DNA of 64,000 nucleotides from the NCBI GenBank assembly GCA_034670405.1, contig JAXDDX010000012.1, forward strand, positions 248,001-312,000, given 5' to 3'. Below the pieces are notes generated by a model. It did not search any database. It saw nothing but the letters and a program-made list of their open reading frames with translations, and was not told the DNA's origin. The position numbers and the translations under genes were made by a program. Source of the stretch: Hoplostethus atlanticus. Taxonomy: Eukaryota; Chordata; Actinopteri; Trachichthyiformes; Trachichthyidae. Of this stretch, positions 1 through 64,000 are shown piece after piece. Every line of letters begins with the position of its first letter. Position 1 is the first letter of the stretch.

Positions 1-671
1 CTTTTCTCCTTATGAGTTAGGTTCATTCTGCTAATGATGCTACATTCTCATCTAGGATTTTGACCATTAGCTTGTAAGCTAAGAGTTTTGCACCAATGCT
101 ATATTATCTCTTAGAATTAAAAAATACCAGATTTGTTGAAGCATTGATAATTATAATGTCAGATGTTCATATGTACATACTGTTGTGCTGATTTTGCCTA
201 TCCTTTCCATCAGTCTATGCATAGTCCCACCTTATCATGCTTTAGTCACTTGAATTCCATGAATTCCATGAATTCAAGTGACTAAAAAGCATGATAAGGT
301 GACGGTTCACTGTTTTGTCAAAATAGACCAACTTACACCACATCCTTGTTGAGGCATTAAGCTGTTGAAAAGTGAAATAGAACACCTGCTTCTCTCCAGC
401 CATTTCACGCACTCCTGTTTAGATGCTCACCACCTTTACGTATGCTAGTTAATAGATTTGTTTGTGTTAATAGATAGTTTGTGTATGTTCAGTGTGTGTG
501 GAGTGGTACCTGTCTGTTTCACGCTGGTGTCCGTTGTGATAGACCTGGCTCTCCCCTTGGCACCCTCCTCTTTTGTCTTTCCCTCCCCCGTGGCAAGTAG
601 CACCACCCAACAAGCCAACCTGCCGACTTATCAACCTTGCAGTCACTAAAGCCCTTGGCTCTGCCCTGTAG
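1..671 (+). other. pfkp: pfkp intron upstream of alternative exon A (partial)
   Basis: The segment ends in a good 3' splice site at 670-671. I find no further pfkp exon in it. It holds a near-perfect inverted repeat at 228-301 and otherwise unremarkable AT-rich to mixed sequence. Confidence 0.7.
228..301. repeat. Near-perfect inverted repeat (fold-back)
   Basis: The left arm starts CACCTTATCATGCTT and the right arm ends AAGCATGATAAGGTG. The arms are about 29-30 bases each and differ mainly by two extra bases in the right arm. They flank a centre with two tandem copies of CATGAATTC. The transcript would form a long hairpin. It could be a fold-back transposon remnant or a cruciform-prone palindrome. 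Confidence 0.85.
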
Positions 672-824
672 GCCTACCTGTCACTGCTGGAATTGTTAAC
701 GGCGCGCGGGAAATATGACGAGTTCTGTGTGCCGATGGTCATGGTCCCAGCCACTGTCTCCAACAATGTGCCGGGCTCAGACCTCAGCATTGGCGCTGAC
801 ACGGCTCTGAACGCCATCACGACT
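672..824 (+). CDS. pfkp: pfkp alternative exon A (PFKP-like version)
   Basis: The exon is 153 nt (51 codons) and is phase 0 at both ends. The acceptor follows a pyrimidine-rich tract ending CCCTGTAG and the donor is GTAAGT. The product starts [18 protein letters not shown], contains [18 protein letters not shown] and ends TALNAITT, running directly into TCDRIKQ of the common exon at 2964. The [13 protein letters not shown] stretch is the C-half counterpart of the GSIDND-type substrate loop and lies at the effector sugar-phosphate site by family knowledge. It is the standard PFKP/PFKM-like form of this segment. An equal-length homologue sits 1.4 kb downstream. Confidence 0.93.
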
Positions 825-883
825 GTAAGTGATGGAGCTGGCAACCGGACAAGTTGATCTCAACATCACACAGACAAACTAAT

Positions 884-925
<42 letters not shown>

Positions 926-3900
926 CACAAGCAGACAAACACAGAAACCTCAAAGATGCTCATACTGATGTAGCCATCCAACCAATCATGTTGCAAGAAG
1001 GGGGAAACCGCTCACTCAACAGACCTATCACTCGGCATGATATTTACCAGCATCAGCCTCTAGGTCTATAGTGGGGGCCCAGATAATGCCTCCTCCCTAT
1101 GAATGTGGAACACTATTGGCTTATAACATGGCTGCCGTTTCCGCATCCTGAAACCATTTGAAACCATCAGGGTCTTAGGCAGGCAGACACATTGAGTCAG
1201 AAGTGTCTGGACCGCAGGGCGTGACTGGTAAAGGTAAAGCCGAGCTGACACAGTAGCGTCCCTCCCTTCCCCATCAGGTAAGTGAGTGACAACATGGAGG
1301 CATGCTGTGACGTACCCGTGTGTTGTGGCCGCCATGTTTGCTCCGCCTCTCCCCTCTCCCTGACTCGATGTTTGTGTGTACATCCACTTCATTAACCTCA
1401 TGATGAGTGGTCAAACTGAAGTGCACAAACTAACCTCCTATAGCGTTAGAAGGACTTACCACACATATATGAATGTGTGTGTAACAAGTTCCCTACTGTG
1501 CTTGTTTTGTCACTTTAAGCTTTGATGCTTCGCGATTCCTCAAATGAACATTAAGGCCAGTTTCTAGGTGTTTATACTTTTAGACTTTCCTCTTTTAAAG
1601 AGAGCCTCAAAAAGTAACAAGAGCCCAAAGATGTGTAGAAACACCTTGTAAGTCTGAGTCTTGGCTTGGCCACACCATCGTTACTTCATCTCATACCCTA
1701 TCATTCTGTTTGTGTGACCTGACCGGTGCCTGTCCTGCCTGTATATAACCTTCCTCAACAAATATGGCCATCGCACGGTTTCTGATTGCTCCTTGCTGGT
1801 TGTTATAGTGCGGTGTCATTGCACTGAGCTGCTGACACACAAACACTCAGCCGTCCTGCCCGGCTGCCCAACATCCCCTCTGTTCCTTCCTCCTTCCTCA
1901 TCTCCTTCCCTCCCTGTCTTTTTTCCACCTTTATTTCTTTCCACTCTATCCTTGCTGTTGCCATCCTACCTCTTCTCTGCCATTCTTATAAGCGTCTTTC
2001 TTCTTTGCGTTCAGTTTTCCTCTACCCACCCTCACTTTCTTTTCCATCCCTGCTCACTTTCCCTGAATCTTTCCCTCGTTCCTCCACTTTGCCAAAGGGA
2101 AGCCATAGCCGCTATCACACGGAAAGAGCCGGAATGGCAGGGTACGCTCTAGCAAACTGAGAGGGATTCATGTCTCTCTCAGGAGCTGGTCGCAATTGGC
2201 TCTAATGCATTTTGTGTATACTGCCGCTTCAGGCGTTTGAGTGTCTGCTGCAGCTGTATGAGGCTCGGGCTACCTATGAGGAGTTTTGCATCCCGATGTG
2301 TATGCTGCCTGCCACCATAAGTAACAATGTGCCGGGCACTGATCTTAGTATCGGGGCAGACACGGCCCTCAATGCCATCGTGGAGGTAAGGCAGTCCAAC
2401 CGGCCACCGACACAGCTTTGACTGTTCAGATGTTGAAATGTAGATGAAATTGAACCATGATCTCACGTATCAGTTTTGCTATACAGTATAATGTGAAATG
2501 ATAGTTTAGTTCCTAAAGAAAATGTAATTAAACTCTGTTTTATGTTTGAGCAGAATGAATGAATACAGTTTACCGGTTGATGTGCTCTCCCTTCCTTATG
2601 CAGGACTCCAGTTTATCTGGTGAAAGCAACATGTTAGCCTGAATGTGCCTGAGTTGTCTAAATGTAGCAAGCTGGTTCTTTTGTACAGTATCTGGAATGA
2701 GCATGCCGGCCTTGAAACTTGATGCAGTGTTATATTGTTGTATATCTGTGGTGGAATGTATTGCTAGAACAATATGTGACCTCTTGTAACTTGTAGCCCT
2801 TCTAACACAAACAATGCTTGGATTGTTCACACATTGAAATATTACAAATGAAAGGCATTTAGCTCAAAGTATCTGAGACGTAGACACAGTTTCCTAATGC
2901 TTAGCTTGTAATAATCAATACGTGTATACTGACATTGGAAGTGTGTGTGTGTGTGTGTATCAGACTTGTGACCGCATCAAGCAGTCAGCCAGTGGGACCA
3001 AGAGGCGTGTGTTCATCATTGAGACCATGGGGGGCTACTGTGGCTACCTGGCTAGTGTAGGAGGCCTGGCTGCAGGGGCCGATGCTGCCTACATCTATGA
3101 AGAGCCATTTGACATCAGAGACCTACAGGTGGCTCTCTCTCTCTCTCTCGCTCTCTCTGTCTGACACACACACACACACACACACAAACTCTTACATTCA
3201 CATAATATGAAACATTGCCTGTACCACCATTGTATTTGTGTCTAGTTCCCAGCTGGTCATTTGCCACTTTGTCCACTAGAGGGCACTTGGGCTCGATTCT
3301 GAGACACTGGCAGCACAGAAAGGCCTCCACCAATGCCATCTGCTGGTCAGCATTACTCATGTTGACTATTTATTCCCACAGGCCAATGTGGAACATTTGA
3401 CACAGAAGATGAAGACCAGCATTCAGAGAGGCCTCGTCCTCAGGTAACAAAGTCAAGCCACAGATGTAACTGATACCCTCCTCGTTCCCTACAGCACATT
3501 TTTAAGGCTTGCTTGCGATATGTGTTTAAATCCAGTATTTGTAGTCCACAGTTGATCCATCTTTGCAAATTCTTTGTCTTTGTACATTTGGCCAGTGTGT
3601 ACTGTAAATAGATCCTCTGCTGATGCCATGTTTTCAGAAGCCCAACTCTTGGCAGTCCTGCTGTCATTGTAATGTCAATATAGCATGAACCCAGTGTAGG
3701 GTGGAGCTGACAAAACGGCAACAGACATGCGTCCAATAGCATGTTGGGGTGTAAATCTACACCCAGAAGACCAACTGTCCTGTTTTACTGTCTGCCTGTA
3801 GGAATGAGAACAGCAATGAGAACTACACGACAGACTTCATCTACCAGCTGTACTCTGAAGAAGGACACGGCGTGTTTGACTGCAGGAAGAATGTACTGGG

Positions 3901-6141
3901 ACACATGCAACAGGTAGGCACTGTTTCTACAGACTGGGAATGCTTCCTCTAACTAAATATTACACACAATTCTTCTTCAATTAATGCCATATTTAGCATC
4001 ATATACCATGGAAGGGCTGCAGTGTACTTTCGCCTGGTGTGTCTTGAGATTAGACCAGATTCAATTAGATTAGATGAAACTGTAATGATCCCTGTGGGGA
4101 AATTGGATCATTGCAAGGCTACAGCAAATACATAATTGGATATAGATAAGAATAGAGCAATGCAGGGTATTAAACGCTACACAACTGACCATTTCAACAG
4201 TATAACATATACAAAATATAAATGAAAATATATGAATTACAGTAACGTACTGAGGCAAAGAAAAAAAAAAAGAAAATGTATGTATATGAGAATATACAAA
4301 AAATGAAAACCAGTATGATAAATGGAAAATATAAAAATACCAAGATATATGCAGTTTGTAAAAAATGAGAACATGAAGGAGAGAAAAAAAGGATTATCAT
4401 TTACTTCATATAAACGGGATGTGCAAAATAAGCGTCGCATCGTGTTGGAAAAGCGGCAGAGTGATACCTCTCGGCTCTTTTGAAAGGGAGGAGCACCGTC
4501 TCCGTTTGACCGAAACTTTGGGACCAAGATTTCAGCCAAGGCGCTGCAGTGGGTCTCCAAGAAGCTGGTGGAGACGTTCAGACAAGGTAAGGCTGTGATG
4601 CTGCAGTCCTGGTCAGTAGATCCTCCGTCCCCTCAGAGGCGTGGTTGTGGTTTGTGGTTGTTTGGAAGACCTTTACTCAGATCTGTCATGGAGTCACTCA
4701 GTTTCATTTTGATGTTTTTTTTTTTGTTCCTCTCAAATGAAAATTAAGTATTAATAATTTTGCTGCAAACAATCAACAACTTGAATTTGACTTTAATGAA
4801 CTTAATGAACTTCATTTCAGTTCACTTTCTTTTTTCTATTTTAATGAACACTTGAGACATTTAACAACCAATGTGATTTTGAATGGTGGTAGTAACATGT
4901 ATCCTGAAACCACACTCTCAGTCTCTAAAGGCCAAGGTTAAAATTGGAATTCCTCTTTGTTTTTTTATGTCTATTTGCCGTACGCATGGATGACATAAGA
5001 TGAAGGTAAATGTTTTTTTTCATGCTGGCTCCATGACCATCTACTCCTTTAAACCTAGCTCCATCTCTCTTCCTGTCATGTCCACTACCTTTCTTCCTGT
5101 CATATCCTATAGATACACACAGCCTGTCTAGGCACTCACAGGGTACAGCTAACTGGCTAGCGTCTGCTTTCATGCCTATTAGCCTCACAAATCAATTTAC
5201 ACTATTTTCAGTTCACCATTTAAAAATGAGATGGTTTTTGATAGGAACCTACGAGCATGGGCTGAAAGAGTACCCCGCTAGCGTGTTTTGCCTGCTTTGC
5301 CCCACGCTTCCTTGTGTATCTATGGTTTCATGTCCCGTAATTTACTGTGTAGTATAGTAACTGCTTCTTTATCGTCACATCTTACTGGAAATGTTTGCAT
5401 TTCATTGTTAGATATTCTACTGAGATCAGGTGCACCCCCCCCCCCCTCCCCCGCTCTAGTGGGATAACCTAGGATAACTAGAAGCTAGAAGATGAAAGAC
5501 CCATCATCACACCATCCTCCATACAGACAGCTCCCACCAGCACCAAGTGTTGAAGCCATGCTTGTCAGAAAGAGAGTGAAGGTTACAGTGTGTTCCTGTG
5601 TTTCCACGTCTGACTGCTGCCGTGTTTCCCCGCAGGCCGAGTGTTTGCCAACACTGAGGACTCCTGCTGTCTGCTGGGGATGCGCCGCAGGGCTCTGGTC
5701 TTCCAGCCCGTGGTACAGCTCAAGGAGGATACCGACTTTGTGTACGTATCACTAAACCCGAACTTAACCGGACCGTGATTAGATGAAACTTAAATGATCC
5801 CTGTGGGGAAACACAAATTGATCAAGAAAATAAGAGATAATTACAACAAATAGTTAAAACAACCACACACATATTGAAAATAATACAACAAATAAATAGG
5901 GGGGGTGTCTGTATTAGGGCAATTTCAGCTGTAGTGTCAAAGTCACCTTCGTCACCCTGCTGAAATCTCCTTGTCTGTCTATAGTCACAGGATCCCCAAG
6001 GAGCAGTGGTGGCTGAAGCTGCGTCCTCTGATGAAGATCCTGGCCAAGTACAAGACCAGCTACGACGTCTCTGACTCCGGTCAGCTGGAGCACGTCGTCC
6101 GCAACCGGCCCAAAGAGTCGGACGTGTCTGCAGCCATGTGA
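672..6141 (+). CDS. pfkp: Platelet-type ATP-dependent 6-phosphofructokinase, C-terminal part (spliced; 5' exons outside window)
   Basis: The enzyme phosphorylates fructose 6-phosphate to fructose 1,6-bisphosphate with ATP, the committed cytosolic step of glycolysis, and works as a tetramer. In vertebrates the C-terminal half is a degenerate copy of the catalytic half and binds effectors such as fructose 2,6-bisphosphate. Joining 672-824 (or 2233-2385), 2964-3128, 3382-3443, 3802-3913, 4487-4586, 5636-5741 and 5985-6141 gives one open frame of about 284 residues. Diagnostic strings include [25 protein letters not shown]-type [27 protein letters not shown] and [21 protein letters not shown] rather than PFKM or PFKL is favoured by RDLQANVEHL and by the nearby klf6, as in human. 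The tail ends in [13 protein letters not shown], longer than the short human PFKP tail I recall. Introns are GT-AG. Upstream exons with the catalytic half lie left of the window. The pfkpa/pfkpb paralogue cannot be assigned. Confidence 0.92.
825..2232 (+). other. pfkp: Intron between alternative exons A and B
   Basis: 1,408 nt. It contains a CA repeat at 887-923 close to the exon A donor. A long pyrimidine-rich stretch at about 1856-2090 (CTTCCTCCTTCC-type) lies upstream of exon B and could bind polypyrimidine-tract proteins. The two exons are too far apart for simple steric exclusion. Confidence 0.6.
887..923. repeat. CA microsatellite in pfkp intron
   Basis: About 18 uninterrupted AC units, 62 bases after the exon A donor. 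CA repeats can act as hnRNP L sites in introns; no direct evidence here. Confidence 0.9.
2233..2385 (+). CDS. pfkp: pfkp alternative exon B (PFKL-like version of the same segment)
   Basis: The exon is 153 nt, phase 0-0, with acceptor CGCTTCAG and donor GTAAGG. The product starts [18 protein letters not shown], contains [18 protein letters not shown] and ends TALNAIVE, and also joins TCDRIKQ at 2964. By eye about 35 of 51 residues match exon A, with identity concentrated in the SNNVPG and [11 protein letters not shown] core; the first third and the last two residues differ. The frame has no stop codon, and many differences from exon A are synonymous or conservative, so it looks functional rather than a dead duplicate. 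Some positions (MC before [12 protein letters not shown]) match liver-type PFK as I remember it. It is most likely spliced in place of exon A. Confidence 0.88.
2941..2958. repeat. GT repeat at the 3' splice site of the common exon
   Basis: Nine GT units end five bases before the exon at 2964, where a pyrimidine tract would normally lie. UG repeats in this position are known binding sites for TDP-43 and CELF proteins in other genes. Confidence 0.9.
2964..3128 (+). CDS. pfkp: pfkp common exon after the alternative pair
   Basis: The exon is 165 nt, 55 codons, phase 0-0. It encodes [20 protein letters not shown], then [20 protein letters not shown] and ends with PFDIRDLQ. This is the C-half copy of the MGR/MGG loop that contacts sugar phosphate in the family. 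The splice sites are unusual: the acceptor is preceded by a GT repeat at 2941-2958 instead of a normal pyrimidine tract, and the donor is GTGGCT followed at once by CT and CA repeats. Confidence 0.93.
3132..3185. repeat. CT repeat then CA repeat just after a pfkp donor
   Basis: CT units at about 3132-3158 start four bases after the donor, and CA units follow at about 3164-3185. UC-rich intronic sequence next to a weak donor is a typical PTB target by general knowledge. Confidence 0.9.
3382..3443 (+). CDS. pfkp: pfkp exon (ANVEHL...GLVLR)
   Basis: The exon is 62 nt, phase 0 in and phase 2 out. The acceptor is TTCCCACAG and the donor is GTAACA. It encodes [20 protein letters not shown] plus the first two bases of an Arg codon completed by the next exon. 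It matches the family helix that follows the IRDLQ motif. Confidence 0.93.
3802..3913 (+). CDS. pfkp: pfkp exon ([21 protein letters not shown]...)
   Basis: The exon is 112 nt; its first base completes the split Arg codon and it ends in phase 0. The acceptor is TGCCTGTAG and the donor is GTAGGC. It encodes [20 protein letters not shown] followed by [11 protein letters not shown]. The last motif is the C-half equivalent of the LGHVQRGG segment of the catalytic half. Confidence 0.93.
4064..4435. repeat. Dispersed teleost repeat in pfkp intron, copy 1
   Basis: The copy begins ATTAGATTAGATGAAACTG, then TGATCCCTGTGGGGAAA, is followed by AT-rich sequence and ends near GATGTGCAAAATAA. The same start recurs at 5776 in the same orientation. 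I recognise this as a common interspersed fish element type but cannot name the family. It fills most of the intron before the exon at 4487. Confidence 0.6.
4487..4586 (+). CDS. pfkp: pfkp exon ([16 protein letters not shown]...)
   Basis: The exon is 100 nt, phase 0 in and phase 1 out. The acceptor is CTCTTTTGAAAG and the donor is GTAAGG. It encodes [20 protein letters not shown] and then [13 protein letters not shown] plus a split Gly codon. The acceptor lies only about 50 nt after the end of a dispersed repeat that fills most of the preceding intron. Confidence 0.92.
5636..5741 (+). CDS. pfkp: pfkp exon ([20 protein letters not shown]...)
   Basis: The exon is 106 nt, phase 1 in and phase 2 out. 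The acceptor is TTTCCCCGCAG. The donor is taken as GTACGT at 5742, the only nearby GT that keeps the next exon in frame (codon GT|T, Val). It encodes [20 protein letters not shown] and then [14 protein letters not shown]. The CCLLGMRRR segment is the family position where isozymes show CVLGI-type strings. Confidence 0.9.
5776..5905. repeat. Dispersed teleost repeat in pfkp intron, copy 2
   Basis: It shares GATTAGATGAAACTTAAATG and TGATCCCTGTGGGGAAA with the copy at 4064, then runs into AT-rich sequence ending at a short G run. It lies between the last two coding exons. Confidence 0.6.
5985..6141 (+). CDS. pfkp: pfkp last coding exon with stop codon
   Basis: The acceptor is TGTCTGTCTATAG. The exon encodes [20 protein letters not shown], then [18 protein letters not shown] and a tail [13 protein letters not shown] before TGA at 6139-6141. 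The core matches the vertebrate PFK C-terminus. The tail after EHV varies among isozymes and is a regulatory, phosphorylated region in PFKM, so it gives little paralogue information. Confidence 0.93.
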
Positions 6142-6785
6142 AGACCTTCACGGTGGTCTGTGTGTCAGACTGTCAGTTCCAACCCTGTAGAAGAACACCA
6201 GTAATGCTTGAGAAGTCCTCTGTTCTGCCTGTCATTACCTTGTATGATGCAGTGAACGTCACTCCCTCCCTTTTGATTTAGTTTTGTCTCCACAGACTCA
6301 TGTATGGTAAAGCTACTAAGGACTGTAACCTAGCCTCTGCAGTGCTCCTGATGTCAGATACACACACACTGATGACGTCACTCATCTATGTCTTTGTCGC
6401 CCTGTTGTTTAAATTGCACTTTCTCTGTCGACTGAACCCTGACATGGGCTCTACTCCGAGAGCCCATGCGGACAGAATAAACACTATATCCGCTGTAGAC
6501 CCAGTGTGTGTATCTGCCCAGAACCAGTGTGAGGTTCAGCATATTTATGTGAGACTGACGCAATACAGTTGAGCTGCTGCAAGTCCAGAGCACTGCTTGC
6601 TGTGCTTTACTGAAACACATATTTTAACATTGTTTTTAACATTGTTCTGCTTGAAAACATTCATATGGTATTATGAACAGTAGGCACTGCTGTATTAAAT
6701 AGGCATCTATTGTATTGCACCATTAATTTAAATGTGTAAGAGACTAATGTTTCCCACAAAATAAAGCTCAGACATGAGAAATGTA
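6142..6785 (+). other. pfkp: pfkp 3' untranslated region
   Basis: About 640 nt from the TGA to the expected cleavage site roughly 20 nt past the AATAAA. It has no long open frame of coding character. Cleavage is predicted near 6780-6790 because a GT/T-rich element (6796-6815) follows. Confidence 0.75.
6760..6765 (+). terminator. pfkp: pfkp polyadenylation signal AATAAA
   Basis: This is a canonical AATAAA hexamer about 620 nt after the stop codon. A GT-rich stretch (TGGTGTGTTGTTTTATTTTGG-like) begins some 30 nt further on, as expected for a cleavage-stimulation element. It is the strongest such arrangement downstream of the gene. Confidence 0.75.
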
Positions 6786-9300
6786 CTCTACTGATGGTGT
6801 GTTGTTTTATTTTGGAGGGGTTTACATGTGAACACGATATTCTAAAAATACGTAAAGGTGCCGAAGCATGTTAACATGAATAAATCACCATCATATTACT
6901 GTAGAGACATCAGTATACTTGCTGTAAACAAACTAGACCATCACAGGAAGTTGGCAGCCTCCACACGGCATATTCTGTGGACGTTGCGGGTCGGATTTAT
7001 CTGGCAATCTGCTGGATTGTTCTTCCAGGGCAAACGGAGCTGAAGCTTTCAGAGTTTCTGACAGATGGTGGAAGGAGTGAAAGAGCGATGGAAAAATCAC
7101 TTCCAACATGTTTATCCTCTTCAGTAAAAGCAGAGATGCCAGGGAGGTGGTGGGGGGGGGCTTGGTCTAAAGTTTGAAAAACCCTTAACAGTACCACTAC
7201 CAGTCGTCTCCACCACACCAAGGTATCACAGTTTATTTGACAGTGATATACTGATGCTACATGTAGCACCTTTAAGTATCTTCCAGGTTAGTTAGGCTCG
7301 TCTATGTCTGGCTCTCTGGACAGACAGTAGATGGCAGCAAAGCACCGTCCTGTCCTCGTGGTCTGGGTTCACCAGGTCCACAATGACACCAATTCCCTCC
7401 CATCAGTCGCAGTCCAGTTCTGCTCTTGACACTTGCAGTGTACGGTGGCTTATTACTAAAGTAGATTAACTCTGTGAGTGTGTTTGTGTGCATGTGTGTG
7501 AGTGTGTAGCCACAATTAGGAATTAATCTCATCATTTGAAAGGAAATTTCAATTTCCCATGGGTGTATTAAGTGTGTGTACATGTAATTGGGCTGCAACT
7601 TCTCTCCTAAATGGACCTTTATTTTTATTTTTTTCAACCTTTCAAGTGATTACATGCACATATGGTGAGGCTGAGGCCATTGCTTTAAGAAGCACCTATA
7701 TTCCCCTCAGACCTCCTGGTGTAATTATCATCCTCACCTCAGACCGGTCTGGTTAATTCAGCTCACCCACGCTAAACAGACGCCTCTGTTCCCATCACTA
7801 TCATGTCCTCGGACCCCGGTGGAGGCATTTTCATGTTCTGCTTCTCTCTGAGCATGAAATTAGCAAATCCAATAATTTGGGGTGAGTTAGGAATGCAAGG
7901 GGAGCCCACAGGGTCACATGCACATAGGTAATCAATACTACTTACCATTTCACCCCGCCCCCCTCTCTCTTTCTTTTCTTTTACAAATCACATGCATATC
8001 TCATCTCATTGGACTGATTAAAGGTTGCAAATGAAGGGCCCTCGCTCCCCGGGTCCCCATCAAAGGCCAAACACATGCTCAGTAACTTTGTCTTCATTTA
8101 ATTCTACATTGTCTTCAGACAAGGCCCCAATTATAAGCTTGCGGTGAATCTCCGAAATAGCTCCTGCAAATTGACCTTTTTTGATTAAAAGCGCATTCTC
8201 CGTCTCTCGCCGAGTCCCCTGCACTCCAGTTTCAGCACCACTGAGCAATATTGGTTGGAATTTCTTGTGCAAACGGCAAATAGCAGCAGTGCTAAATATA
8301 GATCACTGTAAAGGTATTGCGATAACAATAGTAACAAGAGCCAATAAATCCTGGCTTGCTGTTATTGAAAAAGCAATATTTCCTTTCAACTGAATCATGT
8401 ACATGTGACGTGCAGAATGAATATTTATGGTTCAATAAAGCCATGCAGAAATAAAGGAGCATATAACATGAAAACGCACAGAACAGCAGAAGTTATGGAT
8501 CCTAGATATGAATCCATTTCTGCTCCGTCTCCTATCGGCAGCACTGAAAACGTACTCTGGTGCTGCTGGTTGCCAAAGAAACTAGAGTGAATCACAGGAC
8601 CCTTTTCCAGACTCTGGACAAAGGATTTGATTCACCTCTACACACCAGAGAAGCTCTGGCTTAAAACAAGTCCAGTGAGTTGCACTCCAATTTCGGCTTC
8701 CCACAATCCACCAGGCCAGGGTGCCGAAATACTCATCTGAGAATCTCCTCTTGACAATTAAGACGGCCACGGAAGCATGGAGAGCTCTCTATTCCATTAG
8801 CCTCTGTGCTGCTTCCCTCCATCTGTCCACTCAGCCTTAACTTACTTATTACTAAAGTCTGCCGTATTTTGTTAGGGAGGCGATTAGTGAAATCTACATG
8901 AAAAGGCAATTTCCTTCTTCTTTTCTTTCCCTTCACTCTCTCACACTTCATTGGGATCGGACAGATGTAAAGAATGGCATTTGAGCACTAATGAAATTCG
9001 CTGTGCATCATTTGGAATGTTAATCTCTGGATGGAAGTGACTTGCGTCTTTATTTACTCGTTTCTGTGTGACAAATGGGCAGAGTTGACTAAAATCACAT
9101 TGGTGCTGGTGCGCCTCCCTATTTAACCAACGGCTAGGAGCATCGGCTGGCAGTCGGCTTAGAGACTGCAGCTCCACTTTGATGTATTGGAGTTAATATC
9201 TTCCTGACATTTCTCAGGACAGATTTTCATCACTGGATTCATCTGTACTTTTGGGGCTCTGTGATAAATGAGTCAGGACATTCATTTTCCTCCCCTCGCC
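6786..9300. other. Intergenic sequence, mostly non-repetitive; possible conserved noncoding blocks
   Basis: No gene is visible. From about 7640 to 8700 the sequence is AT-rich, free of simple repeats and dense in ATTA, CAAT and TGATTAAA-type words, a texture typical of deeply conserved vertebrate noncoding elements. That is inference only and needs alignment. Confidence 0.35.
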
Positions 9301-9328
9301 TCGTGCTTCTCTGGGAGCATCTAAGCTG

Positions 9329-9507
9329 TGTGTGTGTGTGTGTGTGTGTAGGTGTGCATGTATACATATGTGTGTCTGCGTGTTTGATGTCTGAGTTGTG
9401 GGGCTGTGAATCGTTGCATATGTAACGTGTGTGTGTGTGTGTGTGTGGGTACAGTATGTCTGTGCACACATGTACACACGCTTCTCTGTGTGTGTGTGTG
9501 TGTGTGC
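9329..9507. repeat. Cluster of three GT microsatellites
   Basis: GT runs lie at about 9329-9350, 9427-9447 and 9487-9506, separated by GT/CA-biased sequence. Confidence 0.85.
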
Positions 9508-9825
9508 GTAGGTGTCTGCTAGCGTGCACCCGAGTCCCGGTGTTGGCTGTGTGAGCGCGAGCCCCGGCTGCGAGCGTTGCCAGTGACAAGAAATAGACGG
9601 CGGCATTAATGGAAGTGACATTAATTTGACAGAGCGCTCGCTAACATGCGAAGTCACTCGCAGTTCATAAGAATAATATTAACTCGGCATTAACATGCAC
9701 GGCTGTCTGTTGCACCAGATGCCGCCTCGCGTTTTGGAGAGCGGGTTTGCTGCGGCTCCGGCTCTCTGTGGCACGAGTACATCCAGCAGCTACAGTATGC
9801 ACAACAAGAAAAGCCTCATTCTCGC

Positions 9826-9870
9826 TGTCTGGGACGTTGAGCTCTGCTGGCACGTTGAGCTCTGCTGGCT
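9826..9870. repeat. Short tandem duplication, about 18 bp unit
   Basis: The unit CGTTGAGCTCTGCTGG occurs twice in direct succession. It is noncoding. Confidence 0.8.
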
Positions 9871-10398
9871 CACCGACCGGCCGGCCGGATGGAGATGCAT
9901 CCTGCAAACAGCCAACAGCGACAGGGAGCGTGAAGGTAATAGTTTAGGTGCAGGTTTAAGGGTGAGACTAGTACCTATCCATCACCGCAAAGAGGATACA
10001 AGCCACCCTTTTCAGCGTGATGCATTGCTAGCATGCCCTTGAGCAGGGCAGCACACACACACACACACACTCAGGTATCGTCGGTGTAACAGTTGAAGGC
10101 AATTAAGTCCCCACCATTAACACTAATCAAAAACCACTTTACCTGATAAGAACCGCAGGGGTCGTCTACCAACTACCGGCAACCACATCCCTCTTCAGCT
10201 AATATTGACCAGGCTTAAACAAGGTGCCGGTAGTGGGAACCGTTACGGTGATGAAGACACACGGTGGAGGGAGGCTGCTGATTCTGGTTAAAGCGGACGA
10301 GGGACTTTCTCCGGCGCTGCAGAGGCTCCAGCGGGGAGATTAGTCTGCGACACAGAATGCACAGGTTGCGTTTGCTGCACAAACATGCGGGGCTCACG

Positions 10399-10400
<2 letters not shown>

Positions 10401-10443
<43 letters not shown>
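10401..10443. repeat. CA microsatellite
   Basis: About 21 CA units. A second, longer CA run follows at 10589-10640. Confidence 0.95.
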
Positions 10444-10453
<10 letters not shown>

Positions 10454-10586
10454 ACGCACAGACAACACAAAAAAATGACAATAATTTCTTGAAGCCCACA
10501 TTAATAAAAGACACACTGGGGCAAACTACAGTAAAGATGTCGTTACTTAGATTTGCTCAGCTCATAGTCGGAGCCTGAACATCGCC

Positions 10587-10588
<2 letters not shown>

Positions 10589-10640
<52 letters not shown>
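10589..10640. repeat. CA microsatellite
   Basis: About 26 uninterrupted CA units followed by a short GA run. Confidence 0.95.
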
Positions 10641-10641
<1 letters not shown>

Positions 10642-11595
10642 AGACACCTCTCCAATATGGATCAGGCATTGATCATACCTCATGAAAGATGCAGTTATGC
10701 AGATAGGTGCAGGGTGATTGAGTGAATGCCAGCCATGGGGAGGAGGGGGGAGGGGTGAGGGGGGGGGGGTGGTCTGGTGCAGAGCAGCCAAAGGCCTCCC
10801 ACTCTGCCGAGCGGTCAGCCATCCACCATGACTGAACTCCTCGGGTCTCCAAATGAATCACCGCCACACTACGGGACAACATGGTACCAGCTGACAGTAT
10901 GGCTGGTCGTTCCATCCCTCACATCCTGTTGGCTCCGCCTCCTGCAGTCTGTCTGCATCTGTGGTGCTTTTTGCTTTTTTTTTTTATCCGCCCACATGTG
11001 TCTCAGCGGGGGGTCAGTTGGACATATGCTGCGTTGAATGGTAGGAGGAGGCTCATGTTGCAGAAACAGACAACCGTAGTGTCCTAATCCAGATTTACTC
11101 TTCATACATTCATAATTCAACGTAATATTTCCCATTTTGTGGCCCTAAATATTTATGAATGGAGCTCAGGGCCGACTTGTCCCGAACTTGGTGGATCTGT
11201 AAAAGTGGCTTCCTGCTTGGCGGTTTGTTTTGTTTCTCGTCCCGGAGTTGTTTTTCCGCCGCCCCGCGCTTCAACAAGATCAATAGTGCAACGTTGTCGG
11301 TGCCCTGCATTGTGTTATGTTACACCAATAATGAATTCTTGTCTTGATACAAAGGCAGATGAAGGCATATTTGAACATTCAAAGGGAGAGCGAGGGAGAG
11401 AGAGAGAGAGAGAGAGAGAGAACATTCCCCAAATTAATTTTCATCTCCAGGGTTCATGCATTTTTAATAGAGAGCGCTTGAATATCACAGGGTAATACTA
11501 GCCTGGCGCACAGAAAATAAACGACCGTGATCGTTGTCATGAGCAATAACTCTCTGTAGAGCTGGGAAACAAAATAGCCAGAAATGCTTTGATGA

Positions 11596-11596
<1 letters not shown>

Positions 11597-11634
<38 letters not shown>
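11597..11634. repeat. GA microsatellite
   Basis: About 19 AG units followed by GGGA units. A shorter GA run lies at about 11397-11420. Confidence 0.95.
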
Positions 11635-11640
<6 letters not shown>

Positions 11641-11781
11641 AGGGAGACAGAAAGATGCTGTAGCGGAGGTTAAATACTGGAGGAGTGACGTCCCTTTGGA
11701 TGCTGCTGCCATGGCTGCCACTGTCTTTGTTTTGCAGAGGGACCGGTGCCGGGGAGTATGGGATATGGGGAGGGGGGGTGG

Positions 11782-11783
<2 letters not shown>

Positions 11784-11823
<40 letters not shown>
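11784..11823. repeat. GT microsatellite flanked by G runs
   Basis: About 20 GT units sit between two G-rich tracts. Confidence 0.95.
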
Positions 11824-11824
<1 letters not shown>

Positions 11825-11963
11825 GGGGGGGGGGGATTGATGACTGAGTGACAGTAGTTGACAAGCCCTGTGGATGCCGTCCCAGGAGGCCCTCCTTCGC
11901 TCTCTCTCACCCCGCCTTCTCCCAGTGAGTAAACACATCACAGAATCAGCAACATGCGAGCGT

Positions 11964-11964
<1 letters not shown>

Positions 11965-12011
<47 letters not shown>
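11965..12011. repeat. CA microsatellite
   Basis: About 23 CA units, bounded by CGTG and CGTGCACG sequence. Confidence 0.95.
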
Positions 12012-12015
<4 letters not shown>

Positions 12016-12178
12016 ACGCTGGGCCTACGCATGCTTTGCGAGCGCGCACCCACGCGCCATCTTCGGAAAACAAGTTTAGCGGTTGTCAGCGAGGGAGGGA
12101 TTGAATACAGAGCTGGGGCCTTTTCAGCACATTAAACATTAAAGCTCCTGCTGGTACCGAACAGAACGACCCGCCCCC

Positions 12179-12230
12179 GCCGCTGATAGGCCGGCAGGGT
12201 CCGGCGCCGCTGATAGGCCGGCAGGGTCCA
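12179..12230. repeat. Tandem duplication of a 27-bp GC-rich unit
   Basis: Two copies of a unit starting CGCTGATAGGCCGGCAGGGT, at 12181 and 12208. Confidence 0.85.
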
Positions 12231-12375
12231 GGTCTGTTCGTCCACCGGTGTGCTACGGCGTGAACAGGAAGTTCATACCAGCCTCTATTTACCTGTTAGT
12301 CTCCTCCAGTATTCTTCACACGTGTGGAAAAAAATGAGGCATGAAACAACGTCAAGCTGAACAGAATGTTAATTA

Positions 12376-12612
12376 CCGACTCTCCGACTCTCCTCCCTCT
12401 CCTCCCTCTCCTTCCATCTCCTTCCCTCTCTTCCTTCTCCCTCCTCTCCTCCCTCTCCTTCCATCTCCTTCCCTCTCTTCCTTCTCCCTCCTCTCCTCCT
12501 CTCCTCCCTCTCCTCCCTCTCCTTCCCTCTCCTCCTTCTCCCTCCTCTCCTCCTTCTCCCTCCTCTCCTCCTCTCCTCCCTCTCCTCCCTCTCCTTCCCT
12601 CTCCTCCCTCCC
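12376..12612. repeat. Pyrimidine minisatellite (CTCCCTCTCCTTC type)
   Basis: About 235 bases of almost pure C/T on the + strand, with imperfect units of CTCCTCCCTCTCCTTCC and CTTCTCCCTCC and higher-order duplications. It could adopt triplex (H-DNA) structure. Open frames across it on both strands are repeat artefacts. Confidence 0.9.
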
Positions 12613-13797
12613 TGAGCCTGCGTTCCCAGTTGGTCTGAAATAACAGCAGGAATAAAGACATGAAGAAGAGGAGTCCTGTCTGAGGAGGAGCGCTCTGTAT
12701 CAGTTTGATGACAAAGCCTGTTGACTTGGAAACCTTCAGCATTCAGCATGTGGAGGGTGGTTCGGTTCAGGCAAGGTCATGCTAAACTACATCAAAGAGG
12801 GGGAGGTGTCGGGGGTGTGGGGGTGGGTGGGGGGGGGGTAGAGGGGGGGTGGTAACTGTCTTTGAGATGCTGAGATGAACCGAAGCTAAAGACTGACGTT
12901 GATCTGAATAAACTTGCTTGATTAGGGCTGCTCTCCCTCCCCTCCCTCCCTCCCTCCCCTCCCCTCCCTGCCTCTGATCCCCAACCCCCGTGCCGCCATG
13001 CCCCTCTCTCTCTGACAGCTCAGGGAGCCCCAGTAACTCATCTCAGCCGCCGGAGCTCCGACACCCTGCTTGTTTTATTTCCCGCCCGCCAAATTGAGTC
13101 GTAAAGACTTGTAAAAATAACGACGGGAGCGGACGGGCCGCGTTCCGTATTTCCCCCCCCTTTTTTTCTCTCTCTGCCACGAGTCCCAGGTGGGCTGTTT
13201 GTCGACGCATTTTAAAAGCCGTGACACGTTAACAAGAGCGGGGGATATTTACGGAAGGCTGACCGCCGGCTCGGCTGAGTTTTGGGTAGTTCGGTGTCGG
13301 CGTGCGCTGAAACTTCGATTTATCCCCCCAATCACTCCCGGCAGCCCGTCTGGCTGGACGTCCAGAGGGAAAGCCTGGGAAGCGTGGGATCTGATTCTAC
13401 GGAGGCTGAACATACGGAAAGGTAATATGAACTTCGACCCCCAACACGGCAGAGCAGAGCGCCGGGTTAATCTTTAGGCCCGAGCATGAAAACACACACT
13501 ATAAATCCCACTTATGGGACGAGTAAATCAATCTCTCATATTTTTATCTCCTGCACCGTTTACTCATCAACCCTTTCAGCTCTCGGCGCCATTGATCGCT
13601 CTTGCAGGGCGGTTAACCCGTGTTTAACAAAGGCAGTAAAATGAAGGGGGTGTTAAATTCAGTCAGTAGCAATGCAATTCATTAGCTGTAATTTGGTGAG
13701 CAGTGTACCTCATAAATCATCACCGCATGGTCGGCATGCTGGAGTAATGCAGCCCGATCTGTAAAAGCCCTTCTCCCCTGCAGCATGCGATCGCTCT

Positions 13798-13842
13798 GGA
13801 GTACAATGGAGTACAATGGAGTACAATGGAGTACAATGGAGC
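13798..13842. repeat. Tandem repeat, 10-bp unit x 4
   Basis: GAGTACAATG repeated four times plus a partial unit, perfect by eye. The period of one helical turn is notable, but the array is short. Confidence 0.95.
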
Positions 13843-14172
13843 CACATGAAGGGGAGTTATACGACCCTGTTAACACACATAAAAAATGTAAGCGTTAAAA
13901 ACTGCGTAAGACCTGCAGCATTTCATCGCAGCTATTGAAGGATTTCCACCCAGCTGCGATTTCCTTCACTTGGAGGGCGATACACTCGTGAACGTCCATT
14001 AAATATATTGTTCAAGGAGGAGAGAAATTCCTCCGGAGCGCCGTGGCAGGTTGACGCTGAGGGAAGGTAGACCGGCTCTATTGAAACGCTCGTCCTGCAG
14101 ACCGCTGGAGCGTGCCTCCCTGCCTATGTCCACACTTTTTACTCCTCTCCTGGGATTAAGCCGCCACTTTCA

Positions 14173-14174
<2 letters not shown>

Positions 14175-14213
<39 letters not shown>
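14175..14213. repeat. GT microsatellite
   Basis: About 19 GT units. Confidence 0.95.
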
Positions 14214-14216
<3 letters not shown>

Positions 14217-16608
14217 TGCGGACATGCGTGCAACACACAGTCTCATCTCCTTCAGGACTCGGCCATGTGTGAAGGAGGGACACACTCGCTCAGCCGCCGG
14301 TAAAAGCTTTACCTGCTACCAATGTCACTACGGATATTCCTCCCGTCCGGTTTTTACTCGTCTGCGCTGAACGGAATGGACAGCAGAAGTTTCTAGAAAG
14401 GCTTTCCAGGTGATGTGACGCCCTCTCTGGAGGCCATGTTGGAGGTCCTTCAACGGCTGCGAACAGCTGCTTGTGTCTAAAGGTCTCGACAGAATGGAAT
14501 AGATGAGGTTCGTTTCTGGGTTTGACTGGGAACTGGCTCGTTAAAGTCACAAGCGTCATTTCGGTGGCGTCTTGCTTCTGTAGTTCAACGTACTTCCTGT
14601 TGAAACAGGATGTTTCATGACTTGGGGAGGGACTGGACTCCAACAAACATGGACAGAGTAAAGCCTGTTGCATACTCGGAGTATTTGGTGAACAAATTCC
14701 AGATTCTGCCGCCGGGACGTGACCGTGGTGTTCGTACCTTGTTGCCACTCGGGAAGTTGCAGGTTTTATATGATGGGAGGGGCGGAGGGGAGATTGGTTT
14801 TATTGGTCAGAGGTTTTATGTTCGCCTACTGGCAAGCAATGATCTAACCACTATAAATGTGCAGTTTTCCAGGAAGTAAAAGTAATGGGATTTTGATATA
14901 AAAGTTTCACTTGTTTGGCATTTAAAAGGCCGATACCTTGAGATGTGAAGAATCAGCAATGAGGTGGAAACGTCATTTTTCATTTCATTGTTTCATTGTT
15001 GTTTTGGAGACTAGGACTGAAGACAAGACCGTCACAGTAACCTGCATTTACCTGATCACAGTATTGACTTATAACATTACTGACACACACACACACACAC
15101 CCACCATTACTATGTTTTCCAGGTATCTCTCTAGCCTGGTTGTTATATATTAGGTCATTATTTCTGCACAGCCAGTTCTCCATGATGGCACCAGCTGCGG
15201 TTACTATGGGATCTGTGACTCAACTGCAAAGTCTCTATATACAAGTAAAGAGGAAGAGAGAGAGAGAGAGAGAGAGTTAACTCTCACTGAGCCATTCAGT
15301 GACACCACAGAGAGAGAGAGTGAATAAAGCTGAGCTGCATTATAAGGTTGTGTTGTTCTGTCTTCCCATTCAGGGAGGAGAGTGTAACACATCCAGTATC
15401 TGGAAGGAGAAAATAGAGTATCATCCCGAACTCGAGGAACACGATTCAAAAGCTTGTAACATTTTCGGCACTTCAAAATCTTTGATTCAATCTAGCAGTA
15501 ACTCTTTTTATCCTGCGTTTCCATGGAAACAAGTGAAGTTGGGGCAGGGGAGATGAGGCTTGGGGGCTGATAAGGGGGGGAAGAGGGGAGGAGTGGAAGG
15601 GGAGGGGAGGGGGAGTTGCATTTAGGAATTGAAGGGAGGGATGAAGGGATGAGGATTAGCTGTCAGACTGGAAGAAAAGGTGTCTGTCCCGGTGCTTTCT
15701 CTCTCTCCGCCTCGCTCGCTCTCTTTCCCAGACTCCCTCCCATCACCTCCGTGTCCTTGACAAGCCTCCTCACAAAGGTATTTATCGGCCTCCATTCCAT
15801 TAATTACCATCCAATTAGCCGGTCCCACAGTGGAACTATTGCAATTCTGCACCGTGTCAAGTCGGTCCGCCCGGCGAGTCTTGACACCTTCGCGTTCGCA
15901 GGGCTTTCACGAAGCTCTCCCCAATCACGGCGGAGGAGAAAGTTTTCACAAAGAAAAAACCCCCGGCGCTCTAATGCGTCTGTTTGTCTTCAGCCTGTTC
16001 ACTTTCACGTTGGACGGAGCTTCATTCTGGGTTAGAAGATTTGTCACTAAATAGTATTTTAGCTAATTGGCAAGGCGGCTTAGCCTCGTGCATTTGATGT
16101 TTCTTGCTGGACGTCTTTCATGTCCGCCATACAGGCTTATTAACGCACAGCCCCTTGACACTCCTCACGGACCTCCTTCATTCAAAAGGCTCCAGGGGAA
16201 GAGAGGAAGTTTGGGATGACTTTTCAGGGGGTTGACAGAGAGAGAGAGAGAGCCTGGCTAATTGGTTTGCTTTGAGACTCGCCCGCCGCGCTGTGGGGCG
16301 AGGACGCCGACACGCCACCGCTTGGCTTGTTTGCATGGAATTAGCCTCTGAGAGTGAAGACCAACCGCCTCCAGCCGCTTGCCATCAAATAATATATTAC
16401 ACTTACAGAGAGCTCTTATTTGACAAGCACATGCACACAAAACAAACACACACACACACACACACACACACAGGCCCTTGGATGCACACATAGATGCCTG
16501 AGACATGTACATGCACATGCATCGCACACATTCATGCGGCGCATACACGCACACACAAGTGTACACACATGCACAAAGATATGCACACTTGCACGTCCTC
16601 GAGCATGA

Positions 16609-16611
<3 letters not shown>

Positions 16612-16651
<40 letters not shown>
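16612..16651. repeat. CA microsatellite
   Basis: About 20 CA units. The preceding 160 bases are CA/GC-biased degenerate repeat. Confidence 0.95.
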
Positions 16652-16654
<3 letters not shown>

Positions 16655-17001
16655 CTCATTAAGCCTATAGCCAGAGACTAAATACCCCAAGAGCTTTTTA
16701 GCTGTGTGCTTTGCATTCATATCAAATTCCAGTTTCTCATAACAAGCTCCAACACTCCCAAATCTTTACCCCCGTTAGAAAACACCCGTCCTCGTGGGTA
16801 ACAAGCGTATTTGCTGGATGAGCGCCGACAGTAAGCATGTTAATGTGAGTGTCGGTGGTTTTCTGGGCCGAGAGGCTGAATCTGCAGCGCATCATCCCAC
16901 ACACCGCGCACGGCGCCCGGGGATGTTGATGAGTTCTTTAGCCATGCAGCGTGGACCCCCTGGACCAGGGAGTCTGCTGACAGAGCAGATACTGAGGTGG
17001 A

Positions 17002-17002
<1 letters not shown>

Positions 17003-17046
<44 letters not shown>
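17003..17046. repeat. CA microsatellite
   Basis: About 22 CA units. Confidence 0.95.
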
Positions 17047-17048
<2 letters not shown>

Positions 17049-17154
17049 ACACATTAGAGTCTGCTCTTTCCCCCTTTGATCAGGCAGGCATACGGTACGC
17101 GAGTTCAGGAAAGATAAGAGGTTGATGTTAAGGGTGATTATGATAAGTTAACTT

Positions 17155-17305
17155 GACCTGAGGTACGACTCTTCAGAGTGGTGGTAGAAGTAGGCATGTC
17201 AGTGGGAGGTCGCCAGTTCGAATCCTTCAAACTGTCTGGGAATGTGGGCAGGGAAAGTGAACAACCACCGAGGCGCCTTTGAGCAAGGAGGCTAACTGAT
17301 AAAGC
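17155..17305 (+). mobile_element. Decayed tRNA-derived SINE
   Basis: GGTCGCCAGTTCGAATCC at about 17208-17225 contains a good RNA polymerase III B box (GTTCGAATCC). It is followed by GGGAATGTGGGCAGGGAAAG and CCGAGGCGCCTTTGAGCAAG, which resembles the tRNA-unrelated region of common teleost SINEs (GAGGTGCCCTTGAGCAAGG type). The A box is poorly preserved. The family name is not certain. Confidence 0.6.
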
Positions 17306-18383
17306 ATCATCTGAGAGGCCTGGCCGATCTCTGCGCCAGGTTTCCATTGATTTTGCATGAGCTGAACTATGATTGAACTTGTACGCACGAGCCTCCCCGC
17401 CGGCGGTGAGCACATCCGTTGCTGTGGCTACCAGGTTAGTTCAAAAGTGCAGGTGTGCGAGTCGTCCTGGCCACCAAACCGGGGGGGAAAGCGAGGTCGT
17501 TAGCCCTCCCGAGACGCGAGGGAGCGAGGGAACACAGCCGAGCCGGCGAGGGGGGCGGCGCAAGGGAGAGAGAGAGAAAACATGTTCTCAAAGGACTGAT
17601 TACGGCACTGACCTTTTATCTGATGGCTCCCTAATTGAATCATGTAGTAAATAAATGATGATGGTGGCAGCGGCGATGACGATGATAATGAAGAAAATTA
17701 CTTTTTTTTTTTTTTTTACCGGAGCAGTGTAGGAGAGGTAATAGTGGTAATTGTGGTTTAAATGGAGGCCGCTGTAGGAAAAGTCAAAGACATGAGGATG
17801 ACATGAATAATACAGGAAGTAGCTAGATAAAACCAGAAGCCCTGAGCTTGCACTAAAATAGAACTAACCTCGCAATTATTACTGACACAGAGCGAAAATG
17901 ATCATTACGGGGACCATATACAGGCCGTTAGTAATTTAGAATGAGCTACCGAGCTCAAAGGTAATAGCGCTTGAGGCGAGCAGAGCATGAATTTTTAAAA
18001 AGTTTTTCTACTGTAAAAAAAGAGAGAATATACCTCAAACAGCCACCAGACATATGAGGCGAAATAAAAAAAATAAAAAAGCGAGCGGCTCCAGCGACTT
18101 CTATCCGCTGCCACGTAGGCGCCGACAGGGAAATGATTGACATAATCAGAATCAAAATAATTGCCGTGGGAATAACACCGCCAATCAGGCAATCATGTTG
18201 GTGTGCAGGCCGTGGTAATTGGAAAACATGGTGACTGACAGTATCAGTGTGAGCCGTCCTCACCAACACCTGCTACCCTGCAATCGGCACAACACGGGCC
18301 GACGAGTCACGCGAAGGCAGGCGAGCCGCTTCATCATGAACCATCACAAGGAGGCAAAGTGTTGCTTCTCCAGACTGAGACCA

Positions 18384-18478
18384 GAGAGGACTGGGAGGAC
18401 TGAGAGGACTGAGAGGACCGAGAGGACTGGGAGGACCGGGAGGACCGGGAGGACCGAGAGGACTGGGAGGGCTGAGCA
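18384..18478. repeat. Minisatellite, 9-bp unit (GAGAGGACT / GGGAGGACC)
   Basis: About ten 9-bp units with C/T and A/G variants. Because the unit is a multiple of three, long open frames (Arg-Thr-Glu type) run through it, but nothing else suggests a gene. Confidence 0.9.
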
Positions 18479-18521
18479 CAGATCATGACTTCAAGAGACG
18501 TACTGTATAGATGCACACCGA

Positions 18522-18560
<39 letters not shown>

Positions 18561-18628
18561 TCCTTCCTTCCTTCCTTCCTTCCTTCCTTCCTTCCTCCCT
18601 CCCTTCCTTCCTTCCTTCCTTTCTTTCT
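18522..18628. repeat. Compound TTCT/TTCC tetranucleotide microsatellite
   Basis: TTTC units pass into CTTC and CCTT units and back to TTTC. Confidence 0.95.
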
Positions 18629-19888
18629 ACCAAAGCTATATTGAACTCTAGAAAGGCCAAACCAGTCAACTAAATTTTAAATATCTCAGCTTTTAAAATG
18701 TCCATGTTTTTCCTCCCTTACTTTCTGTATACACCTGTGTTATTTTCAAAATCATGCAAGGAAATAGTTCTAGTTGTTATTTATATTTATATTTATTATA
18801 TATGTTTTAGCCTTGTCTTAGAGCCCTAAAGTCCATGGCCCTTTCTAGCGAAAAAGAAGTGAAAACATTACTTAGGGAATTGAGAGGTATTGGTATTAAT
18901 TTAGCTATTTCTTATGATCTTTTGATTGTGTTTCATTGTGTTTTGTATTTTATGTCAAGTTATTTGAAGACCACAATGTAATTAAGTGCCTTAAATAACA
19001 CCTGTGCTTTCCTCTTTTTTTAAATCATGTATTTTTCTATTTCCCAAACAAAATCAAATCCAAATTTCTTCCTTTCTCACCATAATCACCCCTCCCTTCA
19101 CTCCACCCTCCACACTAAAAGCCTGGCTGGGAATCGTCTTTCCACAACAGCCCATTGTGGCCTCAGGTTGACTCAACCTTAAGTTCACCCCTCTTACACA
19201 CCCCGATTTCCTCGCCGCGCTAATCTCCCGGGTGCATTTTACTGCACACGGGCTCGCTTGTTTGTCTCGGCTTCAACTTCCAACCCCGGGGCAGGTAGCA
19301 GTAATGGGCTATACAGGAAACAACATTGGACCAGGGCCCTGTAGTGTAGATCCTAATGAGAACAGGAATGAACACACACACACACACACACACACACATT
19401 TGTTACTTGAGCCACGGGGGAATTTGATTATTAAAAATGGTTCTTGTGCAGCAACATGCCAGTCACTGGATTCTCGGGGCTTTAATGTCCACCGGTAGTC
19501 TAGCCCACCCATCACAGGGGGAGATCCAGCCGGCAGCCCGGGGTGCCCAAATATATCTTTCCTCTGTATTAAGGTAATAGCTACAAGAGGCGCTGATCAA
19601 TCTGCTATAATAGCACAGGAAGTCTGAACGCCTTGTCGCGGTACAGAAGCACATTATTCTATTATATATTATGGTTATGGGTCATGAGTCATGTTTGAAG
19701 TGAGTCCTTACGTTTTTTTTTACCTAATTGAAGAATAAACTGCGGCACTAAAATCGCCGGCGCTGGCAGCAGGTTTGTACCGCGAATTTCAACCTGTGTT
19801 TCCTGATTCCAGGCAGGTACTCGTAACGAAATTTAATTGTCTCCATCTGCTTTGACAGCCTTCAGTGAGAGTGCATTTGTGGGTGTGA

Positions 19889-19940
19889 ATGTGTGTGTGT
19901 GTGTGTGTGTGATTGTGAGTGTGTGTGTGTGTGTGTGTGA
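19889..19940. repeat. Interrupted GT microsatellite
   Basis: Two GT runs separated by GATTGTGA. Confidence 0.9.
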
Positions 19941-20061
19941 GCATGAGTGATTGAGTGTGTGCACCAGACTCTGTCATCACATGCTTTCATGGCTGCATGA
20001 GCTCTTGAAGAAACCCACATTTTTCCAGTCAGCAGTTTCACACATGCACACACACACACAT

Positions 20062-20096
<35 letters not shown>

Positions 20097-20445
20097 TGCT
20101 TTGTTTAAAATGCCGGCAGTTTTGTCTCCACCATCGGCGGCTGGCAGCCTGTTCCACTACCTCACCGAGTCCACAAAGAACCCTGCTTTTTTTTTTTTTT
20201 TTAAACACTTTTGCCTTTTTCTCTTTCTATTCCCATGTTGCCATGACAATCCGACACACTGCATGAAAATGCTCTGTCTCCTGTTTACCAATGAGCAGCA
20301 ATGACTTGGCACTTGAAAGAGATGTGTAGGTCTCCTTATCTGCCGTTAAGAGCGGACATAATCTGTAGCGTGAACTCACTGCTCCTCGTAAGCGTCGTTC
20401 CCCTTGGTAGCCGGCGCCGTCGTCTTCACCGTCAGAATAGTCATC

Positions 20446-22480
20446 GAATCAAATCACATTTATTTGTATAGCCCTTAATCACCGTTACAGTCTCTAAGGG
20501 CTTCACAGTGCCCAACATGTGAAACAATAAATGGTTAGTACACGACATCCCCCAGCCTTAGACCCTCACAGAGGACAAGGAAAAACTCCCACAAAACCTT
20601 TTAGGGAAAAATTGGAAGAAACCTTGGGAGGGGCTACTCAGAGAGGGATCCCCCTACCAGGACGGTTGGGCGTGCAGTAGATGCCGAGTTTGGGCAAGCA
20701 GCGTATACACAATGCATAAGAGTTTATTATGGTGGGACATCCAGATCTGATGGGGCGGCATCACAGCAACGGCAGCTCAGTCAGCGTCATCATAGGACTA
20801 GGGGACCATGCAGGCGCCAACACTGCCCAGATAGGAGAACGCAACGCCCGCTCAGTCAGCATCGTCCTAGGAGTGGGGGACCAACCAGACGCCAACTCTG
20901 CCGGGCTGCAGCCTGGAACAGATAGGAGACTCACCCACACACACCCAGACACACACTCTCACTCACACAGACAAACATGACCAGCGTCAGTGGACAGGAG
21001 CAGGTAGACCAGGAGAATAGGACATGTAGGCAGGATGCTAGTATCCATCGGCAGGACCCTGAGCTAGGATGAGCTAACTGGTCTAGCCTTACTCTGAGAA
21101 GAGACTGAGCCACTCCCTCAAGGCTGGTCAAATGACAGAGAGAATAAATGGGTTTTTAGCCTTGACTTAAAGACTTCGATAGAGCCTGCCTCTCTGATCG
21201 AGGCAGGCAGACTGTTCCATAGATAGGGAGCCCGGTAAGAGAAGGCTCTGTTACCTGCAGTTTTCTTTATGACTGCTGGGATAGACAGGTAGCCAGCGTC
21301 CTGTGATGTGAGGGACCTGGCCTGAATTGGTAGCCAGTGTAATGAGGATAGGATGGGCGTTATATTTCCTAGTTTTGGCCAGGATTCTGGCTGCCTCCTG
21401 TTAGCATGGGTCGAATCTTGGCAATATTGCGAAGATGATAAAACGCTGTTTTAGTGGTCTCCTTAATATGCAACTCGAATGAGAGGGTAGGGTCGAATTT
21501 ACCCCGAGGTTTTTAACGTATGGGCTCCGGGAGATTACACAACTATCAAAATTAAGAGTACTATTCTCAAATAAATGTCTATGTCTATCTGGTCCTACAA
21601 TCAGCATCTCAGTTTCATTGCCATTAAGTAGTAAGAAGTTTAGTATAGGGCAGTGTCAGTCTGATCTACTGTAGACTCTAACCTGGCAGACTCCACACCC
21701 CTTGTACCTATATGTCTGGCAGGTTCTCTAATTGTCTGCAACCCGGCGAGCTCTAGGGACACGTGTCACCTCTCTCTTAGACATCTGTCTGTGTTTCTAG
21801 ATAATAAAGCAGCACCTAACCCATTAGGGTGGAGGCCGTCAGCTTTCACCAAGCCGGCTTGCCCCAGAAGGAGGGACAGTTATCTAAAAAGACTAATCCC
21901 TTTTCATCACAAAACTTAGCCAGCCATCATGAGGGAGACTAACCTGCTGTAGTTCTCATCATTACCCCGACACATCTTCCTAGCGAGGTCACAGGTCCTG
22001 GCTATGTTGTACATGGGAGCACCGGTGGCAAATCGGGCCGCACAACTGGCGGCTGGAACTGGCGAGCTCTCCGACGCCCAGGAGACCAGGACAAACTCGT
22101 CACCCACTGCCTATGGGGCTACGCTATCTGGCTAACGATTGGGCTAGTGCTAACGCTCGTGAGCCGACTAGCTGGCAACGTATTTAGACTGTCTGGGGTG
22201 CCCGTCTCGTCTAAGGTAATCGGTACCCTTGCTGGTAACGTTTGGGAGACTAGATCGGGTTGTACAGGGAAGCCGGCGGCTGAGATTAAAATACGCTGGT
22301 GAAAATTGACAGGGTCGGGTAAGAGAAAGAATAAAGTGAATGTGTAGTTGTCTAGTGGAATTCGACAATCTAAAGTTTTAGATGGAGCAAAGTTTAGTGG
22401 AGCTAGACTGTTTGTAAAACACCGGGCGGCTAAAACAGGCGTGTCATAAAGTACAGTACGCCTGTCGTCCAATTATGATA
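20446..22480 (-). mobile_element. Internally deleted L2-clade LINE (teleost type), minus strand
   Basis: Read on the minus strand from right to left. An SGNH/GDSL-esterase-like ORF1 tail is seen near 21780-21900, with a DGLHPNGLGAALLSRN motif whose Asp and His match the catalytic DxxH of that family. Broken reverse-transcriptase C-terminal sequence follows at about 21150-21640: NGNETEMLIVGP, VKNLGVNFDPTLSFE, then RAPYLWNSLPASIREAGSIE and VFKSRLKTHLF. Next come a 3' UTR with GAGTTTTTCCTTGTCC, GGGCTATACAAATAAATGTG and a terminal TTTGA-type repeat at 20446. Endonuclease and most of the polymerase are missing between the two parts. Stops and frameshifts throughout show it is dead. The right boundary is uncertain. 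Confidence 0.8.
20770..20925. repeat. Imperfect tandem duplication inside the LINE 3' region, about 75-bp unit
   Basis: CTCAGTCAGCGTCATCATAG..GGGGACCATGCAGGCGCCAAC recurs as CTCAGTCAGCATCGTCCTAG..GGGGACCAACCAGACGCCAAC. Such duplications are common in LINE 3' UTRs. Confidence 0.75.
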
Positions 22481-25056
22481 CCATTCCTGCTACTTACACC
22501 CACTGTTCATTTCTACACCGCCCGAGAAAAAAAAAACAATTTGGTATTGAAGCTGTCAACTCATAATAGCATTGTGCATGCACTTCTTGATAATTGCCCC
22601 AGCTCCAGTATTTTCCTCAGTAATGTCGTTGCACTGGAACACAATAATGTATTACACTGACAAAAAAAAAAAAAAAAAAAAAAAAGAGAGAGAAAAGTTT
22701 CAGAAGTTTCATGAGCAGAAGGGATAGTGGGAATAGAATATTAATGTGTTATGCTAACTTTGTTTTGGGGATTTTTTTTTTTGCAAACAGACGATTTACT
22801 AGGAGGAAAAACACAGCGCAGACGTTTCCCTCTGCTTTTCTTTCAGCAATCGGTGGCCTAAATGTAATTTATGTGAATAATTACAGATAATCACATTCAA
22901 TTATGCACTTAATGCTAATATGACTAATAATACGATTTAAATGAAGACAGCTTTGACCATTTATAATTTACCAAACCAGACTCAGAAGCATTGCTTGGTA
23001 ATTGAAAAGCTGCTTTTGCTTTTGAGTGTTGGTTTAATCTTTCATCCCGCCCCAAACCCCCCAAACCAGGTTTTGACAGCAGGCTGAATGTGCAGGTGGT
23101 CTTAACAGCGACTTAGTGGTCATGATCGTAAATATTGGTGTAATATAACCTGGACCTACTGCACATACACTTCACGGTCTGTAAAGGTCACGTCATGGAG
23201 CGCCATCAAACTCACCATGAAACTGGCGCGTTACACAGATCGCTCTCGTGTTCATCACATCTCAGCACATGATTATGTGCGCACCGAGTTGGTCGCGACT
23301 TTGACATGCTGTATTTCGTACCGCAGTCCTCAAACGGCGGTCTTCCCCCACAGGGTATGTCTCATGCGGTCACCAGTGGGTAGACAGTTAAGGCGATGAG
23401 CAGTGATTGGTTGAAGTGTAGAAGGTGACCTTTGCTAAGGAGTGGCAGCACCATTAGCTAAAGGTCAAACCAGACGACACATTAAACATTACCGACAGCT
23501 CCACCGGCCCTGACATGTGACCACACAGGAGCACGAACTGGCCAGCAGTCATGGCATAAATGGATTGATTGGGTTGCGTAGCCCATGTGTGGTTTCAATT
23601 CGATAAGGGACACTGACAGTGATGGACTGTTTCTCTATGCCTATATTACGGCAGGCACGTACTTGATAGTACTATACAACAAATAGGAGACTGCTATGAA
23701 AAGGACTTATAGTCCTTATTCCCACAGCGGCTTCCCACTCGGGCGGGAAACTCTACCCAGAAGAAGCTAATAGCACGTGCAATCGGCAATCCAATCAAGC
23801 TAACTAGCTACTTCTTCAACACATAAGTGAGGACTTCACTAGATCTTAATGTTAATTATCTAAGGAACAACAACTACAACGACTTTGCTTGAATTTAACA
23901 GGGCTATTAGCTAGTTAGCGACTAGCTAGCTTCTTCGACTAGATTCCGGTAGCTAGGTATGGTGGGCCAACATATTTCCCTCTGGATGCTTCTACTAACC
24001 CATTCTCAGACTTATCAAAACATTAAAGTTTCACAAGGCCCCATTAATTATACACCAATATAATTCTGACTGTAATTCCTTGACCTCGACTCGTCCTCTG
24101 GACTGTGGGTAGCATACGTCTGCATCTGGGTGGTTATTGACCTGCAGGCCCTGGTAACACTAGTGACATTGCCGTGGCTCAGACTGATGTGGATAATGGA
24201 GGAAAGGGACGACCTTTATGATGAATTAATAATTGATAGAGTAATTGGGTCGGTCTCTTACTAGGCCAAAGGAAGCCAACGTTCTGCCTCTCACGACTCA
24301 AAGAGAGCCATTATTCTGCTCTGTGTGGCCAGCAAAGGGCAAACAGCAGATCAAATATTCACCATGGAGAGCACACACGCAATTATCCCCGACTTAATGG
24401 GGCTGACTCCAAGAAACGGCTTTCCTAAATGCAGTGGACTGGAGCTGGCCACAGTCCGCGGTCACCTTGGAGGAGTTGGTCAACAGCGCTGCTGATACGT
24501 ACCGTAAAAAGCAGCGGCGTCGGAAATGATGTTCATCTGGTTTCGTCAACAGAGCAGCAGGGATGTGATTAAATATAAAAGGGTTGGGGGAAAGATATTT
24601 CCACTGCGATTAGTGTAGATTGTACCTGCCACCGAATTGTCTGATGGGAGATGATGATCTTACGGAGTGTGGTGCCATCCACTTCCTATCATGTCACTCC
24701 TCCAGTTCTCTCTCTCTCTCTCTCTGTCGCTCTCTCTCTCTTTGACGTGGAGATAAATGCACTCTGCCATCTTCCCTTGAATGCTGCCGAGGTTTGCATA
24801 TCAACTTTTGACAGCGCGGCTTCGGCATCCATTAAGACATAATTATGTTAAAGATCTTTTATCTATTATTTGGTGCTTAGCTGTGCGCGCAAATCGCAGC
24901 GAGGTCAAGCTCAAATCGAAGCCCGGTGTTTAGTGACTCTGAGTGCCTTGGTGGTTTTGTAATTGGCCTTTTGAACGCTAATGGTACATCATGATTGATG
25001 GGCTCCTCAATTTGAGGCCCGATGTATGCTTTTTGCCTATCAGGAAAAGCATTAAA

Positions 25057-25058
<2 letters not shown>

Positions 25059-25092
<34 letters not shown>
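25059..25092. repeat. GA microsatellite
   Basis: About 17 AG units. Confidence 0.95.
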
Positions 25093-25095
<3 letters not shown>

Positions 25096-25995
25096 GTTTC
25101 TCAGCTTTTCAGCGCATGACAATATATCTTGCTTGGTCTTTTTCTGGGCTGAAACTGGGCACAGTTTCCATGACTGACTGGTTGGTACTCTAGTAATGAA
25201 ATAAACTGTTTGTGTTGTGTTTCTTTGCACTGTGCGAATGGTAGAAAGTAAGATACATAGAAAGGTGGAGAGAGAGAGAGGGGGGTTCAGTGGGTTCTCC
25301 ATAGCAGCAAAGGTGAGCTGCCCTGCTTGACTTATGGAAAACACTGCATATTATCCGACTCCGGCTCGCTCGCTCACGCACACTCAGTGAATACTGCATG
25401 TATGATGAATAATTCCTATTTGTGTTGGCTCTGCGGCGCTCCCCCTCCGCTGGCCCCTCATACATTATTTGTTGTGGTATTGTTTTCCAGCTGTGAGAGT
25501 ACTCAACGCTTCGCCTCTCCAGACACATCAGGAGTGTAGGGAGCTTTTGGCTGTTTGCAGTTTCACACAAGGCGACTTAACTCAATGCTTTTGTTTCATT
25601 TATTTATATATTTCTATCATGAAACAACCCTCACCCCCCACGCATGCATTAACAAAACCTGGAATAATAGCTAAAAATGGATTGCTTTTAACACAAGTGG
25701 AACAAAAGACTTCGCAGCCGAGACATGTTCTTTGAAGTGTACTTCCCGACGCTCACAGCTGTGTCGACGCTCAGCCGATCACCTTGTGAATTCTCCCGGC
25801 AACGCGCCGACGGGTTCAAACTCACAAGCCGGCTAAAGAGGAGACGAGCGGATAACAGTCCATAGTTTACAAAACCCATTTTGTTTCCAATCCCCACCCC
25901 CCCCCCCCAGCGTGGGACGTGAGTTGAAAAGCATGAGGCGAGATGCGCACAGCAGGTGGCTGTAAACCAAACTGAAAGTCTGCGAAACAAACCAA

Positions 25996-25998
<3 letters not shown>

Positions 25999-26043
<45 letters not shown>

Positions 26044-26050
26044 CTCTCTC
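25999..26050. repeat. CT microsatellite
   Basis: About 25 CT units with one G interruption. Confidence 0.95.
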
Positions 26051-26765
26051 GCAGTGACGAGGGATCAAAAGCAAGACTGCTGACACACACAAAACAACAA
26101 GGCTTGACGCCGAGCTCGAGTGGATTTCTTTTACTGTATGGGTTTTGGTGCGAGCGTCCCATGCCGGATATGTAGAAGCTGTCTGATTAGCTCTGAGACA
26201 GTGCTCAGGGCAGGTGGGCTGAAAGGGGCCGTCTGGAGCCCTGCTGTGATGAAAAGCGTCTGGTTATCACACACATCTGATTGGATGGTGTTTAATTGCT
26301 GCACGCTGGTTGGATGGCTGGTTGGTTGTAACCAAAGCTGGCCTGGGCTTGGTTTATGTGCGTATGTGCAGGATAAAAGCATGCAGAGATGCACCATATG
26401 GCATGGGAGCGATAAATGAGACTCTTTATGGGTTTCATACCACTCCTGCACGTTTCCTCTTGCTCCCCTACTCACTGTAAATTTCTATATTTATGTGCGG
26501 ATAAAGGGAAGGGAGGGAAATGAGATTGATGAGCAGGGCGCTGTGTGCACGGCCGGTAGATTTCAGCATCCACTGTTTACCCTGACTTGACAATCCACAA
26601 CTGCAGCATCCGCGAGACCAATGCCTCAGAAAGCCGTTTGATAGCCTTGTTTTTAAAAAGTCAACGTTCTGTTTCACTGCCTCCAACGCCGAAGTATAGG
26701 ATGCAACGCAGCCTCAAATTGAAATGAAGAGCAGAGAAGCGTGAGCGAAAGCAAAATCATAAAAG

Positions 26766-26784
26766 GGGGGGGGGGGGGGGGGGG
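26766..26784. repeat. Homopolymer G run
   Basis: 18-19 consecutive G. The length is prone to sequencing error. Confidence 0.85.
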
Positions 26785-27863
26785 CCAGAGACGATTGACT
26801 AATCCAGCACAAACCCAGGATCTGGGTCCTATTGACTTGCTGTCAGCGTAATCCATATCATAACCATCTGCTCCAGTGCTGTGAAACACCGAGGGCATAT
26901 TAGTTGTACGTCTCCTGTGAGGGTTTCGGCTGACAGCAGCCTGAAGGGCTCCATAGAGTCATTTGGAAGAGTACCTGTAAAGCCACGCCATGTGAATCCT
27001 AATTCTGTTATTGTGTCTGTCTGCTGGAAGCTCAATACTTGTCTTACCTCGGTGAACATAGAAACACTCCGTAGCTAATGCCTCGGGGTCGTGCCGCCTG
27101 CCGATCGGCGCCGTCTGTGGAGGCTGATCTTCATTTTGTCACACGAAATGTTTGATGTTTGATTAGGACAATATGGTATCGACTAACATCAAGTTCCAGG
27201 ATTGTTTTCAGCGACCATCGGCGTCTGGATTGGTATTATTTTGACTGACAGCTGTCTCTGTTTACATCTGGCCCGGTTCATAATAAAGAGGATAGACAGA
27301 GCTGTAGTCCAGACTCTCCCTTTGTGAGCCCACATATAATAACCTCTGCAGGCCAGAACACACAGAGGTCATTTTCTGTCAACCACCTCCAATAACCCTC
27401 TATTCAGCCCTGCCCGGGATCCGGGGACGCACTAGTCCACCGAACAACTGGGCCGACTGGGGGGGCTTTAATGAAACCTGCTGAGTTCCCCCATTTCCAC
27501 TGTGACACTGGAATAATAACCAATACAACAAGTGAACTGCCTGTCTGCAAGCCCAGCCATCAGTCTGCCTCCCTGCCTGTCTGTCTGCTTGTCTTTGGCC
27601 TTGACCTTGAACACTGACTTTGACACTCAGGTGCATCTCACTTCCATTGGCTCGGTTTATTATTTGTCACGGTGGAAGACGCGACGTCGGTTAGACACGA
27701 CGGCCCGGGCAGGCAGCGAGGCGGACGGGACAGCGGCGATAGGCGGGCCGTCCTAATCTACTGTCGCTCATTAAATATCAAGTGGGCTGCAGGGATAACA
27801 GAGTGTGACAATGCAGGATAAAGCGCTATTCATTCTGCATCCATTCCCGTTGCCCTCTCTGTT

Positions 27864-27866
<3 letters not shown>

Positions 27867-27899
<33 letters not shown>
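27867..27899. repeat. CT microsatellite
   Basis: About 16 CT units. Confidence 0.95.
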
Positions 27900-27902
<3 letters not shown>

Positions 27903-30900
27903 TGCTCGCTCTCCCTCTCTCGTTTGGCGGTGTTGTCCAAGGTCTGATCCCTGCGCTTAGTTTTAATATCTTCCTCTCCATCGGGGGAATCTCACAAAAT
28001 GAAACATTGTGAGCAAACCAAGGACTTCTTGTTTTTGTGTGTACGGATGTGTTTGTCCATGTGAGTGTGTGTGTGTGAGTGTGTGTGTGTGTGTGTGCCT
28101 CCCTGAGCTATTACTGTAGTCTGAACTGCCCGACTGATGAGTCAATACATGCAGCACAATCCGTAGCTTTTAGCAGAAAGCCAATATGCTGCCGTATCGA
28201 CTCGTCTAAAGATAAAACAACGTTATATTTTGGTGGCTTAAGCATCTGAAAAGCTCCAAATAGTGTCGGGTCCAGGGAGGGAGGCACAGAGAAGGAGAAC
28301 GAGAGGGTGTAACGAGAGGAGGGCTGGTTAGAGAGATGTTACAGTTCTTTTGCTGGCACATTTAGGCCAAGGTTTTCCCGGTGATTTATAGACTCGCACA
28401 AGCCCTGGTTTTATTGAGTACGACGGCAGCGTACGGATGCTGCGGACGCCACCGTTATAATTGGGCTCCTGCTATTTGTTTGTTTGCTGCACTGGGCAGC
28501 TCACAGCTAATCCCATGCAAATCCACATAATAGAAAGGCTTTCTGACCAACGGAGCTGTCAACTGACCCCCGAATCAAACGGAGAAGCAAACACATTACT
28601 TTAAAGTGGACAGAGGATACACACACTCACAGACAGCCACATATTGGATGGATTCGGGGGGTCCACGCCTCGGAGGGGAATTAATTTGGTTCTCTTTAAA
28701 AGACAAGCCCGCAGAGTTAAAGAGAGATGATCACCGGGCTGTCGGCCGACATATGGAGATGGACCCTGGGAGACACTGAGAATGAAGATAAAGCTGTTTT
28801 TCAGCCGCCGTGAGGAGAGTAATGTTATCGGGTTAGCTAGACAGATGAACAGCGGCGATGGAGAGTGGTGAGCGGGGCACCCTTATAAATAAAAGTTAAG
28901 AGGGATCCTCCTTGTTGTGAGTCATTATAGATCGGCTCCCTAAACAGTCAACACCAGCTCCAAACTGCCCCGGCTATCAATCTCCCGGCCTCTCTGTAAA
29001 TGCCAGGAGCCAATAATTAATGATAGATTGGCGGCTAATGAAAGATTTACGCAGACTAAAGGATACTTGGCAACCAGGTAGCCTGCAGGAGCCTTCTGAG
29101 CTACGACAGCCAAACGCCATCAATCGCGCCCCTGGAGACACAAGTGCACATAATGGCCCGACAGTCAAAGCAATGACAATTGTAGGTGAGGTTTAAAAAA
29201 AAAACTAAAAAAAAACAAAACAGCAGCTAGGCGTCCGCCGGTCACCAGTGGTGACACGCAGCAGAAGGCGGCCTGGTCGGCCGAGAGCATCCTCGTGACA
29301 GCGCAGACAGCCGTTTAACCTCCAGCCCCCTCCAGGCGTGTCGGGGGTGGGGGGGGGGAGAGGTTCAGAGCCTCACACTCTTGACAAAATATTTAATTCC
29401 GACTTAAAAGGTTATTTCACGATAACACACAGTCCCCCTCGCCTCCTTTCTCTCTCTCGCCTCCTTCCCCTCCACAGCATTCAATTTATTTCCTTCAGAA
29501 GCACGGTTCACTGGTTACTGTAGTTGACTCCCTCTCCCTCTACAGCTGCTGGCTTATTAAGTTTCCATGGCAACGTGCCGCATCCACTTGTGTTTTATTC
29601 CAGCCTGTTGGGACCCCACAGGGTAAAGCTTTAAGCCGGGACACCAGGAAGCAATGGGTTTAAGGGGGGAGGGAAGGACGAGCGGCGGCGCCGCCAAGGA
29701 GAGGGATTGTCGGAGAATTGCTCATTGCCCTCCGCTCCATTTAACCCGCTACGAGGCGGAGGAGCCGCGGCGGGGTTTTCGATGTCATTGTGCCCTCCTT
29801 GCATCATGCCAAATATTAAAACAACCAATAGGAGTTGACCTTGAAAAGCACCTGTGTGGATGAAAGCGTCTTTGAGCCCATTCCAATAAAACACTGTGCT
29901 AATAAATAACCGCTGTAACTCAATTCTTCCGTTCTGGTGTTTTCCTCCCCGCCGCCGCCTGCAGGCTCAGAGTGACGACCGCCAAGCTAATATGGACCGC
30001 CACTGATTAGATCATACATTTTCATTTCATTACTTAATTATCAATTCAACTCTGTGGGACCTTTTGGAAAGAGAAGAGATGTAATCTAACACAGTGTGAG
30101 TTAATAACGCTGTTTTAAATGCATACAAAGCTTTTTTCGAGATATTTCTTTCCAAAGAGATAGTTAATTATTTTGCGTGCCGAGCGAGAAATCGCCTCGT
30201 CTCAAATTACTCTTCAAGGTATTAGATTATTAGATTGAGAATTTCAGCTCTAATTTGATGCGGTTCTCTCAAGACGTCTGCAGCCACATTATAGTCTTCA
30301 TTAATTGTCAATTGAATGAAAGGCCGCAGATTTCATTAACGTCAGACCCACGTAATCAAGGCTCCTTTGAAATGTATCCCTCTTGTAACATACAGCTCGG
30401 CACGGGGAGGAGAACCCGCCCACGGTGTGAGTCATTTCACTGACAGATTGCCGCTCGATGTCCTCGGACCACACCTGCACGCAGTCGGCGCCCAGTCGAC
30501 GGACTCGGCGCGGGTCGAGTTCGCGGTAAAACGGGTGTAAAAATGATGAATGCATCCTGCGAGATGATAATAACAGTGACTGTTTCTTGGAGGATTTGGC
30601 TCGTTGGAAGCCAGACTTATGAAAACACTTAATCTGCTTAGAAAGGATAATTAGAGACAATGAATGTGAATCCTCATTGTTTATCCCTCGGCCGGCGTAA
30701 CAGCATCAGCAACGCAACGCCATCCATTTCTCCTCTTCATGACAGAGATATTAAAATCGACCTCGTCACTTGTCGGACGGAAATTAAAAGATTATAACGA
30801 GAAAAGAGAAAAGACGACAGAAGGAATTAAACACAAAATGAATGATAAAAGTGATTTTTCTTTTCTTTTTTCTCAATGTCTTTTGGTGTTAAAAAAAAAA

Positions 30901-33700
30901 AAAAAAAAAGACAAAGAAGCACCACGCGGATTTCAGCTGTGTAAGTCGGGTCTGCTTTAATAGAGTTTAAGGTCATCGGGGGCCAGATGTGAGATGGCGA
31001 GTGGTCTCGCTGAGTCTCGAGCTAGCTGAACTCAAAACCTTGCACATCCACACACACCTCACCTCACCCGATCGCTATGGAAACCCCCGACACCATCACT
31101 CCCACAACTACCCTCTCCTCGGTAATCCTCGGGCCGTAAGGAAATGATACTGAAGCATGACTGAAAGGAATGGATTGTCGAGGTGTGTAGTGGGAAGCCT
31201 TTATGGTTCTAGTTATCCCTCAACACCTGGGCAAAGGGGGGGGAGGTGGGGAGGGAGGGGGGGAGGGTTCAGGAGGATGTGGGTACAGAATCAATATGGA
31301 GCCACAGAGTAGTGGGAGTTGAGCCAACCAGCCTGCTGGTGTGTGTTTCTGCTCTCACATATATGTGTGTGTTTGCATGCATTTGTGTGTGTGTGTGCTC
31401 ATGCCCATGATTGCCTGCATGCGCCTTTAAGGGAATTGCTTGTGATTAGCCAGAGTTTATCAGCAGCCCGGGTGTAAATACCACATGTAATGCATTCACT
31501 GCCTACCATCGGGGTCAGGCACAAAGGGATCATTCTGTCAGCGCGGTGATCTCATCGCTGAGCAATCTCTTCCCCCGTTACTGCCACGGCCTCGGTCTGT
31601 CGGCCGAGTCTATTGGCCATCAGACGCCTCTATAAACAGGAGGCTGTCCACTTATTTTTTCCTATTGTTCCTCCTTTTCTTCTGCACAAGTGAACACAGA
31701 CGCCCAAATCATCCCTGTGTCCCCGGTAGATCGTCGGCTCTGGTGCTCCATGCTAACATTGTAACACACACTAAAAATACATTATATTAAAAGTGAGAAA
31801 ATGAGAACTTTGTAGCATTTCATACTGTTTCCATAGGAAGTGAAATGCGATGGGATCCCACCTCCTTTCAGTCTAACGTGAAAATGAACAGGAGTGTGAA
31901 ACTGAGGGTGTGAGTAATTTCACCAACGGGCAAACCTCCAAAAAAACACAAAGGTGCATTCCTTTAACACAGCACTGAACATATGAGTTCACCGTCTCCA
32001 ACCAGAACCTTATATGGCGTTTCCACTACTCCGCTTGCTTACTGAGAGGAGGCGGAGATGGGGGAGATTTGATATAGGATAGACGGAAGAGGAGAGGGAG
32101 CAACGGGGCCGGGGGGGGGGGGGCAAGGGAGTGGAGGAAGGGATGATAGGGAGTAAAAAAAAAAAAAAAAAAAAACAGCAAGGGGAGTAAAGAACGAAGA
32201 AGAAGGGATACAATGAAGAAGAGGATGATAGGGGTGAGAGAGAGAGAGATAGAGGGGAGGTATCAACTCCCCCCTTCCAATCTGGTGTTGTTGAGCAGAG
32301 GTAGTAGCAGAGCACACATTCCATTAGGCAGTAAATATTGACTCAGCAGCGAACAACTGGTTTCTATTGCATGGCAAACAAAGCCATTGTGTACCTGGCA
32401 GCCCTGAAAGGCCTCTGTTTGCACATCACGCTCACGGCTGATAAGTGGGCAGGCTCATTCACTGCGGGGGTCTTATACCACTTCCTGTTTGTCTCTCTCT
32501 CTCTCTCTCTCTTTCTCTATCTGTCCATGTCTGTGTTTCAGCCTGCCTGTCTCCCTCTCCTGGCCTCGAGCCACCAGGCCGACAACCTTGACTGTAATCC
32601 TCCTTCACATCACTCCTCCTATGCAGCAATAACTGATGGCACTGATAGTGAGAAACCGCACGGTCGCCAAGTGTACAGTCATAAGCATTGACCAATCAGA
32701 CACCTGGCGATACAAATGGCTGCAGTAATATTTACCTTGATGACGGTACTGAGGGCCGGGCTGTTTGTCTGCAGATTATATGGTGTGTTTTCATAGTGAC
32801 CTCTGAACCCTGCAGCTCTCAGACGAATTTGTGGCCTGGGAGGGGACTGCACCTTATCATCCAGTGCGTGGTCCACACCCTGTTCCTGTCCTGAAATGAT
32901 GCATGACATACACTCCAACTATTGCACCACATGGGCTGACTCAGACGACTAGGGCACCGGGGTTGTGTCACATACACCAAGGAGCTATTGTGTCGTGTGT
33001 TCGGTGGAAGAACTAGAGCCGATGGCGTCATCGATCTGTGTGAAGCAGACGATTACACAGGTGCAAGGTCACAGTCTACATTTTCATTATTGTCACATGT
33101 AGGGATTTTCACTAGAGAAATTACAGGATGAGATTTGCTTTGTCATTAAAGCTGCCGGGAAACTCCACATGGCGAAGGGCCAAAGGGACGGAGAGGCGGA
33201 GAAGATGTAACGTCGGTGAGTCATGCCTTTTAGGGTTAAGGTTGGATTTGTCCAGCAGGAAGTGTCCATGCCTGACACCGGAATGTCATTCAGGCAAATA
33301 GAGTGTAAATAAACAGCCTCACGTTGTGATTTCAGGTGGATTTTACATCAAATCTTGCCTAGTTTTCCGGTTTTCCATCACCTGCAGCAAAATCCTTTCC
33401 TGGTCGGATGGTAAGTTATGGTTAGTGTGTGTGCAGAGGGATGATGAAACTTGGCAACAGACAGGCAATCATCTCAGTGGTATAAAAGCTACCTGTTACT
33501 ATGATATATACAAAGCAGTGTTGAAACGCCACAATGCAGCATTGCGCAACAACCGTGGGTTTTGTACCATTACTTGTGATTCAGTCCGCTAGAATGTGCC
33601 GGAAGATGCTGTAATTACACGGCACAACACGCAAAAAAACCTGAACTGTTATCAACTGCGATTTCGTAGGTGTCTGAAAACACAGACACACAGCTACGTG

Positions 33701-33705
<5 letters not shown>

Positions 33706-33754
<49 letters not shown>
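33706..33754. repeat. CA microsatellite
   Basis: About 24 CA units. Confidence 0.95.
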
Positions 33755-33757
<3 letters not shown>

Positions 33758-34725
33758 CCCCTGCCAAGCCCGACTGCGCTTCTACCAAAATGACACCTAC
33801 ATTCAAGTATCCGGCGGGTGGTATGTAGGTGTTTGTGGCACATTGTAATTACATTGCTTTTGTCACCGTGTGATGTACCAACAGATGTTCGTGGAGGGAC
33901 TGCCCAGGAAGGCGCAGCGCTGTTTATCACAATCTGCCGCGAGTCCTGTAATATCAGCCAGAGATTGAAGACTTTAATACTGCTGCTCCACAGCAAAGAA
34001 AAACGGCAGTAAAAATGAAAGCCAACCCATCAAAGCACAATATGTCCTGGCGACAGCCTTGCAGAATGCTGCCTCCCCCCTCCTCCTCCCCACACCCACA
34101 ATCTCATCCACCTCCCCCCCATCTCCCCATATCTTAGTCTCCCTCTTCTCTTCTCCCCATCCATTTGTTTCCCTCATCCCTCCTGCTATCTTTCCACCAC
34201 CCGCTTCCTCTGCCTCCTCTCTCCCACAGTACCACTGGTGGTGCCGGGGCCCCGCTGGGCTGCCGCTGGACAGGCGGCGGCATCGCAGCACAGTCGCCGC
34301 GATAAGCCGGCTTCACCGTGACCTTTCCATTGTTCAGTGTGGCAGTTGGCGACGCCGGGGGACGGGAGTCTTTCCAAATCAAATATTTGATTCATAAACA
34401 CCGGGGCCCCTGAGTCGAGGAGGGCCGAGGTGCATGTAATCCCCGTCGGCGGACCAGGGGGACCTTCGATTCTGAAGAGCCAAAGATGACAGAGGTGGAG
34501 AAAATCCTCATGGATCGACTCAGCGCTCGCCGTCTCGCTGCGACTAAATGTCAGGTTTTAGTATGCAGCTGGAAAAAAAGCACACGGAGGAGCGTCATCT
34601 GAATAATGTGACTGTCAGCCTCTCAGCTAGCACCCCCAACTCCACTCCACTCTCCCCTCGGTTCATCCACACGTCCCCCTGGGAGGAATCTGCTACGATT
34701 TACTGAAACACACTGCACACTACAT

Positions 34726-34726
34726 G

Positions 34727-34756
<30 letters not shown>
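34726..34756. repeat. CA microsatellite
   Basis: About 15 CA units, with a shorter CA run at 34778-34788. Confidence 0.9.
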
Positions 34757-34758
<2 letters not shown>

Positions 34759-36929
34759 TGCACAACATAGACATGCACACACACACAGACATGCCAGATC
34801 ACCATCATGCCAGGGGAATGAGGCAAAGTAGGAATTTTACTGGGTTGGATTTCAAAGTGAACATCGATTGAATTCCCCACTGTTTCTCTCTGATATAGTG
34901 TTTCCTAATATAGTGCATTTGCAATGGAAAATGATGGTCTTGCATGGGAAATGTGGTTTCAAAGGCCACTGCTGCTATTTTGGTTGAATATCAATGTTAC
35001 CCTCAGATTGTGATCCCATACAGCACCACTATATGGGTTTGATATATTAGAGAAAAAGGGTTATCGCCCAAGGCAAGGTTTGATTCCAGCCTGTATCCCC
35101 CAACGCAGGCAGAGGGACATCCAGAAGACGAGCTACTTCTACAGTATGCTCTTTGTGGCGCTGAAGGCTTTTCCTCTTTGTTTAATCTTTCTAGTCTTGC
35201 TGCATATTAACCAGAGCTTATGTTAAATCCATTTACTTTTCTGAACCCAGGCTTCCTGTAAACCATTAGAACTTTACTGAGTTTTTTCCGTCAGTATAAT
35301 TGGATTCGATTATACAAAAAACGACAACAATTTATTCACATAAGATGAAAAGCTGACAAACAAAACAGGCCGACTGCGGACGGGAAGCTCAGATGCTTAG
35401 TTTATTTACTTTTATGTCCTCTTGTTACCTTAAGGGGCGTATAAAACTTTACACAAGATCAAGATCAACAAACACTGGTGGATTAACAATATCGTCATCT
35501 GTCATATGAAATGGAACTTTTATATGCCTTTAAAATCACAAATGTCTTGAATGGATATCAGCATCATAGTGGGATCAATAAATGCAAAAGCAACACGGTT
35601 TACATTTGCTAAGTAATAGGAGCTCAGTTTGATTCAAATACTATCAATGCAGCCGACAGTATTACTGCAGTACATGAGGGCAACTGAAAGATGTGCTAAA
35701 GTCAATTATCCAATAAAACGTTATAAAAGTTTCTGTGACGTGATGAGAACATAGTTATGATTCAATATTAAACTTTATATGTTCCAGCCCTGTATGGAAA
35801 CCCTGGGATAGGTCGTCTTCTGTGGATTATTGTTCTGTCTATTGATACGCCCGGCGTGAAGGAGGCAAACGGTGACAAATCAAGTGAAGTTTATGTCGCT
35901 GTTAGAAAACTACAGACTGAGTCCATTATGGGGATATTGCCTGCTTAGAAGGGAAAGGTCATAAAAGTTGCCAGGTGTGGAATCACATCGTCTGAGAAGA
36001 TGTGAGGATTTAAGTGTCTGTTAAAGGAAAATACCAGCATTGGACACTTTCTGCCTCATTTGCTCCGTAGCACTTCTTGCTTTTATATTTTCTATTTCCC
36101 ATTACCTGGATTTAGTGTCATAGTTTGGGGGCAAGGTCTCTGTAATTCACATATTTTCAAGTGTCATTTCCAGAGGTGAACGCTGGCTGAAGCTATGAGC
36201 GACAGAAGGTGATGTTGAATCTGAGCTACATACACCAGTATATGTCGACACCGCGTCTGGAGCAGGTCTAGAGCAGATACTGTAGAGATAAGTGGGGGAA
36301 AAAAACCTCACAACTACTGACATGTAATACATTTCCTGAACATCAAAAGAGAGGAACCTTCAGGTAGCGTCAAAGATCATCAAAGAACCAGGTACCGAGG
36401 ACCAGCGAGGATCAAAGGCCCGCGAGACACCTTCATATACGAGACACAATAATATCATGCTCGCAAGCAAATCTTCAATAGTTGATATTGAACCTGCTGC
36501 CAGAGATCCCCAGTGTGAGTGACATAAGACATAAGTGGAGCACATACTTCCCATCATGCCCCTTATGTAATTAGCGTGTGAGACAGAGAGACCCAGGTTG
36601 CTTTATATAGCTAGCGCTGTGGGGCCGAGCCGCTACACAGGACCGATATAGACGCCGGGCTAACTGGTGTCATCCTCTAAGAGGGTGAGGAATCTCTAGA
36701 CTGCAGACCGCTGGCACAGCACCACATGGCTGTGACATTTACAGCACGGGCTGCGCATGTCGGCCATACTGGTGCTGAGGTAAGATAAGGCTGCGACTTT
36801 AAAGGTGCTATGTGCAGCATTTTTTTGGGAACTTCCCTTTCATGGCGTCTCAGGAACCTGCACACTGAAGACGTCTCAACAACGAAAAATATTGAATGTC
36901 CAAAAAAAAAAACTGGCTAACTTTTGCAG

Positions 36930-37235
36930 GGCGCCGATAGAGGGTGCGCTCACTGGTAGTATCCCAGTGATAAGGTTTGGCAGTCTGACTGAACAGGAGC
37001 ACGAACAACTGGAAACTGTGAAGACGGCATCAAAAATCACACTGCTGCAGCTCCAGGACGTTTGCACCTGCAGAACGAAGGCCTTGAGCATCATCGAGGA
37101 CAACATCCATCCAGCACATGCACACAGTTTTCACCACCTCCATCAGGAAAACGGTACCAGAGCATCGCTGTGTGTACCAGCCGCTTCAGGGACAGTTTCC
37201 TCCCACAGGCAGTGAACAGTGGCACACACACACAC
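36930..37235 (+). pseudogene. LINE reverse-transcriptase C-terminal fragment, frameshifted
   Basis: One frame reads IRFGSLTEQEHEQLETVKTA, then SKITLLQ and ALSIIEDNIHPAHAH. A second frame continues from about 37125 with FSPPPSGKRYQSIAVCTSRF and RDSFLPQAV. Together they follow the pattern of the C-terminus of jockey/L2-like LINE ORF2 proteins (..VKTASKI.., D..HP.H, LPSGRRYRSI, R.R.SFFPQAV). The frameshift and lack of upstream polymerase motifs show a 5'-truncated dead copy. The exact clade is uncertain. Confidence 0.7.
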
Positions 37236-37289
37236 GGTGATAACATCATCATCTTGCATGTCTGTTGTCTAGTTTTGTTGTATTTAGTG

Positions 37290-37917
37290 TAGGGCTGTCA
37301 AAATGAACGCGTTAATCCAGATTAATTAATTTGCATGATTAATTTGATTAAAAATTTTAACGCAATTAACACATGCGATCTGTTAAATTCGAAGCACAAT
37401 GACTCAAAATCCCACAATTCCACTCACTGGCGCGGATTGGTGCTCCAACGCTATCTGGAAGAACCAACTCGATAAAGATGGACGACTCTAAACAACATAT
37501 TGGCCCTCTCGATGGGAAGTTTGAGTACAAAAAAAACCCAAGACGGGACAATCGACCGACATAAAGTAGTTTGCACACTCTGCAGGAAGGAGTTTTCGTT
37601 TCACCGAAGCACTTCCAGCTTAAAGTACCACATCAACGCGAAGCATACATTAGTCGGGGATTCCTCTGCAAGTACTTCGGCGACGCCCGGCTTGCGCCAA
37701 ACCACCCTTTATTTTGATATCTGGACACCATATCTGTTCTATAGTTTAAATAAAACACATGTTAAGTGTATATATCGCCTTCTGTCATGAGTCTTTTTGC
37801 CCCCACAAAATGAAACACAATTAATAATGAATGGGTATTAATCGTGATTAATCTAAATTAATCCACAGCGGCCCTGTGATTAATCTGATTAAAAATTGTA
37901 ATCGTTTGACAGCCCTA
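37290..37917 (+). mobile_element. Non-autonomous hAT element with BED-finger remnant and intact target-site duplication
   Basis: The 628-bp element begins TAGGGCTGTCAAA and ends TTTGACAGCCCTA, a perfect 13-bp terminal inverted repeat. It is flanked by the identical 8-bp duplication ATTTAGTG at 37282-37289 and 37918-37925, the hAT hallmark. Subterminal sequence is rich in TTAAT/ATTAATC words on both sides. Inside, an ATG at 37478 opens a frame that shifts in an A run near 37527-37535 and continues as a BED-type zinc finger (VCTLCRKEF, then LKYHINAKH). It ends soon after LRQTTL. The rest of the transposase is deleted. Confidence 0.92.
37478..37790 (+). pseudogene. Truncated, frameshifted hAT transposase N-terminus (BED zinc finger)
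   Basis: The N-terminus MDDSKQHIGPLDGKFEYKK is followed, after a one-base shift at an A run, by DGTIDRHKVVCTLCRKEFSF and LKYHINAKH. Cysteines and histidines fit C-x2-C-xn-H-x4-H of BED fingers. The catalytic RNase-H-like and dimerisation domains are absent, so no transposase activity is expected. Family membership is inferred from the finger plus the 8-bp duplication. Confidence 0.8.
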
Positions 37918-38630
37918 ATTTAGTGTATTACTCATCGTATTGACTATCTGAACTTGAACTTGAACACATCGCTGCCAAACAAAACGAGACCGCGGTGCAG
38001 ACGGCTGCTAGCTCCCATCTCACGCCGGTGGTATTGTTGCTGCCAGCGTGTTGCTTTTCTTTTAGCCTTTAAATTAATTTTAAAACAGTTTACATTTGCG
38101 CATTTGCAATTCAATCACTGTGTCTAGGATTAATGCAGAAAATTCCATTTGCATTCCTACGTTGAGTTGATCAGCGTGCCTTGATGCACACGGATGCATG
38201 CACAAGAGGCTCGACAGACAGATCACACACAGCAGCTAGTGTGTTTGATATGTGCGGAGGCATCACACCGTTCTCATGCGATATCCTGCATGCCTATTAA
38301 ATAGTGGCCCGTGTCTCTGAGCCTCTAAATCCACAGTGCAACGTATGTACTGTATACAGTATGAAAGCAAAGCTTTCGTACAGTAACAGTGGGAAGTGCG
38401 GTTTGATGCGGCTCAGATCCCTCCTACTGTTCAACAGTTCCCTCTCAGGCTTTGGTTTGTTTTCATGATGCAATGTCCTTGGCAACTGGCAGAGTTGCAG
38501 AGCCTTGTCTGCTCCAAGTGAAAGAGATGGCATAAGCCCTCGCGCCTTGTGACTAGAATTTTGATCATTTAAAAATCTTTCTTCCACACTTGTTTTCTCT
38601 GCTCTTCCCCTTCTTTCTTCTCTCTGTCTT

Positions 38631-38632
<2 letters not shown>

Positions 38633-38678
<46 letters not shown>
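38633..38678. repeat. CT microsatellite
   Basis: About 22 CT units. Confidence 0.95.
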
Positions 38679-38679
<1 letters not shown>

Positions 38680-39525
38680 TTCACCCTTTCTGTCTCTGCA
38701 AGTCGCAGAATCTCAGAATAATGAGTTCCTCGTCCTCCTGTGGTGAGGCACGTTCACTGTTGCAAACCGAGGCTTCTTTGATATGGATTCTTTTTACATC
38801 AGCCGTCCCATTTATTGTCGGGCTTCCTTGTAAAGGTCATATACTCATTAAATCCAATAAACATAGGAAGTTTTAAGGACACTATGGGTGAACTGATTCA
38901 CCAAAATAAACTCTATTCTCCAGGATGCATGTAGTCTGCTGATCAAAGACATAGAGTTGCACAATCCACAGCTCACATTCATTTTATTTTGAAATTAAAT
39001 TAGGTGCCACCAGTAATGCTATCACCAAATAAAATCAATTTCATTAATTGAGAATGAGGAGAAATCTATACTAACGTGTTATTTGGCCCTAAGCCTTATC
39101 AATATGACGGTGTGTTTTCTGTGTATGCCTCCACAGTCCAAGGTACTGAGGTAGGACAGCAGTGACACATAGCTCCGATGTCTGGTATGCAGGCTACAAT
39201 ATCCTGCCTACCTGCAATGAAACTACATATTTCTGCACATAGACCCACAGGGCAATGAAAAGGAGCATTTGTTTCTGTCAAGGGCTGACTATCTGAGACT
39301 TTACGACTGTAATTATATCTAATCAAAGAAGACATAAAAACTGAAATGTGTCAGAATGCTGGTGGGTTGCCAGATTGCTGAGCCGTCCCACCTTTTGAAG
39401 CCGATAGCAGTACGGCTTGGGTATGGGCGTGTGGAGAGGCAAATACTCCCACACACTGCGCTATCGCCGAGTTTATCTTAAGATGAAGGCCAGCCGAAGT
39501 CGGTGGCTTATGAATGACGTCACGG

Positions 39526-39527
<2 letters not shown>

Positions 39528-39570
<43 letters not shown>
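39528..39570. repeat. CA microsatellite
   Basis: About 21 CA units. Confidence 0.95.
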
Positions 39571-39572
<2 letters not shown>

Positions 39573-41520
39573 AAAGAGTAATATGCGATTCTATGCAGGG
39601 GGGTTGGATATGAAGGCAGAGAACCAGACAGAAACACCTGAGACAACAAACTGATTATGAAATCAAGATCTTTCTTTCTGCTGGCAGAGCCGGACGACGT
39701 TTGGCAGCCAAGACCTGAGAGTCCAGAGATTAGATTCAATTAAGAGAAGGGAAAGGTTGAGCTACTGACACGGGGATGTTTACTGTCATTGCTTTAACTC
39801 GCTGAACTTGAACGCAGATGCTGCTGAGGACAGGCATCGATTCCCACGTGGAACTTGAAAAATATCAGCAGTATTTTCACAGCGACCGTCATCATCGTTA
39901 TCACCACAACAACTGTACTAGCCTACGGCTGAATGATTTAGGTGCGATATGTTCAGGTGGCTCTCGTCCTTTAAAAGAAAAAGCAAACACGTCCATCAGT
40001 GATGAATGAGGCCGTTCTGTTCTGTTCCAAAATAAAGGAGTGAAATAACATGGGCGTGTGAGGAACTCCATGTGAATGAATTGTTTTGGCGGCGATCCAG
40101 AGAGTTCCTCCTGCAGAGCCAGTTAAAACACAGATAGCGGCACAGGCTCATTGTTATGTTGGGATCCGCCCCAGACCTGGGATTTGTTCGCCGAGTACAA
40201 AAGCAAGGGAAATGAAATAGTAACACAAACTGGATTTGGAGGGAATATTCTTTTTTCTGCAGGATCGGGTGATGTGGCGGGGAGGTTACACGGGGGTTGA
40301 GGAGCTGTCCTTGGGGAGAGGAGGTGAAACTTGACAAAGCCCTCCACAAGCTCAGACAAGTACAGTGAGCAGCGGCGAACACTGTTAAGAACAACACAGG
40401 TGAAACCCGCCACACGTCACGCCATAAAAATTCCCCCGTTTTGCAACACAGGTTCATTATTACGAAAGAATGTGCAGGATGGATGTCACACCGCATTTCA
40501 GTTTCACCTCACCTCAGCGAAGACGCACGGATGACACCGGTGTTGCAAAATACATACCCTTGCATTCAAGACGCTAATGCATTTTGCGTGCCAACAGTAG
40601 GTTTTTATCGCATTGCAAAAATGCATTGTATAGCACATGCAGTTTCCACAGAAGGATTTATTTAATGGTACAATTTGTCCCCGCCCCTCCTTCCAGTAGC
40701 GATTTCACAGTGAGCCCTCCAGAGATAAGCCTGTCCTTCATGTGCTCTGTCTAAGCACAGGGCCCAGATTACAGGGCCAGGGAGGATTCCCTACTGGCTG
40801 CCTGCTCCGCTACAACGTCTCCTGGACATAAACAAGTAGGATGTTCCAGAGTGAATAGTCTTTGCAATCTTTTACAGGCTATGTATCTTTGTAATCCCAT
40901 GTGCTATGGCTGCAGTCAGAATAGGCTGAATGCTGCAATGCATCCTGGAACATATAGTCTGTGGGCTAATGCATTCTAACGAACAAAGCGCCTTATGAAA
41001 AGCTCTGCAGCCCAAAGCTCATTTTGCTTCTCCAGTATCAGTTTGTGGAACTGCCTCCCTGTGCAAATCAAATCCTGTCCTAGCAGAGCGATATTTAAAA
41101 AGTGAGTACATCAGTCTGGAACAGACTGAGAGGTGGCCGGTGTTACGACCGCTTATCGTGTCTTTATTGTGCTTTGTGCTTTATGTCACGCTGTTATCAT
41201 TTTGTCTTCGTCAAATCAACATGCCCGACATACTCAGTGCACAATGCACGTCTTCTCCGGAGCTGGCGAACGTATACCGCATTATCTAATACACAGTATT
41301 TAATGTGCACAGATCAGAGTTTTTCGATGCGTGTTGCAGCAGCATGTTGGCAATTCTCTGGTGAAACACTCCTCCTCCCCCTCCTCCTCCTCCTTGTTCT
41401 GCTCGTCCTCAGATAACTGCCTCCAGCAGAAGATGTCCTGTCGGCACCTGGCACCCAAGGGAAGGGAGGCCTGGTATTCCATACCTAACACACACACACA
41501 CTGTGCGCGAGAGGAGCGTA

Positions 41521-41622
41521 TGTGCGTGTGTGTGTGTGTGTGTGTGTGTGCGTGCATGCACTTGCACAACTGTTCTGCATATCTTTGTGAGTGTGTGTGA
41601 GTGTGTGTGTGTGTGTGTGTGC
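41521..41622. repeat. Two GT microsatellites
   Basis: GT runs at about 41527-41550 and 41590-41622 are separated by mixed sequence. Confidence 0.9.
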
Positions 41623-44600
41623 AAGCCCGTAGTGTGTTGCACGGTATATTTGCGGTGCATGTTATTGTGTGCCTGTGAGCTGGTGTTGTCTGTCAATCTC
41701 CCCCTGGTCCCTGCCTGCTCTGGCTGGCTTATTGAAGCAACAGACAGCGTGGGCACACACCAGCTCGGAGCAGACCTGATCCCAGGCTGATAGAGACAGA
41801 CAGAGACTTGGTGAAGTTGAGAGAACAGCCTGGGGTTGTCTGCAGACCACGGGGAATACGCCCCCGAGTCACAAAAAATTGGAGTACAACCCAAAACTCT
41901 GCTAAACCCCCCTCCTCTGCTAACGCTGCCATACAGCTCTCTGTCTGTCTACCTGCGTTGTCTGGCTGTCTGAGTACCTGTCAGTCAGCCAGTCAGTCAG
42001 ATTAGATCATTCAATCTGTGCCTTTGCATTTATTTAGTAACCTCCATTCCTGCATTAGTTTTTAGCTTTCTTGTCCACGGGCTTACTTAGTTGTTCCCTG
42101 TTGTTCATCAGTGCCATCAATCTTGTATGGAGAAAACCAATGCATCAGCAGTGTAATTTTGTAATCAGCACAGCGAGGAATACAAATCAGATCGGCAGCA
42201 GGGCCGTAATGCATGTAATCCATCAGAATGAAAGTGTTACAGACAACTGATAAACATGCATTTTTGAGGTGATTAATTGACTGAATAATGGATTGATCTC
42301 TGCGTTTCATACTTTCTTTTATTCCTAAGAAAGTCAATGAACGGCGTGCATAAAGACGGCGGCCTTCTGATTGTGTCCAAACGTCACCAGATGAACCAAA
42401 CAGGCAAACTGAATCGATTGTGTGCAGCTGTTGGGTTTTCCATGATTTCCAGATGATCAATAATACAGTGTAATGTAGAATATACAGGCACTTTGGGAAC
42501 ATGCATTGTGGGATTGGTGTTTTGTGTTTTGAGTACTCTAGATAACTAGTAACTAGGATTACAACCTCCACGCCACTGACAGAGCTCAGACTGGTGAGGT
42601 CACACGGTAGCTTTTACCCTCACGTCTGTATGACTAGTTACATGTGGACCCAAGAAATATCCGGTGACGTTGTTTTCTCGGCAGTCACAACATTGGGCCG
42701 TTGCTGCCAGGCCTGGCTGTGGCTATCTGGATGAAAGATTGATGAGGCTCTTCAGGTAGATACAAAGCTAAATGTCTTGTTTATTAATGCGCTGTGATTG
42801 GATCCATTAGCTGCCTTGTGTAAACTAATCGCCGTGTAATGTGTGTTGTCATTTCAGCCTAACTGCTGATAATGTATTCCTCCCCCATCTTTGCAAATGC
42901 TGTTATTTTCTAATAGACTCATAGAAATAATGTTGTGTCAGGAGTAAGGATTTTTTTCCCATCCGGTCCAGTGAACAGTAAGCATGTTTCACATTCACAT
43001 TGATTGCTGAATTTGCGGTATACTCCAGCTTGCTGCTCTCTGATATGGACGGTTATATACAGATTCATTGCAGGGCAAAGCACAACAGCAGATTTGGACA
43101 AATCAAGTCAATCTGTGGTGTGGTAAAGCCTTGCTTTTCCTCTCTCAGACAGGAAGGAACCTCTAGTTTTCATAAGAAGTTGTTTGCAAATTAAATCAAA
43201 TTGGGTCAAATCTTAGTTGCATCCTGAAAATATTACTGCATGCAACCTTTTGCTTCAGCATGACATGATACCCAAAAAGACATCAGCACAGTGTTGACGC
43301 TGGGGATGGAGAGCAGAGCCTTGTAATAGCAGATCTTACAGTATTGCTTTCACAAAGGATGGAAAACCGCCTCGCGGAAACCATAACAGTATCACAACCG
43401 CGCTGGCTGACATCCAGCTTGCCATCTTCAGGGATCAATTTCTTCAAAGCATAATGTATCTCTTTTATTCTCCATCTGAGATGCAGAGTTGGTGATCTCA
43501 AGGTGTGCATGGAGACTTTGAAGTGCAAACGAGATGGAAGATTCGCGGCACAGGTTTCTCCCCGCAGAGAAACCCTGACCTCCAGTGAACAGAGCAAATT
43601 GAAAATAAGTTTAGTAGGGCATGTCGCAGTTCAATGCACATATTAGAAAATAAACCTGCCTGTCAGAATCAATTCACAACGCCGTTGAATTTGGGAGAGT
43701 CAGCTGAAGCGCTTCTTCCCAAGCCAAACTCTACATCTTGCATATTTGCTGGAGATATCTCCAATTCTTCGTCATTAGGACGCGATATCCACGTCTAATT
43801 GTCACGATTACGTCCACGTCTTTGAAAGCTGCTGCAGCACATTCTTGAACGATAAATCAATTTAAAACAAATTACGAAACGACAAAGTTGTTGTTTTCCT
43901 GTTTACACTCGCCCACATTCCTCACAGTGTATCGTGTCTTAAGTGACAGCCGTGCCTTGCATCACTGAAACGTACTCGCTAGTTCATTAAGCCGACAGAC
44001 AGCGCGGGCCTCATCTATAAATATAACTGCGGCCTATTCTTTTTGCGGCAGGTTCACGCCAAGACGGCAGCTTTTAAGTGTCAGTCGCATGGGAACTCCA
44101 CTTCACAAGCAACAACATAACAAATATTGCACATGGAGAGAATGAGGGAACAAAAGAAAAGAAACTGTTTTTTTTAGCGGTACACACGCCGCAGAGTGTA
44201 CCGCATGCTGTGGCGCTACAATAGCTGTTGTTTGGGAGTTGTTGCTATGGACGGGTTTGCACACTCAGTGGGGCTCGCTGCTCTGCTTACCCCTTTTACA
44301 TTATGGAAGCCGGAGGGGGGAGGAGGGGGGGAGGACGGGGAGATGCTATGGTTAAAAATGTAAACAAACTGGTAGGAGGCCTGCAATCACACAAAGGCAT
44401 AACAGTCCATTAAACCCATGTGACCGCTCGCCTTTGATTTATTTTCATTTTTTTTTTTTAGTTCAGAATTGCGCCGGTTGTTTTCATTCATTGGGTTAAA
44501 ACGCTTCCCCGAGCACGGCGTATCTGTTTGAACGGATGATGAAGGGTATATTTAGCTGATATCAGGGACGGCGAGCGCTGGAAAAACACGAGCATTAGCA

Positions 44601-45198
44601 AACAATCACAGCACACACACCGCTCTATCTGTACAGCGGACCGCATGCAGAAGATGGAGCATTTACACAGCGGCTTCGCCCAGCCTATTGTCCCGCACTT
44701 CACTAATTATAAACACACCTGCAGCCCCTTCCTTCCTGCACCGAGGTTCCCACAAAACCAATCGGACGGGCTGAAAGGGAGAGTCACAATGATGTAATTA
44801 CTTTTCCAGGTTCCCAGGACACATTGAAAGGAAAACAGGGGGGATGGGGGACGCAGGACCGTGGCTAAACAGTAAAGCCGGTTTGGTGCTCTTGAAAGCC
44901 GACTTGGGTAGAAAAGGTCTTACGGATTACCCCGATACATGATTTAATGGCACATTCTCCATTGGTTCAGCCCACTCGGTTTTCCAGTCCGGCAAAGACC
45001 CGAGAGCAGACAATCAACAATGACGGCGATACGAGGAATTGGTTTGGTTTTTCACATCTGCCCTGCGTAGTGTTTACAGGTTTATTTCTAGAATGCATGA
45101 GATGCTTGGAGGCTCAAGGTTGCATCACCTGTTCCTCCCCACACATAGTTTTTCCTCTCATTTTCCTGGAAAACAAACCTGGTGGTTATTCTGGGCAG

Positions 45199-45530
45199 AT
45201 TGGAGTACAAACAGTTCTTAGAGGCAGAGCTGCTCTGGAAGAAATAAGAGAAATAATCTCATTGGTTGAGGTAAACCTCAACGGGGAGAGCAAAACAACA
45301 GCAAAGCCCAACTGGACCGTCCTGAGCTCTTCTTCTCTCTTCTCTAGGTTAGCTAGTTAGCCTAGCTAGATCAAGAATGAATGGAAAAATAAATCATTTT
45401 TATTTACAGTAAAGTTCCTTTGTTGCCATTCAAGTTAGCTGTGGTTGTTTGGCTCCGCCCGTTGAGGTTTAACTCAACCAATGAGATTATTTCTGCCTCA
45501 GAGAAACGTTTGTAGAACTAAAAATCCAAT
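45199..45530. mobile_element. Inverted-repeat element (MITE-like), copy 1
   Basis: The left arm at about 45252-45288 reads AATAATCTCATTGGTTGAGG then TAAACCTCAACGGGG. The right arm at about 45455-45491 is its complement (CCCGTTGAGGTTTAACTCAA, CCAATGAGATTATTTC). Outer sequences also pair: ATTGGA, GTACAAAC and AGAGGCAGA on the left against TCTGCCTC, GTTTGTAG and TCCAAT on the right. The centre carries a GTTAGCTAGTTAGCCTAGCT motif. The superfamily is not recognised and no clear target-site duplication was seen. Confidence 0.75.
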
Positions 45531-45600
45531 GTGCTTGTTTTTGGTCACTGTAGTTATCTGAATCTATTCACTATTTATTTGTAAAGTTCTCCTGATGGTG

Positions 45601-45601
<1 letters not shown>

Positions 45602-45656
<55 letters not shown>
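45602..45656. repeat. GT microsatellite
   Basis: About 27 GT units. Confidence 0.95.
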
Positions 45657-45661
<5 letters not shown>

Positions 45662-46211
45662 AGATGTAAGCTACAGCTACCCCAAAATACATTTCAACTC
45701 TGTCTGTCTGTGGTTGTCCTTGCGGCCACCGCGGCACTTGAGAAAAGAAAGTGCTCTTGAGAGGATGCAGATGAGGAAAATCTTTGAACTAGTAGTGGGT
45801 AGAGGGTGCTTTTCAGAAATGACCTTCAATGGTTGTTTTCAACCGCGCTGAAACATCTTGGGATCGGATTGCAAGCAATTAACACAACGCAAATGCGGTC
45901 TAGTGGATGGTAAACAGTAAAAAGTACAGGAAGAAGAGACAAAGAAGGATGAAGCGGTGAAGGTTGGCTGTTTGTCGAGTACCGATGTTTAGACTCATGA
46001 GGCTTACCCAGTCCGCTGCCTGCTCACAGGCTCGTACTGGAGGGGATCTGGAGAGCACTCGTGAAGTCAAGAGAGACGAGCGAAAGGCAACTATTTGGGA
46101 TTCACTCTTAACAACCGCCATTTTAACCGGATTGCCACAAATTAACTTGGCTCAAATTAACACTTTAGTCACCACTGAAAGCATTTCATTCATCAAAGAC
46201 ACCCCCCCCCG

Positions 46212-46215
<4 letters not shown>

Positions 46216-46250
<35 letters not shown>
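46216..46250. repeat. CA microsatellite
   Basis: About 17 CA units after a C run. Confidence 0.95.
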
Positions 46251-46251
<1 letters not shown>

Positions 46252-47415
46252 AGAATGCCATCACTTACCCCACTCATCACCCTTTTGCATCAATACAAGT
46301 CGTTTTCACATTAGAGTGGATACTGGGGTGCATAGCCAGCCCGGCTTGTAAACCTTATTTGTTGGTTGTTAGGGGGATTGGGGGCTGTGGTGGTGTTGGG
46401 GGGGGGGGGGCTCCTTTTTGAAAGTGTGGGTTTTTGATTCAGCGCCATATTCTGTGAAGCTGAAAAACAGCCCCATCAGTAACTCATTTCATATGGATGT
46501 GCTGTGATGTGGCGACGGCTTTAGTCTCTCCGCAGTATGGTGCTCTGCTACAGGCGCTCTGCATTCATGTTCTGTATTATTCTTTTCTTCCTGACGACAC
46601 AACGGCAGTGGAAGCTGCTCAACATCCTGGAGGAAGCTGGCGATGATTGCAATTATTAGCTTATTGGTATTGCCCGCGGTAAGCAGTCGGACCTTCGGTG
46701 GAAAAACGTCTGTCAAAATACTGTGACTTTTTCAGACTCAGCCATTTGACATTTGACCTGTGCACCACGGCACTAAGTGGCTGTCAAAGCAAAGCTGTCA
46801 TGTCCCATCCTAGGTGCTCTTTAAAGCGTGCTCGTCTCCTACTGAGCACATTGAAGTGAGCGCTTGTCGGTTGGGGGGTATTCCAGGGGGCATAGGTTCA
46901 CGCTTAATCAAATCACAAACCCTGGTGTTGCACAGAAATAGGAAATAGGAAACAGTCAGGGCAATTAGGTGGGCATTTCCCCCGCAAAGTTGCAAACAAG
47001 GGAGCCCAAAAATACTTTGGATGTGAGGACGCTGAATGCTTCGCTGTTGCTTCATTTGAGAGCTCTTTTTTTGTGCGGTCGCCTATTAGCGGTTAATTGA
47101 GAATTGAGAGAGTCCTGGGATAAGCTGTGAAAGAATGTGAGTACTGTCCAAGCCGTGGCCCGGTCCCAATGGAGGCGGGACAGGAGGGCGGGACGGGAGG
47201 GGGTGGGGGGTATAGACTCACCCCACACCCCCGTCACCCACCCCCCCTGTCCTTCGTCTCCCCCTCACATGCCTGTCTCTTTTTTTTTTTTTTTTTTCTC
47301 TACACAAGAAGACGCCCACGATACAGCACCGTCCGCCAAACTGAATATTGAGTTTGTTTGACGAGTGAAGGAAAATTATTTGCTGTTCAGCTTTTCCTTT
47401 TTGTGAATCTTCCTT

Positions 47416-47419
<4 letters not shown>

Positions 47420-47451
<32 letters not shown>
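47420..47451. repeat. CT microsatellite
   Basis: About 15 CT units. Confidence 0.95.
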
Positions 47452-47455
<4 letters not shown>

Positions 47456-48974
47456 TCTCGGGCTCTGGTACATCTTTGTTCCATTCCCTCGACGGCGTGT
47501 TCACTTACTTTCCATTTGACGTTCATTTGTAACAACTTCAAAACACGCTGGCGCAGAATATACAGACAGATGTTAGCGATGAAATATTTATCCCATAAAT
47601 TGTAACCTGGATTCCTCAGTTGCCTTTTGAGCTCAGACAACACGTCCATTATTAATGATGAATGGGCATCTATTCGTAAAATAGCTGTACGAGTGCTTTT
47701 CAGATTTTGTTTTTTATTTATATTTTCTGTAAGCATGTATCTGATGATGTTTGATGGATGACGAGCGGTAGAAACAGCAAGCTCAGGTCTGTTCTCCTCC
47801 GATGCGTCTTCATCCGAAATCCATCTTTATCTGCTCTCCGATGGTGATGACTGGCCATTTAAAGATACTCAGGCTGTCTGTGGAGACGGAGCCAGGAGCG
47901 TTTGAGCCGGAGCCGGGGATCCAGGGTTCCTCCCACTGCTTTGACACATAAATAAAAGAGAATAATAATGTTCGGTGCCTGCCTGAGCAGCATGCGATTA
48001 CTGCTCAAAGTGCCCTTTAACCAATGCACCGTATCAAAAGGTGGAAAATATCCTGAGAGGCATCTAACGGTGCGCGGCATGCTGTAATCCTGCACAACTG
48101 GGACTCCTACCGCCTGTTTTATCTGCAGCTAAATAAAACCGTCAGCCTCTTAATGTCCACGTCTGTGGAGGCGGCGTGCAAACTTAATTCGGCACAATCT
48201 GTATGAAAATGTAGAAAATCTCAGGCCAATGTGGAGGATCAGCCGTACACAACATACGGTGTTAGCGATGGTGTTATTGTCAACCCTTCTTCCATGAAGG
48301 AGTGAGTAAAAACCGGGACGGTGGGAAATTCAGAGAGGGGGAGATTAATTGGCATGCAAGCGGGGTAACTGTCCTCAGTCTGCCGATCACAGGGCCAGCC
48401 GAGCATGACAAGCATAGCCTATCTCCTACTTTTCATTAGGCCGCGGACGAGGCCAGCCACAAGCTTTATGCTAAACAGGGTTGATACGGCTGTCTGAGGC
48501 TCCCAAAGACCTTTACACCCTCAAAACAAAACAACAGGATACGTACCGACAAAAAAAAAGAAAACAGCACCGGGAAAAAACAAGACGGCCCTCGCACAAA
48601 GACTCGTCGTGCAAATAAGAGCAATGAATAGCCGGCGGGGGGGGGGGGGGGGAATAAGGAGGGAACAGCGGCATCAGAAGTCGACTTGATGCGAGAATCA
48701 ATGAATAACTGTCCAGGAATGATTAACAGGGCCTTTATTCTGGAAGCGTGCCTGCTCAATTTTCAAAATGTACATTTCATTTATTGGGATCCATTACCTC
48801 TGAGCTGTTGGCAGAGTTATGATTTATATTTGCTACAGAAGGGAAACTAATTAAAACATGAACTGGAGTGAGATGTTTTTTGTCGTGTGTTCTTTACCAT
48901 GACTTTATGAGATAAACAACAAATAACTACCGGAGGTTCAGTGTACCTTTAAGTGCTTGCAAGCATGCGTCTCT

Positions 48975-49080
<106 letters not shown>

Positions 49081-49123
49081 CAACATCCTATGGGTGTGAA
49101 CCCTTCCAGTCCATCTCCAGCAG

Positions 49124-49210
49124 ATTAGAGTTTTAGTCATACAAACATTTTCCTGCTCTGGAGCCACAAATAATGGTCAAGTCAAGCCTCAGTGGGCGGA
49201 GCCAAAGAAT
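49124..49210. mobile_element. Inverted-repeat element, copy 3 (one end only)
   Basis: GAGTTTTAGTCATACAAACA, then CTCTGGAGCCACAAATAATG and AAGCCTCAGTGGGCGGAGCC follow, word by word, the complement of the right arm of copy 1 (TTTTTAGTTCTACAAAC, AATAATCTCATTGG, AACCTCAACGGGCGGAGCC). No partner arm was found nearby, so it is a solo end or truncated copy. Confidence 0.55.
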
Positions 49211-52200
49211 AATTTCCAGGAAGTGACCAGAACTTGGCAGAGGGACAAAACAATGATATCCACTCATGGTAAAATGGATGTGAGTGATCACAGGCCTAAT
49301 TATGACCCGTCACCGCGGTGACCTGGCCGACGGAAATCGCCTCTCCACCGAGCAGAGCTCTCCGGCTCATCACGGGGGAATTTTCCACAGACAGTATGAG
49401 GTCAAGAGTGATGGGGATGGATGTCGCAACCTTCACCGTCTGCCTGGTGTTCAAAACACTAAAGGATGCCGATGGCTTGGATTGAGTGCGGACCTGGAGA
49501 GCCATATTGAAAAAAGACCATTACCACCATGATGACAGTGGATTATGGTCATTGAGAATGCCACTGTCTAAAATTACATGATTGGGCCCTCGGTCCAAGA
49601 GCCTACAATAGGTCCCTGCTCAGTGTTGACATCATGACATGGGTGGGCAAACAATTCCTACAGGGAGGGTGGGAACACATTATTTTGAGCACCCCCCCCC
49701 CCCCCCCCCCCTCCATATTCTTCAACCAAGCATGTGAGGCTGCATTCACAGCCGAGGAGTGTTAATAATGTGTCAGGCAGAACAATTATGTCACAGTCTT
49801 TGGCCTCCCATGTGAGAAAGTTAGCCCCTCCCCGCAGCGATACAGTATGGAAAGGGCAAACTGGATCCGATGGAGGCCAGGCTGCTGGTCTGAGGGTGAA
49901 CGGCGTCTGTGAGGCCATACGGGAGGGATGTGAATTAGAGCAGCATTCCATGGAAAATAGATGGGGGATGAGGGTTTTTTGTTGGGTGGGTGGTGTGAGG
50001 GCGAGGGGGGGTGCGGGGGGGTGCGTTCCTGGGGTGGTTTTGCTGGTTGGCACCCATGGAGAATTGATGTTTCCAAATTACTGAAGTAACCCATGTCAAT
50101 TATGTAGTTTTTCACCTCGTGTCTCCGTGTCACTGCTGGCCCTCTAATTGCTCAGTGGGAATAAATGCTGAGAACGTGGAAACCGCTCCGCAATCTGCCG
50201 GGTGACAAAAAGCCAGAAACATCCCGAGACCTAAAAAAGGCTGAAACTTGCAGCCGCAGTTTTTTACTACTGTGGGAGTTCTTCTTCGGTCATTGATGTT
50301 TTCCTGCTTCCTGCGGCGACAACACTTGTCAGAGACGAGAGTACCAGCTTGGACAAAGACCTGGAAGGAATATGATTCTGCTCAAACAGAGAGCTAATGA
50401 AATTTCCTGAACATGCATCATTGATTTTTTTTTTTTCTTCTTTCTTTCCCACCGACAACCTTTATCCGTCTGGCATAAATTATTCTGGCGTTATTTACAT
50501 TGCACCGATGGTTTGTGGGAGATTGTGATGGGGTCAAAGCGTCCTCCATGCTCTATAAATGATGTTTAATCACATGAAGCAGAACACCGGAGAGCCAACC
50601 TGGTCTGACCTTCTCATAATTAAAATGCAAAGTAACCTGTTGCCGGTCTGCCGCGGTGACTCGGCATGCCGCGGTGCAGTCAGGAACCCAGTCTCAAACA
50701 CTCAGGCCGTGCATAGGACACATAGAGGTTCCATATGGGGTATATCTTCATACTGGTCTGGTTTTGGGATTGAATCCTCGTCAGTCTGCAGAGGTTTAGA
50801 TGCTTTTTTTTCAGCTTCGGTTTGTTTCCGCGAGACGATTTTTTGAGTTTCTGCGCTTTTCTTTGTCCGTTCAGCCATGGCGGCTATCGCTGCTCGTGCT
50901 AACTACCCAGTTCTTCTTCTGTTTAATGCCAAACAAACCAGAAACGTGAAAACGCATCACTTCCTGTGCACCAGAGGATTTTTCCCTGGAAACACCTACC
51001 TGACACCGGGTGAACAGCAGATGTGAAAGCTTTCATGAACTGGCTGGCGGTTGAACCACTACTGTGTTATATAGTAACTATGGAGATCAAAATGGAAATG
51101 TATTTATATGGAAATGTCACCGATTATTACTTTAATATGATGCTTGTGTTGGAAGGGAGGCGGCGCCGTGTGATAATAGCAAGACGTGTATTTCTGTCAC
51201 GTAAAATGAAATAAAGAAAATGCACTTCACATGTAGTCGTTATAACAACGTGCCCTTTTCTGTAAAAATAGATTATGTTCTCTGCTCCAAGTTCACTGCA
51301 GTGCTAAAAGGCTACTAGCTTCCCAGCAAAGTAGCTGCCATTAGCCTCAATGTCAGTCCAGGGTTATGAAACCTTTTAACATTCCTAAGTGTTGTTAGGC
51401 ATCAGCACGTGAGGGAGGCTGTCCAGAACACGAGCCATTTCTATTTCTACTACAGGAACACTTGACCCCGAGGAACAAGATGGCGAACCAAAACAATACC
51501 TTTAATAATTGGAGGACAGATGTCTTATTCCGCTGTAGGTCCCGCAATTAATCTTTGAAATAGATAACGCGTCAGCCGAAAATAGAAAGTGCATGCTCTT
51601 TCTCCCCCGCTCGCTGCTTCTATCTTTCCTTTTGTGCCGATGTGGCTGTGCGAGGACTATTTTCGCAGCACTGTGTATGAGCATGAGAGAGAGCACCTAC
51701 TGTAGAGAGCAATGAAGTGATTACACCGTTTGTCTAAAACAGCTAATGCAGACCTACTATGGGTTTGTGCAGTTTGACGTGAGCAATTTACAACTATTAG
51801 AAGCACGTTTCATCAACACGCCGCGCGTTGAAACTACCCGGAGTTTCGAGTGTGACACACTGTAAAACTGTTATTGGCGAGTAGCTGCCCGTGCGCCATA
51901 TTGTCATGTTCCCACTGCATTCATTTCCAAACTGTCAAACTGTTTAGCATGTAGATCAACCCGCTTCCTCCAACACCGGCAAATGTTTTCTTTTTTATCT
52001 TCCTCGTCACATGCTATTTCCTATATGCTCTTCACTTTTTCAGTCAATAATTAATTAGTGTGACCAAAAATTAATTAGGGTCTAGTCCAAAGACTGTCGG
52101 TGTGCATGGCAAAATTAATTCCTCACACGGAGGTAGAGAGGAAGAAGATTAATATTCTGCATGAGTGTTTCTTGTTCGAAGCGTTTGTAGACTCGGGTCT

Positions 52201-53788
52201 TAATGGAAGATGATTAAGTGAGACGTAAATATCAAAAAGAGAAGCACCTTGATGCAGTTTCAATCAATTTCTTGTTTTGAAAAGAAAATACACAATTGAC
52301 TAACAAATTTAATTCATCTACAGACAAAGACCTATTTTCTCTCGGAGCAGTTGTGCAGACACGGAGGATGACAGAGGAACATCCGTGGTGTTTCAAGCAG
52401 GGCAGTGATATATTTTACCATTTTCAAACACTATTATACTTCATGTTCTGGATATTTGAGGCGCAGATGAAGTGGATGCAACGGCAGACAACAGAGGGAA
52501 AAGTCAATTCAACCTGCGCGCGAGGACTTTTGTCTCTTCGTACAATAATTACGGCTTGGGCAAATCGAAATGAATAACATTGCAAGAATAAAGTGAAAAT
52601 ATTCTCATAGTGTGAAATTAAAATACATCTTGTCAAAGGGGCTATCACCATCTGTCTCTCTCTCGCTTTCTTCCTCTCTCTGCCAGGCGTAACACGGAAA
52701 GAGGCAGTTGTCATGGTGATTAATGCAAATGCACACGGTTAACCTGTAGATGGGAGATGTGGACCTTTCAAAGCATTTCAGACCTTGACTCGAACTAATA
52801 AGTATCCGTGCTCACTGCAGGTATAGTGGCTCTTTGGTAGAAATTGAAAATCACAGCCGCTTTTAAAAAAAGCTTGATATCTTGCTTGGATGTTTTAAAT
52901 GAAATTCCTGCGCTTTTGATTACGGGTTGGGTGCACGGGTTGAGGAAAACACTTTGAAAGCCATACATAGTGTCATACAGTTGGCTGACAACAGAGCCTT
53001 TCAAAGGGAAGAAGTGGATTGTCAACACGCGGACTGGCTTTGTAGTTATTTTGGTCAATGCGCTGACACTGACACGAAGCAACATAGCAACAAAGTTGTT
53101 TAGAATGAGATCCAATGCCATGAGAGTAGCATAACAACCGGGACCATTAGTGTATACAAACTAGCTATGCAATGCATCTATACTTCTGAAAGCAATGTGA
53201 CCTAGCAAGAATGCCTTAATGAGAGTGGGGGCGGGCAGTGGCAAAAACATCATTACACCAGGGACCATTATGTGGGAATGTGTACTCGCCTGTCCTCACC
53301 TCTTCTTGACCGTTCGACCCTTGGCTCCACAGGCTAACAGTGTATTTTGGTCCGTCCTCCTGAGCACACTGCCGCTGTCTGCCAGAGTGACACAAGCCAG
53401 AGACTCGGAGAGCGAATCTAATTACAGAGACAATTATGATTCTGACCCAGTTTGACCCGGATTTGTATTCAAATGGACTCATTTACCTTGAGCTTTGGAG
53501 ATGCATCTTCTGAGGACTGTGTATGAACCCAATGCCTCTTTGTCACGCTCGCCTTTGTCTCTTTATTACAACACACACACATGCGCTGGCAACCAGACAC
53601 ACATGCTGTCATCGAAGTGTATGCTTGTTGGTCAGACTTTTCTCCATGAATTAATTTAAGTTATCTTGATAACAAGCCAGTGGGAATGTAAACTATTCAG
53701 GTCTCCATTCACATGAAGAATGATATGGCAATCTATGAAAATGATCAAATACTCCTTTGTACAATGTGTTACACTGTTCATACACTCA
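49211..53788. other. Intergenic sequence with possible conserved block
   Basis: No gene is visible. C run at about 49691-49711 and G-rich tract at 49980-50035. The segment around 50780-51060 looks like an old dispersed element of unknown family. The 51950-52620 stretch is AT-rich and unique-looking, with three ATTAATT-type palindromes at 52050-52120. Confidence 0.45.
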
Positions 53789-54433
53789 GATTGAGTTTTA
53801 GTTCTACAGACATTATTCAGAGGCAGAGATATTCTTGGTCAAGGTATGAATAAAAAATGACTTCTTTTTTTCATTCATTCCTGATGTTGGAATGGCCGGG
53901 GGGGCTAGCTAACTAGCTTACCTAGCTATAGGTATAGTAATAACAATAACAAACATTATTTGCTTTTCAAAAACATAGTTACAAAGTGCTTAACAGGAAA
54001 TAATACACGTAAGACCAAAAGGTAAAGCAATAAAATCTAAAAAAGCATAAAAGAAAAGATTTTGATTCCATAAAAAAGAAGACACAAATTGCAAAAAGGC
54101 CTCATCGTAAAAGTGCGTTTTGAGAAGAGACTTAAAGGATGATGACCTGAGGATTTTGCTGACCTGAGATTTCCAGGTAGGGCGATCCAAAGAGTGGGAG
54201 CCTTGATGGCCGATCACCTTTGGTCTTTAGTATGACAAGTTTGAACTTGGAAGGTCAGCTAGGCTAACTAGATAACCTAGATAACCTGGCTTGGCTAGCA
54301 TTTTTTCAGTTAGCAGCAAGAGCACTAGGCATCATAATATTGGCTAGCTCCTCCCCTTTTCACCGGGCTTCAGTCTGGCTCCTCCTATTGAGATTTAACT
54401 CAACCAATGAGATTATTTCGGCCTCTAGAGAGC
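53789..54433. mobile_element. Inverted-repeat element, copy 2, carrying a nested LINE fragment
   Basis: The left end is ATTGAGTTTTAGTTCTACAG then CATTATTCAGAGGCAGAGAT. The right end at about 54382-54433 is the complement of GAGGCCGAAATAATCTCATT, GGTTGAGTTAAATCTCAA, with outermost TCCAAT. Both match copy 1 at 45199-45530. The central CTAGCTAACTAGCTTACCTA motif is also shared. It is longer than copy 1 because of an inserted LINE 3' fragment. Confidence 0.7.
53935..54245 (-). pseudogene. L2-like LINE 3' fragment nested in the inverted-repeat element
   Basis: On the minus strand the translated pieces PTLWIALPGNLR and SSSFKSLLKTHFYDEAFL (different frames) follow the LINE ORF2 C-terminal pattern LWNxLPxxLRxxxSxxxFKSxLKTHLF. 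The 3' end reads through an AT-rich tail to AAGCACTTTGTAAC. Frameshifts mean it is dead. It is distinct in sequence from the LINE at 20446-22480. Confidence 0.6.
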
Positions 54434-54956
54434 TGAACTCCAATCTGACATACACACTAATCTTTTTCCTTGCTTTACTTTGCATCGGCCTCACCCTGAG
54501 TTTGGCAACTAGGTCATGCTCAGTGACATCAGCCGGTTGAGGTTTTCTGGTTACCCCCTGCTAGTTGGTACAATGTGTCACCCACAAATCTCCTGTGAGG
54601 CCGGCGCTCTTTCGGGGCAAGTCAAATTCTCACTGAAAGCTGTGTCTCAATTTTCAAAAGAATCGCGATGCCATTATAGTTTGTGTCGTGACTGAAATTA
54701 ATCTGTGTTGAAAGGGGAAAGAACCGCAGCCCCTCTTAGCATTTTAGGGGCTGAAACAAAAACATCTAATCACTTGCATACTTTCTTGTGGGCAATGTTC
54801 TTAGATCCCCTCTCTCTTTCTAGAACTAATTGCAACGTGGTAATTAGCTGTGGAATCTAATTTACTGTGGGGATTCATTTAAGGAAACATGCATTATTTA
54901 AAGGGAAATTCAAGTAGAGGGAGCAATATTAGGATAGCATGGTGAGGTTGATAGTG

Positions 54957-55170
54957 CAGATAACAATGACAACAATAATAATGATAATGGTGATGATAGT
55001 GATGATAGTGGTGATGACGATGAAATGGAGGTGGATAACCAAAAGAATGATGATGATATTATTATTATTGGTGATGGTGATGATGATGGTGATGGTGATG
55101 GTGATGATGATGGTCATGGGCATGGTGATGCTGATGCTGATGTTGATTATGGTAGTGCTAGTGATTGTGG
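54957..55170. repeat. Degenerate GAT/AAT trinucleotide-type repeat
   Basis: About 210 bases of ATGATGGTGATGGTG-like units on the + strand. Open frames on both strands here (poly Met-Val-Met and Ile-Thr-Ile types) are artefacts. Confidence 0.9.
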
Positions 55171-55264
55171 TGCTGAGGAGCCAGGAGCATAAAAGAGGGT
55201 CATTGACCTCTGATTTCAGTCCTATTTCCCCTACAGGCCAAGTCCTAATAGACTCCATTAAATC

Positions 55265-55309
55265 TGAGAGAGAGAGAGAGAATGAGAGACCGAGAGAGAG
55301 AGAGTGAGC

Positions 55310-55336
<27 letters not shown>
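55265..55336. repeat. GA microsatellite, interrupted
   Basis: GA units with AATGAGAGACC and GTGAGC interruptions. Confidence 0.93.
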
Positions 55337-55340
<4 letters not shown>

Positions 55341-57659
55341 CTGACGCTGGTGCTTTCAAAGTAAAGTCTGCATATGTGATGACTTGCAGTCTGGCTGGCT
55401 GAATGAAGCCGGCTCAGAGCCTGATAACCTTCTCTTTCCTTATTATTTCCCCTCATTGCACTCACTGTGTGCCTCCATCACATCACTCCATCACATTTTC
55501 TCATGTGTGTATGCGACTCAGGCGAGGCAATCTCTCATTCATGTCTGTTATTTCGTGTCAATTTTGGATAATGCGTTATTTCACTGCCTATTGGTAGGCC
55601 TTCAGCTAGCGAGTGATAAAATAGTAATCCCTTTGCAATGACGCAGTGATAGATATTACATGCATAACAGGTTCATTCCTTTTCAATGCTAAATGCCAGC
55701 CCAGTAAGTCATGTGCAAATAAACATAACTGTAAAATAGACTGCATTGCCCTACAGACAGCAATAACTATTTTTTGTGTGTTCGAGGTGTCAAAGGTCAT
55801 AATTTAGATTTAGATTGAATAGCCACAAAATACCCAGAAATACCACAAAATGATGAATGGCCCACTTCTTTCTTTTGTCAGAACAGGAAATAAACACCAA
55901 AGTCATGTTTCTCAGTTTCACTACCCATGCAGTTACCGCTCTTTGGCTTCGTAGTGTACCATAACTCATTTATCATACACAATCTTCTGAGTTAATCTGT
56001 GAAATAAGCTGAGTTGAGTTGATGAGTTGTGTTGTGAAAGACATCAACTAGCCATAACTTGCATCCTCTTGTCAAAATTTTACCTTGCACATCATAACAG
56101 CGCCAACAGACACGACCCCATCTTGAATGCATTTCTCTGGTACATTAAGATAAGAGATGTGTGGCACAGAAAAGTGATTTATTGGACCTGATAATCCTTC
56201 AGGTTTTAGACAAAGTTACAAAAGAACCGTGTGATCCCATTGCCACATTTATGGGGAAACATTATCCATTATAGCTGGATGGATGTTCCAAGTCTTTCGA
56301 GAGGAAGTGAGTCATAGCTAAATGGAGCTTCAATGCAACATGTGGCATATTGCTACTTAAGATGTTAAAAACATGATATGACCTCCGGAAGAGAAATATG
56401 ACCCTCCAAGAATCTCTTGTGTGCAGGCCAACTGAGAAGTCTAGATATTCAACGCTATCATCTGCATATAGACGCACTCCAAGTCTCACAATAGAACATT
56501 CCTCTGCAGGTTGTGTTGCAACTTAGCCATGCATTATGCTGCATAGATACATTTGCCTCTGAAGTTGTTAGATCAAGTGAGGCAGCAGCTTGAGAGATCA
56601 AGGGGCTTCAGCATTTGAGGTAATAACAACATTCCTTGCCACTCCAGCGCTGGGAGGTTCTCCAAAGCGAGCTTAATTAACAACTGAGGGCTAAGCTTCA
56701 TTTAAAAACCAAAGGGCTTTTACTGGAAATCAGAGGAACTAAGAAGTTGCCTGCCCATTCTAGGTCATCAACATAAACAGGGGTGCAGAGGGGGAAGAAG
56801 AGTAACTGTTGTTTTTATCTTTTTATCCCTTTTATTTTCTTGTTGGTTTGTAACTTAAACTAGGCTCTTTCGTTTATCTACTGCTGTTTTGTATTATTAT
56901 CTGTGTCAAGTGGAGTAATTATCTAACAAATGTATAAAAGCGGCTCTCTAATTAAATGCCATGGGCTGTAAGAGACGGAGATAAATTATTTATACTGCTT
57001 TGATGAGAGCTAGCTAGCTCTAAGGAGTAAGCAGTCAGTCGCTCCTATAAGTGAAGCCAATGCAGGAAGATATTACAGAAACTTTTCTAGACAGTGTTTG
57101 GGGAGAGTCAGACCCTGGCACACAGTTTGTGCTACCGCAGGTTAGGTGGGTCAGGTTTCTGTGTTTAGCAACCAGTTTCTCCAACGATGTAATTTGCTCT
57201 TTCAGCAGAGATATGGTTTCACATTGGTATTTACAAGTCAGGAAGAGGTAGAGCAACTAGACCAACACTTAAACGAAGCGGTTCTAGCGGAAGGTACCTA
57301 TAGAGTTTGAGGATTTGCTGTAGGTAGATATTAATTCTTCTTGTAAAATGTCCTAAGTGGTAGTTGGGGAATTAATGCTGGTAAAATGAGGCCCCTGCTG
57401 TGTTTGTTAAAAGTCCATGCTTGAAATTCTTGAAGTGACAAATCTCAAATGTCAGAAATGTTCCCTCAGTGCTCTCGCCCTCACCACATTATCCTCCACA
57501 TCATAATCTACTCTGGTCCACATTACTGGAGAGCAGAGTGCAATTGGACTATTGAGCTATTTATCCCCGACAAGCTGCAAACCTTCCTAAGGCATAAGCC
57601 GGTAATGAAGCATAACATAACTGAGGAGAATCAACAAATGAGACGAGGGAAACAAGCCA

Positions 57660-60423
57660 AAGTCAGATAAGAATTTCTTATTATTCCAATAAAAAATACA
57701 TTCATACAGAAATATAACAATTTTGCAAAACAATTTCAAATAAAAATTTCATAAAGCATAAACATAACAATTTTACAAAAGTTTTTTTTTTCTTCTTTTT
57801 ATACAAAGATTCAGTTGAGAACAAAGAGCTGTGTGTGGATGACAGAACATGTTGGGGTAGTGGGGGGTGAAAGAGAAGAAAAGTGATGGAAAGTGTTTAA
57901 GATGCAAGCAAACATGGAGCTAAATCAAGGCTCAATTACCACTTGAACGGTATTGGCTGCTGTTTCAAAGAATGGATGTTCCGTTCCTTGCCCACAAAAG
58001 GCCTTGCCAGCACTCAAAATCTATTGCAGCAAGCAGTTTCAAGTTTGTACTCATCCTGTCTCTTTCACCCACTGATCTGAAATCCATTTGTCAGAGCATG
58101 CCACACTGCAACTTGCTGCAACATCAAATTCCTTCACTTGACTGCAGCAGGTCTCTGCTCTGGAGTGGGTGGCACAGATCACTTATCCTGGAGTTAAACT
58201 AAAAGAGTAATAGATATAATCACTATAATTATTTTTGGTCTCTGTCCTCGTCAAGTACTCTTCCTCCTCCTCAAACCCCGATAAAAATCCAATAAACACA
58301 TATAGATTCACTTTTAGGGCAGATATTGTCAGGTGTTTTGCCAATTTTGCATGTATACCATCAATGGTTCAGCTCAAATGGGTGATCTTTATCTCTTCCA
58401 GAGCGCCCTCGCCCCCTCACTCGGTTTTCATAATACTGTTGCAGCTTCGCTAAAACAACGCTCCCCAGACAGGTCAATAACCAACCTACACAGTCAGCAG
58501 TCTGTGACAGATTCCATGCCAACAAAGCCTTTAGCAATTCATTACCGAGAGGCAGTACAAGGCAAGGCCTGTCCAACTGCAGCCTGTTAATTACAATAAA
58601 TCTTTAGCTTTTTCTTCGGTCCTGCTTGCAGGGATGGAGGGATAGGGTGACGGAGGGTGGTGTTGGGGCTGGGTGGGGGAGGAAATTGGGAGGGGGGGGG
58701 CAGCTTACAGTGGGCCTTGAAGCCTCAGCTGATGCTAAGTATTGTTAAAGCAGCAGCATTATATTCTGTTCGAGTTTAGCCACATCCTACCGATCATGTT
58801 CATTACTCTAATCAGGTTAGTTTGTACCTTTGAGCTGTGTGTGATGGACTACAGTACATACTACACAGTAGTTAATGTCTTTAATAAATGGATTTAAGTG
58901 CTCTAAACATACAGCATTTGTCTTAATTACATGTTCTGACTCGAATGTGATACATCAATTAAATTGGTGCTTTGATTCAAAGAAGCATCCAACGGAAAAG
59001 AGGTCATTTTCTGAAATTCTAAATTTTAACAATGCAATGAACTCAAAATCTAAAAAGGTGATGACAGCTGTCGTTAAACAGAAGAGGTGCACGTTCATTT
59101 GTAATTGAGCCTTGATCCAGCTTTTCAAAATCACCCATACAACAAATGTGACTTCCCGGGGAGCAAATCACCACCACAGGGCTAAGTCACTTGCATAAGG
59201 CACCATTAAGGTCAACAGTGCATTATTAGATAGAAAACAGAAAGAAAGTACGAAAATCAAAAAGAGTCCTCAAGGCATATGATGAGTGAAAAAAACACCA
59301 TGAATAACTTCATGTCAGTAAGCAGTGGTGAAATCTCCAGCCAAATAAGAAAAAAGAATGAGGGAGATGGATGAAGGTGTAAAAAAGAAAATCATCAAGG
59401 CTTTATGTACAATATTGTAACATTTAACCGTTAGCATTTTAGCTGCACTTTTATTGAAACTATTTGCAGTCCTGATTACAGTGAAAACAGGAAATGAACG
59501 AACCCTAGAACCATGCAACACCTGTCTATGATACTGAAGTTATAGTATAGTTGTGTTATACCTCTAAGCACACAGCTTATACAATTGGACTACAAATGAG
59601 CTTTGTAGCTTGTAAAAAAATAATAAACCAGGCTACATAACACATTGCACATTTAGTAGCTGCACCAAAAACACCAAAAAAGGCTCCTCTCATTCAGTGA
59701 CCAGGGGGAGTTTCGGCCCCTGGGTCACTGACCAGAGGGTGACAAGTCAACCCCCTTTACTGGTCAAACCCAAGGCCTCAAAAGCTTCAGAGAAGGAACC
59801 CAACCCCCAGGCTTGGTGCCCGACAGGCAGGAACCTTCCCTCATCTCCATCCTCACACTGCTAGGGGGAAACAAAATTGGAACGTTACCCCCAGAAACCC
59901 TCCATTCAGTCCACAGCAACATTGGTACCAGCCCCGGACCATCCATCCATCCCCTCTTCCTTCCTCCCAAATCCCGTCTTCTCTCTCCTTACAGGGGCCA
60001 GTCAGCCAGTCTCAGACATTCACAGTGCACACATGCTTACCTCAGACAGTTTTGTAAAGTACCAGTGTATTCGCTGTCCGGGAGCTGTCCCCAAAACATC
60101 ATGCACCATACATACAGATCATTCATTCTTTTTGTATGTCTTTGTTTTTTTTTTGTTTTTGTTTTTTGTTTTGTAAGTCCTTCCCAATCAAATTCTTCCA
60201 TCCATGATTTTGTCCTCTTGTTACAACAGACAACCTTCAGAGCGCCCTTCTCCAAAGAGCGGTCCCGGAGGCACTGGGATTCAGTATGGTGCAAAATGGC
60301 ATGCTTTGGCTGGAACACACTCCCGCCACTCTGCTCTGGGACAGTTCAACCAAGAGACTGGTCGGGAGACGGCGTTTTTATTTTCCCCTTCGCTGCGTTG
60401 GTTGGTTGATGCTCGCCCCTGCT
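57660..60423 (-). other. klf6: Probable klf6 3' untranslated region
   Basis: About 2.8 kb downstream of the klf6 stop on the minus strand, mostly single-copy and AT-rich towards the far end. On the minus strand the last part carries TGTAAAATTGTTATG and TGCAAAATTGTTATA, then TATTGGAATAATAAG near 57675-57690, a possible weak poly(A) signal. A canonical AATAAA on the minus strand near 59452-59457 could give a short form of about 1 kb. The extent is inference from sequence texture and from long 3' UTRs in vertebrate KLF6. Confidence 0.5.
59452..59457 (-). terminator. klf6: Possible proximal klf6 poly(A) signal
   Basis: The minus strand reads TTTCAATAAAAGTGC here, containing AATAAA, about 970 nt beyond the klf6 stop codon. 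No clear GT-rich downstream element was identified, so usage is uncertain. Confidence 0.35.
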
Positions 60424-62517
<2,094 letters not shown>

Positions 62518-64000
62518 CTGGTTGAGGGCAAACAAATGAGAAAACACAGTAAGAATACACATAAATACAACAGGACTTTGTCTATCTGAACCCCTGGGAT
62601 AGCTGAATGGAGGCTCATCCACAGCAATTGAAATGATGCGTGTGCACATATTGCAAAATGCCCGATGAGGTCTATTATGGTTCAAACGCTTATGGCTGCA
62701 CGTATCAACTAGGAAAGTCCAACTACTGCACATGAATAGTAATAATTTTGTTCATCATGTCCATTTGGCAGACTAATCATTTTGATGTCTGCTTCATCCT
62801 TCTGAGGTTTAAGTCATGAACACATTGGAACATGACCAGCTGCATTTGCACCATTTGATCCTTGGATAATTGGTGGACCATAAAAAAACGGATTTTGCAG
62901 TTTAAAAATCAACCTCACACTGGCACAAGACCTTGAGCCGGGCTCATCTCACAAACAGCTTGTCATGTAATAACTAAGTCGGCTTCATGTTGGGTGAGAC
63001 GTGAACTTATTCAGGCTGAGCGGTCAGCCCATGAACTCAAAAAAGTGCTTATGAAGAGTTAACGTGCATTGTCATTTCAGCGGCCGAATGACTCACTGAA
63101 CAAATTTAGAGTCCTTTTAAGGAAGCTACCCAACTTCCCTTCCAACATGAGCTATTCAGCTGCTTTTCCTCACGCATAGCACTGACATGCAATCACATCC
63201 TTCCTCAGTGTCAGGCATTTACTCACTGTACAGATATACTGGCTTCAATTTGACTCAAAGCTATCAAACTTGAAAGGCAAGGCCATTCATTAGGAGGTGC
63301 ATATGGCAGAGAAAGAGGAGCTTTGACAGGGCAGATGAAAAAAAAAATCCTCAAGGCATACTCTTCTGCAATCTTACACAATATTTTCCGGCTGCACTAG
63401 TACCTACTCATGCAAGCAGGCTGTATTGGCTATTGCTGACATTTGATAGCCTCACATTGTGCAGCCCATTCAAATCCCAGGACGGCTCACGTCACGCAAA
63501 TGCATGTGTTTAAATGGAATAAATCTATGTCATGGAGAAACACAATAAACAGGTGGGAGAATACTAGCAAAACCTTCCTCCTAAACAAGACAAATGAAAG
63601 ATGAAATGCTGTGATACCATGAAGGCTCAAAATGTAGATTTTTAAAATGCTGTGATGGAAAGACCACAAGCGCCAAAATAAACTACATTATCTTACAGTA
63701 ATAATAATAATAATAATAATAATATCAATAATAATATCTAAAATGTATAATTTGCACGACAGAGGCAAAGCACTGCATCTGATTTCCCTGAATCGATTGG
63801 CGGACTGAATTCAAACTACAGCCTACTTCCTCGTACAGCCGCAGCCATTTGACAGACTATGAAACTGCGATCACTTCTCGCACGAGTGAAACCCAGTGCC
63901 GGTGGACTAGCCAGGCACCAGAACCCAGCTGGTAAAATAACTCATGCTCGAAATACAGCCGACCAGTAAAGCACCACCACCGCCACGCTGCTGCTGCTGC
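62518..64000 (-). other. klf6: klf6 intron 1 / upstream sequence (partial)
   Basis: I looked on the minus strand for exon 1 motifs (MCSIFQELQ, EEYWQQ) and found none, so exon 1 and the promoter are to the right of the window. A TAA/AAT trinucleotide repeat lies at about 63700-63735. The last 20 bases contain a CTG repeat start. Confidence 0.65.
63700..63735. repeat. AAT trinucleotide microsatellite
   Basis: About eight TAA units followed by an interrupted continuation (TAATATCAATAATAA). Confidence 0.9.

Follow-up and report, generated by a model that had tools for sequence, protein, structure and literature searches.

Near the start of the window, a stretch of 64,000 nucleotides of the Hoplostethus atlanticus genome (G000:C12:248001-312000; genome 632.8 Mb), lie exons of a gene for phosphofructokinase (PFK), assigned below to pfkp. 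Two homologous exons, termed A and B, are followed by a common downstream exon, C:

672..824, + strand: exon A, 153 nt, phase 0-0, the PFKP/PFKM-type version of the C-half effector-site segment
2233..2385, + strand: exon B, 153 nt, phase 0-0, the PFKL-like version of the C-half effector-site segment
2964..3128, + strand: exon C, the common downstream exon (TCDRIKQ...DLQ)

Both A and B have open reading frames. They agree at 100 of 153 bases and encode the same residue at 35 of 51 positions. The remaining 53 bases differ, split 12/11/30 over codon positions 1, 2 and 3; at the codon level, 17 codons are identical, 18 are silently different, and 16 change the residue. The corresponding distances (NG86; dN 0.27, dS 2.27) indicate an old split with silent sites near saturation. 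The splice sites were ranked with an approximate weight matrix against the 4167 AGs and 3708 GTs of the window. The acceptors of A and B reached the 97.9th and 95.2nd percentiles and their donors the 97.5th and 99.9th, and the sites of exon C ranked lower (acceptor 88.9, donor 96.1). The upstream exon ends in phase 0 with ...ALLIIGGFE, followed by gtacgt, at G000:C12:247988, which is 13 bases short of the window start. Splicing from A to C, from B to C, and from A through B to C is in frame in every case. The lengths, phases, good splice sites and identity of about 35 of 51 residues given in a preliminary description of this DNA were exact, and its statement that either exon can be joined in frame to position 2964 agrees with the phase of the upstream exon. 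Homologous, internal and next to each other, with matching length and phase, open frames and splice sites, A and B have the properties of tandem-duplicated exons. Their matches to solved PFK C-halves (E 2.3e-24 and 4e-22) rule out chance.

The gene is pfkp, as had been proposed beforehand. The spliced 217-residue segment with A scored 473.5 bits against platelet-type PFK, 416.2 bits against the muscle type and 398.2 bits against the liver type. The PDB chains were assigned to these types by the enzyme names in the tables. Both the match scores and the tree of the flanking exons place A and its flanks nearest to PFKP, ahead of PFKM and PFKL. On its own, exon A matches platelet-type PFK best (86 bits), and exon B matches the liver type best (79.2 bits; platelet 74.6 bits). 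Both spliced forms fit the Pfam PFK domain, with 218.9 bits for the form with A and 227.8 bits for the form with B. Moreover, B outscores A against all four alpha/beta subunit chains, which we take to be yeast enzymes.

A Pfam search of the genome located 33 PFK matches, spread over five contigs (C12, C75, C38, C27, and C30). Genome searches with A and with B each returned seven copies among the best-scored candidates. Both exons are present in the gene on C12 and in a second pfkp gene on C75. The pfkm-like genes on C27 and C38 each hold one such exon, of the A type, and the pfkl-like gene on C30 holds only a B-type exon. A tblastn search over ten stretches of the five PFK genes and the best candidates of the genome searches yielded these seven C-half copies and no third exon copy. 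Within the stretches examined, no B-like remnants of the pfkm-like genes and no A-like remnants of the pfkl-like gene were found at E values of up to 1.

In the second pfkp gene, exon A is 84% identical to its counterpart over 50 positions and exon B is 95% identical over 42. Its exon B (G000:C75:814215-814368; L014 5215-5368) is 154 nt long, and the one extra base leads to a stop after 42 residues; candidate explanations are an error of the assembly, a recent loss and a poison exon. Such a defect is what would be expected if B were a decaying duplicate, rarely or never used, a reading that we consider highly improbable. Indeed, 17 of the 23 differences in B between the two pfkp genes fall at third positions. 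The dN/dS between these genes is 0.29 for A (51 codons), 0.07 for B (50 of 51 codons, the codon with the extra base being left out) and 0.02 for exon C (55 codons), so that both exons show purifying selection and B has the lower ratio of the two. The AG and GT ends of B are present in both genes (they were scored in the C12 gene only), and an exon pair has been reported for the human gene (PMC7954323, PMC9741552). The substitution pattern thus indicates that B remained coding sequence during most of the period after the two pfkp genes diverged. The preliminary description had considered both exons to be selected and had proposed a dN/dS comparison of both; the ratios given here, which compare two paralogues of one genome, bear this out.

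The age of the duplication was approached with an exon tree of 14 sequences and 51 columns, comprising the seven fish copies, the platelet, liver, and muscle PDB types and four yeast-type subunits. The branch that separates A, pfkm and the muscle type from B, pfkl, the liver type and the yeasts received bootstrap/SH-aLRT values of 95/98 and 99/98 in two runs. An arrangement in which A and B of the C12 gene form their own pair was rejected (p-AU 0.004). B and pfkl as one clade, which bears on whether the duplication also precedes the pfkl split, gave a p-AU of 0.262; the other arrangement has 77/76. Eight positions split A/muscle from B/liver in all ten vertebrate sequences, including V/C at position 23, V/I at 29 and S/T at 36. 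In the tree of the flanking exons, in which the yeasts are represented in 46 of 166 columns, the platelet type falls with the pfkp genes (89/94) and the muscle genes group together (79/96); pfkm and pfkp are only weakly joined as sisters (bootstrap 53, SH-aLRT 39).

These trees suggest that the exon duplication is probably older than the split between pfkm and pfkp, and the loss of B from pfkm would be their simplest reading. Alternatively, the exon pair could have arisen in the pfkp lineage only, with B coming to resemble pfkl through convergence or slow change. A topology that unites all pfkp exons is indeed not rejected with 51 columns (p-AU 0.0997). Nonetheless, A joins pfkm (99/98), yet the flanking exons of the pfkp genes group together (bootstrap 89, SH-aLRT 94), and an origin restricted to pfkp seems unlikely.

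Exclusive exons of this kind are already known. PFKP is listed among the mutually exclusive exon events that likely alter allostery, with a change of residue 539 from Val to Ile near the fructose bisphosphate site between the two versions (Lam et al. 2021, PMC7954323). The same point on the human gene set was repeated by Martinez-Gomez et al. (2022, PMC9741552), who found orthologues in bony fish for >90% of human tandem exon duplication events. In the fish gene, position 29 is Val in A and Ile in B, which is the difference reported at human residue 539. Position 29 of A aligns to residue 567 in the 812-residue chains 7tff/4xyj; if these chains carry 28 residues of N-terminal tag in addition to a protein of 784 residues, as we assume, this position fits PFKP residue 539. 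Given this match and the age reported for such pairs, the human and fish pairs are most likely orthologous. The two share the gene and the effector-site segment in addition to the Val539Ile difference (PMC7954323, PMC9741552); they differ in that the present data come from two paralogues of a fish. The preliminary description had placed the exons near the fructose 2,6-bisphosphate effector site and had left it open whether the pair was described before. The placement matches the residue 539 event, and the pair has been described, in human PFKP (PMC7954323). PKM1/PKM2 is a comparable case, in which the allosteric control of a glycolytic enzyme is swapped by homologous exons (PMC7954323); it concerns another enzyme.

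Full-text literature searches, with most subscription papers and supplements outside their scope, yielded no paper on the pfkp exon pair in fish and none on RNA structure in PFKP. PFKP does not occur in the main text of PMC5740500 and PMC4465641, and in the accessible parts of PMC11405407 and PMC12487847 the gene is mentioned and its exons are not. In Atlantic salmon muscle, pfkpa was among the genes with differential gene and transcript expression in relation to vitamin D (PMC12613645). Added here are the second pfkp gene with both A and B, the exon pattern of pfkm and pfkl, and a pair of conserved complementary intron elements described below.

Each exon encodes a 51-residue version of the segment in which the PAT(V/I)SNNVPG(S/T)D loop of the effector site in the C-half lies. 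A and B are very likely mutually exclusive, exactly one of them being used per transcript, and swapping them would tune the control of the enzyme by its effector fructose bisphosphate. Several simple causes of exclusivity were considered and rejected. The intron between A and B measures 1408 nt, which exceeds the range of steric exclusion. Because each exon measures 153 nt, a multiple of 3, transcripts that include or skip both would also stay in frame, so the reading frame enforces no exclusivity and wrong products would not be cleaned up through it. Minor-spliceosome incompatibility was dismissed because the introns have, by eye, the usual GT-AG ends. The length of the A-B intron and the open frame of every combination would also suit an alternative use of A and B that is not strictly exclusive, some transcripts carrying both or neither. 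That reading is improbable in our view, as PFKP is listed as mutually exclusive (Lam et al., PMC7954323) and the gain or loss of 51 residues in a folded domain is expected to ruin it. Taken together, a mutually exclusive, tandem-duplicated pair in teleost pfkp, most likely orthologous to the human PFKP pair, is the likely explanation of the locus.

Two elements in the introns flanking A are both conserved and complementary:

528..564, + strand: e1, in the intron before A, with a conserved counterpart in the second pfkp gene; complementary to e2
2082..2131, + strand: e2, in the A-B intron, also with a conserved counterpart in the second pfkp gene; complementary to e1

The two pfkp genes were compared over seven introns, leaving out about 30 bases beside each acceptor. 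Among them, only the two introns flanking A hold conserved elements, one each, with 37.4 bits for e1 and 39.2 bits for e2. None of 200 comparisons of block-shuffled introns reached 37.4 bits (highest 33.7). The B-C introns of the two genes showed no match to each other, and no match above 22.0 bits came from the four other intron pairs, which include short ones. A repeat origin of e2 was rejected, as a search returned one match in the genome, at its own locus; the sensitivity of this search was limited, as the copy in the second gene was not listed.

The elements were picked by conservation first, and their complementarity was tested afterwards. In the C12 gene, the duplex of e1 and e2 has an energy of -39.7 kcal/mol, and 1 of 2000 dinucleotide shuffles was as low; in the second gene it has -34.2 kcal/mol (17 of 2000 shuffles). 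In the C12 gene, each of the two elements pairs best with the other, out of 272 and 130 windows, and e1:e2 came top of the 760 window pairs in a window scan. Of 185 windows paired with e2 in the second gene, the e1 region is the best. A joint fold of the two-gene alignment contained 22 pairs, all between e1 and e2 and none broken, and 0 of 1000 column shuffles were as stable. As 21 of these pairs are identical and one is changed on one side, in two sequences of one genome, the covariation support is almost nil. A T-A to A-T exchange seen by eye next to a bulge is not counted in the joint fold.

The duplex may take part in the choice between A and B, a proposal we rate a little short of even. 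A similar standing, somewhat below an even chance, is given to the reading of e1 and e2 as separate conserved protein-binding sites whose complementarity is incidental. The latter is favored by the minimum-energy folds of the whole region (2412 nt in the C12 gene and 3418 nt in the second), which contain zero e1-e2 pairs, and by the near absence of covariation. The second gene also offers equal alternative partners: the best pairing of the e1 window lies elsewhere in the window scan, another site in the A-B intron ties with e2 at -34.2 kcal/mol, and a site in the B-C intron, for which conservation was not established, reaches -33.6. As a point against the duplex, without the conservation filter, 9 of 100 shuffles of the whole introns reached the best observed duplex, so the duplex is significant only through the choice of the elements by conservation. 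Separate sites are harder to reconcile with the few shuffles as stable in the two genes (1 and 17 of 2000) and with the fact that e1 and e2 are the sole conserved elements found among the seven intron pairs.

Regarding a role of the duplex, the proposed arrangement resembles docking-site/selector pairing (insect Dscam; Ivanov and Pervouchine 2018, PMC6071210; Ate1 in PMC8052449) in its conserved complementary sequences in the left and the internal intron. Competing pairings are the defining feature of those systems, whereas only one supported pairing was found here. In the C12 gene, the B-C intron held no good partner of e1 (best -18.4), and no competing pairing for exon B was found. Conserved complementary regions that loop out exons in human introns are also alike in placing a duplex around an exon, there with lower inclusion (PMC8052449); here, in contrast, the duplex would enclose one of two homologous exons, and two fish paralogues only were compared.

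As a separate observation, a (CA)n run after A (885-925) and a (GT)n run before C (2940-2960) could pair and loop out B, with -41.7 kcal/mol as the best window pair between the A-B and B-C introns. The second pfkp gene likewise has a GT run ahead of its exon C. This pairing of simple repeats is probably due to chance.

As a possible mechanism, e1 and e2 would pair into a long RNA duplex, with A looped out. The e2 element lies about 100 nt before B in the C12 gene and about 720 nt before it in the second gene. In the C12 gene, pairing would reduce the distance between the upstream donor and B from about 2244 to about 640 nt and thus favor B; without the duplex, the nearer exon A would be used. 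Another factor would be needed to keep B out when A is used. A candidate is the pyrimidine-rich tract before e2 and exon B, a possible repressor site:

1839..2088, + strand: pyrimidine-rich tract; 150-nt windows starting at 1839-1939 contain 80-83% C+T

No tract as rich in pyrimidines was found in the second pfkp gene, where the richest windows (70%) lie before its A. The full scenario, in which an exclusive pair of an ancestral vertebrate PFK was followed, after genome duplication, by retention of A in pfkm, of B in pfkl and of both in pfkp, with the choice in teleost pfkp made through an e1:e2 duplex looping out A, is rather doubtful as a whole.

The rate of glycolysis is set by PFK-1, and the swapped segment is in contact with an activator site. 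If the effector segments of pfkm, pfkl, and pfkp do derive from a single ancestral splice choice, a one-exon swap within one gene could serve to test part of what distinguishes the muscle, liver, and platelet enzymes kinetically. If the duplex proves true, the paired intronic elements would provide a simple handle on the switch between A and B. The exon pattern of the PFK family and the paired intron elements are the parts worth following. Finally, the intron upstream of A also contains a near-perfect palindrome of about 74 nt at positions 221-310, not found in the other PFK stretches examined in this genome. The surrounding window of 215-315 folds with -49.3 kcal/mol (z -11.1), and the palindrome is perhaps a small inverted-repeat element.
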